48,057 nucleotides of DNA from positions 1 through 48,057 of the forward strand of contig JAWABU010000009.1 of the NCBI GenBank assembly GCA_038884455.1. The letters run 5' to 3'. Below the pieces are notes generated by a model. That model ran no database searches, was not told where the DNA came from, and saw only the letters and a list, made by a program, of their open reading frames with translations. The position numbers and the translations under genes were made by a program. Origin of the DNA: Candidatus Thermoplasmatota archaeon. GTDB lineage: Archaea > Thermoplasmatota > E2 > DHVEG-1. This document shows, piece after piece, positions 1 through 48,057 of this stretch; positions within the stretch are counted from its first letter, which is position 1; every line of letters starts with the position of its first letter.

Positions 1-309
1 GATACAATGACTGGCTTTTTAACTTTAAATGCAGATCCGACAAATGCATTACACGCTGCAACAAAACAATATGTGGACAATGGTGTGTCGCCCGACTATG
101 AATATTTTTCTTCAGGGGCTGGACAAACAGTTTTCAACTTAACAACAATAACGTACACACCAGGTTCTTACAGATTAATGGTATTTGTTAATGGTGTTAA
201 ACAAGTATATCCACCTAATGGTAATTATACTGAGACAAGCTCAACATCAATCACATTTTCACCTGGTTTGGCTTTAAATACCCAGGTTGAAGTCTATCAC
301 ATGAAGTAA
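1..309 (+). CDS. tail fibre protein, 3' end (partial)
   Basis: The reading frame is already open at base 1, and the first codons (Asp-Thr before the first Met) match the inside of a repeat unit in the next gene, where SGDTMTGFLTLNA is followed by HAATKQYVD. The gene therefore begins upstream of the window and the Met at base 7 is internal. Repeats of this kind, DTMTGxLxL then AxxKxYVD, are typical of phage tail-fibre shafts. The last 65 or so residues (from SPDYEYF) form a Tyr- and Asn-rich beta-type tip domain. It is followed after 12 bases by a second fibre gene with GAGG as ribosome site, so the two are co-transcribed structural genes. The fibre call is good; receptor specificity cannot be read. 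Confidence 0.8.
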   Translation, partial: DTMTGFLTLNADPTNALHAATKQYVDNGVSPDYEYFSSGAGQTVFNLTTITYTPGSYRLMVFVNGVKQVYPPNGNYTETSSTSITFSPGLALNTQVEVYHMK

Positions 310-321
310 TGAGAGGATAAA

Positions 322-2316
322 ATGGCACAGGAAAAAATAACATCGGTACAAATTGATACAGGTACTACCACCGGAAAAATTCCAGTTTTTGATGAAAGTG
401 GAAAATTACCTATTGGTGCTGTTCCACCAACGGTTGCCACAGATGCAACAAACAAAGCATATGTTGATGCGTTAGTTACTTCAAGCACAACATGGAGAAA
501 CCCGATTGTAGATCCTGATTTGGTCGGTATTGCTCCATCGGTTCCTGGATCTCCGGCCGCTGACACAGTTTACATTGCTTATGGTGGTTCATATCCTCAA
601 ATTTGGGGTAGTGTGAGTGGCGTAGTTTCAGGTGATATTTTAACACGTAATAATGCTGGAACAGATTGGATTTTAATTAAAAATTTGACAGTTGGTGATA
701 GATTTATAATAGCTGGTGAACACGGAACACCCGACGGAACAATAACCGGAATGGGATTTCAAAAAAATGATCTACTTCAATATACAGGCGGTAATCCTAC
801 ACTGGCTGGAAGCTGGAGTACACCTGAAGGTGATCCTGTAGGTACAGGTATTACCGTTTTGTGTAGTGCGTCAAACTCAAATCATAATAGTCATACGTAT
901 TTATACAATGCAGGAACTGACGTATGGTATGAAGTTTCAGGACCTGGTGCAGTTAATGCAGGTAACGGTCTTTCATATAGTGGAAATACGTTAAACGTAG
1001 GAGCTGGCACAGGTATTTCTGTTGCCGCTGACCTTGTCTCGTTAGATTTAGCATATACAGATAATCGCTATGTTAACATTTCCGGTGATACAATGACCGG
1101 GTTTTTAACTTTAAATGCAAATCCAACAACTGCGTTGCATGCTGCTACAAAACAATATGTAGATACTGGATTGGCAACAAAACAAAACAATCTTGGATAC
1201 ACACCTGTTAATAAAGCTGGTGACAGTATGTCGGGAATGTTATCCATCAACACTAGCGGAACTTCGGCATTGGGGATTTCCGGAAATTATACAGGTTTTC
1301 TAACATCCTTCAATAACACTTCCACGGGTTATACTATGTACGTTCGAAATCATTCTGGTGCCGGTGATGCTATATTTGCTGAAGCGTCAGGAACAGGAAC
1401 GAGTATTTTAGGATATAATACTGATCCTGGTGGTACCGGTAATGGTGTGTTTGGTTACTGTGCTGGTTCTGGACAAGGCGTGGTTGGTATGTCTGCTAGT
1501 GGATACGGTGTACATGGTCAATCAAACACAGGTGTTGGCGTCTCGGGGTCAACTTATGGTTTATATGGTGTGTCTGCATTTAATGGTGGATCCGCTGGTT
1601 CAGCATTATACGCTCTTGGAGGGGGAGGGTCGCGTTCGTGCAATTTAGCTATTGCATCGGGCTCAACCGCTCACAGTTTCTATAGTTCCAGCGCTACTAG
1701 TCGATGTGTGTACGGATCAAGCGGAATTTCAATTGCTATCGAAGGAGCAGGTGCTTCGTATGATTTTTATGCTAGTGGCGGCGGTACAAACTATGGTCCC
1801 TTTACAGGGGCTCACGACGGCCTTGTAACTTCAGATTTTAATGGTGTCCCAGGTGATATTGTCATTGACACAAACGTTGTTCATAAATCAAATATTTCAA
1901 ATTGTATTTTTGAAAATCAAATAAGCACCAGTTCAAAAGATAAAAGAGCTGTTGGTGTGTTGGTTTCAATTAGAGATTTAACTGAAATGAATATACCATC
2001 TGCTTTGACCAACAAAACAATTTGGCTTGAAGGAAGTCTCACTTTTATGCCTATTGATAATTATGAAGAATTAATGTCACAATATAAACTAATTACTTTT
2101 AACGCTATTGGTGAAGGGCAAATTAATGTATGTAAAGAAGGTGGTAATATAGAAATAGGCGATTATATATGTACCTCATCTGTACCCGGTAAAGGTATGA
2201 AGCAACCTGATGATGTATACCATAACTATACAGTAGCACGCGCCCGAGAAAGTGTAAATTGGTCAGCAAATGACAATTCCTTTAAACAGATTGCTTGCAT
2301 ATATCTTTGTGGATAA
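322..2316 (+). CDS. large tail fibre / tail tip protein
   Basis: 664 residues. It begins MAQEKITSVQIDTG and passes through a Gly/Thr/Ser-rich beta region. At about residues 255-285 it repeats the DTMTGFLTL...ATKQYVD shaft unit seen at the end of the previous gene. From about 290 to 510 it is extremely Gly/Ser-rich with GNGVFGY- and GYGVHGQ-like short repeats, as in trimeric beta-helix fibres. The C-terminal 150 residues (from GVPGDIVIDT) are a distinct globular domain containing KDKRAVGVLVS, reminiscent of fibre-tip intramolecular chaperone domains. No S74 catalytic Ser-Asp pair was recognised, so self-cleavage is not claimed. Its stop touches the ATG of the next gene. Role: host adsorption. 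Confidence 0.8.
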   Translation: MAQEKITSVQIDTGTTTGKIPVFDESGKLPIGAVPPTVATDATNKAYVDALVTSSTTWRNPIVDPDLVGIAPSVPGSPAADTVYIAYGGSYPQIWGSVSGVVSGDILTRNNAGTDWILIKNLTVGDRFIIAGEHGTPDGTITGMGFQKNDLLQYTGGNPTLAGSWSTPEGDPVGTGITVLCSASNSNHNSHTYLYNAGTDVWYEVSGPGAVNAGNGLSYSGNTLNVGAGTGISVAADLVSLDLAYTDNRYVNISGDTMTGFLTLNANPTTALHAATKQYVDTGLATKQNNLGYTPVNKAGDSMSGMLSINTSGTSALGISGNYTGFLTSFNNTSTGYTMYVRNHSGAGDAIFAEASGTGTSILGYNTDPGGTGNGVFGYCAGSGQGVVGMSASGYGVHGQSNTGVGVSGSTYGLYGVSAFNGGSAGSALYALGGGGSRSCNLAIASGSTAHSFYSSSATSRCVYGSSGISIAIEGAGASYDFYASGGGTNYGPFTGAHDGLVTSDFNGVPGDIVIDTNVVHKSNISNCIFENQISTSSKDKRAVGVLVSIRDLTEMNIPSALTNKTIWLEGSLTFMPIDNYEELMSQYKLITFNAIGEGQINVCKEGGNIEIGDYICTSSVPGKGMKQPDDVYHNYTVARARESVNWSANDNSFKQIACIYLCG

Positions 2317-2703
2317 ATGACTCCTTTAGAAGAAGCCAAACACCGAGCCCTAGCCGAAATCGATATAACTGCTGGCACTATACGGCTCAAATATATAACT
2401 GAAGTATACGGTCAAGAACAGGTTTATATCGAAAAAGCAAATGAAGCTCTTGATTACGTTATTGATAATTGTCCAATTGATTTAACTTTTTATCCCTTTA
2501 TTGCTGCAGAAGTTGATGCTACAGGTATGCACCCGCGCGATGTTGCTAACAACATACTCCAACAACGAAGCGAATGGATAAAGCACATGGTCAAAATCGA
2601 GAGAGTTCGATTAAAGGGTAAAAGTGAAATTCGAAAAACAAGTAACATTAAAGACGTAAACACAATTAAACAATATTACACCGAGGCTCTTAACTCTCTA
2701 TAG
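2317..2703 (+). CDS. small protein coupled to tail fibre (possible assembly protein)
   Basis: 128 residues. The start codon directly follows the fibre stop codon (TAA ATG), so translation is coupled. The sequence is mostly helical with no transmembrane segment: an N-terminal AL.EI..T.G.IR..Y half and a basic C-terminal half. Small genes placed directly after phage fibre genes often encode fibre-assembly chaperones or DUF4376-type proteins. The position supports that idea, but no diagnostic motif was recognised. It closes this transcription unit: the next 328 bases hold no gene. Confidence 0.7.
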   Translation: MTPLEEAKHRALAEIDITAGTIRLKYITEVYGQEQVYIEKANEALDYVIDNCPIDLTFYPFIAAEVDATGMHPRDVANNILQQRSEWIKHMVKIERVRLKGKSEIRKTSNIKDVNTIKQYYTEALNSL

Positions 2704-3031
2704 TTGTCGAAGTGTATAATACTACTTGAAAGCTTTTATCTTTGTCACTGTGGCACGATAAGGCCCGTTCTTCGGGGCCATGGCATTCCCAATGGCATTC
2801 CCATATAAGCTACGTTGGGGAGTACAATTAGTCACAAACAGGGTAATCATTGAGGGAGAGTGGGTTAAAACGTAGACAACCACTCAAGCGCAAGCAACTT
2901 GGTACGCTTACTATAAACGAGCGAGACAAGTAATGATAAGAACCCTAGCTATGATGAACGTTGGAGAGGTTCGCATCTTTCCCAGTGTCTTTCTTGTTGA
3001 ATCGGTTTTCTTTTTGTTCTAAAGTTCCTGT
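2704..3031 (+). other. non-coding interval with hairpins
   Basis: No convincing gene in 328 bases. It contains a GGCCC-gttcttc-GGGGCC hairpin at about 2761-2779, a possible terminator for the fibre genes although no long T run follows. It also holds a 12-bp tandem duplication (listed separately) and an AAGCG...CGCTT stem near 2888. Base composition here is higher in G+C than in flanking genes, so it may be a transcribed structured leader or RNA. No good promoter was seen. Confidence 0.4.
2780..2803. repeat. 12-bp perfect tandem duplication
   Basis: atggcattccca occurs twice head to tail with no spacer, in the non-coding interval after the fibre operon. It is one of several short tandem duplications in the window. 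Confidence 0.9.
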
Positions 3032-3604
3032 ATGGATATTGATCTAGATCTCCCAACCAATTTCGATCCGAACAGCCACTTTGATGTTGTTCAGGCTTCT
3101 ATGCTCAAAAATGGGGAGCTAGTCAAACACCCATGTGGCGTGTATTTCCAGAATATTTCAAAAGATAAGATTACACAACTTGCTGCAATTCCTTACGAAG
3201 AAGCAGAAAAACTGGGTTATTTCAAGATAGATTTTCTTCATTTGTCGCTTTTAGATTATTTCAAAAATAAAAATGAAATTCGAACATTACTCAAGACTGA
3301 CCCTGATTGGTCTCTTCTTGAGAAACGAGAGGTTGTGGAACAACTCTTTCAGTTACACAAACATTTTGACATAATTAGTCAAATCAAACCACGTTCTATT
3401 CAAGAACTTGCTGATTGTATTGCGTTAATTAGACCCGGAAAACGTTACCTGCTTCCAATTTATATTAAAAACAGAGAGTTTGCTCGAAAAGAGCTATATA
3501 TGAAACCAAAAGAATCTGTTATTTGGTTTAAAAAAAGCCATTCTATAGCTTATGCAATGACAATAGTATTACAACTTCATTTGTTTAAAGGCGGAATTTT
3601 ATAA
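3032..3604 (+). CDS. DnaE-like mini-protein (DNA polymerase III alpha core motifs)
   Basis: 190 residues. In the right order it carries short versions of motifs diagnostic of bacterial DNA polymerase III alpha: MDIDLDLP (the PDxDxDF Asp motif), KHPCGVYF (HxxGV), GYFKIDFLHLSLL (the KFDFLGL motif with the third catalytic Asp), ELADCIALIRPGKR (the ALxRPGP motif) and WFKKSHSIAYAM (the GFNKSHxxAY motif). DnaE itself is about 1,100 residues, so PHP, tau-binding and most finger sequence are absent. The protein may be a minimal polymerase-fold relative with another role, or a reduced remnant. No strong ribosome site precedes the ATG, and an in-frame stop lies just upstream, so the start is moderately certain. 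Motif recognition is from the sequence; activity is not claimed. Confidence 0.65.
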   Translation: MDIDLDLPTNFDPNSHFDVVQASMLKNGELVKHPCGVYFQNISKDKITQLAAIPYEEAEKLGYFKIDFLHLSLLDYFKNKNEIRTLLKTDPDWSLLEKREVVEQLFQLHKHFDIISQIKPRSIQELADCIALIRPGKRYLLPIYIKNREFARKELYMKPKESVIWFKKSHSIAYAMTIVLQLHLFKGGIL

Positions 3605-3654
3605 GTAACACTGTATTTTAATAAATATTATAAGTAACACAGTATTTTAATAAA
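3601..3654. repeat. 25-bp direct repeat, two copies, one mismatch
   Basis: ATAAGTAACAC, T or A, then GTATTTTAATAAA: copies at 3601-3625 and 3630-3654. The first overlaps the stop codon of the DnaE-like gene and the second lies in the leader of the next gene. The AT-rich ends could include promoter elements, but no standard box pair was found. Confidence 0.85.
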
Positions 3655-3676
3655 ATGTACAAAATGGGAGATATTA

Positions 3677-4102
3677 ATGTTAAGGGAAAAATTTATTAAA
3701 AATATTCGTTTGACTGACACACAAAAACAAGTTATGGCAAAAATTGTAGCAGCTCCAACAGCTAAGATTGCCGCAGAAGACATTTCTGAAGGTCGTAACC
3801 TTGTTGCAGCTCGTGATATGTTGGTTAACATGGGATTAATTTCTTTTCAAGAAGACAAGTCAGCAGAACTTACCGACGAAGGTAAAGTAGTAGCGAAAGA
3901 AGAAAATATTATTGACGATACAGGTTCTTTAACGCCTGATGGTGAAAAATTAGCCTTTGGAGATAAAGAGAAAACAGAATCTTTTTCACTTTTAAGAAAA
4001 CTTGCTCTTTATGAAGGCAAAAAGAAAGACCTTGCGATCAAATCACAAGAATTGGCTGATCGTATACTTTCTAGTGAAGTTAGTAATAAACTTCAGCACT
4101 AG
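3677..4102 (+). CDS. winged-helix-like protein, unknown role
   Basis: 141 residues, ribosome site GGGAG before the ATG. The first 70 residues have the pattern of a MarR/ArsR-type winged helix: helix TDTQKQVMAKIV, helix-turn-helix AAEDISEGRNLVAARDMLVNMGLI, then an EL TDEG wing. The rest is charged and helical. DNA binding is inferred from this pattern only. It stands alone between repeat-rich non-coding stretches. Confidence 0.6.
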   Translation: MLREKFIKNIRLTDTQKQVMAKIVAAPTAKIAAEDISEGRNLVAARDMLVNMGLISFQEDKSAELTDEGKVVAKEENIIDDTGSLTPDGEKLAFGDKEKTESFSLLRKLALYEGKKKDLAIKSQELADRILSSEVSNKLQH

Positions 4103-4115
4103 ATAGTGGCGATGA

Positions 4116-4235
4116 AAAGAAGTTGTTCTTCGTACATATGTTAGAACAACAGAGCCTAAGACAGACGAAATGGTCATTGCTGCTACATTGGCTTATTGGT
4201 TTGGCGGAAACCTCGAAGATTGGATTAAGAAATAA
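4116..4235 (+). pseudogene. probable gene remnant without start codon
   Basis: An open frame of 39 codons ending at TAA 4233-4235. Its translation looks like real protein (TTEPKTDEMVIAATLAYWFG...) but it has no start codon near its beginning, a TGA just upstream, and only an internal ATG. It overlaps the end of the convergent minus-strand gene by 11 bases. It is probably the 3' end of a decayed gene. Confidence 0.35.
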
Positions 4236-4695
4236 CAGTATTGTTGTACACAACTTTAATACCCGTAGGTATTGATTTTCTGCGGCGACGCTTTATACTT
4301 TTAATGTGGTTCATAGGAAACTTGAAAACTGGACCTATAACTCTTGATACGTATTCAATGTTAAAGCTTTTGTAGATTTTTGACATCTGTTGTGTTAATC
4401 CACATTTAGAAAATTCAATTGAAAGCGGGTATTGTTTACTGTTATTTTTATACCACTGTTCTACCAGCGTAATTATTTCTGTTTCGTTGATATTCTCGGG
4501 GCCACACATATCAAGAACATATGCTTTAATACATTTATTATCAATATTATCAATAATTGCTAAAACATGCTGTTTTCTGTATTGAATAAGTGTAATAAAT
4601 GGGTACCCGTTATAATCTTTTGGGTGTGATTCTATAATTAGTGGAGAAATTTTGTTTTTCTTTGTTGGTTGTTTTGTTCTTTTCTTGGTTACCAT
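4225..4695 (-). CDS. hypothetical basic protein
   Basis: 156 residues from ATG 4695 (an in-frame TTG at 4740 would add 15). A Lys/Thr-rich start (MVTKKRTKQPTKK) precedes a domain with YPFITLIQYRKQHVLAIID, and the protein ends in a run of basic residues (IKRRRRKS). No family was recognised. It is the only minus-strand gene in the first 24 kb, convergent with the remnant at its 3' side and divergent from the late promoter at 4759. Confidence 0.6.
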   Translation of the reverse strand: MVTKKRTKQPTKKNKISPLIIESHPKDYNGYPFITLIQYRKQHVLAIIDNIDNKCIKAYVLDMCGPENINETEIITLVEQWYKNNSKQYPLSIEFSKCGLTQQMSKIYKSFNIEYVSRVIGPVFKFPMNHIKSIKRRRRKSIPTGIKVVYNNTVIS

Positions 4696-4758
4696 ATAAT
4701 AATTATCTACAAAATTTATTTCATGGTTATTTATTAGCAAAAAATAACATCAAACCAA

Positions 4759-4766
4759 TATAAATA
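4759..4766 (+). promoter_or_regulatory. T4-type late promoter box TATAAATA
   Basis: TATAAATA lies 25 bases before the ATG at 4792, the spacing of T4 late promoters, which need the gp55/gp33/gp45-type machinery. The same octamer lies before the genes at 19412 (+) and 28782 (-). Confidence 0.6.
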
Positions 4767-4791
4767 TATCAAATAAGAAGGGAATCAAAGC

Positions 4792-5370
4792 ATGAAACCT
4801 CTTTCGTTTAAAGATTACGTCAAGTACTTAGATGATGAAATGTCATCAAAAACACGCAAACGTCTCAACAAAAAGACACACAAAGGTCGCTTTTACGGTG
4901 GGTTAATGTACCAAAACACAGAAACAACAGATGGTGGTGACGCTAATGGTGTCGGCGAATCTTTTCTCTCAAAAGAAGAAAGCGAAGAAATCGTAGATAT
5001 TAAGGGTGCTGGTGAAAAAACACCAAATCCTTTTAATCAAAACAAAAAAGAAACGTCAGACAAACAAACAATTGTTACAAAGGTAGAAAAGGAACCTACA
5101 GAAGAAGATCCAAACAAACAGGGTATTTTAAGACAAGTGAAAAAAGCCAAATTAGTGTACAAGCGAAGAACACCAGAAGGAACATTTGAAGAATTATGGA
5201 TTTATAACACAGGTAATAGTTTACAAGATGAAGTTAAGATACGTAAGGATATTCTTGCGGGAACCGACATACCTCCGAATAAAACAAAATCCGCAGATGG
5301 TAGTCAATACTACGAAATAACAACACTTGGAAATGCTCAATTATTAAAAGTAACTGGTCTTCCACAATAA
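4792..5370 (+). CDS. putative late virion-associated protein
   Basis: 192 residues behind a TATAAATA late box and an AAGGGA ribosome site. A basic N-terminal part (SFKDYVKYLDDEMSSKTRKR) is followed by a very acidic, low-complexity linker at residues 45-110. A compact C-terminal domain follows (from about 115, LVYKRRTPEGTFEELWIYN) with beta-strand character. The layout (targeting-type N-terminus, flexible linker, globular end) and late promoter suggest a head or internal virion protein. No family was recognised. Confidence 0.65.
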   Translation: MKPLSFKDYVKYLDDEMSSKTRKRLNKKTHKGRFYGGLMYQNTETTDGGDANGVGESFLSKEESEEIVDIKGAGEKTPNPFNQNKKETSDKQTIVTKVEKEPTEEDPNKQGILRQVKKAKLVYKRRTPEGTFEELWIYNTGNSLQDEVKIRKDILAGTDIPPNKTKSADGSQYYEITTLGNAQLLKVTGLPQ

Positions 5371-5380
5371 TCTTTACTTG

Positions 5381-5408
5381 TTGACTTTATAGTTCTTTTC
5401 CTTATAAT
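5381..5408 (+). promoter_or_regulatory. sigma70-type promoter
   Basis: TTGACT at 5381-5386, 16 bases, then a perfect TATAAT at 5403-5408. It starts transcription just before the gene at 5427, whose ATG is preceded by AAGGAAAAA. Confidence 0.8.
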
Positions 5409-5426
5409 TACTTTAAGGAAAAAATT

Positions 5427-5678
5427 ATGAAAAAACCAATTGACGTTCGAGATAACGTTACGCCAATATCTGAAAAAAAGATATTGATGATAGACGCCAA
5501 TACGTGGAAGTCAATGTCAATTCATCAACTTTATGAACAAATGAGAGTTCTCCAAGAACGGTTAAATACCGCTAACGAAATTAAAAATTTACCTTTAGTT
5601 AATCAACTTCAACGAGGAATAAATCAGCTTTACTTTTACATTAAAAATAAAGAAAATGATCCTAAGAAAAATAGATAA
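5427..5678 (+). CDS. hypothetical coiled-coil protein
   Basis: 83 residues, first gene behind the promoter at 5381. After a short N-terminal strand region it is a single predicted amphipathic helix (IHQLYEQMRVLQERLNTAN...). Its 3' end overlaps the start of the next helical gene, so the two may form a complex. No family recognised. Confidence 0.65.
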   Translation: MKKPIDVRDNVTPISEKKILMIDANTWKSMSIHQLYEQMRVLQERLNTANEIKNLPLVNQLQRGINQLYFYIKNKENDPKKNR

Positions 5679-5958
5679 ACCAATGATAAAAAATACTGAA
5701 ATGGAAATAACCACAGACAACACAGAGTCGAATAGTTTGAACTTAGAACAAGAAGATTCTAAAAAATTAACTTTGAAAGACATCCTTGGTCAGGAAATTA
5801 ACGAAATTGTGAAAATATCAAAAGATCTGCAACAAAAAATTAAAGATGCAAAAACAAAACCAAAAAAAGATTTGTATTATAAAAAGCTCTGCCGTAACAA
5901 CGATAAATTACTCGAATTATTGGTTGCATTTAACCGTTTAACTAAAAAAACAAAATAA
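5656..5958 (+). CDS. hypothetical coiled-coil protein
   Basis: 100 residues from ATG 5656; the ATG at 5683 is an alternative start and avoids the 23-base overlap with the previous gene. Lys/Glu-rich and helical, with heptad-like ILGQEINEIVKISKDLQQKIKDA. No motif for function. Same transcription unit as 5427. Confidence 0.55.
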   Translation: MILRKIDKPMIKNTEMEITTDNTESNSLNLEQEDSKKLTLKDILGQEINEIVKISKDLQQKIKDAKTKPKKDLYYKKLCRNNDKLLELLVAFNRLTKKTK

Positions 5959-6045
5959 AATGTTACAGCACACAGCAACGATATGAATTTGGGCAACCAA
6001 TAACTTTTAAAGTAAACGAAATATATTTTATTAACAAACACTAAT

Positions 6046-6699
6046 ATGCTTAAAAAGCAACACATTGAATTACTGAAAAATATTCACAACGCTGGGTGGA
6101 AATCGGCGGTGATAGCTGGTGGTATAATTCGAGACACTTTTTGTAAGAAAAAGTATAAAGATGTTGATATTTTTCTTTTTGATCCCAAAATTTCAAATGA
6201 AACACCTTATGTTTCAGCAAATATTAGTGAAACTATTAAAAAAATGGGCATAATCCCACATAATGAAGAATTTACTTTGAAACAAAACGATGCGACCACG
6301 TATAATTACACAAACACAACTAGAAACACAGCTACAAACACGGTTACAAACATGATAACGGATGTGTGGACAATTGAAAAGGATTTTGACATAATTCAAT
6401 TAATTACAGTTAAAGTACCACCAATTGAGTATGTCACAAAATTTTTTGATATTGGATTGTGCATGTGTTATTTTGATGGAATAAAAGTTCGGTTAACGCA
6501 CGAGTTTTTAAATGACTATAATAATAAAACGTTAACGATATGTGGTCAGCTGTCTAAGTATGATTTTCAAAAAACGGTATATAGGCATCTGAAAACGATA
6601 AAGTTTAAATATCCTGAATTTAAGATTTGTGTTGCACCACACTTGGAACAATATTTAAGTTCTAAAACTATTAATTTTATAAACAAGTTAAATAGATAG
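6046..6699 (+). CDS. nucleotidyltransferase (poly(A) polymerase head-like)
   Basis: 217 residues. Residues 18-42 carry the class II nucleotidyltransferase signature: AVIAGGIIRDTF (GGxxRD) followed by KDVDIFLF, whose DxD would bind two metal ions. Such small head-only proteins are frequent in large phages; their substrate (tRNA end, protein or RNA) is not known. Residues 80-105 are a Thr/Asn low-complexity insert built on repeats of acaaacacn. The rest is an alpha/beta C-terminal part with a conserved-looking HLKTIKFKYP helix. Next gene starts 14 bases on. Confidence 0.75.
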   Translation: MLKKQHIELLKNIHNAGWKSAVIAGGIIRDTFCKKKYKDVDIFLFDPKISNETPYVSANISETIKKMGIIPHNEEFTLKQNDATTYNYTNTTRNTATNTVTNMITDVWTIEKDFDIIQLITVKVPPIEYVTKFFDIGLCMCYFDGIKVRLTHEFLNDYNNKTLTICGQLSKYDFQKTVYRHLKTIKFKYPEFKICVAPHLEQYLSSKTINFINKLNR

Positions 6700-6712
6700 A
6701 GAAATATTAAAT

Positions 6713-7306
6713 ATGCTAATATCTATTTCTGGTTCCCAAGGAGCAGGAAAAACAACTATAATTAATGAATTAAAGCAACGTGGTTTTCCTGTTGTTGAAC
6801 GTAAAACGTCACGATCTATTTTGCAAGATTGGAACGTGACCCTTGAAGAAGTAAACACAGATCTGGCTCTTGCTGTCAAATTTCAAGAAGAAATTTTAAA
6901 ACGTAAATGGTATGATGAATTAACATACTACGATAACAAAGAAATTTGTTTTACCGAACGCACATACATTGATCTCATGGTTTATGCCATTATTACGTTT
7001 GGAAAGCACAATGAATATGCTGAATGGCTTGATGAGTATTGTTCTCGTTGTTTGGCCCGCACCAAAGGCAGTTATATCCATAATTTTTTTATAAAAGCTG
7101 GACATTTTCAAATAGAAAAAGACGGAGTAAGAGGACATAGTAAATATTATAGCAAATTAGTCGATACAACAATGCTCTCTTTTTACAAAGAAAATATTGA
7201 ACCTTATCATTTAACCGTAATTGATACTCCAACGATTGAAGATAGGGTTAATATAATTTTTGACAAATTAAATCATAATCTTATATTGACACATTCTTCC
7301 AAATAA
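6713..7306 (+). CDS. AAA/P-loop nucleotide kinase-like ATPase
   Basis: 197 residues. Walker A is GSQGAGKTT at residues 7-15, directly after the first beta strand (MLISIS), as in NadR/AAA_28-type nucleoside or metabolite kinases. The strand ERTYIDLMVYAI and following helices fit the lid and base-binding regions. A late strand, LTVIDTPTIEDRV, fits a Walker-type core. Substrate unknown; thymidylate-like or NadR-like kinases are possible. It follows the nucleotidyltransferase and precedes folE2. Its last codons contain the -35 box of the folE2 promoter. Confidence 0.75.
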   Translation: MLISISGSQGAGKTTIINELKQRGFPVVERKTSRSILQDWNVTLEEVNTDLALAVKFQEEILKRKWYDELTYYDNKEICFTERTYIDLMVYAIITFGKHNEYAEWLDEYCSRCLARTKGSYIHNFFIKAGHFQIEKDGVRGHSKYYSKLVDTTMLSFYKENIEPYHLTVIDTPTIEDRVNIIFDKLNHNLILTHSSK

Positions 7307-7314
7307 AATATAAT
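7286..7314 (+). promoter_or_regulatory. consensus sigma70 promoter before folE2
   Basis: TTGACA (7286-7291), exactly 17 bases, TATAAT (7309-7314): a perfect consensus promoter. The -35 box is inside the upstream kinase gene and transcription would start about 35 bases before the folE2 ATG. It suggests early, strong expression by unmodified host polymerase. Confidence 0.9.
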
Positions 7315-7357
7315 ATAATAGTATAAAAGTAATAGTACAAAAAAGTAAGGAAAGCCA

Positions 7358-8368
7358 ATGCCAGAAAACAAGTTCAGACATAATGATTATTCAGAACACA
7401 TGCCACATCTTGATTTTAAATATGATCAAGAATTTTATCCTGACGACAAAGATTTGCCAGATCCACAAATTGATCCGTTCATTCCAGGTGCTGCAGTTAA
7501 ACTCGATAAAGTAGGTGTTACAGGTGTTGATTTACCTGTTAAATTTATTCGGCGAGATGGAACTATCGAGAAGTTACATACGAAAGTTTCTCTCTATGGA
7601 TCATTAGATAATCCAAACGCGAAAGGATTAAACTTGTCACGTTTTCCTATTGCGATGCATGAAGAAATTGCAAACCACATGTCAATCGAAGGTTTGACAA
7701 ACATTCTTGATAAATTACAACAAAAACAAGGCTCAACACATCTTTATTGCAAAATGAGATTCAAGTACCCTTGGACTCAAGAAGCACTTCGTACTCGTGA
7801 AGAATTACCAGTTAATGCACCCGAAAGTGAAGTTTTTAAAGTTGTAGAAGGTGTAAAACTAAGTCATGAAAAAATGAAAGGTTTTATTTTTTATGATTGC
7901 ATTCTTGAAGGTCAGAAACATGGTGATCAGTATAAGTTTTTTCTAACGGTAGAATACATATATTCTTCAACGTGTCCTTGTTCTTTTGAATTAGCACAAG
8001 ACGCTATGCAAAAGCGCGGTAAGGCTGCAAACGGACATTCACAGCGTAGCATCGGTCGTATTACAGTTCAATTTGACCCAAAAAATGTGGTTTATATTGA
8101 AGACGTTGTTGAACTGTGTCGTAAACAAGTACCAACTGAAGTCGTTGTTATTTGCAAACGCAGAGACGAGCAAGCGTTTGCTGAATTAAACGGATCAAAT
8201 CTCCTCTTCACTGAGGATGCAGCTCGCCTCTTATATGAGGGTCTTGATAACTGGTTTAATGAGGGTAAGATTTTAGATTTTAGCATCGTGACAGAACATC
8301 TTGAATCCCTCCATCCTTGGTCCGCGACAGCTGTAGTTTCAAAGGGAGTTCCTGGGGGATTGAGGTAA
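7358..8368 (+). CDS. folE2: GTP cyclohydrolase IB (FolE2)
   Basis: 336 residues. FolE2 opens the GTP ring to give 7,8-dihydroneopterin triphosphate, the first step to tetrahydrofolate and to 7-deazaguanines. Signature pieces are present: GVTGVDLPV, VSLYGSLDNPNAKGLNLSRF, the metal-binding Cys motif SSTCPCSFEL (about residue 205), GHSQRS, and a C-terminal HPWSATAVVSKGVPGGLR. The family is usually 250-310 residues; here an N-terminal extension of about 50 acidic residues adds length. Good ribosome site (AAGGAAAG) and a consensus promoter. With QueD, QueE and the transglycosylase in this window it supplies the precursor for a 7-deazaguanine pathway. Confidence 0.92.
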   Translation: MPENKFRHNDYSEHMPHLDFKYDQEFYPDDKDLPDPQIDPFIPGAAVKLDKVGVTGVDLPVKFIRRDGTIEKLHTKVSLYGSLDNPNAKGLNLSRFPIAMHEEIANHMSIEGLTNILDKLQQKQGSTHLYCKMRFKYPWTQEALRTREELPVNAPESEVFKVVEGVKLSHEKMKGFIFYDCILEGQKHGDQYKFFLTVEYIYSSTCPCSFELAQDAMQKRGKAANGHSQRSIGRITVQFDPKNVVYIEDVVELCRKQVPTEVVVICKRRDEQAFAELNGSNLLFTEDAARLLYEGLDNWFNEGKILDFSIVTEHLESLHPWSATAVVSKGVPGGLR

Positions 8369-8372
8369 TTAA

Positions 8373-8567
8373 ATGAATAAGGGTAAAGTAACATTTACTC
8401 TTGGTGAAGAGGAGTTCATCAAAGCTTTAATAAATCAATTCGGTATTACACGCATAGAAGCTATAGAATACGTGATACAGTATAAAGAAGATCAGATGAG
8501 CTATTACGAAAGTTTAGGAAAAAAGGAACTTGTGGAACAGCTAAAAAAGGAACTTGGTATTACATGA
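8373..8567 (+). CDS. hypothetical small protein
   Basis: 64 residues, four bases after folE2. Helical: EEEFIKALINQFGITRIEAIEYVI looks like a helix-turn-helix or UBA-like two-helix unit, then a charged helix. Its TGA overlaps the next ATG (ATGA), so translation is coupled. Confidence 0.65.
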   Translation: MNKGKVTFTLGEEEFIKALINQFGITRIEAIEYVIQYKEDQMSYYESLGKKELVEQLKKELGIT

Positions 8568-8854
8568 ATACTATTGTAAACACACACTTTCCTGTTTTTA
8601 AACACTGCGGTTGCAAAAAATGTCATATTTCAGGAATTTTATTCAAACCCATGTGGGTAATATACGACGATTGTTATTCAACAGAGTTTAGCGGAATTAT
8701 TTTTAAGCACAGAGTTTATATTTGCAAAAAATATAATGATACAATAACCACCACAAAAAAGGTAGCAAAAGAATTTTACCATAAGTATATGGAAGAAGTG
8801 CTACAAAAAATTGCCTTGCCACAAACAAAGGATTCAGTATGTTTAAACCAATAA
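8564..8854 (+). CDS. hypothetical Cys-rich small protein
   Basis: 96 residues, start overlapping the previous stop. An N-terminal HCGCKKCHISG segment (HxCxxCH) could bind a metal or haem-like group, but a soluble zinc site is more likely as no signal peptide is present. Its 3' end overlaps the start of the superoxide dismutase gene by 16 bases, tying it to that enzyme in translation. Function unknown. Confidence 0.65.
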   Translation: MNTIVNTHFPVFKHCGCKKCHISGILFKPMWVIYDDCYSTEFSGIIFKHRVYICKKYNDTITTTKKVAKEFYHKYMEEVLQKIALPQTKDSVCLNQ

Positions 8855-9459
8855 AACTACCCTATGCATTCAATGCGCTTGAGCCAACAATAAGTTCAGC
8901 AAATTTAGATCTTCATTATTCAAAACATTACAAAGGATATATTAAGAAACTAAACGAACTAGCAAAACGGATCGACAAATACAGTTCGTTAGAAAGGTTG
9001 GTTAAAGATTCATCAGCAAATGCAGCAATTGGTGATACAGCGGTATTCAATATGGCTGCGCAAGTCTGGAACCATGAATTTTTTTGGAAGAGTATGACCC
9101 CCAATGAAACGAAACCTTCGTTTCGGTTTCAACGCCAAATTGAAAAAAGTTTTAAATCACTGAAGGATTTAAAGGAACAATTTGAAGAAGCTGGAATTAA
9201 TCACTTTGGTTCAGGATGGGTCTGGTTGGTTATGCACAAAGAAAAGAAAACGCTAAGTATACAAACAACACACGATGCTGATACACCGATTGTGCATTAT
9301 TCTTATGTTCCTTTATTGGTTTGCGATGTTTGGGAACATGCATATTATCCAACATACCAACATAACCGTACTGAATACCTTAAAAACTTCTGGTTCATAG
9401 CAAATTGGAAGTTTGCATCCGAAAATTACGAGAATAACCTAACAATACACGGCAATTAA
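8839..9459 (+). CDS. sodB: Fe-type superoxide dismutase
   Basis: 206 residues, the length of the Fe/Mn superoxide dismutase family, which converts superoxide to oxygen and peroxide in the cytoplasm. The four metal ligands are visible: His26 in LHYSKHY, His79 in WNHEFFW, and Asp and His in LVCDVWEHAYYPTYQ. Gln75 in AAQVWNH is the outer-sphere glutamine found at that position in Fe enzymes. GSGWVWLV and the YLKNFW.IANW end are also conserved. All active-site parts are present, so it looks functional. An auxiliary metabolic gene of this type is rare in phages. Translationally coupled to the upstream gene. Confidence 0.92.
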   Translation: MFKPIKLPYAFNALEPTISSANLDLHYSKHYKGYIKKLNELAKRIDKYSSLERLVKDSSANAAIGDTAVFNMAAQVWNHEFFWKSMTPNETKPSFRFQRQIEKSFKSLKDLKEQFEEAGINHFGSGWVWLVMHKEKKTLSIQTTHDADTPIVHYSYVPLLVCDVWEHAYYPTYQHNRTEYLKNFWFIANWKFASENYENNLTIHGN

Positions 9460-9630
9460 ATCACTGGCTTTACAAAACGATGTGCTAATTATCAACTCGG
9501 TACAACCGAAATTTCGCCTGGATGCGCAAATTGTATCAACAGATACACTCGTTCTGACTTAAGAGAATGGGTACCTTGTTTTGTATACCATGACTTTCTA
9601 GATGTCCATAAAGTCAAAAATGAAATATAA
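9460..9630 (+). other. start-less open frame directly after sodB
   Basis: The frame of sodB stays open for 56 codons after its TAA, up to TAA 9628-9630. It has protein-like composition and spaced cysteines (QLGTTEISPGCANCINRY). There is no ATG, GTG or TTG start of its own with a ribosome site. Either a decayed gene whose 5' end was lost when sodB was inserted, or a readthrough extension. The remaining bases to 9683 hold only a leader for the next gene. Confidence 0.4.
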
Positions 9631-9683
9631 CCCTTGTCTTGTTTATCTTCATTATGTAAACTACTTAAAAGCAGGAGAATACT

Positions 9684-10616
9684 ATGGAAGTTAAATACAA
9701 CTTACCAAATATAGGTGATAAGTTTGGTGACTGGGAAGTAATAGATAACACCATTAGATATATTTATCCAACATCTACTACTCCTACACGGTATTGTAAA
9801 GGAGTATTAGTACGATGTCCTCATGGAGTTATTGCTGGAAGAACAATTTCTGCTCTATGTAGGGGCGACACAAAAGGTTGTGTGCAGTGTGGTGGTGAAC
9901 AGAAGTATAAAGGAATAGGAGATCTTTCAGCATCTTATGTCAACTCCGTTCAACTTGGTGCAAGGGAAAGAAATTTAGAATTTAATGTATCGTTAGAATA
10001 TCTTTGGGCTCTTTATAATGATCAAAACCGCAAATGTGCTCTTAGTGGCATGGATATTACCCTTGATCCACAATACAGTACTCATTATAGACAAGACGAA
10101 AAATCTGTAACACAAACAGCATCTTTGGACAGGATTGATAACAACCTTGGGTATATAGAGGGGAATGTCCAGTGGCTTCACAAAAAAGTTAATTTAATGA
10201 AAAACTCTTACAATCAAGAAGAATTTGTAGATTTGTGTGAATTAATTAGTAAACAGAGAAAACCTGAACCACGAACAAGAGTAATCATTCGCCTTTCAGT
10301 CGAAGGAATACACCGATGGGCTGAGTGTCCTATAGAAGAAGTATCATATCTAAGGCAATACCATCGCCACATATTCAACGTGATTGGAAAAGCATATGTA
10401 ACACATTCGGATAGAGATATAGAATTTATCCAAGCGGCTCACGATATCCGGCAATATTTATATGATAACTACTATAATGAGCAATACAAATGTTTATTTT
10501 TTAATGATAAAAGTTGTGAAATGTTAGCTGATGAAATCGTTACTAGATTTAAATTATACGAATGTGAAGTAAACGAAGATGGTGAAGGTGGCGCAATTGT
10601 TAAAAATTACGAATAA
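9684..10616 (+). CDS. HNH homing-type endonuclease
   Basis: 310 residues, ribosome site CAGGAG. Residues 1-75 hold paired cysteines (RCPHGV..., KGCVQCGG) typical of the zinc-ribbon region of phage HNH proteins. The nuclease core is at about 112-190: CALSGMDI, then SLDRIDNNLGYIEGNVQWLH, then VNLMKNSYNQEEFVDLCELI. This matches a well-known phage HNH family whose core Asp/His/Asn coordinates one metal. The C-terminal 110 residues are an unrelated extension. It stands alone with a strong terminator behind it, as a free-standing homing endonuclease would. Confidence 0.88.
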   Translation: MEVKYNLPNIGDKFGDWEVIDNTIRYIYPTSTTPTRYCKGVLVRCPHGVIAGRTISALCRGDTKGCVQCGGEQKYKGIGDLSASYVNSVQLGARERNLEFNVSLEYLWALYNDQNRKCALSGMDITLDPQYSTHYRQDEKSVTQTASLDRIDNNLGYIEGNVQWLHKKVNLMKNSYNQEEFVDLCELISKQRKPEPRTRVIIRLSVEGIHRWAECPIEEVSYLRQYHRHIFNVIGKAYVTHSDRDIEFIQAAHDIRQYLYDNYYNEQYKCLFFNDKSCEMLADEIVTRFKLYECEVNEDGEGGAIVKNYE

Positions 10617-10654
10617 CTATGGATTTGAGTGAATTTATAGGAGAGTGTAAAAAC

Positions 10655-10690
10655 GTGGTCTAGCCGCTATAGACCACAATGACCGTTTTT
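10655..10690 (+). terminator. rho-independent terminator
   Basis: Perfect 8-bp stem GTGGTCTA / TAGACCAC (10655-10662 and 10670-10677) with a 7-base loop. It is followed after a short spacer by a T6 run (10685-10690). It ends the transcript of the HNH gene. Confidence 0.8.
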
Positions 10691-10762
10691 TGCTCATCAT
10701 ATAGTAGCCCACACAGATCCACAGAACACCACCATAAGTCAGATAAAATATTGGAGAATTTT

Positions 10763-11158
10763 ATGAAATTAACCGAACCATTATTGATATGTGACAAAAC
10801 TTCGCCATATACCGGAAAAATTTATCCGTATGAGGAAGTACTTAAAATGGTTAAACAATATAATAGTACACCATTACATAAAAGATATGGCTTATATGTT
10901 AAGAATTTAGCAACATATAGTGTAGATATGCCTCTTAATTCAATTTCACACACAACAGATAGTATATTCCTTGAGGGAAATCATTTAATGGCTGAGGTTA
11001 GTATACTTTCAACACCTGAAGGACAAGAAGTTATTAAAAATATTGAGAATTTAAGATTAAGCCCAGTCATATCATATACAACCGATAAAAAACAAAAAAT
11101 TATGAACATGATGCTAATTAGAACAGATTTTGTATTTAACAATAGGACATCGAAATGA
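10763..11158 (+). CDS. small prohead-protease-like protein, unknown role
   Basis: 131 residues from ATG 10763, chosen because TTGGAGAAT precedes it; upstream frame codons lie in the terminator. The centre (NSISHTTDSIFLEGNHLMAE, then VSILSTPEGQEVIKNIENLR) resembles the substrate-side strands of T4 gp21-type prohead proteases (SH...WWEG..L.G....LDTPAG). It is much shorter than a protease, and no catalytic Ser/His pair was assigned. Its stop overlaps the ATG of the transglycosylase, so the two are coupled; a helper role there is possible but unproven. Confidence 0.6.
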   Translation: MKLTEPLLICDKTSPYTGKIYPYEEVLKMVKQYNSTPLHKRYGLYVKNLATYSVDMPLNSISHTTDSIFLEGNHLMAEVSILSTPEGQEVIKNIENLRLSPVISYTTDKKQKIMNMMLIRTDFVFNNRTSK

Positions 11159-11997
11159 AATTTAGCAATCCATCTTTTTGTTTCATTACACCCGTATCAT
11201 ATCTCGACTACGCAGCATGGTCCAAAACACACCTTGTGTTAGCTCATTTAGTTGATCATAACGAGAAATATGCTGAGTTTTATAAACAGCGCTCTTTATT
11301 CGGAGACCTAATAATGATGGATAATAGCGCGTATGAGTTGAAAGAACCATATGCTCCAAATAAGTTAATTGAATTGGGACAAAAGTGTGGTGCTCACGCA
11401 ATAGTTCTTCCTGACTATCCGTTTCAACCAGGACAAAAAACTATTGATGCAGCAATTAAATTTATTCCCCAATTTAGAGATTTTGGATTTAAAACTTTTT
11501 TTGTACCACAATCTAAAGAAGGAGATTTAAAAGACTACATTGAAACATATAAATGGGCTGCAACAAATCCTGATATCGATATTATTGGTATGTCCATTCT
11601 TGGAATACCAAATGCTATTCCGTATTGTAATCCAGCATATGCGCGTGTTGTAATAACGCAGATTCTTATTGACTTAGGTATTTTTAATTTTGATAAACAT
11701 CATCACTATCTCGGTTTAAATGCGGGTCCTGCACTTGAAATTCCGACACTAATTCGTATGGGTGCTTTAGATACAGTCGATTCGTCAGGTCCTGTATGGG
11801 CTGCCATTTTAGGACATGCTTACACGAAAGAAGCAGATAGTTATCAAATGGTTTCGAAATTAAAGTTGTCCGTTGATTTTGGTCTTAAATTTTCGAAAGA
11901 CGAAGCAACGCACGAACGCATCAGAAACAACTTGTTAATGACCCTCGATTTATTTAATACACAACAGAATACAAAAGCATGGTATGCCCAAGATTAA
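11155..11997 (+). CDS. dpdA: DpdA-like (TGT family) DNA 7-deazaguanine transglycosylase
   Basis: 280 residues, a TIM-barrel of the tRNA-guanine transglycosylase family in its short phage (DpdA) form. Visible marks are DNSAYEL (about 60), VLPDYPFQPGQ (substrate-binding Asp region), GMSILGIPN, YLGLNAGPALEI and GALDTVDSSGPVWAA, the last carrying the Asp expected to act as nucleophile. The zinc site of bacterial TGT is missing, as in DpdA. Phage DpdA enzymes swap guanine in DNA for preQ0-type bases. folE2, queD and queE in the same window support this over tRNA modification. Start overlaps the preceding stop (ATGA). Confidence 0.8.
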   Translation: MKFSNPSFCFITPVSYLDYAAWSKTHLVLAHLVDHNEKYAEFYKQRSLFGDLIMMDNSAYELKEPYAPNKLIELGQKCGAHAIVLPDYPFQPGQKTIDAAIKFIPQFRDFGFKTFFVPQSKEGDLKDYIETYKWAATNPDIDIIGMSILGIPNAIPYCNPAYARVVITQILIDLGIFNFDKHHHYLGLNAGPALEIPTLIRMGALDTVDSSGPVWAAILGHAYTKEADSYQMVSKLKLSVDFGLKFSKDEATHERIRNNLLMTLDLFNTQQNTKAWYAQD

Positions 11998-12317
11998 TTA
12001 AGATAATAAAACGAAGCATAGAAGTAGTCAAAAAGTTGTGTATTTTTGTGTATACTGATCCACGAGCGTGGGAGAATGTTAAATGGGCTGCAAATGGATG
12101 TTATATTGCTGCAACAGTTATGATGTTAAGTCCTACGATTGCTGCTAAATCTACTTTACCGTGGATTGCGTATTTTACTGGTAATTCAATTTGGCTTTTA
12201 GATTCAATTCGCAATAAAAACAGGCCTTGGATTTATATGTCGGGATTTTTCGTTGGTTGGAATATTGTATTGATTGTATCAAGAATATTTCCTACGATAT
12301 TTTTGTTTCCGTCTTAG
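11979..12317 (+). CDS. small membrane protein
   Basis: 112 residues, starting inside the end of dpdA. The N-terminal 30 residues are basic; then about three hydrophobic segments follow (ANGCYIAATVMMLSPTIAA, LPWIAYFTGNSIWLL, YMSGFFVGWNIVLIVS). A member of a phage inner-membrane protein group with a WxxxxG..Y N-half; function not recognised. The alternative is a frame shadow, but the hydrophobic segments and coupling to dpdA argue for a real gene. Confidence 0.65.
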   Translation: MVCPRLIKIIKRSIEVVKKLCIFVYTDPRAWENVKWAANGCYIAATVMMLSPTIAAKSTLPWIAYFTGNSIWLLDSIRNKNRPWIYMSGFFVGWNIVLIVSRIFPTIFLFPS

Positions 12318-12362
12318 GAACAACACACTAATATGGTCAATTTATAAGATAGAAAAAATAAG

Positions 12363-12500
12363 ATGTTAATAATAAAATCAATATTAGGATTTTTATTTAA
12401 TCGTTGTTACCATAAATGGACAGTATGGTCTAAACCATATACGTTTGGACTTACTGATTATCAACGCACTACATGTATTAAATGTAATATCACAATTTAA
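12363..12500 (+). CDS. 45-residue protein with C-H...CxxC pattern
   Basis: A short gene with the pattern CYHKWTVWSKP...QRTTCIKC seen in many small phage proteins (C.HKW..WS....Q.R.C..C), probably a minimal zinc ribbon. ATG 12363 follows AATAAGATG; the ribosome site is weak. It fills the gap before the dUTPase-family gene. Confidence 0.6.
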   Translation: MLIIKSILGFLFNRCYHKWTVWSKPYTFGLTDYQRTTCIKCNITI

Positions 12501-12543
12501 AGAACGCTTGGCTGGACAGACAAATATAAGGAGAAAAATAATT

Positions 12544-13071
12544 ATGTTTATAAATCCAAAAATTGCTATAGAAAAAGGTTGGATTAAAGGCAATATAGAA
12601 CAAAAGAATATTCAACCAAATGCTATTGACTTTACACTTGATAAACTTTACAAAGTTAATGATTGGGCAGAATTTTATATTAGTGAATCTGGTAAAGAAA
12701 TGAGAAACGGAACAGAAGCACTAATAATCAGCAATCCAAGTAATTTTTTCGTTGGTGATTTCTGGAAACTTGAAGCTAATTCTGTGTATGATGGAATGTC
12801 TAATATGTATGTTGAAATTCCAGACGGAGTGGCTGCTTACTTGGTTGTTCGCTCTACTTTAAACCGCAATGGTCTTTTTATTACGTCTGGTTTATATGAT
12901 AGTGGCTTTAGGGGACACATTGGTTTTGTTATTCATAATCGCAGTGGTGCAGCCTACATTGCGCCGGGCACAAGAGTGGGACAAGTTATTTTTGTAGAAT
13001 CAGAAAATGCTCTAAGGTATGCTGGCGGATGGAATCATAACCAAGGAACGCATTATATGGAGAAAAAATAA
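12544..13071 (+). CDS. dUTPase / dCTP deaminase family protein
   Basis: 175 residues from ATG 12544 after AAGGAGAAAAA (an upstream frame extension is ignored). Family marks: QPNAIDFTLDKLY, VRSTLNRNG, SGLYDSGFRGHIGFVIHN and APGTRVGQVIFV, i.e. the Dcd/dUTPase trimer fold. In dCTP deaminase the strand after the FxGH motif carries a catalytic Glu (LEL or LEF). Here it reads GFVIHN with no Glu, which favours dUTP pyrophosphatase over deaminase. Either way it lowers dUTP or feeds dTMP synthesis. Stop and next start overlap (TAATG). Confidence 0.8.
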   Translation: MFINPKIAIEKGWIKGNIEQKNIQPNAIDFTLDKLYKVNDWAEFYISESGKEMRNGTEALIISNPSNFFVGDFWKLEANSVYDGMSNMYVEIPDGVAAYLVVRSTLNRNGLFITSGLYDSGFRGHIGFVIHNRSGAAYIAPGTRVGQVIFVESENALRYAGGWNHNQGTHYMEKK

Positions 13072-13274
13072 TGAAAACAATAGAAATTGATGTTAATTTT
13101 TTTGAGCACTTGCTTAACTGCTTAGCTAATCAAAAATTTATTGAATCAAGTTCAAATAAAAAAGAAGATCAAGAAATTATTGATGCAGCATACCGATTGG
13201 GTATGGATTTACTTCTGAATCATACTATCAAAAATCGTATGTTTATTATGGAAGAGAACGTAAATGGTGGATAA
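13071..13274 (+). CDS. hypothetical small protein
   Basis: 67 residues, coupled at both ends (TAATG upstream, 11-base overlap downstream). Helical and acidic; no recognisable motif. Its place between the dUTPase-family gene and the exonuclease puts it in a nucleotide-metabolism operon. Confidence 0.65.
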   Translation: MKTIEIDVNFFEHLLNCLANQKFIESSSNKKEDQEIIDAAYRLGMDLLLNHTIKNRMFIMEENVNGG

Positions 13275-13875
13275 ACCACGCGGATACTTTGATAAAGTGC
13301 TGGCAAAAGACTGTGAAACAAGCGGTATGAATTACAATACCGTTGACCCATCTATTGGTTTTCAGTCAATTTCGTGGGGATTAATCGTTGCTGACGCAGA
13401 AACGTTTACACCAATTGAAAAACTGTATGTTGAAATTAAATGGGACGGAAAAAGTCAATGGTCAGATGAAGCTGAAAAAATACACGGTCTGTCGCGAGAT
13501 CATTTAGAAAAGAATGGATTAACGAAGGAAGAGGCTGCAGCAGAAATCGGAAATTTAATATATAGACACTGGAATCCAAAAAGTGATTTTAGTTATCAAC
13601 GAAACGTTCGTTGTCTTGGACATAATGTAGCAACGTTTGACATTTGGTTTATGCGTAATCTACTTGAACCATTTGGAATTATGTTCCCAACAGGCAATAG
13701 ATTTATAGATACTTCAAGCATTGCGTTTGCAACGTTTGGTTGTTTTAATTCTGACGATGCATTTGACTTAATTGGTATAAAACGTAATAAACACAATGCT
13801 TTAGCTGATGCTCAAGCGTCTTTAGATTTTGTTAAAACCGTGAGAAAACTATGCAATTCATTTTTAGGAGAATAA
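13264..13875 (+). CDS. DEDDh 3'-5' exonuclease (DnaQ-like)
   Basis: 203 residues. The exonuclease motifs are in order: ExoI DCETSG (about residue 17), the substrate region KIHGLS, ExoII GHNVATFDIWFM (about 117), and ExoIII HNALADAQASL (about 180), giving the D-E-D-D set and the general-base His. Phage proteins of this kind degrade host DNA or RNA ends or proofread. Start overlaps the preceding gene, and the stop is followed at once by the next ATG. Confidence 0.88.
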   Translation: MVDKPRGYFDKVLAKDCETSGMNYNTVDPSIGFQSISWGLIVADAETFTPIEKLYVEIKWDGKSQWSDEAEKIHGLSRDHLEKNGLTKEEAAAEIGNLIYRHWNPKSDFSYQRNVRCLGHNVATFDIWFMRNLLEPFGIMFPTGNRFIDTSSIAFATFGCFNSDDAFDLIGIKRNKHNALADAQASLDFVKTVRKLCNSFLGE

Positions 13876-14331
13876 ATGGAAATTTTAACTAATCCAACGT
13901 ATGATCAAATACACGACGGTTGTATTAATCTTTCAAATCAAATTAAACAAAACTTACCAAAAGTGGATTATATAATTGGTCTGGCTAGAGGTGGACTGTT
14001 TCCTGCGGTTATAATTTCACACATTCTAAATGTACCTATGTTAACCGTTCACTATTCTTCTAAAGAAGGTGTTGGTGATAACAAAAATCATGAAAATATT
14101 TTACCCGATCTCTCACCAAGAAAGAGTTATGTTTTTGTTGATGATATTGCTGATTCGGGTAAAACATTAGCAGAGATTTTTAAATATTACACACTGAAAA
14201 AAGTTGTTATACATACCGCAGTTCTATACTACAAAGAGCATAAAACAAATCATTTGTTTGCTCCTGACTGGTATTGGCAAATGATATACGAAGACACAGG
14301 TTGGATTTGCTTTCCTTGGGAAAAGCAATAA
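13876..14331 (+). CDS. phosphoribosyltransferase
   Basis: 151 residues, type I PRTase fold. IIGLARGGLFPAVIISH is the hood/loop region, and VFVDDIADSGKTL is the PRPP-binding motif (DD.(A/S)DSGKT). The pattern is closest to xanthine/hypoxanthine-guanine PRTases, implying purine salvage. The substrate base cannot be fixed from sequence; the nearby deazapurine genes make an unusual purine possible. It starts right after the exonuclease stop. Confidence 0.85.
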   Translation: MEILTNPTYDQIHDGCINLSNQIKQNLPKVDYIIGLARGGLFPAVIISHILNVPMLTVHYSSKEGVGDNKNHENILPDLSPRKSYVFVDDIADSGKTLAEIFKYYTLKKVVIHTAVLYYKEHKTNHLFAPDWYWQMIYEDTGWICFPWEKQ

Positions 14332-14403
14332 GCAGCGCAATATTAACGTGCGGATTAAAACTAAATCTGTTTTACAGTCAAATGGTTGAAATTATTTAAA
14401 AAA

Positions 14404-14616
14404 ATGAGCAATAATTATAGTATTTCGGATGTTATTAAGGATGCCATTTCAGGCAATCTTGAACTTGCTGATAAACAGACACAAACAAATCGTGAAAATG
14501 TATGCAACGAATGTGAATATCAAAACCAAATGTTAAATACATGTACATTGTGCGGATGTGTAATTAAATTAAAAATTACATTTAAAAAAACTTCTTGTCC
14601 ATTGGATAAATGGTAA
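14404..14616 (+). CDS. small zinc-ribbon protein
   Basis: 70 residues from ATG 14404 (a TTG at 14386 could add six). A four-Cys pattern, VCNECEYQNQ...TCTLCGCVIKLK, then a final KKTSCPLDKW, matches a widespread phage family of tiny CxxC...CxxCGC...CP..KW proteins. Function unknown; zinc binding inferred. Confidence 0.75.
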   Translation: MSNNYSISDVIKDAISGNLELADKQTQTNRENVCNECEYQNQMLNTCTLCGCVIKLKITFKKTSCPLDKW

Positions 14617-14620
14617 TATA

Positions 14621-14965
14621 ATGTTGGAATATTCATTTGATTATTGGCTTGACCTGTTCAAAAAGGATCCAAAAGAGTTTGAGCGCCAAAGAAATTTAAT
14701 ATTGGAAAACACAGTAAATCAATGGTACCCGTATGATCATGAAAAGGCACATAAAATCCTAGCACAAATAAACGCTGCTAATATGCGACTCGATAGAATT
14801 AAAAATAATATGGAACGATTTAACCAAATACAAGTCATGTTTTGGAAACAAGTTAAAATTTTTAACGAAAGTTTGCACGGAAATATTTCGCATAATAAAA
14901 GCGTTAGTAATTCTGCAAAAGTAATAAATCTATCAGAGTTCAACAAAGCTAAACCCCCTTGTTGA
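14621..14965 (+). CDS. hypothetical helical protein
   Basis: 114 residues, four bases after the zinc-ribbon gene. Aromatic, acidic N-terminus (SFDYWLDLFKKDPKEFERQR) then long helix. No family recognised. Its stop codon overlaps the -35 box of the next promoter. Confidence 0.65.
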   Translation: MLEYSFDYWLDLFKKDPKEFERQRNLILENTVNQWYPYDHEKAHKILAQINAANMRLDRIKNNMERFNQIQVMFWKQVKIFNESLHGNISHNKSVSNSAKVINLSEFNKAKPPC

Positions 14966-14990
14966 CTAAGGCACATATTTTTGATATAGT
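14962..14990 (+). promoter_or_regulatory. sigma70-type promoter
   Basis: TTGACT, 17 bases, TATAGT; serves the monocistronic gene at 15058, which has a TAAAGGAGAAC ribosome site and a strong terminator. Confidence 0.85.
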
Positions 14991-15057
14991 ACCCAGATTG
15001 GAGATATATCTCCTAAATTCATAAAATTATTAATCTAATACCTTAAAGGAGAACGAA

Positions 15058-15540
15058 ATGAGTAAATCAAAATCTGTAGAATCATTAACTTGGAATCAAC
15101 GCTTAGCCATCATTGATAAATTTAACCCAACAGACGAACAAGTGTGTGCAGCGTTTGGTGTTTCAAGTGCTGAGCTTAAAACAGCCCAAGAAATGCGCCA
15201 AGCTGGTACTCTAACACCATCAAAAGACATTGATCTCGCGAAGTATTCAAATATTTTTGAAAAAAATGGTACAAATGTATCCCACCACACACGTCCTGAA
15301 ACAGCAAACAAGCGTACACAAGTTGCAAAAAAACGTGGGCGCAAGGGAGACAAAATTCAACAAGCTTTTACAGCAATTCCTTCTTCACCAGTTCATGCAG
15401 AGCAGTTTGTAAAGCAACATAATATTTCAATGGCCGTTTTGCGTCAAAGTAAGCGTTTTGATAAAACGGGATTGGGTGTTGTTCGGGTAAAAAAGGACAA
15501 GGCCACGAAGTCGCTAATGGTTTGGCGTGAAACTAACTAG
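15058..15540 (+). CDS. probable nucleic-acid-binding protein, monocistronic
   Basis: 160 residues with its own promoter, ideal ribosome site (AAAGGAG) and perfect terminator, the layout of a highly expressed regulator. Residues 20-50 (NPTDEQVCAAFGVSSAELKTA) look like a helix-turn-helix. A central AKKRGRKGDK resembles a degenerate AT-hook. A second helix-turn-helix-like stretch is at about 118-145 (EQFVKQHNISMAVLRQSKRF), followed by a basic strand end. DNA binding is inferred from these motifs and net charge. A transcription factor or nucleoid-type protein are both possible. Confidence 0.75.
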   Translation: MSKSKSVESLTWNQRLAIIDKFNPTDEQVCAAFGVSSAELKTAQEMRQAGTLTPSKDIDLAKYSNIFEKNGTNVSHHTRPETANKRTQVAKKRGRKGDKIQQAFTAIPSSPVHAEQFVKQHNISMAVLRQSKRFDKTGLGVVRVKKDKATKSLMVWRETN

Positions 15541-15549
15541 AAAGCAAAC

Positions 15550-15581
15550 AACCATACAACCATACAACAATACAACAATAC
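15550..15581. repeat. 8-bp minisatellite, four copies
   Basis: aaccatac twice then aacaatac twice, directly after the stop of the gene at 15058 and before its terminator. Confidence 0.85.
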
Positions 15582-15640
15582 AACAGCTATTTCTTGATGT
15601 GCACTATAGCAGAAATATGAGTATCGTCTCGGTTGTTTCA

Positions 15641-15676
15641 GAAAGGGGCCTATGTACATAGGCCCCTTTCGTTTGT
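15641..15676 (+). terminator. strong rho-independent terminator
   Basis: A perfect 30-base palindrome at 15641-15670 (15-bp arms: GAAAGGGGCCTATGT and its complement) followed by GTTTGT. It may work in both directions. It isolates the gene at 15058 from queE. Confidence 0.9.
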
Positions 15677-15720
15677 AATATTTTGAATTAAAATACTATA
15701 AAAAATCGTTAGGAGAAAAT

Positions 15721-16605
15721 ATGGCAAGATATGAATGGTCGGAAACCTTTATGAGTGTTGAAGGCGAAGCGAAATACACTGGATGGCCTACTGTGTATAT
15801 TCGTTTTTCGCGATGTAATTTTCAATGTCGTGGATTTAACAATCCAAACAACGTTGATACAACAAGTGCAAAAATTCTTGGTTTTGACCCAAGAACAGTT
15901 TGGTCCCTCGAAAATCTTCCACCAATTCATACAGGCTGTGACAGCATTTATTCTTGGGATGAAAAATTCTCACACTTGTGGCATACCGGAAATGAAAATG
16001 AACTTGCTAACGAAGTAATCAAAGTATTACCATATAATTCTTGGATAAATCCAAGAACAGGCCAGCACGTGATTTTATCTTTAACAGGAGGTGAACCAAC
16101 ACTACGTATCAAGTTCTGGCCTGAACTTCTTAACACAGAACAATTTAAAAATGTTAAACACGTCCTTATTGAAACAAATTGTTCTGTCCCTCTAAAAGAA
16201 AAATACATTGAACAACTTTTTAATTGGGCTCTTTCTCGTCACGCAAAAGTTACTTGGAGCAATAGTCCAAAATTAAGCCGTAGTGGCGAAAAATGGGAAG
16301 ATGCAATTAGACCTGAAATAGCCGCTATGCAGATGTTTAATGGTGGAAATGGTATTTTTGAACAGTATTTCAAGTTTGTGTGTGCTCCAACAGAAAGTGA
16401 CTTTGATGAAGTTGAAAAGGCTATGCAAGCATATTATAGTGCGGGCATTAAGCAAGACGTTGAGGTATATATTATGCCTGTCGCTTGTTTAGAAGAACAA
16501 CAAAAAGAAATTGCAGCTCAAGTTGCGAGAATGTGCATTGATCGTGGATACATCTATTGTCATCGTGTCCAAAACAGTGTGTTTAATAACGGACCTGGAA
16601 CTTAG
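15721..16605 (+). CDS. queE: 7-carboxy-7-deazaguanine synthase QueE, radical SAM, with split Cys motif
   Basis: 294 residues. QueE rearranges 6-carboxy-tetrahydropterin to 7-carboxy-7-deazaguanine using SAM and a 4Fe-4S cluster. Marks: start region ETFMSVEGEAKYTGWPTVYI, cluster cysteines Cys32 and Cys36 (RCNFQCRGF), and LSLTGGEPTLR (SAM-binding GGEP). The usual third Cys two residues on is Phe39. Instead, GCDSIYSW, equal to the normal WCDTxYSW, appears at Cys73, so the motif is CX3CX36C with an insertion. The enzyme is therefore probably intact though atypical. Ribosome site TTAGGAGAA; 50 bases after a terminator, so its promoter may be weak or middle-type. Confidence 0.85.
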   Translation: MARYEWSETFMSVEGEAKYTGWPTVYIRFSRCNFQCRGFNNPNNVDTTSAKILGFDPRTVWSLENLPPIHTGCDSIYSWDEKFSHLWHTGNENELANEVIKVLPYNSWINPRTGQHVILSLTGGEPTLRIKFWPELLNTEQFKNVKHVLIETNCSVPLKEKYIEQLFNWALSRHAKVTWSNSPKLSRSGEKWEDAIRPEIAAMQMFNGGNGIFEQYFKFVCAPTESDFDEVEKAMQAYYSAGIKQDVEVYIMPVACLEEQQKEIAAQVARMCIDRGYIYCHRVQNSVFNNGPGT

Positions 16606-16759
16606 AGTACACTCTTCAACCTCGACGTGTTTTGTAATGACCTTTAATTAAAGCCGTTAGTTTTTGTTGAATTTATTTGTAGTTTTGTATACGATATGAA
16701 ACATAAAAACTCACACTGAATATGTGCAGTTCCATTTATAACAACGGTGAGGGGAACGC

Positions 16760-17881
16760 ATGAGAATAGGTTTACTCAAAGAAACAAAAAATGGAGAACG
16801 TAGAGTAGGATTAACACCCGAAAGTGTGCACCAATTAGTTAACGCTGGTCATGTTGTCTTTGTGCAACATGACGCAGGTGAAGGCGTGGGTATCTCAGGA
16901 GAACAATACCAAAAAGTAGGTGCAATTGTTGTTGACACAGCAAAAGAGGTTATAACCGAATCAGATATGATTGTTAAAGTGAAAGAACCTTCACTTATAG
17001 AAGCATCTTTGTTTAAAGAAAATCAAATTATTTTTTGTTATTTGCATCTTGCTCCAAACCCTGCATTGACAAGAGTACTTCTTGATAAAAAAGTTATTGG
17101 AGTAGCATTTGAAACGATTACTTCCAAAAACGGAAATCCGCTTCTTTGCCCAATGTCAGTTGTTGCTGGAAGAATGGCAACACAAATTGGGGCACATTTA
17201 TTACAATGTTCTAAGGGGGGAAGGGGACTTTTAATTTCAGGAGTTCCGGGAATAGTACCACCAGCAAAGGTTGTAGTTCTTGGTGGTGGTACTGTTGGAA
17301 CAAATGCTGCAGAAATTGCTGTTGGTATGGGTGCAGCTGTTATCATTATTGATAACAGGGAAGAATCATTAAAACGGGTAAAATCTAAATTTGGAGATCG
17401 AGTGGATATCTCGTTTTTAACAAACGAAGTACTTGAGTATGAACTTACAACTGCTGATATAGCTATTGGTGCAACACATGTTGCTGGTGCCTTAACAACC
17501 AAAGTAGTCAGCGAAGAATTGGTTAAAAAAATGAAAAGAGGCTCTGTTATTGTTGATGTTGCTATAGACCAAGGTGGTTGTTTTGAAACATCAAGAGTAA
17601 CAACATTATCAGAACCAACATTTATTAAACACGGGGTAATACATTACTGTGTACCAAATATGCCTGGTGATGTTCCGTTTACATCAACATACGCACTAAA
17701 TAATTTTTTGTTGCCGTACGTTTTGGATATTGCCAACAAAGGAATTGTACAAGCGTGTAAGGAAGATAAAGATGTTTGTAATGGTCTTCATGTATTTAAG
17801 GGAAATACTACAAACAAGTATATTGCCGCCACGCTTGAAAATGGTGTTTATGTAGATCCTATTTCATTACTTTGTGTATAA
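16760..17881 (+). CDS. ald: alanine dehydrogenase
   Basis: 373 residues, full family length. It interconverts L-alanine and pyruvate plus ammonia with NAD(H). Catalytic and binding residues of the family are all present: Arg15 (ERRVGLTPESV), Lys75 (VKVKEP), His96 (CYLHLAP), the Rossmann GGGTVGTNAAEIAVGMGA with Asp in the IIDNR acid position, Asp in VDVAIDQGG, and the terminal CVPNMPGDVPFTSTYALNN. Ribosome site GGTGAGGGGAA. It sits between queE and a Nudix gene. A complete alanine dehydrogenase in a phage is most unusual. Possible roles: pyruvate or nitrogen supply, or altering peptidoglycan alanine. Capture from a bacterium is inferred; codon use now resembles its neighbours. Confidence 0.93.
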   Translation: MRIGLLKETKNGERRVGLTPESVHQLVNAGHVVFVQHDAGEGVGISGEQYQKVGAIVVDTAKEVITESDMIVKVKEPSLIEASLFKENQIIFCYLHLAPNPALTRVLLDKKVIGVAFETITSKNGNPLLCPMSVVAGRMATQIGAHLLQCSKGGRGLLISGVPGIVPPAKVVVLGGGTVGTNAAEIAVGMGAAVIIIDNREESLKRVKSKFGDRVDISFLTNEVLEYELTTADIAIGATHVAGALTTKVVSEELVKKMKRGSVIVDVAIDQGGCFETSRVTTLSEPTFIKHGVIHYCVPNMPGDVPFTSTYALNNFLLPYVLDIANKGIVQACKEDKDVCNGLHVFKGNTTNKYIAATLENGVYVDPISLLCV

Positions 17882-17892
17882 AAAATAAAAAT

Positions 17893-18315
17893 ATGACAAA
17901 ACAGTTAATCTTTAGAGCTGCAGTAATTCCATATTATATTGAAGATGGAGTTGTTAAGATGCTTTTTATGAAACCATCAAATACTTTTTATGGTGGTGAT
18001 GCGTTTCAAATAGCAAAGGGAAGAATTGAAGACGACGAAACGGCCGAACAAACAGCAATTCGTGAAGGGTACGAAGAATTAGGATTAAGACCAGATAATA
18101 CATTATCTTTTGTAAATTTTGGTGTTTTTCTCGGAAGAACAACTTTTTTTCTTGCAAAAGTTGCTGATAAAAATCGATTTGATACACCTCACTTTGAAAC
18201 AGCCGAAACGCGTTGGATGACATGCGAGGAATTTCAGAGAAAAGGCAGAGATATCCACAGGGCAGTGGTGATGTCTGCAATGAATTTAATAGAATTGTTA
18301 GAAGGGATGACATGA
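17893..18315 (+). CDS. Nudix hydrolase
   Basis: 140 residues from ATG 17893 (a frame extension overlapping the ald stop is possible). The Nudix box GX5EX7REUXEEXGU is complete: GRIEDDETAEQTAI then REGYEELGL at residues 40-62, with the metal-binding Glu pair. Family members split nucleoside diphosphates linked to another group; substrate not readable. Coupled by ATGA overlap to the following small gene. Confidence 0.9.
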   Translation: MTKQLIFRAAVIPYYIEDGVVKMLFMKPSNTFYGGDAFQIAKGRIEDDETAEQTAIREGYEELGLRPDNTLSFVNFGVFLGRTTFFLAKVADKNRFDTPHFETAETRWMTCEEFQRKGRDIHRAVVMSAMNLIELLEGMT

Positions 18316-18428
18316 AAAATAGCAGCGAATTAATTGTTCAACTTGTTGTTGACGCTTATATCAATCTTGGTGATGAACGGATTCTTGAATATAATCAATA
18401 TTATGAACTTTTAGTTTTACTGGAGTAG
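18312..18428 (+). CDS. 38-residue protein
   Basis: Starts in the ATGA that ends the Nudix gene. Helical and acidic (VQLVVDAYINLGDERILEYNQYYEL), with the YxxLGD tone of small phage regulatory proteins; unknown function. Confidence 0.55.
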   Translation: MKNSSELIVQLVVDAYINLGDERILEYNQYYELLVLLE

Positions 18429-18575
18429 CCTTATGAAAGCAGATGTCTTTTTATGGTGTTGATGTTACAACGTATGTTAAAAGTATTAACTATGCAATAA
18501 AGTATTAACATTATGCAACACGGTTGTGATTATCCACAAATTTCAACAAAAAAGAAATAAACGCGAGAGTTACTA

Positions 18576-18710
18576 ATGTCGTTTGTTAACGATGGTAGCT
18601 ATTACAATGAAAGAAGTCACTGAAAACAAACAAAATTTCGTTTTGTATATTGTGATGATGATAAATGTACATGTCAACCGCCTAATGAAATAAAAAATAT
18701 TAGATCATAA
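18576..18710 (+). pseudogene. small Cys-containing ORF interrupted by TGA
   Basis: From ATG 18576 a frame runs to TAA 18708-18710 but is cut by TGA at codon 16 (18621-18623). The downstream half looks protein-like (FRFVYCDDDKCTCQPP). One base change (CGA to TGA) would explain it. The rest of 18429-18743 holds no other gene. Confidence 0.45.
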
Positions 18711-18743
18711 TTACATGAAGATATACACGAGGGAGAAAAAAAA

Positions 18744-19370
18744 ATGAACAAGTGGATGATTGATAAACAGTTTAGTTTTTGTTATGGACACCGTGTGTGG
18801 GTTCAAAAACTTGAACAGGAATTTTGCGCTAAGGGTGATACCAAAACAAAATGTCGCCACCTCCACGGTCATGAGGGTCTTGTTCACGTATTTCTTGAAT
18901 CGTCAGAATTAAATAAACAAGGTATGGTCACTGATTTCAAACATCTTGGATGGCTCAAGGATTTTCTTGATAACAACGTTGATCATAAGTTCATTCTCGA
19001 CTTAAATGACCCATACTTTTCAAGCATTATTAACGCGGAACCAATTTTTGACGTAGAGGGACAGAAACCGTTGTTGGGTCTTGCTCAAAAGAGCAAACTT
19101 AACTACCAAGCTGTACTCATTAGCGCGATACCAGTGTTGATACCGGGAACAAACCATCTTACTGGCTACGCATTAGACACAAAAGATATGGAAGGTCCGG
19201 AGAAAGAGTTTTACGAAGGATTTTTCCTTGTAAATTTTGTTCCTACTTCAGAAAACCTTTGCAAATGGCTGTTTGAATGTGCCCAAGCCAAAATGTCACT
19301 AATAAATGTGCAAGTTTCACGCATAGACTGGTTTGAAACACCAAAAAGTCGATCTTCCTATTTTGCTTAG
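18744..19370 (+). CDS. queD: 6-carboxy-5,6,7,8-tetrahydropterin synthase QueD
   Basis: 208 residues. QueD turns dihydroneopterin triphosphate into 6-carboxy-tetrahydropterin, the substrate of QueE. Zinc ligands: His in CYGHRVW and both His of HLHGHEG. The catalytic Cys lies just before (TKCRHLHGHEG). MVTDFKHLGWLKDFLDN, VDHKFILDLNDP and PTSENLCKWL match the conserved core, including the Glu near the end. Typical QueD has about 120 residues; an insert of some 60 residues sits between NDP and PTSEN. Ribosome site GAGGGAG. Confidence 0.9.
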   Translation: MNKWMIDKQFSFCYGHRVWVQKLEQEFCAKGDTKTKCRHLHGHEGLVHVFLESSELNKQGMVTDFKHLGWLKDFLDNNVDHKFILDLNDPYFSSIINAEPIFDVEGQKPLLGLAQKSKLNYQAVLISAIPVLIPGTNHLTGYALDTKDMEGPEKEFYEGFFLVNFVPTSENLCKWLFECAQAKMSLINVQVSRIDWFETPKSRSSYFA

Positions 19371-19376
19371 TTAACA

Positions 19377-19384
19377 TATAAATA
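19377..19384 (+). promoter_or_regulatory. T4-type late promoter box TATAAATA
   Basis: TATAAATA 27 bases before the ATG at 19412 and just after queD, marking a switch from middle to late genes. Confidence 0.65.
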
Positions 19385-19411
19385 CTCCTACACTAGAGCA
19401 GGAGATTCACA

Positions 19412-20440
19412 ATGGAATTTCAATTAATCAAACTTCTTAATGAGATGGCCGTTGGTCATGGAAAAGTATACACGAAGGTTCAAAATAAGCTTAAAAAACT
19501 AGGTATTGATGCATCTATTGATGCAATTCGTGATTTTTTTGAACGTAAAGATACACCACGTTGTAAAGTACTTGTTCAAAAATTTGAAAAGCTAGGATAC
19601 GATAAAGATAAGGAATGGCTTGGGAATGAATCTTTCTTTGAAGAAATTGGTATTTCAAAAGATGATTATATGGCTGTTGCTAAAGAAACAAACGAACTAG
19701 CATACGAAGCACTAAAATTTGGCGAAACATTTTCCGCTGACAAAACAATCACAGAAAAGAATGGTTGCCCAACAAAGATGAAAAAGAAAGAAGAAAACGA
19801 AGAGCATACAATGGGTCTTACTGCCAAAAAAGGTAGAAAGGTTGTAAAAGATCACAAAGCAGGTCTTATCAGTTTCAAAGATGCAGAGAAGGCTCTTAAG
19901 AATCTGGGCTTCAACGAGAGCGAAATTGAAGAGATTCTTCCAAAAGAAGAAGATGAAGAAACACGTGTACTTTCCTGCCCAGTTTGCAAGGCTCGAGTTT
20001 CTGTTGATGAATTTGAAGAGCACATGGAAGAACATGAGACAAAACAAAAGAAACCTCTCAAAAAGATGAGAAGGGAAGAAGACGAAGAAGAGTGTCCCGA
20101 AGAGATGATGGGTGACGAATCAACTTTACCTAAACAGGCTGCAAAAGAATTTAAAAAGAAGCACGAAAAAGATGTTAATGAAAAAAAGTTTAGAAAAGAT
20201 TATCCCGTTAGAGAAGGGTACCAAAAAACACATTTAACAATTTCTCAAAAACACGAACTTGTTGAGGTCATGCGCGACTTACTCAAAGATTTTGAAAAAG
20301 TTAAAAGTTATGATATTACAGATAAAGCACATCAAGTACTTGATGATGTTGCTGGCTTTGAAACTGCTTCTCTAAAAGAAAAAGCAAAAGTTGTAAACGA
20401 ACTTGTTGATATGTATAAGAAAAAATATCAAGTTAAGTGA
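19412..20440 (+). CDS. putative internal head protein with C2H2-like zinc finger
   Basis: 342 residues behind a late box and CAGGAG. The N-terminus (MEFQLIKLLNEMA) is a short amphipathic helix ending in LNE, matching the (L/I)xE cleavage rule of T4 prohead protease and capsid-targeting peptides. The middle is very charged. A zinc-finger-like CPVCKARVSVDEFEEHMEEH lies at about residues 189-208, then Lys/Glu-rich coil. The C-terminal 80 residues form a helical bundle. Late expression, targeting-type start and high charge suggest a packaged protein delivered with DNA; not proven. Confidence 0.65.
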   Translation: MEFQLIKLLNEMAVGHGKVYTKVQNKLKKLGIDASIDAIRDFFERKDTPRCKVLVQKFEKLGYDKDKEWLGNESFFEEIGISKDDYMAVAKETNELAYEALKFGETFSADKTITEKNGCPTKMKKKEENEEHTMGLTAKKGRKVVKDHKAGLISFKDAEKALKNLGFNESEIEEILPKEEDEETRVLSCPVCKARVSVDEFEEHMEEHETKQKKPLKKMRREEDEEECPEEMMGDESTLPKQAAKEFKKKHEKDVNEKKFRKDYPVREGYQKTHLTISQKHELVEVMRDLLKDFEKVKSYDITDKAHQVLDDVAGFETASLKEKAKVVNELVDMYKKKYQVK

Positions 20441-20479
20441 AAGGAATAAGTAATATGAAATACTTAAAGGATGTAGTGT

Positions 20480-20686
20480 ATGAAGGTACAAAAATATGGT
20501 ACCTTTCAAAAGAAGGTATCTGTTGATACAATTCAATTTTATTTGGCGAACGGCGCCAAGTTGCATCCTTTAACTTACGATTACTTTATCAAAGAGTTGT
20601 CTACATTAGAGATTAAAGATAAAATTTGTCCTATTCCCTGCACAATTTTTGAACGCTTCCATCTTAAACTTAGGAAAACAGCTTAA
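20480..20686 (+). CDS. hypothetical small protein, two possible frames at the start
   Basis: 68 residues. ATG 20480 has AAGGATG upstream. A second ATG at 20456 with AAGGA opens another frame (MKYLKDVVYEGTKIWYLSKEG) that ends at 20527. That frame's translation looks just as protein-like, so one base may be missing or extra and the real protein may join both. The C-terminal part (TYDYFIKELSTLEI...) is helical. It ends in TAATG with the next gene. Confidence 0.55.
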   Translation: MKVQKYGTFQKKVSVDTIQFYLANGAKLHPLTYDYFIKELSTLEIKDKICPIPCTIFERFHLKLRKTA

Positions 20687-21780
20687 TGAAAATTCTAGAA
20701 ATTTTAGAAATTATCATTGAAGCACCAATGTCTATTTCTCAAGACGATATTGATTATTTTTCCAAACATCTTGATGAAAGGAAAAGAATGTATTTTTCAA
20801 ATGCTATTGAAAAATTAAACAAAGCTCTTGCAGCAGACGAAATCATTAATCCTGAGTTTCAGTGGCTTAAACGCACTTTGAATGATGTTCTTGACGAGAC
20901 TATGAAAAGAACGGTTGCTGAACCATTCTTTTATGCAGGTAAATATGAGTCTTTACCGGGGGATATAAAAGAACATCTGTGGTACATTCACCCCGAACTC
21001 CACACAATTATCTCTCTTGAAAAGAAACTAGCAAAAATTAAATCAAAACACGACGTTGTTGATACCATTAAAAAGTTTATTGTTCACGCTAAGCCATTAG
21101 CGGCAGCAATGGCTTACCTCAAAACAAAAGTTGTTAAGAAGGTTCGTGATGAAGTTAAAAGGGAAGAGAAAGAAACTAAGTACAGAGAAAAAATTGCTTC
21201 CCATGATGACGTCAAACGCATCAAAGAACTATTAACACAGATTACACAAAAAGTGTACAGTGATGCGTTGGAGGCCAATAAAAAGTGGTTACATAGAGTT
21301 GGTGAAAATGTGCTTAACAAAATTAAAGAAAATCCTAAAGAATCAAAAATGCGCTTATTTGTAAAAGATCCGATTGGTTACCAAATAGCAGTTATTATTT
21401 TAGATTCTGACATGAAAGCAAAAAGCAATTACAAAGAATTACTTGACAAAGAAGCAAAAAAGATAACAGATGACATGATGAACAACTTCATCGATAAAAA
21501 TACAGGTAAGTTATCAGAAATTATTACAAAGAAAAATAACATGAAAAGCGCAACAGTTGTCAGTGCCGATTCTTCACGTGGCACGGTTGAAGGAACACTT
21601 AGCTTTGAATTTAAAGATGGTTCAAGTTTTACCGTTAATAATAAAGTTGTTATGTCTTATTCAAAATACCACAAACCATTTTATCGCTTTCCAACTACAT
21701 TTCATAATGTGACATTTCCTGATGGAAGTATAATGAAACAACCATCTGAAAATAAAATGATTGACGAGTTTGCAAAATAA
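20686..21780 (+). CDS. putative internal head protein, large, helical
   Basis: 364 residues, coupled to the preceding gene (TAATG). It starts MKILEILEIIIEAP, again a short amphipathic helix ending in an (I)xE-type site as in capsid-targeted proteins. The body is lysine-rich and helical, with a beta C-terminal domain from about residue 270 (SATVVSADSSRGTVEGTLSFEF, then FRFPTTFHNVTF). No enzyme motif was recognised. Probably late, from the promoter at 19377. Confidence 0.6.
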   Translation: MKILEILEIIIEAPMSISQDDIDYFSKHLDERKRMYFSNAIEKLNKALAADEIINPEFQWLKRTLNDVLDETMKRTVAEPFFYAGKYESLPGDIKEHLWYIHPELHTIISLEKKLAKIKSKHDVVDTIKKFIVHAKPLAAAMAYLKTKVVKKVRDEVKREEKETKYREKIASHDDVKRIKELLTQITQKVYSDALEANKKWLHRVGENVLNKIKENPKESKMRLFVKDPIGYQIAVIILDSDMKAKSNYKELLDKEAKKITDDMMNNFIDKNTGKLSEIITKKNNMKSATVVSADSSRGTVEGTLSFEFKDGSSFTVNNKVVMSYSKYHKPFYRFPTTFHNVTFPDGSIMKQPSENKMIDEFAK

Positions 21781-21801
21781 AAATTCTTTAATGGGAGAAA
21801 A

Positions 21802-22407
21802 ATGAGAGTAGAAGAAAATACCTATATTGGTTATCGGAATCGTGTTGTCTATATTTTAACAAAAATTCTTAAATCAAAATATTGTTTACCCCAAGAACAT
21901 TTTGAAACTATAAAAGAATTTTTTGAATATATTGATGGGGCCGAATCAGCTGGAAAATTTAAAAAGGAAAACGAAGCTGCATTACGGAATATGGAATTTA
22001 GTCGTTTTAATATTCGTCATGGGTACAAGCACAGTCTTATAGGGTTTATTTCAGAACAAATTTCAATGGCGTATGATTATCACCGCTGTCAGTATGTAAG
22101 GAACGTTCATGATTCGCATGAAGATAACGTTAAACGGGCTATAGATTATTATACAAAAGACGCTACTGGAAAAGAACAAAGCATACAAGTTAAAACAGGT
22201 CAATTTAGAGGAAATACAATCGAACTTAAAAAGGATTGGTTACTTGGATCAGCAGAATACCTACACATAGTAGATATTGATGATAGACGTATGATTATTT
22301 TTAAAATGTCTGACTTCAAAAAGCTTGCAAAAAACGGTGTGGTTAGACTATCTGCAGAACAACTTAATTTGCTTGCAAAAAACGTTGATCTATCAGATAT
22401 GTACTAA
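21802..22407 (+). CDS. possible PD-(D/E)XK nuclease-like protein
   Basis: 201 residues, ribosome site GGGAGAAA. Mid-protein it reads AIDYYTKDATGKEQSIQVKTG: an Asp followed about 14 residues later by QVK, the arrangement of the PD-(D/E)XK core in many restriction-type and repair nucleases. An upstream helix with a Glu (GFISEQISMAYDY) could supply the first acidic residue. Length fits a single domain. The motif is short and could be chance. Confidence 0.55.
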   Translation: MRVEENTYIGYRNRVVYILTKILKSKYCLPQEHFETIKEFFEYIDGAESAGKFKKENEAALRNMEFSRFNIRHGYKHSLIGFISEQISMAYDYHRCQYVRNVHDSHEDNVKRAIDYYTKDATGKEQSIQVKTGQFRGNTIELKKDWLLGSAEYLHIVDIDDRRMIIFKMSDFKKLAKNGVVRLSAEQLNLLAKNVDLSDMY

Positions 22408-22410
22408 TTG

Positions 22411-22439
22411 TTGACCCTTTATCGGTTCTGGGGTATGCT
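22411..22439 (+). promoter_or_regulatory. sigma70-type promoter
   Basis: TTGACC, 17 bases with GGGG before the -10, TATGCT. The RNA would start about 20 bases before ATG 22465. It belongs to the TTGAC-ACCC/GGGG promoter group described in the findings. Confidence 0.75.
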
Positions 22440-22464
22440 TTTCTCATTACAACTGGGAATTGCT

Positions 22465-23733
22465 ATGGAACAAAACCAAATTATCGAGACCAAACAAACC
22501 TACTTTATTCCAGTGTCACTGCTTGGCTCGCTGCAAAATCGCTTAGATAAGCTGAATAAGCGTGGTGCAAAACTTGGGTTCCCTCCAGTTACGCTTGTTG
22601 AACACTCACGTAAACTAGAAGTTGTGCGTGGATATCAGGAAGCAGTAGATATTGGTACAATTTCCTACAACGAAGCCCCAAAAGTTGAATATATTGAACT
22701 CTCAATTAAGGGTCAAGCTCCAAAAATTGCTGGTTGGACTTTTATCGGTAAACTCGATCATCATTCTCTACCAGGGTCCGTGATTGTAGACACGGCTCCT
22801 GGTTACACTATTCCAAAAATCTTTTTCGAGAAAGCACCAATTTGTGAACATTGCGGGAAGGAGCGTTTTCGTAAAGACACCTTTGTACTTGAAAATGATC
22901 ACCATACATATAAGCAAGTTGGACGAAATTGCCTGCGTGATTTTCTTGGTTATGACCCGAACGGTATTGTTGCGTATTTTTCATTTTTTAATGATCTTTC
23001 AGAAAATCTCGAAAAAGAGGAAAACGAATTCTGGAATCGTGGTGATCGCCAAGATTGGTGCTTTAATCTTAAAGAAGTATTAGCAAATACTGTTGCTGTG
23101 ATCCGTACATATGGGTGGATTTCTAGATCTTTAGCTGATGAAATAGGAAAAACCGCGACTGCAGATATAGTTGCAGACCTTTTTGCACCAACAAACAGTT
23201 ATAATCATGATCGAATTCAAACGCTTCGTGAAAAAATCAAGTTCCGTCCAGAAGAAGATAAAGCTGAAACTGCTGCAGCACTTGCGTGGCTTGAACAACA
23301 GAAACCATCAAATGAGTATATGCATAATCTTATCGCAATTGCTAAAGCAGGACAAATAACAATGAAGTTGTTTGGTTATGCTTGTTCCATTATAGCAGCA
23401 TATCAGCGAGCAACAGAAAAGCTTCGTCTAAACAAAACGCAAAACAAAATTAACGAATATGTTGGAACAGTCAATGAAAAAATAGAAACAACTGTCACAG
23501 TTATTCGTATGTCTTATATTGATAGTTTCTATGGAACGGTGTGTTTGCACAAAATGCTCGACGATTCAGGCCACACACTTGTTTGGTTTGCACACAGCGA
23601 ATCGAATATGAAAGAAGGAATGAAATATCAAATTAAGGGTATAGTTAAAGAACATAATGAGTATCAAAACTGGAAACAAACTGTGCTCAAGCGTGTTAAA
23701 GTTACTAAGGAGTTGACAGATGGGCTGTCTTAA
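22465..23733 (+). CDS. Zn-finger and OB-fold-like phage protein
   Basis: 422 residues from ATG 22465, selected because the promoter at 22411 leaves no room for an earlier start. Zinc motif ICEHCGKERFRKDTFVLE (C..C at about residues 130-133) is followed by YKQVGRNCLRDFLG, giving a Cys-rich treble-clef-like unit. The last 80 residues resemble an OB fold: FYGTVCLHKMLDDSG, LVWFAH, MKYQIKGIVKEHNEYQNW, QTVLKRVK. Proteins with this C/C and GTVK-H-Y-KQT layout are common in large phages without a known role; nucleic-acid binding is inferred. Confidence 0.75.
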   Translation: MEQNQIIETKQTYFIPVSLLGSLQNRLDKLNKRGAKLGFPPVTLVEHSRKLEVVRGYQEAVDIGTISYNEAPKVEYIELSIKGQAPKIAGWTFIGKLDHHSLPGSVIVDTAPGYTIPKIFFEKAPICEHCGKERFRKDTFVLENDHHTYKQVGRNCLRDFLGYDPNGIVAYFSFFNDLSENLEKEENEFWNRGDRQDWCFNLKEVLANTVAVIRTYGWISRSLADEIGKTATADIVADLFAPTNSYNHDRIQTLREKIKFRPEEDKAETAAALAWLEQQKPSNEYMHNLIAIAKAGQITMKLFGYACSIIAAYQRATEKLRLNKTQNKINEYVGTVNEKIETTVTVIRMSYIDSFYGTVCLHKMLDDSGHTLVWFAHSESNMKEGMKYQIKGIVKEHNEYQNWKQTVLKRVKVTKELTDGLS

Positions 23734-24266
23734 CTCAACCGGAAATTTTAGCCATTGGTTTGGTAATATCCACCTTAGTGGACCGTGCAACCGTGCTTGT
23801 TACTTTTGTATTGGTCAACACATGATGGCTCTTGACACTTGACACGTTAAACAACCTTAGTGATCTAAAGATTAACATTGTTCTTTGTCCTGAAACAGTT
23901 GCTTCTGGTGATTTATACAAAACACTTCATCAGTTAAACGTGATGGGAATTAAACGAGTTAACCTACGAGAGCCGTATGGTCAACCACATATTGGTGACC
24001 CACTTGCTACGTACGCACATCAAAACGGAAGTTTGTTTGGTATGCCAACATATGATTGGGGTGGAATGCAGGTAACATATTGGGATGTTCATTTTGTTGA
24101 AGTCGAATCAATTAATCTGTATGCTAATGGTATTGTGAGTACAACGTATCCCGTATCTAAGGGGCACTGTCCAAGTACTGGAACGGTTCTTAGTCAAGAA
24201 TACTTTAATAAGTCTGGTCGAATAATTGAACAATGGAATTTATTCCAAAAGCTGTTATTGATATGA
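23720..24266 (+). pseudogene. short radical SAM protein gene, frameshifted
   Basis: From ATG 23720 (overlapping the previous stop, AAGGAG upstream) the frame gives SGPCNRACYFCIGQHMMALD, a classic CX3CX2C radical SAM motif. It then stops at TGA 23840-23842. The protein goes on in another frame (TLNNLSDLKINIVLCPETV... to 24266). The break is at a perfect 7-bp tandem duplication (23831-23844); removing one copy rejoins both parts into about 180 residues. The C-terminal half (GMPTYDWGGMQVTYWDVHF, then SINLYANGIVSTTYP) fits a known compact phage radical SAM family. Probably inactive here unless the repeat varies. Confidence 0.8.
23831..23844. repeat. 7-bp perfect tandem duplication in radical SAM gene
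   Basis: cttgaca twice head to tail. The extra copy shifts the reading frame; deleting it restores ALD-TLNNL. Confidence 0.9.
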
Positions 24267-24308
24267 AGTAATTAGTCCGACAATTCATTACAATCCGATG
24301 AAAGGTTT

Positions 24309-24488
24309 ATGAAAAAGTTCATTCAAACTGGTAAAATCAATGGTTTTTTGTACTGCGTTCAATGTATAGATGGTGAAACAGTTACAGCAACTATAACGTT
24401 GAATAACGTAGAAGAAACACGAGAATTCGTAACTCGTTCTGCTGCCGAAGAATGGGTTTTGATAAAAACTTTGAAATTTTTTGATTAA
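24309..24488 (+). CDS. 59-residue hypothetical protein
   Basis: ATG 24309 with AAAGG in the preceding bases; ends TAA 24486-24488. The sequence (CVQCIDGETVTATITLNNVEETREFVTRSAAEEW) looks like a small beta-beta-alpha domain. Unknown role; follows the radical SAM gene by 42 bases. Confidence 0.55.
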   Translation: MKKFIQTGKINGFLYCVQCIDGETVTATITLNNVEETREFVTRSAAEEWVLIKTLKFFD

Positions 24489-24576
24489 AAACTTTGAGTC
24501 TGAAATTTTGTTACATCGACTGGAAAGTGGTATAATACCAGAAGTAATGGTAGATTCTAATATATAATGAGTGAAG

Positions 24577-24765
24577 ATGAGTCCCCCAGCGGCGACAGCA
24601 TCTCTACTATTAGCAAAAAAAGTACTTCCGTCAGCAGTTAAAGATGCGATTGTTTGTATCAAAAATAATTTGAGTATTGATTTAGATGATGATAATCTTA
24701 TTGCAGTGTTAAAAGACGAAGTGCAGCAGCTTCTTTGGTGTAAAAATACCTCGTTAAATATCTAA
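24577..24765 (+). CDS. hypothetical small helical protein
   Basis: 62 residues from ATG 24577 (GTG 24571 possible). Ala/Leu-rich helix followed by an acidic helix (DLDDDNLIAVLKDEVQQLL). Last plus-strand gene before the strand switch; it overlaps the 3' end of the convergent gene by 12 bases. Confidence 0.5.
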   Translation: MSPPAATASLLLAKKVLPSAVKDAIVCIKNNLSIDLDDDNLIAVLKDEVQQLLWCKNTSLNI

Positions 24766-24948
24766 AACTTTGATTTTTGTGATACCATCAATAAGTATAA
24801 TATCAGAATTAAAGTAATAGACAGGACCAAAATAAAGCTGACCATTTATCTTCCGCTTTCCGTTCCAGGTACGAAACAACTCAGCTGGGACCTCTTTCCA
24901 CCGTCTGTTGATATAAATTTCGTGTTTAATTTGAATTTGCTGCGTCAT
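24754..24948 (-). CDS. hypothetical small protein
   Basis: 64 residues, mostly short beta strands with aromatic residues (RRWKEVPAELFRTWNGKRKINGQLYFGPVYYF). Four bases after the stop of the next upstream minus gene, so co-transcribed. Unknown. Confidence 0.55.
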   Translation of the reverse strand: MTQQIQIKHEIYINRRWKEVPAELFRTWNGKRKINGQLYFGPVYYFNSDIILIDGITKIKVLDI

Positions 24949-24951
24949 ACA

Positions 24952-25671
24952 TTAGGCAATATCTAAAATATTCCCCAATTCCCATAGCAATTGTGGGATA
25001 TTTGGAACAATTCTTATACTTTGGTTGCCAGAAACAGGGGTTGATCTATAATTGATAATACGCATTATAAGTTCTTTTGCTTCTGGTTTGAATTTAAAAA
25101 TTTTGATTACATCAAAACGCTCTCGTTCCCACCTTGTTTTCAACGCTGATTTACCGTTTGGTTCAACACCAATTTTAACAACATTTAGAGGATAATTTTT
25201 TTCATGTATTAAAAATAAGATAGCAGAGGCACGATATGCCTCTTGTTGTGCTTTAGTCCTTTCAATTGGTTTGCTTCCTAACCAATGACGCCAATCTACC
25301 CATTGTTTTTTGTATGCAGAGATTAAATCTGGTCGACTTGGAATATCTAATGGAATCTTATCTTTATTGTTTTTAAAGTAATTTTTCCATTCAATAGAAT
25401 TTTTTAGTTTTAACGAATGAGCCCATAACATCGCTTCGTGGTACGGCCGACATTGTCTTTTTTTCGGATTATGTAAAAAAGTATTTTTATTACCAAGAAA
25501 ATCATTCCACCCTTTCCATTCTTTTTTATAAACACGATACGGCCATTTAGGAATATTTGGGCGCGACGTATCCCACCACTTTTTATAAAGTGAAACCGAG
25601 GAAATCATTTCTTCTTGTACTAATTCTTTTGCTTCTTCAAATGAAAGAAAACCTTTTTTATGCGCTGGCAT
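24952..25671 (-). CDS. protein with phage-integrase repeat units
   Basis: 239 residues. Two copies of the repeat seen in some phage integrases, endonucleases and methyltransferases: FLSFEEAKELV...WPYRVYKKEWKGWNDFLG, and YHEAMLWAHSL...IEWKNYF, ending KKQWVDWRHWLG. Such W-rich 50-residue units are thought to bind DNA. The C-terminal 80 residues (ILFLIHEKNYPLNVVKIGVEP...) resemble a GIY-YIG-like or nuclease-associated start but lack a convincing catalytic set. DNA binding is inferred from the repeats; catalysis is open. Confidence 0.7.
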   Translation of the reverse strand: MPAHKKGFLSFEEAKELVQEEMISSVSLYKKWWDTSRPNIPKWPYRVYKKEWKGWNDFLGNKNTFLHNPKKRQCRPYHEAMLWAHSLKLKNSIEWKNYFKNNKDKIPLDIPSRPDLISAYKKQWVDWRHWLGSKPIERTKAQQEAYRASAILFLIHEKNYPLNVVKIGVEPNGKSALKTRWERERFDVIKIFKFKPEAKELIMRIINYRSTPVSGNQSIRIVPNIPQLLWELGNILDIA

Positions 25672-25779
25672 GTTATTATTTAGTTTATGTTAATTTGGGT
25701 GTTACCTAGAATATGTTGCAAAAAATTTCAAGAAGTTTTATTATACACTATAAAATCTTTTGCTTAAAAGGTAAAAATA

Positions 25780-26040
25780 ATGTATTGGAACCATAGAGTA
25801 TTCAAAATACCTTCCGAATACGAATCTTGTTATGAGATACGTGAAGTTTATTACAACGAAGATGGTACAATACATGGTACAACAGTTCATGCTGTTGCTC
25901 CGCGTGGCAATTCTATTGAAAGTCTCAAAAAAGTTATTGGATGGATGCTTCAATCCACTGAGTATCCCATTCTCGAAGAAGACAAAATTCAATACGTTTA
26001 TTATGAAGATGGAGACCCAGATCCGGACGAGATTTATTAA
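25780..26040 (+). CDS. hypothetical phage protein
   Basis: 86 residues. YYNEDGTIHGTTVHAVAPRG, then ESLKKVIGWMLQSTEYPILEE, matches a small family common in marine T4-like phages (VYYDxxG...SxEELxxxLxxML.A...PVL). Unknown function. A lone plus-strand gene between two minus-strand groups. The upstream 100 bases are AT-rich with TATA-like strings but no clear box pair. Confidence 0.7.
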   Translation: MYWNHRVFKIPSEYESCYEIREVYYNEDGTIHGTTVHAVAPRGNSIESLKKVIGWMLQSTEYPILEEDKIQYVYYEDGDPDPDEIY

Positions 26041-26054
26041 GGTAAACAAGTAGT

Positions 26055-26324
26055 TTACTTTATACTTCCGAATCTGATTAATAAACGGTTGCGTTCTTTT
26101 TTAGGTATATACTTTTCAACAAAGTTCCATGCTTCTCTATCGTCAGCGAAGATAACAGCTTTACTTTTATCAAGAGTCCATAGCCTTGCACCATTTTGCG
26201 CAAACCCCGCAAACATATAATAATCCCCATCATCCATCAATAAAGTAATCAATCGAAAAGTTTCGTATTGTACTTCTTGTCCATGCCAATTCCATGCGTT
26301 ACGAATTAAATTAATTTGCCTCAT
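26055..26324 (-). CDS. hypothetical protein
   Basis: 89 residues with a beta-rich N-half (YETFRLITLLMDDGDYYMFAG) and a C-terminal helix. Its start overlaps the stop of the secreted protein gene by four bases (ATGA-type coupling). Unknown role. Confidence 0.6.
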   Translation of the reverse strand: MRQINLIRNAWNWHGQEVQYETFRLITLLMDDGDYYMFAGFAQNGARLWTLDKSKAVIFADDREAWNFVEKYIPKKERNRLLIRFGSIK

Positions 26325-27370
26325 CGTCTACTCTTTTGAAGATATTCTGGCTTATCATCCCATATTACGGAAGGTATATTTTCATTCTCATCAATTTCAG
26401 TATTACACGATCTTGGAATGCCAAAAACTGGTGCTGTTAAAATTTGATTATTATGAAAAGCAATTCGCCTACACATAAAATTAAGATGTTCTGGTCCTTC
26501 TAACTCACTCAAGGGTGTTGATATTATGATTTTTGATAGAAACAATGCAATAAGTTTCTCTAAATTATCTTTTTCGTTTGTTGTGCAATTAGTGCAATTT
26601 TCCGATAAAAATTTTGTAATTGCAGCGGCAATCATGTTTGGCCCGTTTATATTCCTATCACACGAAAGATCTTTTGTTGGACATACTGCATGCATAAAAC
26701 CTAATGTTTCCCCATTACCATCACTATGTCTAGCTTCGTGAAAAAGCAAAGCAATACGATATATTGTACGAATGCGCGAATCCCATGCTACATCTTGCGG
26801 AAAAGGGTTATTGTTGAAGAAGTCTTCATTCAAAATAATTACACCAACACGAGGAGAATTTGCTGGGTATACAGTATTGTTTATTTTAATACCCAGAATT
26901 ATATTTGATAATTTCCCTGTTTGATATACAAGTGTTCCAAGATTGAAAGCCATCAATTTACTTTCTTTTTCGTGTGAATGTAATTTTGTCTGCTGATCTT
27001 CGGAAGGTATTTGTTCATTAAATGGTAACGTTGGATTTGTTGCAACGGCATTTTCATTAACAACAACGAAAGAAATTTTTTTATCCTCAAGTTGACTTCC
27101 GTGTATTAATATTTTAATTCTAGTGTGAAGCCATTTAAATAATACCTCACTTGTAACTTTATTTGTTTCAGTAATAATATTTAAAAATTTAACTTGCTTT
27201 TTCGGATCAATATACGTCATTAAAAAGTTAATATCATGTTTAAGAATTTTAAGTTGCTCGTCTGATATACTACTTGATACTTGAATATCATCAGTTTGTT
27301 GTCTTCCTATTTTATCTGCGTAAGTGATGCAGGGGAATATCAATAGGGCTATTAAAATTATTGTTTTCAT
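26321..27370 (-). CDS. secreted HExxH metallopeptidase-like protein
   Basis: 349 residues. A clear signal peptide (MKTIILIALLIFPCITYADK) with Ala cleavage site predicts export to the periplasm or beyond. At about residue 214 it has LLFHEARHSDGNG, an HExxH zinc-protease motif, followed by GFMHAVCP and several Cys (KDLSCDRN, ENCTNCTT), which fit disulfides outside the cytoplasm. HEARHSDGNG...GF.HAxCP recalls uncharacterised secreted bacterial proteins. The third zinc ligand was not fixed. Possible roles: lysis or envelope remodelling. A rare class for a phage. Confidence 0.75.
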   Translation of the reverse strand: MKTIILIALLIFPCITYADKIGRQQTDDIQVSSSISDEQLKILKHDINFLMTYIDPKKQVKFLNIITETNKVTSEVLFKWLHTRIKILIHGSQLEDKKISFVVVNENAVATNPTLPFNEQIPSEDQQTKLHSHEKESKLMAFNLGTLVYQTGKLSNIILGIKINNTVYPANSPRVGVIILNEDFFNNNPFPQDVAWDSRIRTIYRIALLFHEARHSDGNGETLGFMHAVCPTKDLSCDRNINGPNMIAAAITKFLSENCTNCTTNEKDNLEKLIALFLSKIIISTPLSELEGPEHLNFMCRRIAFHNNQILTAPVFGIPRSCNTEIDENENIPSVIWDDKPEYLQKSRR

Positions 27371-27594
27371 ATGACTAATGTTGAATATCGGATTTTGGCT
27401 TGAATATCAAAATAGCTATTATCGACAATTAATATATGAGGATAATTATTTTCAAGAAATTTTTCTGCTTCGCTTATTGAATTAAACGTTTCTGTTAGTG
27501 TAAAAGGTGATTTGTTGTAATCAAGTAAAATTGAAATTATTACACGATTACAACTACAACAAACACTCCGTTCAATTTTTGTCAATTTTTGCAA
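27367..27594 (-). CDS. hypothetical protein, start uncertain
   Basis: About 75 residues starting at TTG 27594, with no good ATG in frame. N-terminal CCSCNR could be part of a metal site; the rest is alpha/beta (SISEAEKFLENNYPHILIVD). Overlaps the ATG of the secreted HExxH gene, so it belongs to that transcript. A separate frame starting with ATG at about 27609 also exists, so a frameshift near the start is possible. Confidence 0.5.
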   Translation of the reverse strand: MQKLTKIERSVCCSCNRVIISILLDYNKSPFTLTETFNSISEAEKFLENNYPHILIVDNSYFDIQAKIRYSTLVI

Positions 27595-27699
27595 TTCCGT
27601 TTTGTGTCATAGGTAATATTCTATTACTTTAATATTTATGATACAACTTTTCGCTGTTAATATATATTTTAATTACAAAGTGTATCTATCACTGACTAA

Positions 27700-28644
27700 T
27701 TATAAACCACCGTGGTTAGTTGACGCTGTACCCCTTGAGTAATTAGATTTAATTAATGTTGTTCCTGCAACAACAGTGTTAGTCGCATAAGTGTATTTTT
27801 GTGATCCTGTTTGATCCGAAAAGCAATATACACCAAACGTTGTTCCGCTAATGGCGGCTGCTGTTGTTGCTGCTACCAACGTCGTTCCGGTTACTGCTGT
27901 TTCGGATGAATATGTTATTTTTTTTGTTGGAAAACCCATGGCACCGTTGTCATTACCACCACCAAATACACCAACTGTTGAATCGCCGCATGCTCCATGG
28001 TCTCTACGTGCAATACCAAGCGATGTTATAGTTGTCATCGTTTCACCAGAATATAAAAACTTATGTGTTACTGATGTGGAACTTCCGTCATATACTTGGT
28101 TACCTGTACCGTTAAGTACACTATTTTGACCACCATGAAAAATCGCTTTGGTTGTATTACCAGCGCCTGCAAGACCAGCTAACCCTTGTGTTAAACTAGA
28201 AGTTGAAACAACTGTATCATTTGAATACGTATATTTGTCTGTTACTGCGGATACAGTCCAATATGGTATATATCTTCGGCCACCTGTATATATTCCAAAA
28301 GTACTATTATTTGCTGCAGCTAATAATTCTCTATTGCTTGTTAATCCTGTTGAAGAAGTTACAGTGTTGTTTGACCATTGATATCTTTCTGTTGGGAAGC
28401 TGGAAGTTCCACTACCAGAGCCGACAAGATAAGCCGTTGTTGATGTACTGGTACCAGCACCAGCCGGACGGATATAAGTTAATGTTGTACCTGAACTTAC
28501 TACACCATTACTTAAATTATATAATTCAACTGTATTAGAAGGACTAACCCAACCACCACCACTGTATCCGTTATTGCCACCAAAAAACATTCCCTTTTCA
28601 CTAAGGGTTCCGACAAAAAAGGGTGTGCAGAATATTAGACACAT
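27700..28644 (-). CDS. Kelch-like beta-propeller tail protein
   Basis: 314 residues made of about six repeats with the pattern YxYSxxTVxxxTxLxxxRxxxAAxGNxTxGxFxGG (for example DKYTYSNDTVVSTSSL, FLYSGETMTTITSL, KYTYATNTVVAGTTL). This is the Kelch-like propeller seen in phage tail-fibre and adsorption proteins. Its start codon directly follows the stop of a short gene carrying one repeat of the same type, and both end in GGL. Late promoter at 28811. Receptor binding is the likely role. Confidence 0.8.
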   Translation of the reverse strand: MCLIFCTPFFVGTLSEKGMFFGGNNGYSGGGWVSPSNTVELYNLSNGVVSSGTTLTYIRPAGAGTSTSTTAYLVGSGSGTSSFPTERYQWSNNTVTSSTGLTSNRELLAAANNSTFGIYTGGRRYIPYWTVSAVTDKYTYSNDTVVSTSSLTQGLAGLAGAGNTTKAIFHGGQNSVLNGTGNQVYDGSSTSVTHKFLYSGETMTTITSLGIARRDHGACGDSTVGVFGGGNDNGAMGFPTKKITYSSETAVTGTTLVAATTAAAISGTTFGVYCFSDQTGSQKYTYATNTVVAGTTLIKSNYSRGTASTNHGGL

Positions 28645-28782
28645 TTATAAACCACCAAGTGCAGTACCCGAAACGACTGTTTCAGGAGAATAAACGTATT
28701 TGTCTGTGACAGCGTTATAACCACCCATGAATAGACCGGTTTGAACAAACAATAACTGAAATGGTTGTATATGAATTAGCAT
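28645..28782 (-). CDS. 45-residue single Kelch-like repeat protein
   Basis: ATG 28782 after AAGGAAAAAAG. The product ends GGYNAVTDKYVYSPETVVSG, then TALGGL: one propeller blade like those in the next gene. TAA is followed immediately by the next ATG. It may be the first blade of a split protein or a duplicated fragment. Confidence 0.65.
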   Translation of the reverse strand: MLIHIQPFQLLFVQTGLFMGGYNAVTDKYVYSPETVVSGTALGGL

Positions 28783-28810
28783 TCTTTTTTCCTTATAAGA
28801 GAGATATACT

Positions 28811-28818
28811 TATTTATA
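28811..28818 (-). promoter_or_regulatory. T4-type late promoter box TATAAATA (minus strand)
   Basis: TATAAATA reads right to left here, 28 bases before ATG 28782 of the Kelch-type pair. Confidence 0.65.
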
Positions 28819-28975
28819 TTTATTTATGCTAAACCAAAAAAAAATAAGCGAGCATTGCACTCGTCTTCAAGAAGATGTGGTTTAGATTGTAACTTCTTTG
28901 TTTTAAACAAAAATTTCTTCTTTTACCCTCTAATTATATATATTACATTCTTAATGTTTTATTGAGAATGTTGTT

Positions 28976-29212
28976 ATGAGCTTGAAAGATTTATTAGATA
29001 ATGAGGATACTATCATTTAAAATGCTGCTCTTGTTTTGCAGGAATTAAATGAATCTTTAGCATTAAAATGCCTTCGACAAGAAGAATATGCAAAATTGGT
29101 TGATGATCTTCTTAATCTAGAACAAATTAATAAACTCCAAAATATTGAACGCAAGTCTCATATCGAAGAAGCATATGTTTTACTTCGTAAATTTGTAGTA
29201 GACGCTGCTTAA
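28976..29212 (+). pseudogene. 79-codon helical gene interrupted by TAA at codon 15
   Basis: From ATG 28976 the frame reads MSLKDLLDNEDTII, then TAA (29018-29020), then continues in the same frame with good helix (NAALVLQELNESLALKCL...) to TAA 29210. A single C-to-T change (CAA to TAA) explains the stop. Also possible: readthrough, or translation from an internal start. No other gene in 28819-29322. Confidence 0.55.
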
Positions 29213-29322
29213 TCGTTCTTTAAATTGTTATCGATTTGTGGGAAATCGTGAGTACCATGGTTTAATACTGATCCTGAACCGTACACTTGCTTAAGTGTCT
29301 ACAGATGTTCAGGTAAGCATAA

Positions 29323-29399
29323 TGGTGCCCAAGGTGGGACTCGAACCCACACTGTCGTGATTTTAAGTCACGTGCCTCTGCCGATTGCGCTACTTGGGC
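29323..29399 (-). tRNA. tRNA-Leu-type, anticodon TAA, short variable loop, CCA encoded
   Basis: 77 nt. Acceptor GCCCAAG / CTTGGGC, discriminator A, encoded CCA. Anticodon stem CGTGA / TCACG, loop CTTAAAA, so anticodon TAA reading UUA. T arm GTGGG-TTCGAGT-CCCAC. The D arm (AATCGGCAGAGGCA) looks like tRNA-Leu, yet the variable region is only about five bases (ACAGT) instead of the long arm of leucine tRNAs. Charging by LeuRS is therefore uncertain. Confidence 0.9.
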
Positions 29400-29462
29400 T
29401 TTTTATTCCACCAGTAAGAAACTTAAACTTCTTTCCATCTAAGATTAAGTTTGTTTTTTTCA

Positions 29463-29796
29463 CTACATCTTATTTACGTTAATCAGATCAATTCTCAACG
29501 GACGGTCATGATCCATGACCGTTAGATTTTGTACAACATCATCAATCAATACGACATGATCTTCTTGTGTAAGAAGGGCCCAATCAATGAAAGCACGTTG
29601 TTTACCCCAGATTGTGGTGAACTCGGTTACCTCCATCATCGTTCCATGTTTCCAGAACACTTGCTATTTCAATTGCTTGTTTGATACCATGCTGTACAAA
29701 ATCTTCTTGATCTTTGTCGTTCCACACAGCAAATGAAAAAATACCAACCTTTTTAAGTTGACGCTGTTCAATCCAATTCCAAAGGCCCGAACCACC
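29463..29796 (-). pseudogene. decayed gene, 5' end missing and frameshifted
   Basis: Minus-strand coding remnant. From 29796 the frame reads GSGLWNWIEQRQLKKVGIFS, then FAVWNDKDQEDFVQHGIKQA. Near 29640-29650 the sense continues in another frame (VTEFTTIWGKQRAFIDWAL, HVVLIDDVVQNLTV) to TAA 29463. Dropping one base in the gatgatggagg stretch joins them. The remnant is blocked upstream by TAG 29797-29799, beyond which lies structured non-coding sequence, so the N-terminal part is gone. The strand pattern KVGIFSFAVWND...VVLIDDVV suggests a HAD-like phosphatase or kinase partner protein. Confidence 0.6.
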
Positions 29797-29799
29797 CTA

Positions 29800-30184
29800 C
29801 TTGTTGGGACTAACTGTGTTTTCTGCATAGATAGCACCCTAGCTATAGGTCCAGTTTTTGCTACCTTTACGTTAACAACGGTGGTTAACTCGTTGCCCTC
29901 GCTCGTTTTACGTTGTAAAAGATTTAACCTTTACAACTATTAATTAGTTGCGACTTATATCAAGGAACAAACTAAGGTTTATTCAACTTGAATGCGCCCC
30001 TTCTCTGGTTAGCCCCACCCAACGCCCCCAGCCACTGCACCTTTTCCGTGCAATCCCTAATTCTATAACTGATGTCGAGAGAATTTCTTATAATCTCCCG
30101 ACGTCTTGAAGTCAGCAAGCGATGATTTGTTCCCTACCTTCTGACTAAAGTAGATGTTTGTCATCCTTCGTTTTATCACCAGTT
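29800..30184 (-). ncRNA. candidate structured RNA, about 385 nt
   Basis: No ORF. Directly behind a strong promoter (30191-30219, minus). Read on the minus strand it holds several good stems: AGTCAG...CTGACT, a 9-bp GTCGGGAGA / TCTCTCGAC hairpin (30074-30102), TGCAC...GTGCA, TTGTAAA...TTTACAA and ATAGC...GCTAT. G+C is above that of neighbouring genes. No tmRNA tag, RNase P or clear group I intron core was found. The 3' end is not defined: no T-run terminator was seen before the decayed gene. Confidence 0.5.
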
Positions 30185-30190
30185 ATGGTT

Positions 30191-30219
30191 ATTATATATA
30201 ATTATAACCCTCAAGTCAA
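30191..30219 (-). promoter_or_regulatory. near-consensus sigma70 promoter (minus)
   Basis: TTGACT, 17 bases including GAGGGT, perfect TATAAT. It drives the candidate RNA at 29.8-30.18 kb and possibly the tRNA beyond. Confidence 0.85.
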
Positions 30220-30281
30220 CATTTTTATTATTTATAAAATGGAGGGAGATAAATAGACATAAAAATGCGCATTTAACGACT

Positions 30282-31034
30282 ATGAAATTAATGGAATTAA
30301 TTACACCCGCAAAAGATATTGAAACACCCATTGGTGCTTTTGTTAAAGGCATGGCATACGAAAAAGACAAAAAACTAACATATAAGGGTAAAAATATAGA
30401 GATACTTGGAGCTGGTATTGAAGGTACCGCTTATCGATTGGAAGATAATCCAAACGTTATCAAAGTGATGACAAGCAATAAAGAAAATCTCGGAAAAATT
30501 CCTTATCTACAGTATATTTTAACTTTATCCAAGTATGCAAAAGAAAATCCTTATTTTCCACGAGTTGACCGTATATCAGAAATACCTATAAATCCAAGTG
30601 AATATAATGTTGTTATTAACAACGTCCATGAAAAAAATCCTGATGTAGCTCAAAAATTTGCTCGAACATTTGCTCGTTACCCTCTATCAAAACTTATTGT
30701 CTTTAAAATGGAACCATTAGTAGAATTTAGTCAAGCAACAAGAGAAGAATTATTAGTTTTATTTCAAAAAATGTTTGGAACAGAACCAACGAAACAATTA
30801 AGCCCAAACGAATTAAGAGAAGAAATTACAAAAATTATCGAAAAAGCAGTGCACGGAAAATATACAGCTGATTATTTAAATCAAATTAAAGATCCGTATC
30901 TTAAAAACGCAATATCATTGATTAAAAAGGTTAGAGCTAAAACTAAGGCCTATGTTGATATCCATAGAGAAAACGTAATGCTCCGTAGAACACCATACGG
31001 ATTACAACTAGTTATTACTGATCCTCTAGTATGA
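30282..31034 (+). CDS. protein-kinase-fold protein with targeting-type N-terminus
   Basis: 250 residues. A Gly-rich loop (LGAGIEGTAYRLED) is followed by VIKVM, whose Lys would hold ATP. Near the C-terminus VDIHRENVMLRR...LVITDPL takes the place of the kinase catalytic loop (HxxN) and DFG-type Asp. This is a reduced kinase or aminoglycoside-phosphotransferase-like fold, as found in several large phages. The start MKLMELITPA is a short amphipathic helix like capsid-targeting peptides, so the protein may be packaged and injected. A GATAAATA box lies about 30 bases upstream. Substrate unknown. Confidence 0.7.
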   Translation: MKLMELITPAKDIETPIGAFVKGMAYEKDKKLTYKGKNIEILGAGIEGTAYRLEDNPNVIKVMTSNKENLGKIPYLQYILTLSKYAKENPYFPRVDRISEIPINPSEYNVVINNVHEKNPDVAQKFARTFARYPLSKLIVFKMEPLVEFSQATREELLVLFQKMFGTEPTKQLSPNELREEITKIIEKAVHGKYTADYLNQIKDPYLKNAISLIKKVRAKTKAYVDIHRENVMLRRTPYGLQLVITDPLV

Positions 31035-31036
31035 GC

Positions 31037-31195
31037 TTAATAATTAGTAAGTTTTGATCTTACAAAGATATAAAGTGCAACAATTCCGGCTGCTATAAAT
31101 ATAATTGTAAAAAGAACGATTGTTATTAAAATTCCCTCTTCAGTAGGAGGAACTACAATCAGCAGAATTGATAGTATGATTAATAAATTAATCAA
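31037..31195 (-). CDS. 52-residue membrane protein, TTG start
   Basis: Two hydrophobic segments (INLLIILSILLIVVP and ILITIVLFTIIFIAAGIVALYIF) joined by PTEEG: a small inner-membrane hairpin protein. TTG 31195 lies four bases after the upstream stop; no ATG in frame. It ends just after the convergent kinase-like gene. Confidence 0.55.
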   Translation of the reverse strand: MINLLIILSILLIVVPPTEEGILITIVLFTIIFIAAGIVALYIFVRSKLTNY

Positions 31196-31198
31196 GAT

Positions 31199-31372
31199 TT
31201 AAATCATTTCACTTTCAAGTTTTACCCTTTCAACGTTTGAAAATGAAACCAAACTGCCGTTTTCGAGAACGAGAAAGTCACTTTTTCCAATCACTCTAAA
31301 AAATTCAGAGTCGCCCTTAAGGCAAACAAAATCACCAATCTCAATACATTCTTGAAGAGCAAGTACACTCAT
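31199..31372 (-). CDS. 57-residue hypothetical protein
   Basis: ATG 31372 lies one base after the stop of the kinase-like gene at 31374. A beta-rich KOW/SH3-like pattern: IGDFVCLKGDSEFFRVIGKS, then DFLVLENGSLVSFSNVERVK. Part of the three-gene unit from the promoter at 31770. Unknown role. Confidence 0.6.
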   Translation of the reverse strand: MSVLALQECIEIGDFVCLKGDSEFFRVIGKSDFLVLENGSLVSFSNVERVKLESEMI

Positions 31373-31373
31373 G

Positions 31374-31739
31374 TTAATCTTCCCATCGATCTTTCATTCT
31401 TTTAATCGTTTCGTCCGGCACACCATGAATATTCTTGTAGTTACCAGTTGCAGTAAGAATCTTCGTTGGATATCCAAGATCTAAGTACGGTTGAAGTTCC
31501 CACTTCCGAGAAAACGTATTGCTAACGACAACATCTTTGCCTTCTTCAAGAGCACGTTTAGTTTGACTAAGACACCATGCATGAGCTTTCGGCAAAAGTG
31601 CAGGTCTAAATTCATACTTACCATCACGTTCAAAATACATATCAGCTTCGAAGTGAAGATAACCTTGCTTAACATATTCTCTTACCATGGTTGATTTACC
31701 GCTATCAGGCAAACCACGAATTAAGATCAGTTGTACCAT
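31374..31739 (-). CDS. P-loop polynucleotide-kinase-like protein
   Basis: 121 residues. Walker A GLPDSGKST at 8-16, then FEADMYF (the Asp of T4 Pnk and other zeta-toxin or AAA_33 kinases), DVVVSNTFSRKWEL, and a lid helix ending RMKDRWED. It corresponds to the kinase domain of T4 polynucleotide kinase without the phosphatase. 5'-OH nucleic acid or small-molecule phosphorylation is possible. Confidence 0.8.
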   Translation of the reverse strand: MVQLILIRGLPDSGKSTMVREYVKQGYLHFEADMYFERDGKYEFRPALLPKAHAWCLSQTKRALEEGKDVVVSNTFSRKWELQPYLDLGYPTKILTATGNYKNIHGVPDETIKRMKDRWED

Positions 31740-31769
31740 TTAATCTTTTTAATTCCCTCGATTTGAGTA

Positions 31770-31798
31770 TTTATACATTAAAAAGGGTCTAAAGTCAA
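31770..31798 (-). promoter_or_regulatory. sigma70 promoter overlapping a TATAAATA box
   Basis: TTGACT, 17 bases including AGACCC, TATAAA (minus). The -10 is also part of TATAAATA, so early and late polymerase could use the same site. 31799-31937 holds no gene. Confidence 0.75.
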
Positions 31799-31937
31799 CA
31801 CCAATGTTCACGATAACTTTTCCTAAAATTTTCTCTGGACTGCTGAAACTTTTTGACAGCTATATGTTGCATACCTAAAACCGTCTTTTGTATCAACACT
31901 CATTCGAAACCACGGTACTGTGAGTCATTGCCACCAC

Positions 31938-32314
31938 TTATCTCCGGATGCAAGTTAGCACAATATCAGGTTGCTTTCCGTTAATAGAAGTAAACATTTG
32001 ATTTCTTCGCGCAGCTTCTTGTCTTTCCTCTTTTGCCCTTTGCGCAATTTCTTGTCTTTCTTCCTCTTCGGTTGCAATCCGATCGATACAGTTTTTATGA
32101 AAATAATTTATCTGATACCGGCACTGGTTCATTGGTCCTGTGTTTTGACGGTTAAACATTCCCACACAATCCCACATCTCTCTTTCTCTTACTTCGTTAC
32201 TTCGTTACATTGTTTTTCTGTTTTCACACCATCGAATTCCCTTCGCCACTCGCGTTCACCGGCAAAAATAGAACCAGAAATTAAAAGCACGACCAAAATT
32301 GTCACATTCTTCAT
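31938..32314 (-). pseudogene. exported protein gene, frameshifted by 8-bp duplication
   Basis: ATG 32314 with AGGAAG gives a signal peptide (MKNVTILVVLLISGSIFA) then 20 residues and a premature TAA. The sense goes on in another frame (MWDCVGMFNRQN... to 31938) with four more Cys and a Glu/Arg coil. At the junction, acttcgtt is present twice in tandem (32191-32206). Removing one copy gives one frame of about 120 residues (KQCNEVREREMWDCVG). Probably a small periplasmic disulfide protein, now broken or variable. Confidence 0.7.
32191..32206. repeat. 8-bp perfect tandem duplication
   Basis: acttcgtt twice; the extra copy breaks the exported-protein gene at 31938-32314. Confidence 0.9.
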
Positions 32315-32318
32315 GTGG

Positions 32319-32630
32319 TTACTTCCTGCGCATTGTTACGGTTGCATCGACTGCGCAAACATATGGAAGCTTTTCAACCTGATTATAACCATATGGTGTT
32401 GGGGTAACTTTATCGTCTGACTTGCTACAACTGCAGTCACTTCGAGATGTAGTTACTTCATAACCCCATGAAGTTCGTTCCATTGAGTTCAGCCATGAAT
32501 TAGCTTGTTCTTTTGCAAGAGCACAAGCTGATGCACTCGAATATTGAGCATACCCAGTAAATGTTTGGTGCTTCGTTCCTTCAGAAGCTATCCATAGAAT
32601 AAGTGATAAAATTGTTATTACTTTCTTCAT
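32319..32630 (-). CDS. small exported Cys-containing protein
   Basis: 103 residues with an excellent ribosome site (AAGGAGGATAT ATG). The N-terminus MKKVITILSLILWIASEG is a signal peptide or anchor. The mature part is polar with Cys in pairs (ACALAKEQ, SDCSCSKSD, PYVCAVDA). Same general type as the broken gene directly downstream, four bases away. Unknown function; envelope-located. Confidence 0.7.
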   Translation of the reverse strand: MKKVITILSLILWIASEGTKHQTFTGYAQYSSASACALAKEQANSWLNSMERTSWGYEVTTSRSDCSCSKSDDKVTPTPYGYNQVEKLPYVCAVDATVTMRRK

Positions 32631-32643
32631 ATATCCTCCTTAC

Positions 32644-32663
32644 GTTAAGGAACCAACCTTAAC
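32644..32663 (-). promoter_or_regulatory. leader hairpin before ribosome site
   Basis: GTTAAGG / CCTTAAC, 7-bp stem and 6-base loop, right before the AAGGAGG of the gene at 32630; may protect or control that mRNA. Confidence 0.5.
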
Positions 32664-32730
32664 CCAAGGGAGGAAAGAAAAAAATCAACTGACGGGTACC
32701 CCATAATAAAGGGGGCTTGTGATGGATTTG

Positions 32731-32762
32731 AAAAAAAGCCCAAGAGGGTCAATCTCTTGGGC
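32731..32762 (-). terminator. rho-independent terminator
   Basis: On the minus strand GCCCAAGAG, 7-base loop, CTCTTGGGC, then T7. It ends the RNA described next. Confidence 0.92.
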
Positions 32763-33050
32763 AGATCATAATAGTCCCGAATTGCCTCGGTAGGTGCACT
32801 TGGTTACCTGCTATTTCACAGGACCATCCCCTACACGTCTTCTCAGAATAATCCGTCACCATTCCAAGAGAGAAGCTTCTCAGAAGGTCAAGGCTTACCG
32901 TTTTTAGCCCAGTGATACTGTCACGGTTCCGTGAAGTCGCGTGGATTTCCGGGTCATTCAGCTGCCCTCTGTTTACCCTTCGGCCTTGGAGGTACAACCT
33001 ATCGGCTTTCTGCGCTATGTTCCCACCATGCACTAAGTGCTCTTTTCTAT
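32735..33050 (-). ncRNA. candidate novel structured RNA, about 310 nt, promoter to terminator
   Basis: A complete non-coding transcription unit: sigma70 promoter at 33057-33085, predicted start near 33050, strong terminator at 32731-32762, and no ORF with a ribosome site. Long-range stem GCACUU (33035-33040) with AAGUGC near the 3' end closes the molecule. Inside are AGGU-ugu-ACCU, CACGG-aa-CCGUG, GGCU...AGCC, GAGAAGCUUCUC, CCUG-ugaaauag-CAGG and CCGA-ggcaau-UCGG hairpins. No match in memory to tmRNA, RNase P, 6S, group I or group II introns. Phage RNAs such as GOLLD or ROOL are larger. Function unknown. Confidence 0.65.
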
Positions 33051-33056
33051 ATTCGT

Positions 33057-33085
33057 AATATACTTTATTTGAACCTAAAAGTCAA
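33057..33085 (-). promoter_or_regulatory. sigma70 promoter of the structured RNA
   Basis: TTGACT, 17 bases, TATATT on the minus strand; the -35 overlaps the end of the preceding small gene. Confidence 0.85.
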
Positions 33086-33235
33086 CAATCACCCCAAGCC
33101 CACGAATTGTGTGTCCGCAGGTTTGTTGCTCCATCAAATTACGATTCTTTGTTCCTCAATAACAAGGACAAGTTGCTGGACACTTAAATCATCCAGCATA
33201 TCTTCAAACTCACTAATTTGTTCAACGGTTGCCAT
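33075..33235 (-). pseudogene. small gene with 1-base frameshift
   Basis: ATG 33235 overlaps the upstream stop (TAATG). Product MATVEQISEFEDMLDDLSVQ then QLVLVIEEQ; it hits TGA at 33134-33136. One added A in the caaag run would give KNRNLMEQQTCGHTIRGLG and VIVDF, ending at TAG 33075-33077. The joined protein would have about 53 residues. Real decay or a homopolymer sequencing error. Confidence 0.55.
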
Positions 33236-33435
33236 TATTTACACCTCGATGGGTTGGGATTATCTGTATGACATGCCTTACCTGGATTACCAGGAACAAG
33301 ACCAGGCAGTGATATAGGCACTTCTTTTTCTGCCTTAGGCTTAACAGAACAAGTATTGCTTGGAGCTGTCAGAACACCAATAAGCCCTACACTAAAAAAG
33401 AACATGAATACAGCTGTAAATAAGAGATGTATCAT
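33235..33435 (-). CDS. small membrane-anchored Pro-rich protein
   Basis: 66 residues. N-terminal hydrophobic segment (MIHLLFTAVFMFFFSVGLIGVL) then a Cys and a Pro/Gly-rich periplasmic tail (ISLPGLVPGNPGKACH). Start overlaps the stop of the pilin-like gene. The layout recalls spanin-type outer subunits, but no lipobox was confirmed. Confidence 0.6.
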   Translation of the reverse strand: MIHLLFTAVFMFFFSVGLIGVLTAPSNTCSVKPKAEKEVPISLPGLVPGNPGKACHTDNPNPSRCK

Positions 33436-33566
33436 CGTGTTTGAACCTTTGCAGGCATATTTCTACACTTTTCTGTTGCAACAACGGTACCGATTGTATA
33501 CGCCACCCAAAGTAAAACAAGCATGATTAATAGATCAACAAACGAAAACCCCTTTGTGTTTTTCAT
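33432..33566 (-). CDS. 44-residue prepilin-like membrane protein
   Basis: Begins MKNTKGFSFVDLLIMLVLLW: a short basic leader ending in Gly, then Phe and a hydrophobic helix with an acidic residue at position +5 (Asp instead of the usual Glu). This is how type IV prepilins start. The rest is only 20 residues (TEKCRNMPAKVQTR end). Coupled on both sides by ATGA overlaps. Pilin mimicry is a hypothesis; a plain single-pass membrane protein is the alternative. Confidence 0.6.
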   Translation of the reverse strand: MKNTKGFSFVDLLIMLVLLWVAYTIGTVVATEKCRNMPAKVQTR

Positions 33567-33661
33567 GACTCACCTCGACCGATAGCTACAAATCGACCAA
33601 ATACTGCAGCTACGATAAAACTGAACACAACCCAACCTGCAAGAATATAGATAATTGTCAT
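33563..33661 (-). CDS. 32-residue membrane protein
   Basis: Single hydrophobic helix (IIYILAGWVVFSFIVAAVFG) with a basic end; stop overlaps the next ATG. First ATG gene of the small-membrane-protein operon. Confidence 0.55.
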   Translation of the reverse strand: MTIIYILAGWVVFSFIVAAVFGRFVAIGRGES

Positions 33662-33670
33662 TGTAATATC

Positions 33671-33808
33671 CTAATACAAAGTTATTACATCGAGATCACC
33701 AGGCACGATATTAACATACTCATCACGGACCTTGGTCAGGCGCTCAAACAAGATATCCCAAGCTTTTGACCGATTTTCAGCACTAACCTTGATAACGACT
33801 GTTCTTAT
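33671..33808 (-). CDS. 45-residue ORF with non-standard start
   Basis: A protein-like frame (RTVVIKVSAENRSKAWDILF, then ERLTKVRDEYVNI) ends at TAG 33671. No ATG/GTG/TTG lies at a sensible place. ATA 33806-33808 is preceded by AGGA at good distance. A TTGATTTTTTAACC promoter-like string lies just upstream. Start uncertain. Confidence 0.4.
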   Translation of the reverse strand: MRTVVIKVSAENRSKAWDILFERLTKVRDEYVNIVPGDLDVITLY

Positions 33809-33874
33809 GAAGATTCCTACAATTAGGTTAAAAAATCAACACTGAGTTACACTTATGTTTTTGATGGAAATCTC

Positions 33875-34321
33875 TTAGAGGCTAAACGGTAACACGATCT
33901 GTGTACCAATTACACCAATATTCTTGCCATCGATCACAATAGGTGGAAGAACAAGAACTCGCACCACACCAATCTGCACGACGCCCGCCGCAACAGGCAG
34001 AATTGTAGCATAATCATAACCGTGAACCAAACCACCAGTAAGTCCAAGTTTGATAGAACCAACACGAGCAAGATCGTTTGCTAAGAAGAAAACGTACTCA
34101 CTGCGAGTGTACTCGGAGTTATGATAGAAACCAACTTGCCAGGAGGCAGTTTGGTCGATACTGCACTCAATACCAACACCGAAGTTGTGCTCGTTGTAAT
34201 CGGTTTTACGATCGAAATGGTACGATAGAGCGTTCACAACAGGTGAACATTCATTTGCAAAAGCAGAGGAGAGTGGAAGCGTAAATGCAATTGCAACCAA
34301 AACTCGAGTAATATGCTTCAT
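33875..34321 (-). CDS. exported beta-barrel-like outer-membrane protein
   Basis: 148 residues with a textbook signal peptide (MKHITRVLVAIAFTLPLSSAFA). The mature part consists of alternating strands: SYHFDRKTDYNEHNFGVGIE, WQVGFYHNSEYTRSEYVFF, SIKLGLTGGLVHGYD, IDGKNIGVIGTQIVLPFSL, ending in an aromatic/Leu residue as outer-membrane barrels do. An 8-strand barrel like PagP or OmpW is plausible. Possible role: superinfection exclusion or envelope change. Confidence 0.65.
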   Translation of the reverse strand: MKHITRVLVAIAFTLPLSSAFANECSPVVNALSYHFDRKTDYNEHNFGVGIECSIDQTASWQVGFYHNSEYTRSEYVFFLANDLARVGSIKLGLTGGLVHGYDYATILPVAAGVVQIGVVRVLVLPPIVIDGKNIGVIGTQIVLPFSL

Positions 34322-34344
34322 AATTTAAAGTCAACCCTTGTTTA

Positions 34345-34479
34345 TCATAGGAAAACTCGCTCAAGAGCGTAGAGAGGTCTACCAGTTTGGAAACCGAACC
34401 AAAGTTCTCGCTCAAGCGTCTCGTATATGGCGACAGTACCAGCTATCAATATGAGTACAACGACTGTCTTTTTTAACAT
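34345..34479 (-). CDS. 44-residue membrane protein
   Basis: ATG 34479 after TAGGATTTAAAG. N-terminal single helix (MLKKTVVVLILIAGTVAIYE) and a short polar tail with Trp and Arg. Unknown. Confidence 0.5.
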   Translation of the reverse strand: MLKKTVVVLILIAGTVAIYETLERELWFGFQTGRPLYALERVFL

Positions 34480-34496
34480 ATCTTTAAATCCTAAAG

Positions 34497-34601
34497 TCAA
34501 CCTAGTTTCCCCGCAACAGCAACACTCAAAAGGTACACCGTGTACGTGATAATTATCGCGGATAGTGTGATTAGTAGTCGATCAGTAGTTGATAAATTCA
34601 C
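34497..34601 (-). CDS. 34-residue membrane protein, GTG start
   Basis: GTG 34601 preceded by GGAGGCAGGAAG. Product NLSTTDRLLITLSAIIITYT, then VYLLSVAVAGKLG: one transmembrane helix. It overlaps the 3' end of the basic-protein gene by 20 bases in another frame. Confidence 0.5.
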   Translation of the reverse strand: MNLSTTDRLLITLSAIIITYTVYLLSVAVAGKLG

Positions 34602-34740
34602 GTGCTTCCTGCCTCCACTGCTTCTTTTGCTTGGCGCGCGAAACATTAGTAGTGCCACGCTTCTGCTCGTGCTTGCCAGCACCTGAAGTCTGCGCGTACT
34701 TTGCGACGTAGTTACGGTTTTTAACAGCCTTGATTGTCAC
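34582..34740 (-). CDS. small basic phage protein
   Basis: 52 residues from GTG 34740, preceded by GGAGAGAG and overlapping the upstream stop (GTGA). Very basic (TIKAVKNRNYVAKYAQTSGA, then GKHEQKRGTTN, KQKKQW). It matches the general form of a common family of 50-60-residue KNxVAK...H..KK phage proteins; nucleic-acid binding likely. Confidence 0.65.
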   Translation of the reverse strand: MTIKAVKNRNYVAKYAQTSGAGKHEQKRGTTNVSRAKQKKQWRQEAREFINY

Positions 34741-34829
34741 TGCTCTCTCCATTTAATGTTTGGTTCGTACGGCAGAACTGCTAGCTCAGCTCTGCTTTCC
34801 GTTGCCATGAAACACACGATCACCAACAT
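34737..34829 (-). CDS. 30-residue leader-type ORF
   Basis: ATG 34829 (or ATG 34808) to TGA 34737; hydrophobic start then ELAVLPYEPNIKWREQ. Coupled to the basic protein by GTGA overlap. The promoter at 34855-34860 leaves almost no leader, so translation may begin at the second ATG. Confidence 0.35.
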   Translation of the reverse strand: MLVIVCFMATESRAELAVLPYEPNIKWREQ

Positions 34830-34862
34830 TAGTTTACCACTGTAGAGTCAAAAAAGTCAACG

Positions 34863-35183
34863 TTACTTGCGTGACTTGCGTGACTTCTTCTGTTTGTGAA
34901 CTACCTCATACTTGTTGTTGTTAATCACAAGTTCCACCAACTCGTTGAGATTGACATTGCGGTAGTTGTCAGCACCAGTCGAATCGTAGCGACGTTCCCA
35001 CACACTCAACAGGTTCTTCTTGTCGGGATCATACTTCATCCCAACACCAGTATCGAATTTGTGAACATTAATGCGGCAGTTCATCTTACGCACTTCACCA
35101 TTTGTCCGTTTGACGAAAGTCACAGTAAAAAACGTGTTGCTGTTCTTCATCAATTCAATTGCTTGCTGATGCGTAATTTGCAT
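34863..35183 (-). CDS. hypothetical conserved-type phage protein
   Basis: 106 residues, good ribosome site (AGGAGAAAG). N-terminal helix (ITHQQAIELMKNSNTFF) then FTVTFVKRTNGEVRKMNCRI, YDSTGADNYRNVNLNELVEL and a Lys/Arg tail. FFTVTFxKRxxGExRxMxCR is a recurring phage motif of unknown role. Own promoter at 35209-35236. Confidence 0.7.
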   Translation of the reverse strand: MQITHQQAIELMKNSNTFFTVTFVKRTNGEVRKMNCRINVHKFDTGVGMKYDPDKKNLLSVWERRYDSTGADNYRNVNLNELVELVINNNKYEVVHKQKKSRKSRK

Positions 35184-35208
35184 GTTGCTTTCTCCTATTG
35201 ATAAGGCA

Positions 35209-35236
35209 AGTATAGACTAATAGGGTTAAAAGTCAA
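35209..35236 (-). promoter_or_regulatory. TTGACTTTTAACCC-type promoter
   Basis: TTGACT, 16 bases starting TTTAACCC, TATACT. Serves the gene at 35183. Confidence 0.85.
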
Positions 35237-35330
35237 CACCACTTTGATGGCAGTGTTTTCTCAAGAATCTTCTGAATTTCGTTCAGAAAGTATGTTCTTT
35301 TCCTCTGAGAGGAAGGCGATATTGAAGATT

Positions 35331-35359
35331 AGCATATACCCGTAGGGTCAAAAAGTCAA
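35331..35359 (-). promoter_or_regulatory. TTGACTTTTTGACCC-type promoter
   Basis: TTGACT, 17 bases, TATGCT. No full gene follows before the next promoter. The 95 bases between hold a TTCTGAA / TTCAGAA hairpin and a start-less open frame ending ...QKILEKTLPSKWC, so this may make a short RNA. Confidence 0.75.
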
Positions 35360-35363
35360 CGTA

Positions 35364-35831
35364 TCAATTCGCAATTTGGTCCGGTGGCCAACCGCTTCTT
35401 TTTTGGTAATTTTTTAGGCCTTCGACAGTCGTAAATTTACGAGAAACCCTCCACGGAAATCCGTAATCTGTAAAAGTTTCGATTTGTTGTATTTTCTTAT
35501 GCTCCATTTTCTTATGCTCTTCGACAAGAACTGGGGTTGTGATACCAAATTGAGTTGCAGTAACATCAATAACGTAAGCACCATACAGAACAAAGCAATG
35601 ACTATACCAGTCCTCCATAACTGCAATGGTACTGTTAATGCCAATTTTCTTCAAACGTGTATGAAGTTCGGCAGCAGCAATCGCACACATACCACCTAAA
35701 TCAGAAGGAAATCTCCTAAAGGAGTAACTTTCAGCCCACTTCCGAGTCTTCTTTGCAACTGCATGAATACGCTTTAGTGTTTTGACGTCCAGGAGCTGAT
35801 TGTTCACGTCATGAACAGCCTTACTCACCAT
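35364..35831 (-). CDS. transglutaminase/papain-fold-like protein
   Basis: 155 residues from ATG 35831 (GGAGACC upstream). A Cys-His-Asp order fits the transglutaminase-like or papain-like fold: GGMCAIAAAELHTRL (Cys at a helix start), WYSHCFVLYGAYV (His on a strand) and VIDVTATQFG (Asp on the next strand). C-terminal part has Trp and basic residues (FPWRVSRKF). Small phage members may be peptidases or transferases; activity not proven. Confidence 0.65.
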   Translation of the reverse strand: MVSKAVHDVNNQLLDVKTLKRIHAVAKKTRKWAESYSFRRFPSDLGGMCAIAAAELHTRLKKIGINSTIAVMEDWYSHCFVLYGAYVIDVTATQFGITTPVLVEEHKKMEHKKIQQIETFTDYGFPWRVSRKFTTVEGLKNYQKRSGWPPDQIAN

Positions 35832-35899
35832 ATGTTTGGTCTCCAATTACCTATCTAAAGGGTAACCATAGCTCAGTGGGGTCAAAAGTCAACGAGCAA
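35827..35899 (-). repeat. 73-bp promoter-plus-leader repeat, copy A
   Basis: Nearly identical to 37399-37471 (five or so differences). It contains TTGACTTTTGACCCCACTGA, TATGGT, and the leader with GGAGACCAAACATATG including the start codon of the gene at 35831. Confidence 0.9.
35865..35892 (-). promoter_or_regulatory. TTGACTTTTGACCC-type promoter
   Basis: TTGACT, 16 bases, TATGGT; drives the gene at 35831. Confidence 0.85.
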
Positions 35900-35976
35900 T
35901 TTTATGACAAAAATACCAAAAAACACAGACTTAAGACATGTTTAGATATTTTAAATTTCCTTGTTGTGATGAGAAA

Positions 35977-36004
35977 AGGATATATTATTAGGGTTAAAAG
36001 TCAA
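35977..36004 (-). promoter_or_regulatory. TTGACTTTTAACCC-type promoter
   Basis: TTGACT, 16 bases starting TTTAACCC, TATCCT. Downstream (35900-35970) only a broken copy of the 22-residue mini-ORF seen at 37461-37529. Confidence 0.8.
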
Positions 36005-36021
36005 CAAAGAACTAAAGTTAA

Positions 36022-36300
36022 TTAAACCTTTCGTCCCATTGTTTTCATGTCATCAGGATTTGTAATCACTTGGTAAGCACCCTTGTTACAGATAGGTGCA
36101 ATAACATATTGTTTTTCTGTTGTATGTGATTCTTTGCGAAGAGCAACACCAATTCCATCACCAAGGGAAGGTATGTTCTTTGTGTCTGAGCCCGCACGAG
36201 GTGGAGTCAAATCAAACACTTGCAACGTTTTGAATTTGCCTTGCTGTGCAGGACGTTTCTTTGCGTACGAGCGTACGTGTGTGCGAATAATGATTGTCAT
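36022..36300 (-). CDS. hypothetical basic protein
   Basis: 92 residues from ATG 36300. Basic N-terminus (IIIRTHVRSYAKKRPAQQGK), then a beta-type middle with LTPPRAGSD and a compact end. Unknown; its neighbours are early-type genes. Confidence 0.6.
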   Translation of the reverse strand: MTIIIRTHVRSYAKKRPAQQGKFKTLQVFDLTPPRAGSDTKNIPSLGDGIGVALRKESHTTEKQYVIAPICNKGAYQVITNPDDMKTMGRKV

Positions 36301-36340
36301 TTTCAGTAATCGATATCTGCGACAGTACAGGGTCAGAAAG

Positions 36341-36973
36341 TTAACTCTCTCGCTTGCAAATCTGGTAATACGTAGCCGCAGCAACCTTACTGAGGCCAGT
36401 CTTCTCCATGATCTTCTCGATCACAACCTTGCGCGACTGCTTCGTGTTCGAAGCAAAAATCTTACGGGCAACGTCAATCTTCTTGACCTTCTTTTCCTCG
36501 GTCTTCTTCACTCGTTTGGTCTTGGTTGGAACTTCAAGGTCATTAGCAGCATCACGAGCCAACTTATCCTCAAAGGATTCAACTTGAACCTTAGCTGCAC
36601 CAGCCAAAAGTTCAGCTTCCTCCTTCTCAGCAGATTCAATCAGAGCATCAACTTCTTCATCCGTCATCTGCACACGAGAAACCGGTGGTAGTACTTCAGG
36701 CGTTGGTTCAATCCCCCCATTGGCAAGTTTGATCTGAGCTGCTTCGAGTTCACGAATATCTTCATTCATTTTACGATCTCCTACAAGTTGTTTAACAAAC
36801 GCTGTACCACAAATATCAGCCTCTTCATCTCCAGGTGAAAAATCAACCAATTCCCACATACCAGGAAAGGTAGTAGTAACTGCATCAAGAATTTTTTTTT
36901 CGTCGATGCTTTGTCCAACCCACTTAACGCACACTAGCTCTTCGTTAAGGCGTGTGATATCCTCGATATACAT
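36341..36973 (-). CDS. modular protein with shared C-terminal domain (1 of 3)
   Basis: 210 residues from ATG 36973. The N-terminal 70 residues form an alpha/beta domain (LNEELVCVKWVGQSIDEKKI), then a long acidic helix and a Lys-rich linker (KTKRVKKTEEKKVKKI). The last 45 residues (VARKIFASNTKQSRKVVIEK, then IMEKTGLSKVAAATYYQICK) are a three-helix domain. It is also found at the ends of the proteins at 38092(-) and 38351(+). The domain resembles a helix-turn-helix ending in TYY; nucleic-acid binding is inferred. Confidence 0.7.
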   Translation of the reverse strand: MYIEDITRLNEELVCVKWVGQSIDEKKILDAVTTTFPGMWELVDFSPGDEEADICGTAFVKQLVGDRKMNEDIRELEAAQIKLANGGIEPTPEVLPPVSRVQMTDEEVDALIESAEKEEAELLAGAAKVQVESFEDKLARDAANDLEVPTKTKRVKKTEEKKVKKIDVARKIFASNTKQSRKVVIEKIMEKTGLSKVAAATYYQICKRES

Positions 36974-36980
36974 ATCTATA

Positions 36981-37085
36981 TCAAATCTCCTTTGAAACGC
37001 TTGCACGAATTCGCATGTGAGCCTTCTTTGCAGTCTGTACTGCATCCTTTTCGGTTGCGAAACTCACATAAGTTGTTTTTATCAT
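36981..37085 (-). CDS. 34-residue basic protein
   Basis: ATG 37085 after AAAGGAT; ends seven bases before the next gene, whose ribosome site lies inside it. Product MIKTTYVSFATEKDAVQTAK then KAHMRIRASVSKEI. Unknown. Confidence 0.55.
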   Translation of the reverse strand: MIKTTYVSFATEKDAVQTAKKAHMRIRASVSKEI

Positions 37086-37103
37086 GTTTATCCTTTGTCA
37101 GGT

Positions 37104-37403
37104 TCAAAAGGGATCGTCGTAGTCGTCCCCGAAGAATCCGTAATCTTCGTCCGTACCGTAACCAGCACTACGGAGTGCGTCAGCATCAGCTTCAACGTCA
37201 TCACGGAACTGATCATACTCTTCAGGTTCGATCCCGCGTGTATCCCATTCCCAATCACCACCAGCTTGCGCAGCACAATCCTGATGCGCAAGCAAAATAT
37301 GATCTAGTTCACCATCGAAATCATAAACTTTTAGATCAGCCAACTGATCTCCTTCAATCAGCATTTTGCCGCAGACTGCACAAGCACATATTTCTTTTAC
37401 CAT
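37104..37403 (-). CDS. small acidic zinc-ribbon protein
   Basis: 99 residues from ATG 37403. N-terminal CACAVCGKMLIEGD, then a later HQDC, form a plausible C..C...H..C zinc site. The second half is extremely acidic (EEYDQFRDDVEADADAL, ending FFGDDYDDPF). Acidic tails of this kind occur in DNA mimics and in host-takeover proteins. Its promoter and leader are a copy of those of the gene at 35831. Confidence 0.65.
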   Translation of the reverse strand: MVKEICACAVCGKMLIEGDQLADLKVYDFDGELDHILLAHQDCAAQAGGDWEWDTRGIEPEEYDQFRDDVEADADALRSAGYGTDEDYGFFGDDYDDPF

Positions 37404-37471
37404 GTGTTTGGTCTCCAATTACCTATCTAAAGGGTAACTATAGCTTAGTGGGGCTAAAAGTCAACGAGCAA
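37399..37471 (-). repeat. 73-bp promoter-plus-leader repeat, copy B
   Basis: Second copy of the promoter/leader cassette (see 35827-35899); promoter TTGACT-16-TATAGT at 37437-37464 lies inside it. Confidence 0.9.
37437..37464 (-). promoter_or_regulatory. TTGACTTTTAGCCC-type promoter
   Basis: TTGACT, 16 bases, TATAGT; drives the gene at 37403. Confidence 0.85.
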
Positions 37472-37529
37472 CAATCAACTTCATCATTGACTGACACTTG
37501 ATGCAAAAAAGCACAGATTTAGCCGTCAT
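37461..37529 (-). CDS. 22-residue mini-ORF with CxxC
   Basis: ATG 37529 to TGA overlapping the -35 box of the promoter at 37437. Product MTAKSVLFCIKCQSMMKLIV and two more. A related but stop-containing sequence precedes the other copy of the cassette (about 35890-35940), so the ORF was duplicated with it. Confidence 0.4.
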   Translation of the reverse strand: MTAKSVLFCIKCQSMMKLIVAR

Positions 37530-37549
37530 ATTCTTCGGGAGTTTGAATA

Positions 37550-38092
37550 TTAGTTGACTTCTTTCTTGCAGTTATACACGTAAGTTGTAGCACCAGCCTT
37601 CGACATATCGAGTTCCTTCATGAAGAGCTCAATCATCTCGTTGCGAGAGAGTTTATCTTTGTTCTCAGAATACAACTGGATAGCACGATCTTTTTTCTCG
37701 CCCTTACGACCAGAACGAACCGAAACCGTTTCGCCGTTTTCGTTAACCGCAACAGCTCCATTGAGAATTGCATTATCTTCGAGACCGAGTGCATACTGCA
37801 TATCACCATTGCGAAGGCGATCAACCATTTTCAGAGCAGACTGAAACGCTTCATTTACGATGAGCGAAGGATCAAGCTCGTTGCGAACAATGTTCTGCAC
37901 AAGATACAGGTAGAAGTACTTGGCGGTTAAATCGTCAAACGAACCAACTTCCGAAACATCACCTACCAGCTCAACAATCGCGTCGCGATACTGCTTGCCG
38001 GTCGACCAAAGCACACGCACATCCTGCACCGCACGGGTGTAATCTTGCGTATTGACACAATACTTCTCAAGTACAGTGATCGGGTTATGCAT
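37550..38092 (-). CDS. modular protein with shared C-terminal domain (2 of 3)
   Basis: 180 residues. Helical N-terminal domain of about 110 residues (ITVLEKYCVNTQDYTRAVQD...YLYLVQNIVRNEL), a beta turn with GETVSVRSGRKG, then the shared 45-residue C-terminal domain (RAIQLYSENKDKLSRNEMIE, LFMKELDMSKAGATTYVYNC). Own promoter at 38121. Function unknown; nucleic-acid binding inferred from the shared domain. Confidence 0.7.
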   Translation of the reverse strand: MHNPITVLEKYCVNTQDYTRAVQDVRVLWSTGKQYRDAIVELVGDVSEVGSFDDLTAKYFYLYLVQNIVRNELDPSLIVNEAFQSALKMVDRLRNGDMQYALGLEDNAILNGAVAVNENGETVSVRSGRKGEKKDRAIQLYSENKDKLSRNEMIELFMKELDMSKAGATTYVYNCKKEVN

Positions 38093-38120
38093 TTGATTTC
38101 CTCGTTGAACTTATGAGGTA

Positions 38121-38149
38121 AGTGTAATGCAAGAGGGTTAAAAGGGCAA
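38121..38149 (-). promoter_or_regulatory. sigma70-type promoter
   Basis: TTGCCC, 17 bases with TTTTAACCC, TACACT. Divergent from the promoter at 38164. Confidence 0.7.
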
Positions 38150-38163
38150 CCTTGCTATGTTCC

Positions 38164-38192
38164 TTGACTTTTGGGTCAATTTATTATATGCT
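38164..38192 (+). promoter_or_regulatory. sigma70 promoter of the 57-nt element
   Basis: TTGACT, 17 bases, TATGCT. Predicted start within a base or two of 38200, exactly where the repeated 57-nt element begins. Confidence 0.8.
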
Positions 38193-38200
38193 TCCTGTAC

Positions 38201-38257
38201 GGCATGAAGGAAAGCCAAAGGCCGACAAGATCGGTGGTCCCGGTAAACTTGTGCTGA
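38201..38257 (+). repeat. 57-nt element at a transcription start, copy 1
   Basis: Identical base for base to 45534-45590. Contains CCGA-caaga-TCGG hairpin. It can encode a 17-residue peptide (MKESQRPTRSVVPVNLC) from an ATG almost at the predicted RNA 5' end, with no ribosome site. Either a small RNA, a leaderless micro-ORF, or a regulatory leader. Confidence 0.85.
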
Positions 38258-38264
38258 GAAAAAC

Positions 38265-38286
38265 TATATCAGTACTTACTGATATA
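38265..38286. terminator. 10-bp hairpin, possible terminator
   Basis: TATATCAGTA / TACTGATATA with 2-base centre. No T run on the plus strand; T5 follows on the minus strand. May end the short RNA from 38200 or separate divergent units. Confidence 0.5.
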
Positions 38287-38293
38287 AAACAGG

Positions 38294-38321
38294 TTGACTT
38301 TTTAACCCTCCGCTATATACT
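38294..38321 (+). promoter_or_regulatory. TTGACTTTTTAACCC-type promoter
   Basis: TTGACT, 16 bases, TATACT; drives the SprT-like gene. Confidence 0.88.
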
Positions 38322-38350
38322 TACCCTATATTAACTGTTGGAGCAATGAA

Positions 38351-39109
38351 ATGGTCAATGTTTCTGCAGAGATCCGCAAGCGGATTGAGAACAAAATCAA
38401 CGACTGTCTCGCGATTGCGAACAAGCACTATAACCCGGTGTGTCCGTTCAAAATGCCAAAGGTTGAGTACAATCTTCATGGTACGTGCGGGGGTCTTGCT
38501 TACCCGACTCAGTGGCGCCTTCGTTTTCATCCTGTGTTTATCGCTGAGAATACAGAAGATTACATTGAGAATACTGTGCCGCATGAGGTCGCGCATCTCA
38601 TTGACTATGAAGTGCATAAACTGCATGTTCAGGGATTTGGTTATCGTGTAAAGCGGCGGTCCATTCACGGTCCAACGTGGAGAGCCGTGATGCGTTTGCT
38701 TGGAGCAAATCCTGCTCGTTGTCATACATATGACACCTCGAATGTACAAAGGAAATCTAGTTTCATGTATGAGTGCCCTTGTTGCAAAAAGGAATTTCGC
38801 CTTGGTCCAACACGCCACAAAAAAATTCAAAATGGAGCGATTTACTGGTGTTCTTCGTGTGGTAGGGATAGGGGTAATCTCGTGTATCAGCAAGCCAATC
38901 AAAGTGCGAAGTTAGCGGTCACGAAACCGGTGCAAGCTAAACCACCGAAGGCTGGATCGAAGATTGAGCGTGCGTACTTCTTTGTCAAAAATAACAAGGA
39001 TATTTGCGGTCGAAATAGTTTGATCGCTGGTATTGCTCTTGAGCTGAACTGTTCGCGGGCAATGGCACAGACCTACTACTACACTGTGCTCAAGAGGTTG
39101 GAAGCTTGA
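38351..39109 (+). CDS. SprT-like zinc metallopeptidase with shared C-terminal domain (3 of 3)
   Basis: 252 residues. SprT-like core: PHEVAHLIDYE (HExxH) and the third ligand in HGPTWRAVM, then a zinc ribbon (YECPCCKKEF...YWCSSCGRDRG). SprT/Spartan proteins cut proteins crosslinked to DNA, so DNA association is likely. After a Pro/Lys linker the last 45 residues (RAYFFVKNNKDICGRNSLIA, LELNCSRAMAQTYYYTVLKR) match the ends of two minus-strand proteins nearby. Start ATG 38351 is the first after the promoter at 38294. Confidence 0.88.
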   Translation: MVNVSAEIRKRIENKINDCLAIANKHYNPVCPFKMPKVEYNLHGTCGGLAYPTQWRLRFHPVFIAENTEDYIENTVPHEVAHLIDYEVHKLHVQGFGYRVKRRSIHGPTWRAVMRLLGANPARCHTYDTSNVQRKSSFMYECPCCKKEFRLGPTRHKKIQNGAIYWCSSCGRDRGNLVYQQANQSAKLAVTKPVQAKPPKAGSKIERAYFFVKNNKDICGRNSLIAGIALELNCSRAMAQTYYYTVLKRLEA

Positions 39110-39134
39110 CATTTAAGGTCAAATAAGTTATACT
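39106..39134 (+). promoter_or_regulatory. sigma70 promoter
   Basis: TTGACA, 17 bases, TATACT; overlaps the stop of the SprT-like gene and serves 39167. Confidence 0.85.
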
Positions 39135-39166
39135 TGTACTAGTAAACTTTGTAAGAGGTAATGAAT

Positions 39167-39361
39167 ATGGATTCAGTGCAAGAATTGTCACTTACAACGT
39201 GGTGGCGGATAGCTACTGAGAATACAATTTCTTGGGAACGTGTAGCATCATATTTGCATGGTGCATTTATGATGTTGCCTATCGGTGAGGGACTAACAGA
39301 ATTTGGAGACGATTTGATTTTTTTGCGTGCTATTTGTTATCGGCGGGCTGAACTTTCCTAG
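39167..39361 (+). CDS. hypothetical small protein at the cassette boundary
   Basis: 64 residues from ATG 39167 (AAGAGG eight bases upstream; ATG 39161 is too close). Helical with two Trp (SLTTWWRIATENTISWERVA). Its last 20 codons lie in the 66-bp repeat, whose second copy after rIIB encodes the same C-terminus (FGDDLIFLRAICYRRAELS) without an N-terminal part. Confidence 0.7.
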   Translation: MDSVQELSLTTWWRIATENTISWERVASYLHGAFMMLPIGEGLTEFGDDLIFLRAICYRRAELS

Positions 39362-39367
39362 GAAACA
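39302..39367. repeat. 66-bp direct repeat, left copy
   Basis: Matches 43015-43080 with one mismatch (gtgc / gcgc). Covers the 3' end of the gene at 39167 plus six bases beyond its stop. Together the copies bracket the GC-rich rIIA-rIIB cassette like attachment sites. Confidence 0.95.
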
Positions 39368-39545
39368 CTTCTCAACTGGTGAGCCCTACCTTTCCGTACA
39401 CGCGACTGCCTTTGAAGTCAATCCTCCCAAAGAAGAGCCCAAAGAGGAAGAAGTGAAGGAAGTCTCACCGAAAGAATTGGACGCTGTTGCGCAAGTGTAC
39501 AACGACTGGCTCAGTCGTGTGCGTTCTGGCGAGAAACCGAACTAG
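39327..39545 (+). CDS. acidic/Pro-rich ORF at cassette start, 5' end uncertain
   Basis: Frame open from after TGA at about 39316; only GTG 39327, inside the repeat and without a ribosome site, could start it. After the repeat it reads VHATAFEVNPPKEEPKEEEV then KEVSPKELDAVAQVYNDWLS, with GC-rich codons like rIIA. Probably the 3' part of a gene whose beginning was replaced at the junction. Confidence 0.4.
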   Translation: MLFVIGGLNFPRKHFSTGEPYLSVHATAFEVNPPKEEPKEEEVKEVSPKELDAVAQVYNDWLSRVRSGEKPN

Positions 39546-39574
39546 TTGACCCAAACCTCGAGATGAGGGACAAT
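39546..39574 (+). promoter_or_regulatory. sigma70-type promoter of rIIA
   Basis: TTGACC, 17 bases, GACAAT; overlaps the preceding stop. Confidence 0.65.
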
Positions 39575-39618
39575 GTTCTTGTTGTTTGATTAACCCCCCT
39601 TCAACAACGAGGCAGACA

Positions 39619-41847
39619 GTGAAACTTCAGCATGAAGACCGGCCGATCGAGCGCGGTGGCGATCTGGTCGAAACGCAATTCAAAATCAAGGCCACCGCCA
39701 AGGCGTTCGCCATTCTGTCGAGTGGTCTGTACACCAACAAGATCCGTGCGATCATCCGCGAACTTGCCTGCAATGCGTACGACTCGCATGTCGCTGCTGG
39801 CAAGAAAGATACGCCGATCGAGATCAAGCTTCCGACCGCACTCGAGCCGACTTTCTACGTGAAGGACTTCGGCACTGGCCTCGACCACGACGGCGTGACG
39901 CAGCTGTACACGACGTACTTCGAGTCGACGAAGCAGGACAGCAACGACTTCATCGGTGCGCTCGGTCTCGGCAGCAAGTCGCCGTTCAGCTACACCTCTT
40001 CGTTCAACGTCGAAGCACGCCACAACGGTGTGGTGCGGCACTACACTGCGTTCATCAACGAACAAGGCACCCCTGCGATCACGAAGATCGCCGAGAAGGC
40101 AACCGCTGAGCCGAACGGCCTGACCGTCTCCCTGCAAGTCAAGCGTGAAGACTGCACGAAGTTCGAGACCGAAGCAAAGCACGCGCTGATGTACTTCCAT
40201 CCGCTGCCGAACATTCTCGGCCGCGAAAAGTGGAAACCGCATTCGGTGAAACACACCGTCAACGGCGGCGACTGGAAACTGCGCGAGACCGACGAGTACA
40301 CGACGCAGATGTCTGGTCCGTACGTGCTGCAAGGTTTCGTCGCGTATCCGATCGACGCGAACGTGATGCGTCAGAACGGACTGTCGAACACCACTTCGCA
40401 ACTGCTGAACCTGCACGTCGATCTGGTCGTTCCGATCGGCGAAGTGGAGGTCGCTGCGTCGCGTGAGGCTCTGTCGTACACGAAGCAGACCGTTGCCAAC
40501 ATCAAAGCTCGTCTCGATCGGATCACCGCCGAACTGCATTCCACCGTGCAGAAGGAATTCGACAACTGCACGACGTTGTGGGAAGCTCGGATGAAGTATG
40601 TGGCGTTCGAGTCGGAGATGAAAGGAAACGAGCACCTTCGCGACGTTTTCCGCACTCTGAAAAATACCAAACCGTTCAAGTGGAATGGCAAGTCGCTGAG
40701 CGATGAGGTAAAACTGGACGTCGGTTCTTTGGAGAACATCGAAGTCGTTCTCTACTACAAGACCAAGTCGAACAAAGCTCTGCAACGTTCGGCCGTCTTC
40801 GAGCCTGGTACGAAGCAAAAGCACTTCAACGACAAGCAAAAGACGTTCCAGTTCGGTCTTCACCTCCGTCCGAATCTGCCTGTGTTGATTGACGACCTCT
40901 ACGGCGGCAACGACATTCTCCGTCAGTGGCTGGACGATCGGATTGGCAACAGCTGGCAGGATAAGTACGCTCTCGTCTTCCGTCCGCTGTCCCGCAAAGT
41001 CGAAGCCGAAGCGAAGCAGGAGATCATCACGATCCTCGACCAGCTCGGCAGTCCGACTCCGCTGTTGGTCAGTGCCCTGCCGTATCAGCGCACGAAGAAG
41101 TCGTACTACAAGAAGCGTGCAGCGAACATGCTGTACAAGTGGTCTGGCTTTGCGTCGAACGGCGGCTACAAGAAGAACCAGATTCGTCGATCGTTCTCGA
41201 AGCTCTGCTGGACGACGAAGGAAGTGGATTTTTCGGACGGCGGCTTCTACGTCCCAACCAAGAAGTTTGCGATCATGCGAAATGGTGCGGAGCAGCTGTA
41301 CTTCGACGAGATCCTCAGCTCGGCGGCGTCGCTTGGACTGATCCCTGCGAACGTTGAAGTGATTGGCATGTCGGAGAAAGAGCTCGCCGACGCACAGGAC
41401 GAAGGTGAGTGGACGAACGTGTTCGACCACATCGCTGCGGAGTTTGCGAAGGTGAACAAGCAGCACGAGATGTCGAACGTGATCGCTCTCGCCGACATCG
41501 TCGAGAAGCTCGGTCGTGGCATGTCGCAGAACATCATCGTGCCGTGGAAGAAGCTGCGTGACGATGTTGTCGACTGCGACTTCAAGAAACTGCTCGACGG
41601 CGTACTGGAGCTTGCAACGAGCAAACACGAGCATGGTGTGGTGAGGAGATTTCTCACCCACATGAAAATGCAAGCCGAGCTGGACTTCGTCAACAAGACC
41701 GTTGATGACGTTATGGCAAAGTGGAAGACGGTGAAAACTCAGTATGAGATGTTTGATCTCATCAACTGGAGCAACATCGGAAGCCATAACACGAAGGTGG
41801 TGGTCAACTACATCAACACCGTCGAGAAGAGCAGGAAAAAGAGTTAG
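39619..41847 (+). CDS. rIIA: RIIA-like lysis-inhibition/exclusion protein
   Basis: 742 residues from GTG 39619, chosen because GAGG stands six bases before it; a TTG at 39586 lacks one. GHKL ATPase motifs near the N-terminus: RELACNAYDSH (N box), VKDFGTGLD (G1) and GALGLGSKSPF (G2), with YTTYFESTK between, as in T4 rIIA. The GHKL part is followed by a ribosomal-S5-like transducer region (EVAASREALSYT) and a long C-terminal half. In T4, rIIA with rIIB affects lysis timing and resists lambda Rex. G+C is clearly above that of the surrounding genes, with many CG-ending codons, a sign of recent import. Confidence 0.92.
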   Translation: MKLQHEDRPIERGGDLVETQFKIKATAKAFAILSSGLYTNKIRAIIRELACNAYDSHVAAGKKDTPIEIKLPTALEPTFYVKDFGTGLDHDGVTQLYTTYFESTKQDSNDFIGALGLGSKSPFSYTSSFNVEARHNGVVRHYTAFINEQGTPAITKIAEKATAEPNGLTVSLQVKREDCTKFETEAKHALMYFHPLPNILGREKWKPHSVKHTVNGGDWKLRETDEYTTQMSGPYVLQGFVAYPIDANVMRQNGLSNTTSQLLNLHVDLVVPIGEVEVAASREALSYTKQTVANIKARLDRITAELHSTVQKEFDNCTTLWEARMKYVAFESEMKGNEHLRDVFRTLKNTKPFKWNGKSLSDEVKLDVGSLENIEVVLYYKTKSNKALQRSAVFEPGTKQKHFNDKQKTFQFGLHLRPNLPVLIDDLYGGNDILRQWLDDRIGNSWQDKYALVFRPLSRKVEAEAKQEIITILDQLGSPTPLLVSALPYQRTKKSYYKKRAANMLYKWSGFASNGGYKKNQIRRSFSKLCWTTKEVDFSDGGFYVPTKKFAIMRNGAEQLYFDEILSSAASLGLIPANVEVIGMSEKELADAQDEGEWTNVFDHIAAEFAKVNKQHEMSNVIALADIVEKLGRGMSQNIIVPWKKLRDDVVDCDFKKLLDGVLELATSKHEHGVVRRFLTHMKMQAELDFVNKTVDDVMAKWKTVKTQYEMFDLINWSNIGSHNTKVVVNYINTVEKSRKKS

Positions 41848-41851
41848 GGGG

Positions 41852-41909
41852 TGGGAGGGGGATTCGACCGCTAAGTCTGCCAGACTGCCGAGTCCCCCTC
41901 TCCATTTTC
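41852..41909 (+). terminator. stem-loop terminator between rIIA and rIIB
   Basis: GGGAGGGGGATTCG pairs with CGAGTCCCCCTCTCC around an inner AGTCTGCCAGACT hairpin, then ATTTT. Separates rIIA from the promoter of rIIB. Confidence 0.7.
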
Positions 41910-41916
41910 TGACCTG

Positions 41917-41945
41917 TTGCCAAACGGATTGAAATAGGGTACGAT
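41917..41945 (+). promoter_or_regulatory. sigma70-type promoter of rIIB
   Basis: TTGCCA, 17 bases ending AGGG, TACGAT; RNA start about 45 bases before the rIIB ATG. Confidence 0.7.
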
Positions 41946-41995
41946 GTACGTGTTGGTCAGAAATGGCCGACAGAACCTCACACAAGGAGTTTTCC

Positions 41996-43000
41996 ATGTC
42001 AAACGGCAATATGATTTACGTGCCGAATGAGGTACTGACGGTTGTCGTCGACAACCAGCCCTACACAATCGCTGCCGCACACCCGAACTTCAAGGCGTGT
42101 GTGGAAGCGGCGAAGGCTGGTGATTTCGACGCGATCCCCTCGCTTGCGGACATTCCGCAGGCGATTCGTCAGTTCTCGGAAGGCAAGATCGAAGTCGATG
42201 AAGGTGCTGGAATCGTGCTGTACGGCGGCGAACCGATGCACAACTACGCTGCCGACCGTCTGCTCGGCATGATGTACGAAGGTTTCAACATCGATCCGCT
42301 CGTCAAGTTCCTCGAGAACCTGCTGCAGAACCCGTCCAAGCGTGCTGTGGACGAGCTGTACAAGTTCCTCGAGCACGGCAAGATGCCGCTCACTCCCGAC
42401 GGTCACTTCCTCGCGTACAAGCGTGTGCGGAGCGATTACAAGTCGGTGCATGACGGCAAGACCGACAACTCGATCGGCAAGGTCGTCGAAATGCCTCGCA
42501 ACAAGGTCGATGACAATTCGCAGCGGACCTGCTCGTACGGCTTGCACTTCTGCTCGCACGAGTACCTGAAGAACTTCAGCGGCGACAAAGTCGTCGTGCT
42601 GAAGGTGAATCCGCGCGACGTCGTGTCGATCCCTGCGGACTACAACGACACGAAAGGTCGTGCGTGCCGCTACGAAGTGGTTGGCGAACTCTCGCCCGAT
42701 GAAGTCGAGCGTGCTCTCGACAACAACGTGTGGGACGGCCGTTCGGTCGTTGGCGATTACGATCCCGACTACGACGATGCCGATCGTGATTTCGACGATC
42801 AGCCGTTCGGCGACGAGGACTTCGAAGCGTCGGACGACAACTACAACGAAGGCTACACGAACGGCTACGACGATGGTCGTGACAAGGAAGAGCCTGCTGT
42901 GACCGAAGACGACGAACCCACCACGCAGTGGGAAGAAGGCTACGTCGCTGGTTACAGAGACGGTCGCGGTCACAAGTCGCGTGCTGTTCCGAAGTCGTAA
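41996..43000 (+). CDS. rIIB: RIIB-like protein
   Basis: 334 residues from ATG 41996 (AAGGAG at 41984). T4 rIIB core motifs: FLEHGKMPLTPDGHFLAYKR, VHDGKTDNSIGKVVEMPRNK, TCSYGLHFCSHEYL and VVVLKVNPRDVVSIPADYND, then CRYEVVGEL. The C-terminus is acidic and carries two EGYxxGYxDGR repeats (EGYTNGYDDGRDK, EGYVAGYRDGRGH). Same high G+C as rIIA. It acts with rIIA; in T4 the pair is membrane-associated. The right 66-bp repeat begins 15 bases after its stop. Confidence 0.92.
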   Translation: MSNGNMIYVPNEVLTVVVDNQPYTIAAAHPNFKACVEAAKAGDFDAIPSLADIPQAIRQFSEGKIEVDEGAGIVLYGGEPMHNYAADRLLGMMYEGFNIDPLVKFLENLLQNPSKRAVDELYKFLEHGKMPLTPDGHFLAYKRVRSDYKSVHDGKTDNSIGKVVEMPRNKVDDNSQRTCSYGLHFCSHEYLKNFSGDKVVVLKVNPRDVVSIPADYNDTKGRACRYEVVGELSPDEVERALDNNVWDGRSVVGDYDPDYDDADRDFDDQPFGDEDFEASDDNYNEGYTNGYDDGRDKEEPAVTEDDEPTTQWEEGYVAGYRDGRGHKSRAVPKS

Positions 43001-43014
43001 CGTATGAGCACTCG

Positions 43015-43080
43015 TTTGGAGACGATTTGATTTTTTTGCGCGCTATTTGTTATCGGCGGGCTGAACTTTCCTAGGAAACA
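43015..43080. repeat. 66-bp direct repeat, right copy
   Basis: Second copy, one mismatch. It encodes only the C-terminal end of the protein at 39167. Base composition falls back to AT-rich right after it. 43081-43192 holds no gene. Confidence 0.95.
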
Positions 43081-43192
43081 ATGTAGAAACTCTGGAGATC
43101 GTTCCGTCAGTATGGACATATACGCTCTCAACATATCCTCAGAGCGGAATCGATTTGATGCTTGGCTCGATTGTTAACAAAATCTTTCTTCC

Positions 43193-43426
43193 ATGATTCT
43201 TGAATCTTATCTTAACCTCAAAAAACGGAATGCTCGTGCAAAAAAGTTGCGCGCCCTAGGATACCAGGTAAAGGTTCGTACGGCGTATAACCAACAAATT
43301 CATCCCCAGTATATCAATGATTGGGTTGGTCTTGAAAAGGATGATACCGGTTTTGGTAATACTGTTTATAAAACTTTTGTTTCGAAATTGTATTGTCTGG
43401 AGGCTCATCAAATAGTGAAGCCATGA
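43193..43426 (+). CDS. hypothetical small basic protein
   Basis: 77 residues. Basic N-terminal helix (YLNLKKRNARAKKLRALGYQ) then a short strand region. Unknown; first AT-rich gene after the rIIAB cassette. Confidence 0.6.
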   Translation: MILESYLNLKKRNARAKKLRALGYQVKVRTAYNQQIHPQYINDWVGLEKDDTGFGNTVYKTFVSKLYCLEAHQIVKP

Positions 43427-43473
43427 AACTACCTAAAGTCTATCACGATTTCCCATGCCAACCTGCATTTTAG

Positions 43474-43511
43474 TTGATATTTGGGTAAAATAATTGATAC
43501 TAGCTAGTATC
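43474..43511 (+). promoter_or_regulatory. promoter with 16-bp palindrome over the -10
   Basis: TTGATA, 16 bases with TTGGGT, GATACT. The -10 is the left end of the perfect palindrome GATACTAG/CTAGTATC at 43496-43511, a likely operator. It precedes the deaminase gene. Confidence 0.6.
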
Positions 43512-43537
43512 AAAAACCACTCATACATGACCTACAA

Positions 43538-43936
43538 ATGACCTATAAAACTAAGATTGATCCGAAGATTGTTGATCGCGTACTTAATCTTGCTACGACA
43601 AGTACTCACGATACGAAGATGGGTTGTGTGATTACTGATCGTAGGGGTCGGATTGTTGCTGAAGCAACAAACATGCATAAAACACACCCGTTACAGCACC
43701 GGCATGCAGTTAAAGTTCAGCAACCAAATAAGGTCTACCTTCACGCGGAAATTGCAGCGCTTGTTAAGTGTCGCGAACAAGGCCATACTCTTTACGTTGG
43801 TCGTTGGCGTGGCGATGGTATTATCGGACTTGCAAAGCCTTGTCCGATTTGTTTTAGCGCGATCCATGAAGCTGGAATTCGTGAGGTTGTTTATACAGAA
43901 AGCGGAGGTAAACTTACCGTACTTTTTGTTGATTAG
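43538..43936 (+). CDS. cytidine/deoxycytidylate deaminase family protein
   Basis: 132 residues. Zinc deaminase motifs: LHAEIAAL (HAE, residues 68-70) and KPCPICFSAIHEAGI (PCxxC). The N-terminal helix and beta strands with MGCVITDRRGRIV fit the family. dCMP or cytidine deaminase would feed dTMP synthesis with the dUTPase-family enzyme. tRNA or riboflavin-type deaminases have the same motifs. No clear ribosome site before the ATG. Confidence 0.82.
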   Translation: MTYKTKIDPKIVDRVLNLATTSTHDTKMGCVITDRRGRIVAEATNMHKTHPLQHRHAVKVQQPNKVYLHAEIAALVKCREQGHTLYVGRWRGDGIIGLAKPCPICFSAIHEAGIREVVYTESGGKLTVLFVD

Positions 43937-43941
43937 TCTTG

Positions 43942-44018
43942 GGGCCTGTAGCTCAGTTGGTTAGAGCTGCCGACTCATAATCGGCTGGTCACAGGTTCGA
44001 ATCCTGTCGGGCCCACCA
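43942..44018 (+). tRNA. tRNA with anticodon CAT (Met or Ile2)
   Basis: 77 nt with encoded CCA. Acceptor GGGCCTG / CGGGCCC, D arm AGCTCAGTTGGTTAGAGCT, anticodon stem GCCGA / TCGGC with loop CTCATAA, T arm ACAGG-TTCGAAT-CCTGT. With CAT it is either elongator Met or, if a host TilS lysidinylates the C, Ile2 reading AUA. Sequence features of both are present, and an AT-rich phage would gain from AUA decoding. Confidence 0.95.
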
Positions 44019-44037
44019 AACATTTAAGGAGAGAAGC

Positions 44038-44274
44038 ATGAAAGATGTTCTTGTTATTCATCCAACAAAGAATGATGTTGACGATGCTGAATTGAATAAA
44101 GTTGTTGATTCTCTTGATGAAAAATCATGGTACGATTACGAAAGCGAATTTAACTTCGATGGACCCTATGTCATGGCTGGTGAATACAAATATTTTCCTG
44201 AAGCAAAGCGAATTTCCATGCCAGCCCAGGAATATGTTGATCTTGTAAATGCAGCTTCACGTAGTAAGATATAG
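44038..44274 (+). CDS. hypothetical acidic protein
   Basis: 78 residues with a strong ribosome site (TAAGGAGAG). VLVIHPTKNDVDDAELNKVV starts an alpha/beta unit; YDYESEFNFDGPYVMAGEYK and MPAQEYVDLVN follow. Small phage protein of unknown role; 19 bases after the tRNA. Confidence 0.7.
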   Translation: MKDVLVIHPTKNDVDDAELNKVVDSLDEKSWYDYESEFNFDGPYVMAGEYKYFPEAKRISMPAQEYVDLVNAASRSKI

Positions 44275-44277
44275 CTG

Positions 44278-44306
44278 TTGACATTTGGGGGGAGCTAGTC
44301 TATATT
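44278..44306 (+). promoter_or_regulatory. sigma70 promoter
   Basis: TTGACA, 17 bases, TATATT; drives the non-coding region that follows. Confidence 0.85.
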
Positions 44307-44312
44307 AAGTAA

Positions 44313-44690
44313 ATAAAGAAGTAACGGTGCTTGACGGCTGCCAAGAAGCACGGTTGATGGGAAGAGCAGGGTCGGGGTGCGGACAGGACCTTAAAAACGC
44401 ACACGGTGCTTGACGGCTGCCAAGAAGCACGGTTGATGGGAAGAGCAGGGTCGGGGTGCGGACAGGACCTTAAAAACGCACACGATGCACCACAAACAAT
44501 ATGCCTGAGGGTTCGAATCCCTTTACGTAACCCCGAAAGGGAAGGTGCAGGCACTAAAGTAACCGGAACTAAATGGCCGGGAGTTTGTGTGACACACTAG
44601 AGCATCGTTTAAGTGGTAAGGCTGCTTATATTGGAGCAGAGAGTAAGATCGCGTAATGTGTGGGGGCGGATCTTACAAGCGAATTCGTTG
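44313..44690 (+). ncRNA. candidate structured RNA with tandem-duplicated unit
   Basis: About 375 nt behind a good promoter without a credible ORF and richer in G+C than neighbouring genes. It starts with two 79-nt units (GTGCTT...AAGCAC stem in each). Then come a tRNA T-arm-like GAGGG-TTCGAAT-CCCTT, CCC-gaaa-GGG, CCGG...CCGG, GTGT-ga-CACAC, CTGCT...AGCAG and an 8-bp GTAAGATC / GATCTTAC stem (44643-44676). No complete tRNA can be folded. 3' end undefined; the next promoter is at 44691. Confidence 0.5.
44324..44481. repeat. 79-bp perfect tandem duplication
   Basis: Two identical 79-bp units, 44324-44402 and 44403-44481, in the non-coding transcript after the promoter at 44278. Confidence 0.95.
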
Positions 44691-44718
44691 TTGACTCTCT
44701 TATAATATGTATTATACT
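44691..44718 (+). promoter_or_regulatory. sigma70 promoter
   Basis: TTGACT, 16 bases, TATACT (a TATAAT also lies in the spacer). Transcribes 44725 onward into the gene at 44878. Confidence 0.85.
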
Positions 44719-44751
44719 TCCCACCATGGTACGAAGGTAAATTATTTTTAG

Positions 44752-44862
44752 ATTTTTCGAGATGATGAGGAAGTGGAATATAAATTTAGCCTTGATGGTT
44801 TTAACAAGGTTGTACAGCCCTTTGTAAATAAGCAACAACTTACTGTGTGGGTCGCAAAATAG
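44752..44862 (+). pseudogene. start-less gene fragment
   Basis: A 36-codon frame (FRDDEEVEYKFSLDGFNKVV, then QPFVNKQQLTVWVAK) ending at TAG 44860. No start codon or ribosome site. A 21-bp stretch coding DEEVEY recurs exactly at 45024-45044 in the next gene, so it may be a partial duplicate. Confidence 0.4.
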
Positions 44863-44877
44863 AGATTTGCGTATATA

Positions 44878-45204
44878 ATGAATGCAAAAATTTTAGATCT
44901 AAACGCTTTCCGAATTCGAAAACAAGAAGAAAAAACGGCAAAAGAAGCTGAAATTGATCACAAGATCAAGGAACTTGATTCCTTGATGGAAAAGAGACGT
45001 CAATCCGATATCTTCAAAAAGATTGATGAGGAAGTGGAATATAATCGCAAACGCTTACAGGATGCTGCTCATCTCTTAAGAGAGCTGGGAAATAAAACAA
45101 AACGTTGCCCTACATGTACAGCAACCCTTGCTCCAATTGATAAGGATAAGTACTTTTGTTTTTCGTGTGTTGCACAAGTTAATGTTTTAATCACGGAGGA
45201 CTAA
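44878..45204 (+). CDS. coiled-coil zinc-ribbon protein
   Basis: 108 residues. A charged helix over residues 12-75 (RKQEEKTAKEAEIDHKIKEL...) and a C-terminal CPTCTATLAPIDKDKYFCFSC zinc ribbon (CxxC...CxxC). Co-transcribed with the next gene two bases on. Transcription- or DNA-related adaptor is a guess. Confidence 0.7.
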   Translation: MNAKILDLNAFRIRKQEEKTAKEAEIDHKIKELDSLMEKRRQSDIFKKIDEEVEYNRKRLQDAAHLLRELGNKTKRCPTCTATLAPIDKDKYFCFSCVAQVNVLITED

Positions 45205-45206
45205 CG

Positions 45207-45485
45207 ATGTTTAAACCAGGCGAAAAAGCATTATTGGTATATGCAGATCCGTCTCATAATCTCCATTTGCCAATTGAAGTTACAGTCTTATCAAAAGTAC
45301 ACGATTCAATTCAGAATCGTGTTGCTTATGAAATTGATATTTCGGGATATCCATGTCCCTATGGAGCACCTTGGTTAATTCCCGAAGAATATCTCCGCAA
45401 AAAGATTCCACCTAATTGGGAAAAAACAACTTGGGATCAATGTATCTGGAAGCCAAGTTGTGTAACGGTTGAACGCTCGAGGTGA
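45207..45485 (+). CDS. hypothetical SH3/KOW-like protein
   Basis: 92 residues, ribosome site GGAGGA. Starts MFKPGEKALLVYADPSHNLH then LPIEVTVLSKV, as in small beta-barrel KOW/SH3 proteins, and ends with Trp-rich turns (PPNWEKTTWDQCIWKPS). Unknown role. Confidence 0.7.
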   Translation: MFKPGEKALLVYADPSHNLHLPIEVTVLSKVHDSIQNRVAYEIDISGYPCPYGAPWLIPEEYLRKKIPPNWEKTTWDQCIWKPSCVTVERSR

Positions 45486-45496
45486 GAAAAAAATAG

Positions 45497-45524
45497 TTGA
45501 CCTTTTACCCTAATGTAGTATCCT
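45497..45524 (+). promoter_or_regulatory. TTGACCTTTTACCC-type promoter of 57-nt element copy 2
   Basis: TTGACC, 16 bases, TATCCT; predicted start about 45531, three bases before the repeated element. Confidence 0.8.
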
Positions 45525-45533
45525 TTCCATCAT

Positions 45534-45590
45534 GGCATGAAGGAAAGCCAAAGGCCGACAAGATCGGTGGTCCCGGTAAACTTGTGCTGA
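45534..45590 (+). repeat. 57-nt element at a transcription start, copy 2
   Basis: Identical to 38201-38257; flanks are unrelated except for the promoter type. Confidence 0.9.
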
Positions 45591-45938
45591 ATTGTACAAA
45601 AATTTTCATCCAAAACTTGTTGATTTTGACCCTTTTTTACTCACATAGAAGAAAAACGTGGGTAGGATTGTATTGTTTGACCAATAGCTCGATAAAGTTG
45701 TAAAAATGCAGGTGTGTACAAAATACGACGCTCTCTCACACGCGACATAGGGTCATATCGTGTTCCTGATCCCCTTTACTAGTAATTACAACCAATTACT
45801 GATTACAATTACTATTACACAAGCTGGCCCGTTGGTGGGATCGCAAAATTTGCCCGATTGATCATTTGTCACCCTTGAAGCTGTTGTCTAACAATAGTAC
45901 ACTTGTGCCTTAATGGTACAGACACAGAGAACGTAAAC
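45591..45938 (+). other. non-coding interval
   Basis: No gene seen in 348 bases. It contains an AT-rich array of aattac/attac words (45780-45820) and a TTGTCACCC-N-TAACAA promoter-like pair at about 45868-45895 before the gene at 45939. An RNA from 45531 could extend into it, but no terminator was found. Confidence 0.4.
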
Positions 45939-46223
45939 ATGCAACAATACAATAAGGCAATAACTCAGACAGCATTATGGATCATTACAAACGCGATTGA
46001 TGTTGGTGTTGAAAATTATGTAAATACCGTAAGTAAACAGGTTGATTTAGTCTCTGATCTATTGTCCAAGTTATATGAACGTAATGCTGTTGATGTATGG
46101 AGTGATTTACGTAAGGCAATAATTCAAATCGAAAATCAGGGAATTACTGTTAAAATATCAACAACGACAGACGATAAAAAAGCGATATTCGAGTATGGGC
46201 TATTAAAGAATGGAAGTCTTTAA
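45939..46223 (+). CDS. hypothetical helical protein
   Basis: 94 residues from ATG 45939 (the longer frame start at 45903 would lie before the predicted RNA start). Helical (YNKAITQTALWIITNAIDVG...) with a beta end. Unknown. Confidence 0.6.
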   Translation: MQQYNKAITQTALWIITNAIDVGVENYVNTVSKQVDLVSDLLSKLYERNAVDVWSDLRKAIIQIENQGITVKISTTTDDKKAIFEYGLLKNGSL

Positions 46224-46253
46224 AAATAAGCAAATACCAAAGAAAAATTATCT

Positions 46254-46487
46254 ATGATAAATGTTTGGAAGGATTATAAAGAAGGAGATATGTGGGCAAT
46301 CGTTCGATACGTTAACGGAAACGATAAGTTTTACCTTGAAAATGTGGACCCAAACAAAAGAATGTGGGCACATGATGTTAAGTATGCATTACTCTTTGCA
46401 ACTGAATATCATGCAGAAAAATTTGCTAGTGCTTCCTTCTCTCAAAAAGAAATGTCAAAAATATCTTTCGAAAAAGTTGACCAGTAA
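46254..46487 (+). CDS. hypothetical small protein
   Basis: 77 residues with a beta-rich N-half (WAIVRYVNGNDKFYLENVDP) and a helix (ALLFATEYHAEKFASASF). The form resembles other small phage proteins such as the one at 26055. Unknown. Confidence 0.6.
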   Translation: MINVWKDYKEGDMWAIVRYVNGNDKFYLENVDPNKRMWAHDVKYALLFATEYHAEKFASASFSQKEMSKISFEKVDQ

Positions 46488-46571
46488 ATCAAATGGGATC
46501 GGTTAATATTGTCACCCCTTTTGAAAGGGTACCCTGAACAATATTTTACAAAGAATCAAATGGGACCGGTT
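46488..46571. repeat. 17-bp direct repeats flanking a long hairpin
   Basis: ATCAAATGGG, A(T/C)CGGTT: copies 46488-46504 and 46555-46571 with one mismatch. Between them lies an 8-bp outer stem AATATTGT / ACAATATT enclosing CCCTTTTGAAAGGG. It may be a terminator for the gene at 46254 or a mobile-element footprint. Confidence 0.85.
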
Positions 46572-46581
46572 CCTTCCATTG

Positions 46582-46609
46582 TTGACATTTTCTTCAGTTA
46601 GGGTATTAT
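46582..46609 (+). promoter_or_regulatory. sigma70 promoter
   Basis: TTGACA, 16 bases ending TTAGGG, TATTAT; serves the gene at 46645. Confidence 0.85.
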
Positions 46610-46644
46610 ATGTTTGATACCTTATTACCATTTGAGGGGAAACC

Positions 46645-46800
46645 ATGCTGTATAAACTTAAATTCTGCAACGATCCAAAGATTGAAAAAAAGTATCGATC
46701 TTCAAATCAGTGCCCTCCAAACTTGGAGGAAATTTCTGTTGCTGAGTTTTTCATCAGTACACAAAGTATATTCCCTCGTATACCTTATACAAAGGGATGA
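46645..46800 (+). CDS. 51-residue hypothetical protein
   Basis: ATG 46645 after GAGGGGAAA. Reads MLYKLKFCNDPKIEKKYRSS then NQCPPNLEEISVAEFFISTQ. Its TGA overlaps the ATG of the next short gene. The other frame over this stretch has no ribosome site and is a shadow. Confidence 0.6.
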   Translation: MLYKLKFCNDPKIEKKYRSSNQCPPNLEEISVAEFFISTQSIFPRIPYTKG

Positions 46801-46910
46801 TAACTGACCATCCAAAGTATGGGGTTTTGTACTCGTTTAATATGTTGATCTACAAGGATGGAAACGGTATTGCGATTGGTGAGATACCATCAAAAGAGAT
46901 TTTTCGTTGA
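46797..46910 (+). CDS. 37-residue hypothetical protein
   Basis: ATGA overlap with the previous gene. Product MITDHPKYGVLYSFNMLIYK then DGNGIAIGEIPSKEIFR, a beta-hairpin-like unit. It could be the second half of one ancestral gene split by a frameshift. Confidence 0.5.
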   Translation: MITDHPKYGVLYSFNMLIYKDGNGIAIGEIPSKEIFR

Positions 46911-46916
46911 GAACAA

Positions 46917-47039
46917 GTGTTTTTTAAGTTTGCGATATTTACTAAGCTTTCTCAAGCTGAATGTCATCAACAAGGAATTTATCATGTCTTGAAGTGTAAA
47001 AAGTGTGATTATACTGAATCGTATGATTCGAGCGATTAA
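46917..47039 (+). CDS. 40-residue Cys/His protein, GTG start
   Basis: Same frame as the preceding gene after its TGA. GTG 46917 is the only start, with no strong ribosome site. LSQAECHQQGIYHVLKCKKC has a C-H...H...C..C pattern for zinc. Alternatively a readthrough tail. Confidence 0.45.
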   Translation: MFFKFAIFTKLSQAECHQQGIYHVLKCKKCDYTESYDSSD

Positions 47040-47051
47040 AGAGGTGATATA

Positions 47052-47219
47052 ATGCAAGGATTGTTGATTTTAACCGCTGTTGTTTTTATAACTTTTATAG
47101 TTATATTTGGCTATATAATGCCGCTTCAAGCAATTCTAAGGGGTGGTAGTGATACTCCACTTGCTGTAATATGGATTGCGGTAGTGACGTTGGTTTTATA
47201 TTACCAACTTCGTGATTGA
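47052..47219 (+). CDS. 55-residue membrane protein
   Basis: ATG 47052 after GAGGTGAT. Two hydrophobic helices (LLILTAVVFITFIVIFGYIM and LAVIWIAVVTLVLYY). Its TGA lies in the -35 box of the next promoter. Confidence 0.6.
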   Translation: MQGLLILTAVVFITFIVIFGYIMPLQAILRGGSDTPLAVIWIAVVTLVLYYQLRD

Positions 47220-47244
47220 CTTTTTCTATCAATTAGGGTAATAT
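47216..47244 (+). promoter_or_regulatory. sigma70 promoter
   Basis: TTGACT, 17 bases ending TTAGGG, TAATAT; serves 47282. Confidence 0.8.
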
Positions 47245-47281
47245 TATTGGTATCGTTTAACTGCAGAAGAGGAGAAATATC

Positions 47282-47428
47282 ATGTATGAAGACGATAACG
47301 GTCCAGGTTGGGAACAACAGCAAATTATTGAGGAGGAGTGGATGCAGGTAGAGGAGGAAAAGAACTTTCCCCTTAGCAATGAGGAGTTTGATCGTCAGTT
47401 TCGTAATCATTTTGACCGCGAAGTTTAA
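47282..47428 (+). CDS. 48-residue acidic protein
   Basis: ATG 47282 after GAAGAGGAG. Highly acidic helix (MYEDDNGPGWEQQQIIEEEW). Could be an inhibitor-type early protein; unknown. Confidence 0.55.
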   Translation: MYEDDNGPGWEQQQIIEEEWMQVEEEKNFPLSNEEFDRQFRNHFDREV

Positions 47429-47436
47429 GGTCTCTG

Positions 47437-47604
47437 GTGATTTACCTCAAAATTTTATTTTGGCTTCCGTTGATTATTGTACGTTTTGTTATACCTTTTA
47501 ACAAAGCGATGTACAAGCCTGCAAGTGAAAAGGAACGTGTACAAAGCGAACAAATGCGAAACAAAGTGCGATTATTGTCGTATCAGATTAAAAAACGAAT
47601 ATAG
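47437..47604 (+). CDS. 55-residue membrane protein, GTG start
   Basis: GTG 47437 after AAGG. N-terminal helix (MIYLKILFWLPLIIVRFVIP) and a basic cytoplasmic tail (SEKERVQSEQMRNKVRLLSY). Confidence 0.5.
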   Translation: MIYLKILFWLPLIIVRFVIPFNKAMYKPASEKERVQSEQMRNKVRLLSYQIKKRI

Positions 47605-47609
47605 AGATG

Positions 47610-47638
47610 TTGATTTTATCACCCTAATGTAATAGACT
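47610..47638 (+). promoter_or_regulatory. sigma70-type promoter
   Basis: TTGATT, 17 bases with ATCACCC, TAGACT; serves the ATPase gene at 47669. Confidence 0.7.
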
Positions 47639-47668
47639 ATACATATTGATAACCAACCGAGAATTCGC

Positions 47669-48057
47669 ATGCTAACGAAAGATGAATTGTACCAAATTGG
47701 TACTGAAATGTTTGGTGAAAAAAAGTGGCGGACTGAGCTTGCTGGTGTTATTGGACTTTCACCAGCTCGTATGTATCAGCTCGCCGCCGCTGATATAGTA
47801 CCAAACGGTCATTCTGAAAAGATCCGTCAGGTGTATGCTGAATGGAAGGTAAATAATCGCACGCCTTTTATTGGTATGCAGGAAACTATTGTTTCTGTCT
47901 TGCCAGAAGAGGCAGCTCTCACTGACGAGCAAATTTCGCTTCGAATTGAAAAGCGCTTTTCAATTATGAATCGCATGGTTGGTGGTATGCTTGCAGGTAC
48001 AATTCGTTCACTGATTGTTTATGGTGCACCTGGTATCGGTAAAACTTTCGATATTGA
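47669..48057 (+). CDS. AAA ATPase with helix-turn-helix start (partial)
   Basis: 129 residues seen; it continues past the window. Residues 20-45 (LAGVIGLSPARMYQLAAADI) are a helix-turn-helix. At about 118 SLIVYGAPGIGKTFDI is a Walker A (GAPGIGKT). Such phage AAA proteins with a leading DNA-binding part occur near early genes. Role unknown: replication or packaging-related helicase loader and host-takeover factor are both possible. Confidence 0.75.
   Translation, partial: MLTKDELYQIGTEMFGEKKWRTELAGVIGLSPARMYQLAAADIVPNGHSEKIRQVYAEWKVNNRTPFIGMQETIVSVLPEEAALTDEQISLRIEKRFSIMNRMVGGMLAGTIRSLIVYGAPGIGKTFDI

Follow-up and report, generated by a model that had tools for sequence, protein, structure and literature searches.

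A candidate early non-coding RNA of about 313 nt between its own promoter and terminator in an uncultured large tailed phage

The minus-strand unit between positions 33050 and 32738 of the window (the whole 48,057-base stretch analyzed here, which is a complete contig, C9, of a 1.70-Mb bacterial genome assembly) is, in our view, best explained as a discrete early non-coding RNA of about 313 nt, encoded by an uncultured large tailed phage and released at its own terminator, a reading that we hold with about even confidence. The unit has the features by which a phage early non-coding RNA is recognized in sequence, namely an early-type promoter and a terminator of its own (Table 1). Both signals are correctly oriented and far above chance, and by this measure the transcription unit (33085–32731) is real. 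The promoter, the terminator, the lack of a coding signal, and the phage context are what the sequence shows, and from these we infer transcription.

Table 1. Features of the 33085 unit and its surroundings (positions in the window).
Feature	Position	Strand	Details
Promoter TTGACT-17-TATATT	33085–33057	−	Belongs to the early promoter family of the phage
Presumed non-coding RNA, about 313 nt	33050–32738	−	From the inferred start to the terminator
94-codon GTG ORF	33033–32749	−	Runs through the whole RNA; judged no gene
17-codon ATG ORF	32957–32904	−	SD-like AGAGG, −6.3 kcal/mol
Predicted branched domain	32942–32833	−	Closed by ACGCG/CGUGU; pairing probability 0.5–0.7; predicted from a single sequence
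UCUCUUGG, possible antiterminator	32871–32864	−	Complementary to CCAAGAGA in the 5′ arm of the terminator
Most confident local hairpin, GGUCCUGU-GAAAUA-GCAGGUAACC	32825–32802	−	Pairing probability 0.91–0.99
Intrinsic terminator hairpin	32762–32738	−	Perfect 9 bp, 6 GC, 7-nt loop, −15.1 kcal/mol
Terminator T7 tail	32737–32731	−	Directly after the hairpin
Next downstream gene, small secreted-type protein, 103 aa	32630–32319	−	Without a recognized promoter

Matches to a plain promoter consensus are cheap in this DNA (25 found versus 25 expected), and a stricter leave-one-out model was therefore applied, trained on 13 promoters from the early half, with the 33085 site left out (consensus TTGACTTTTnnnnC ... 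TATnCT). Under this model, the TTGACT-N17-TATATT element that the first-pass annotation had placed at 33085–33057 on the minus strand stands; it scores 17.1 bits, a level expected 0.3 times per shuffled window, and ranks among the best 16 sites in the window. The pattern TTGACT-16/17-TATAnT occurs at six sites in the right 18 kb, against 0.02 expected, and the family there occupies both strands and is mostly co-directional with short genes, from which we infer that the right 18 kb is transcribed early, by the polymerase of the host. Transcription of the unit would start near 33050, placed 7 nt past the −10 box. Two further early promoters, at 35892 and 37464 (both minus strand), share 73-nt promoter/leader sequences that are 93% alike, with different genes behind them.

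At the other end of the unit, the perfect GC-rich hairpin and T7 tract described earlier were confirmed. With a strong terminator defined as a perfect stem of at least 8 bp and at least 5 GC pairs followed by T6, the 48-kb window contains no other strong intrinsic terminator, and none was seen in 200 shuffles (0.0 expected per shuffled window). The GC content is 48% over 32721–33060, versus about 37–43% in most neighboring 150-nt blocks.

Judged by its genes, the window is DNA of a large rIIA/rIIB-bearing phage, which also encodes a DNA polymerase, a RecT-like annealing protein, QueE-like and FolE2 enzymes, a PagP-like protein, and two tRNAs; the contig has no terminal repeats. Relatives of the phage are distant, with rIIA 35% identical in the sole IMG/VR match. 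Together with the promoter model and the codon test given below, this gene content bears out the original description of a non-coding unit of phage origin with an early-type promoter. The rIIA and rIIB genes (39586–43000, plus strand) have a GC3 of about 0.75, versus about 0.25 in most left-half genes, which suggests recent acquisition or different codon selection, and the pair is flanked by two copies of a 66-nt repeat that are 98% identical (39302–39367 and 43015–43080, plus strand). A small gene at 29463–29781 (minus strand) is split over two frames and is matched in a related viral contig (IMGVR_UViG_3300036715_001783, hereafter L017) by one unbroken 153-codon ORF at 17835–18296; the split may reflect a frameshift, decay, or an assembly error.

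Relative to shuffled sequences, the RNA folds with a z-score of −1.6 to −2.2 when the terminator is included. The body without the terminator scores −0.8 to −1.3 and is no more stable than equal-GC stretches of the window (z −0.18), and neither comparison lends support to the stably structured RNA that had been proposed. The same method gives the RNase P RNA of this genome a z-score of just −1.2, so the fold energy of the body neither favors nor excludes structure. The stretch 32802–32942 has a z-score of −1.33. All stems of the earlier description, six local ones and the GCACUU/AAGUGC closing stem, can be drawn; the minimum-energy fold includes the closing stem, though with a pairing probability below 0.5. 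A promoter and a terminator together make a good case for a transcript but say little on structure when relatives are absent.

Other promoter units of this phage, and one stretch of L017, are also poor in ORFs or lack them. A second ORF-poor unit, about 450 nt long, occupies 29740–30190 (minus strand) behind the promoter TTGACT-17-TATAAT at 30219 and upstream of a tRNA-Leu gene. Its center has a GC content of 47%, versus 26–36% in the adjoining 30151–31050, its fold z-score is −3.6, it gave no Rfam or blastn match, and an ORF of 33 codons close to its 5′ end is possibly coding; we regard it as a stronger structured-RNA candidate than the 33085 unit. In the unit at 44278–44690 (plus strand), a TTGACA-17-TATATT promoter precedes two perfect tandem copies of a 79-bp sequence (44324–44402 and 44403–44481), and the unit also holds a T-arm-like GAGGGTTCGAATCCCTT; no tRNA or tmRNA was called there, and blastn found no match in phages. 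A 66-nt element occurs in two copies, 94% identical, at 38192–38257 and 45525–45590 (plus strand), each right behind an early promoter (38164 and 45497, respectively), and may represent either a small RNA or an ORF of 17 codons (MKESQRPTRSVVPVNLC). In L017, the plus-strand stretch 3240–3640 is ORF-poor over about 400 nt, with a fold z-score of −6, a very long hairpin at its end, and no Rfam match.

Searches for relatives of the 33050–32738 RNA returned none from phage records (blastn) or plasmids, from IMG/VR (six back-translated stretches or three direct patterns), from genome contigs (six back-translated stretches), or from 80 genomes of the class and 390 of the phylum; in its own genome the RNA matches itself alone. 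Nine IMG/VR loci, found by synteny via the conserved early protein at 34863–35183, likewise lacked the RNA by nhmmer, blastn, and a single-sequence covariance model of 32802–32942. As no homolog was found, there is no sign of selection on the RNA, and, because such scans reach fairly close relatives only, absence is not proof of uniqueness. A scan of the window with Rfam 15 at gathering thresholds yielded two tRNAs only, with no match to GOLLD, ROOL, tmRNA, RNase P, 6S, introns, or riboswitches, which agrees with the first-pass view that the RNA falls in no known class. An RNase P-like string, AGCUGAAUGACC, was rejected, given that an RNase P RNA of this genome lies on contig C10 and that Rfam returned nothing at the locus. 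Kinship with the other ORF-less units of the window was also rejected, as none aligns significantly to the RNA, and the words in common with the 38192 repeat (AAGGCCGA, GGTAAAC, and GCTGA), spotted by eye, failed a shuffled-alignment test.

By its coding signals, the unit is very probably non-coding. A small protein gene, through translation of either ORF in Table 1, is improbable: an ORF as long as 94 codons is indeed rare (0.8% of shuffles), and its GTG lies about 23 nt past the −10 box, resembling the 25–37 nt of real early starts, but its SD energy is merely −2.1 kcal/mol, versus about −5.6 to −9.1 kcal/mol for gene-linked early starts, and its stop codon sits inside the terminator loop. 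In the codon test, which ranked the true frame first in 24 of 25 early genes, the ORF scores −0.26 in frame and is surpassed by another frame; Pfam and PHROG gave no match for it, and tblastn no convincing relative. The shorter ORF speaks for translation through its SD-like site, and it qualifies the original statement that no ORF carries a ribosome site, which stood for ORFs of at least 30 codons (none with a usable site within about 420 nt of the 33085 promoter) but not for this one of 17 codons. Most sister promoters have an SD-linked ORF within about 150 nt. It is highly improbable that the unit represents either a divergent form of some known RNA class or a decayed gene that falls below the detection limit of the models. 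The RNase P RNA of this genome scores under the class A cut-off, so known classes can drop below thresholds; at the locus, however, the Rfam matches at E up to 10 are unrelated, far below gathering, and taxonomically senseless, and blastn shows no trace of a source gene.

The main rival to a free RNA is a long 5′ leader with a regulated terminator, which we consider possible though rather unlikely. The 33085 promoter would then also serve the small secreted-protein genes at 32630–31938, and read-through at 32738 would be the regulated step, controlled by a bound factor or by a switch in which UCUCUUGG pairs with the arm of the terminator. The arrangement of promoters is consistent with this, as no family promoter lies between the terminator and 32630 (the best score in 32640–32760 is 5.5 bits) and the next is found only at 31798. 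The candidate antiterminator is an 8-nt perfect complement (P 0.012 in shuffles) that was selected after inspection, and it already lies within a predicted local hairpin, UUCUGAGA/UCUUGGAA, of probability 0.67. Precedents exist in the untranslated 5′ leaders of 150–200 bp in ICP1 satellites (PMC7567579) and in the HK022 put RNA, an early RNA that suppresses termination (PMC9378689). Against a leader, Rfam returned no riboswitch or leader match, and no homolog of the downstream gene turned up in which a conserved leader might have been seen. The two roles, as leader and as free RNA, could coexist.

If the free early RNA is the correct reading, the sigma-70 RNA polymerase of the host would transcribe it from the phage's early-family promoter, and the strong intrinsic terminator would release it as a separate molecule. 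An RNA with its own early promoter and such a release would be expected to accumulate separately, presumably early in infection, and to act in trans. Its partner would more likely be a protein or ribonucleoprotein, of host or phage, than a target of long antisense pairing. Such pairing is unlikely by complementarity, as the host assembly offers at most a 14-nt match (E 5.6) and the phage one of 13 nt, both at chance level, and these chance-length matches lend no backing to the scaffold or host-targeting RNA suggested in the first-pass annotation. A broader proposal, that the RNA belongs to a new class of early phage RNAs that are structured and act in trans, one of several ORF-less units (33085, 30219, 44278, and 38164/45497) driven by a dedicated early promoter family for host takeover, strikes us as quite unlikely. 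The early region of the phage nevertheless looks unusually rich in ORF-less promoter units, which is more interesting than the 33085 unit alone.

Several known systems invite comparison. Like the HK022 put RNA and attenuator leaders, the unit places an RNA element behind an early promoter where it could govern terminator read-through, with the difference that candidate regulation here consists of a single 8-nt post hoc complement. GOLLD and ROOL are, like the 33050–32738 RNA, phage-borne non-coding RNAs of obscure function, but they are longer, ornate, conserved by covariation, and often near tRNAs, and they differ from it in size, location, and sequence (PMC12286853). Vibrio phage ICP1, also a large lytic phage, produces two transcripts without ORFs, about 800 and 300 bp long and of unknown function (PMC7567579), an intergenic ORF-less transcription similar in size to that predicted here; unlike the early-type 33085 unit, the 300-bp RNA of ICP1 appears at 12–16 min after infection (PMC7567579), and no sequence relation to ICP1 was detected by blastn within the phage collection. 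In Staphylococcus phage K, RNA-seq revealed the non-coding RNAs lnc001 and snc001–007, whose function is unknown; of these, lnc001 is read from its own early promoter, is about 635 nt long, lies near tRNA genes, and has been likened to GOLLD/ROOL (PMC9241854). The RNA described here is shorter than lnc001, lies 3.3 kb from the nearest tRNA, and is known from sequence alone. It is an orphan addition to a known kind, the phage early non-coding RNAs of obscure function, and, if transcribed, would be one more orphan among a growing list of phage non-coding RNAs.
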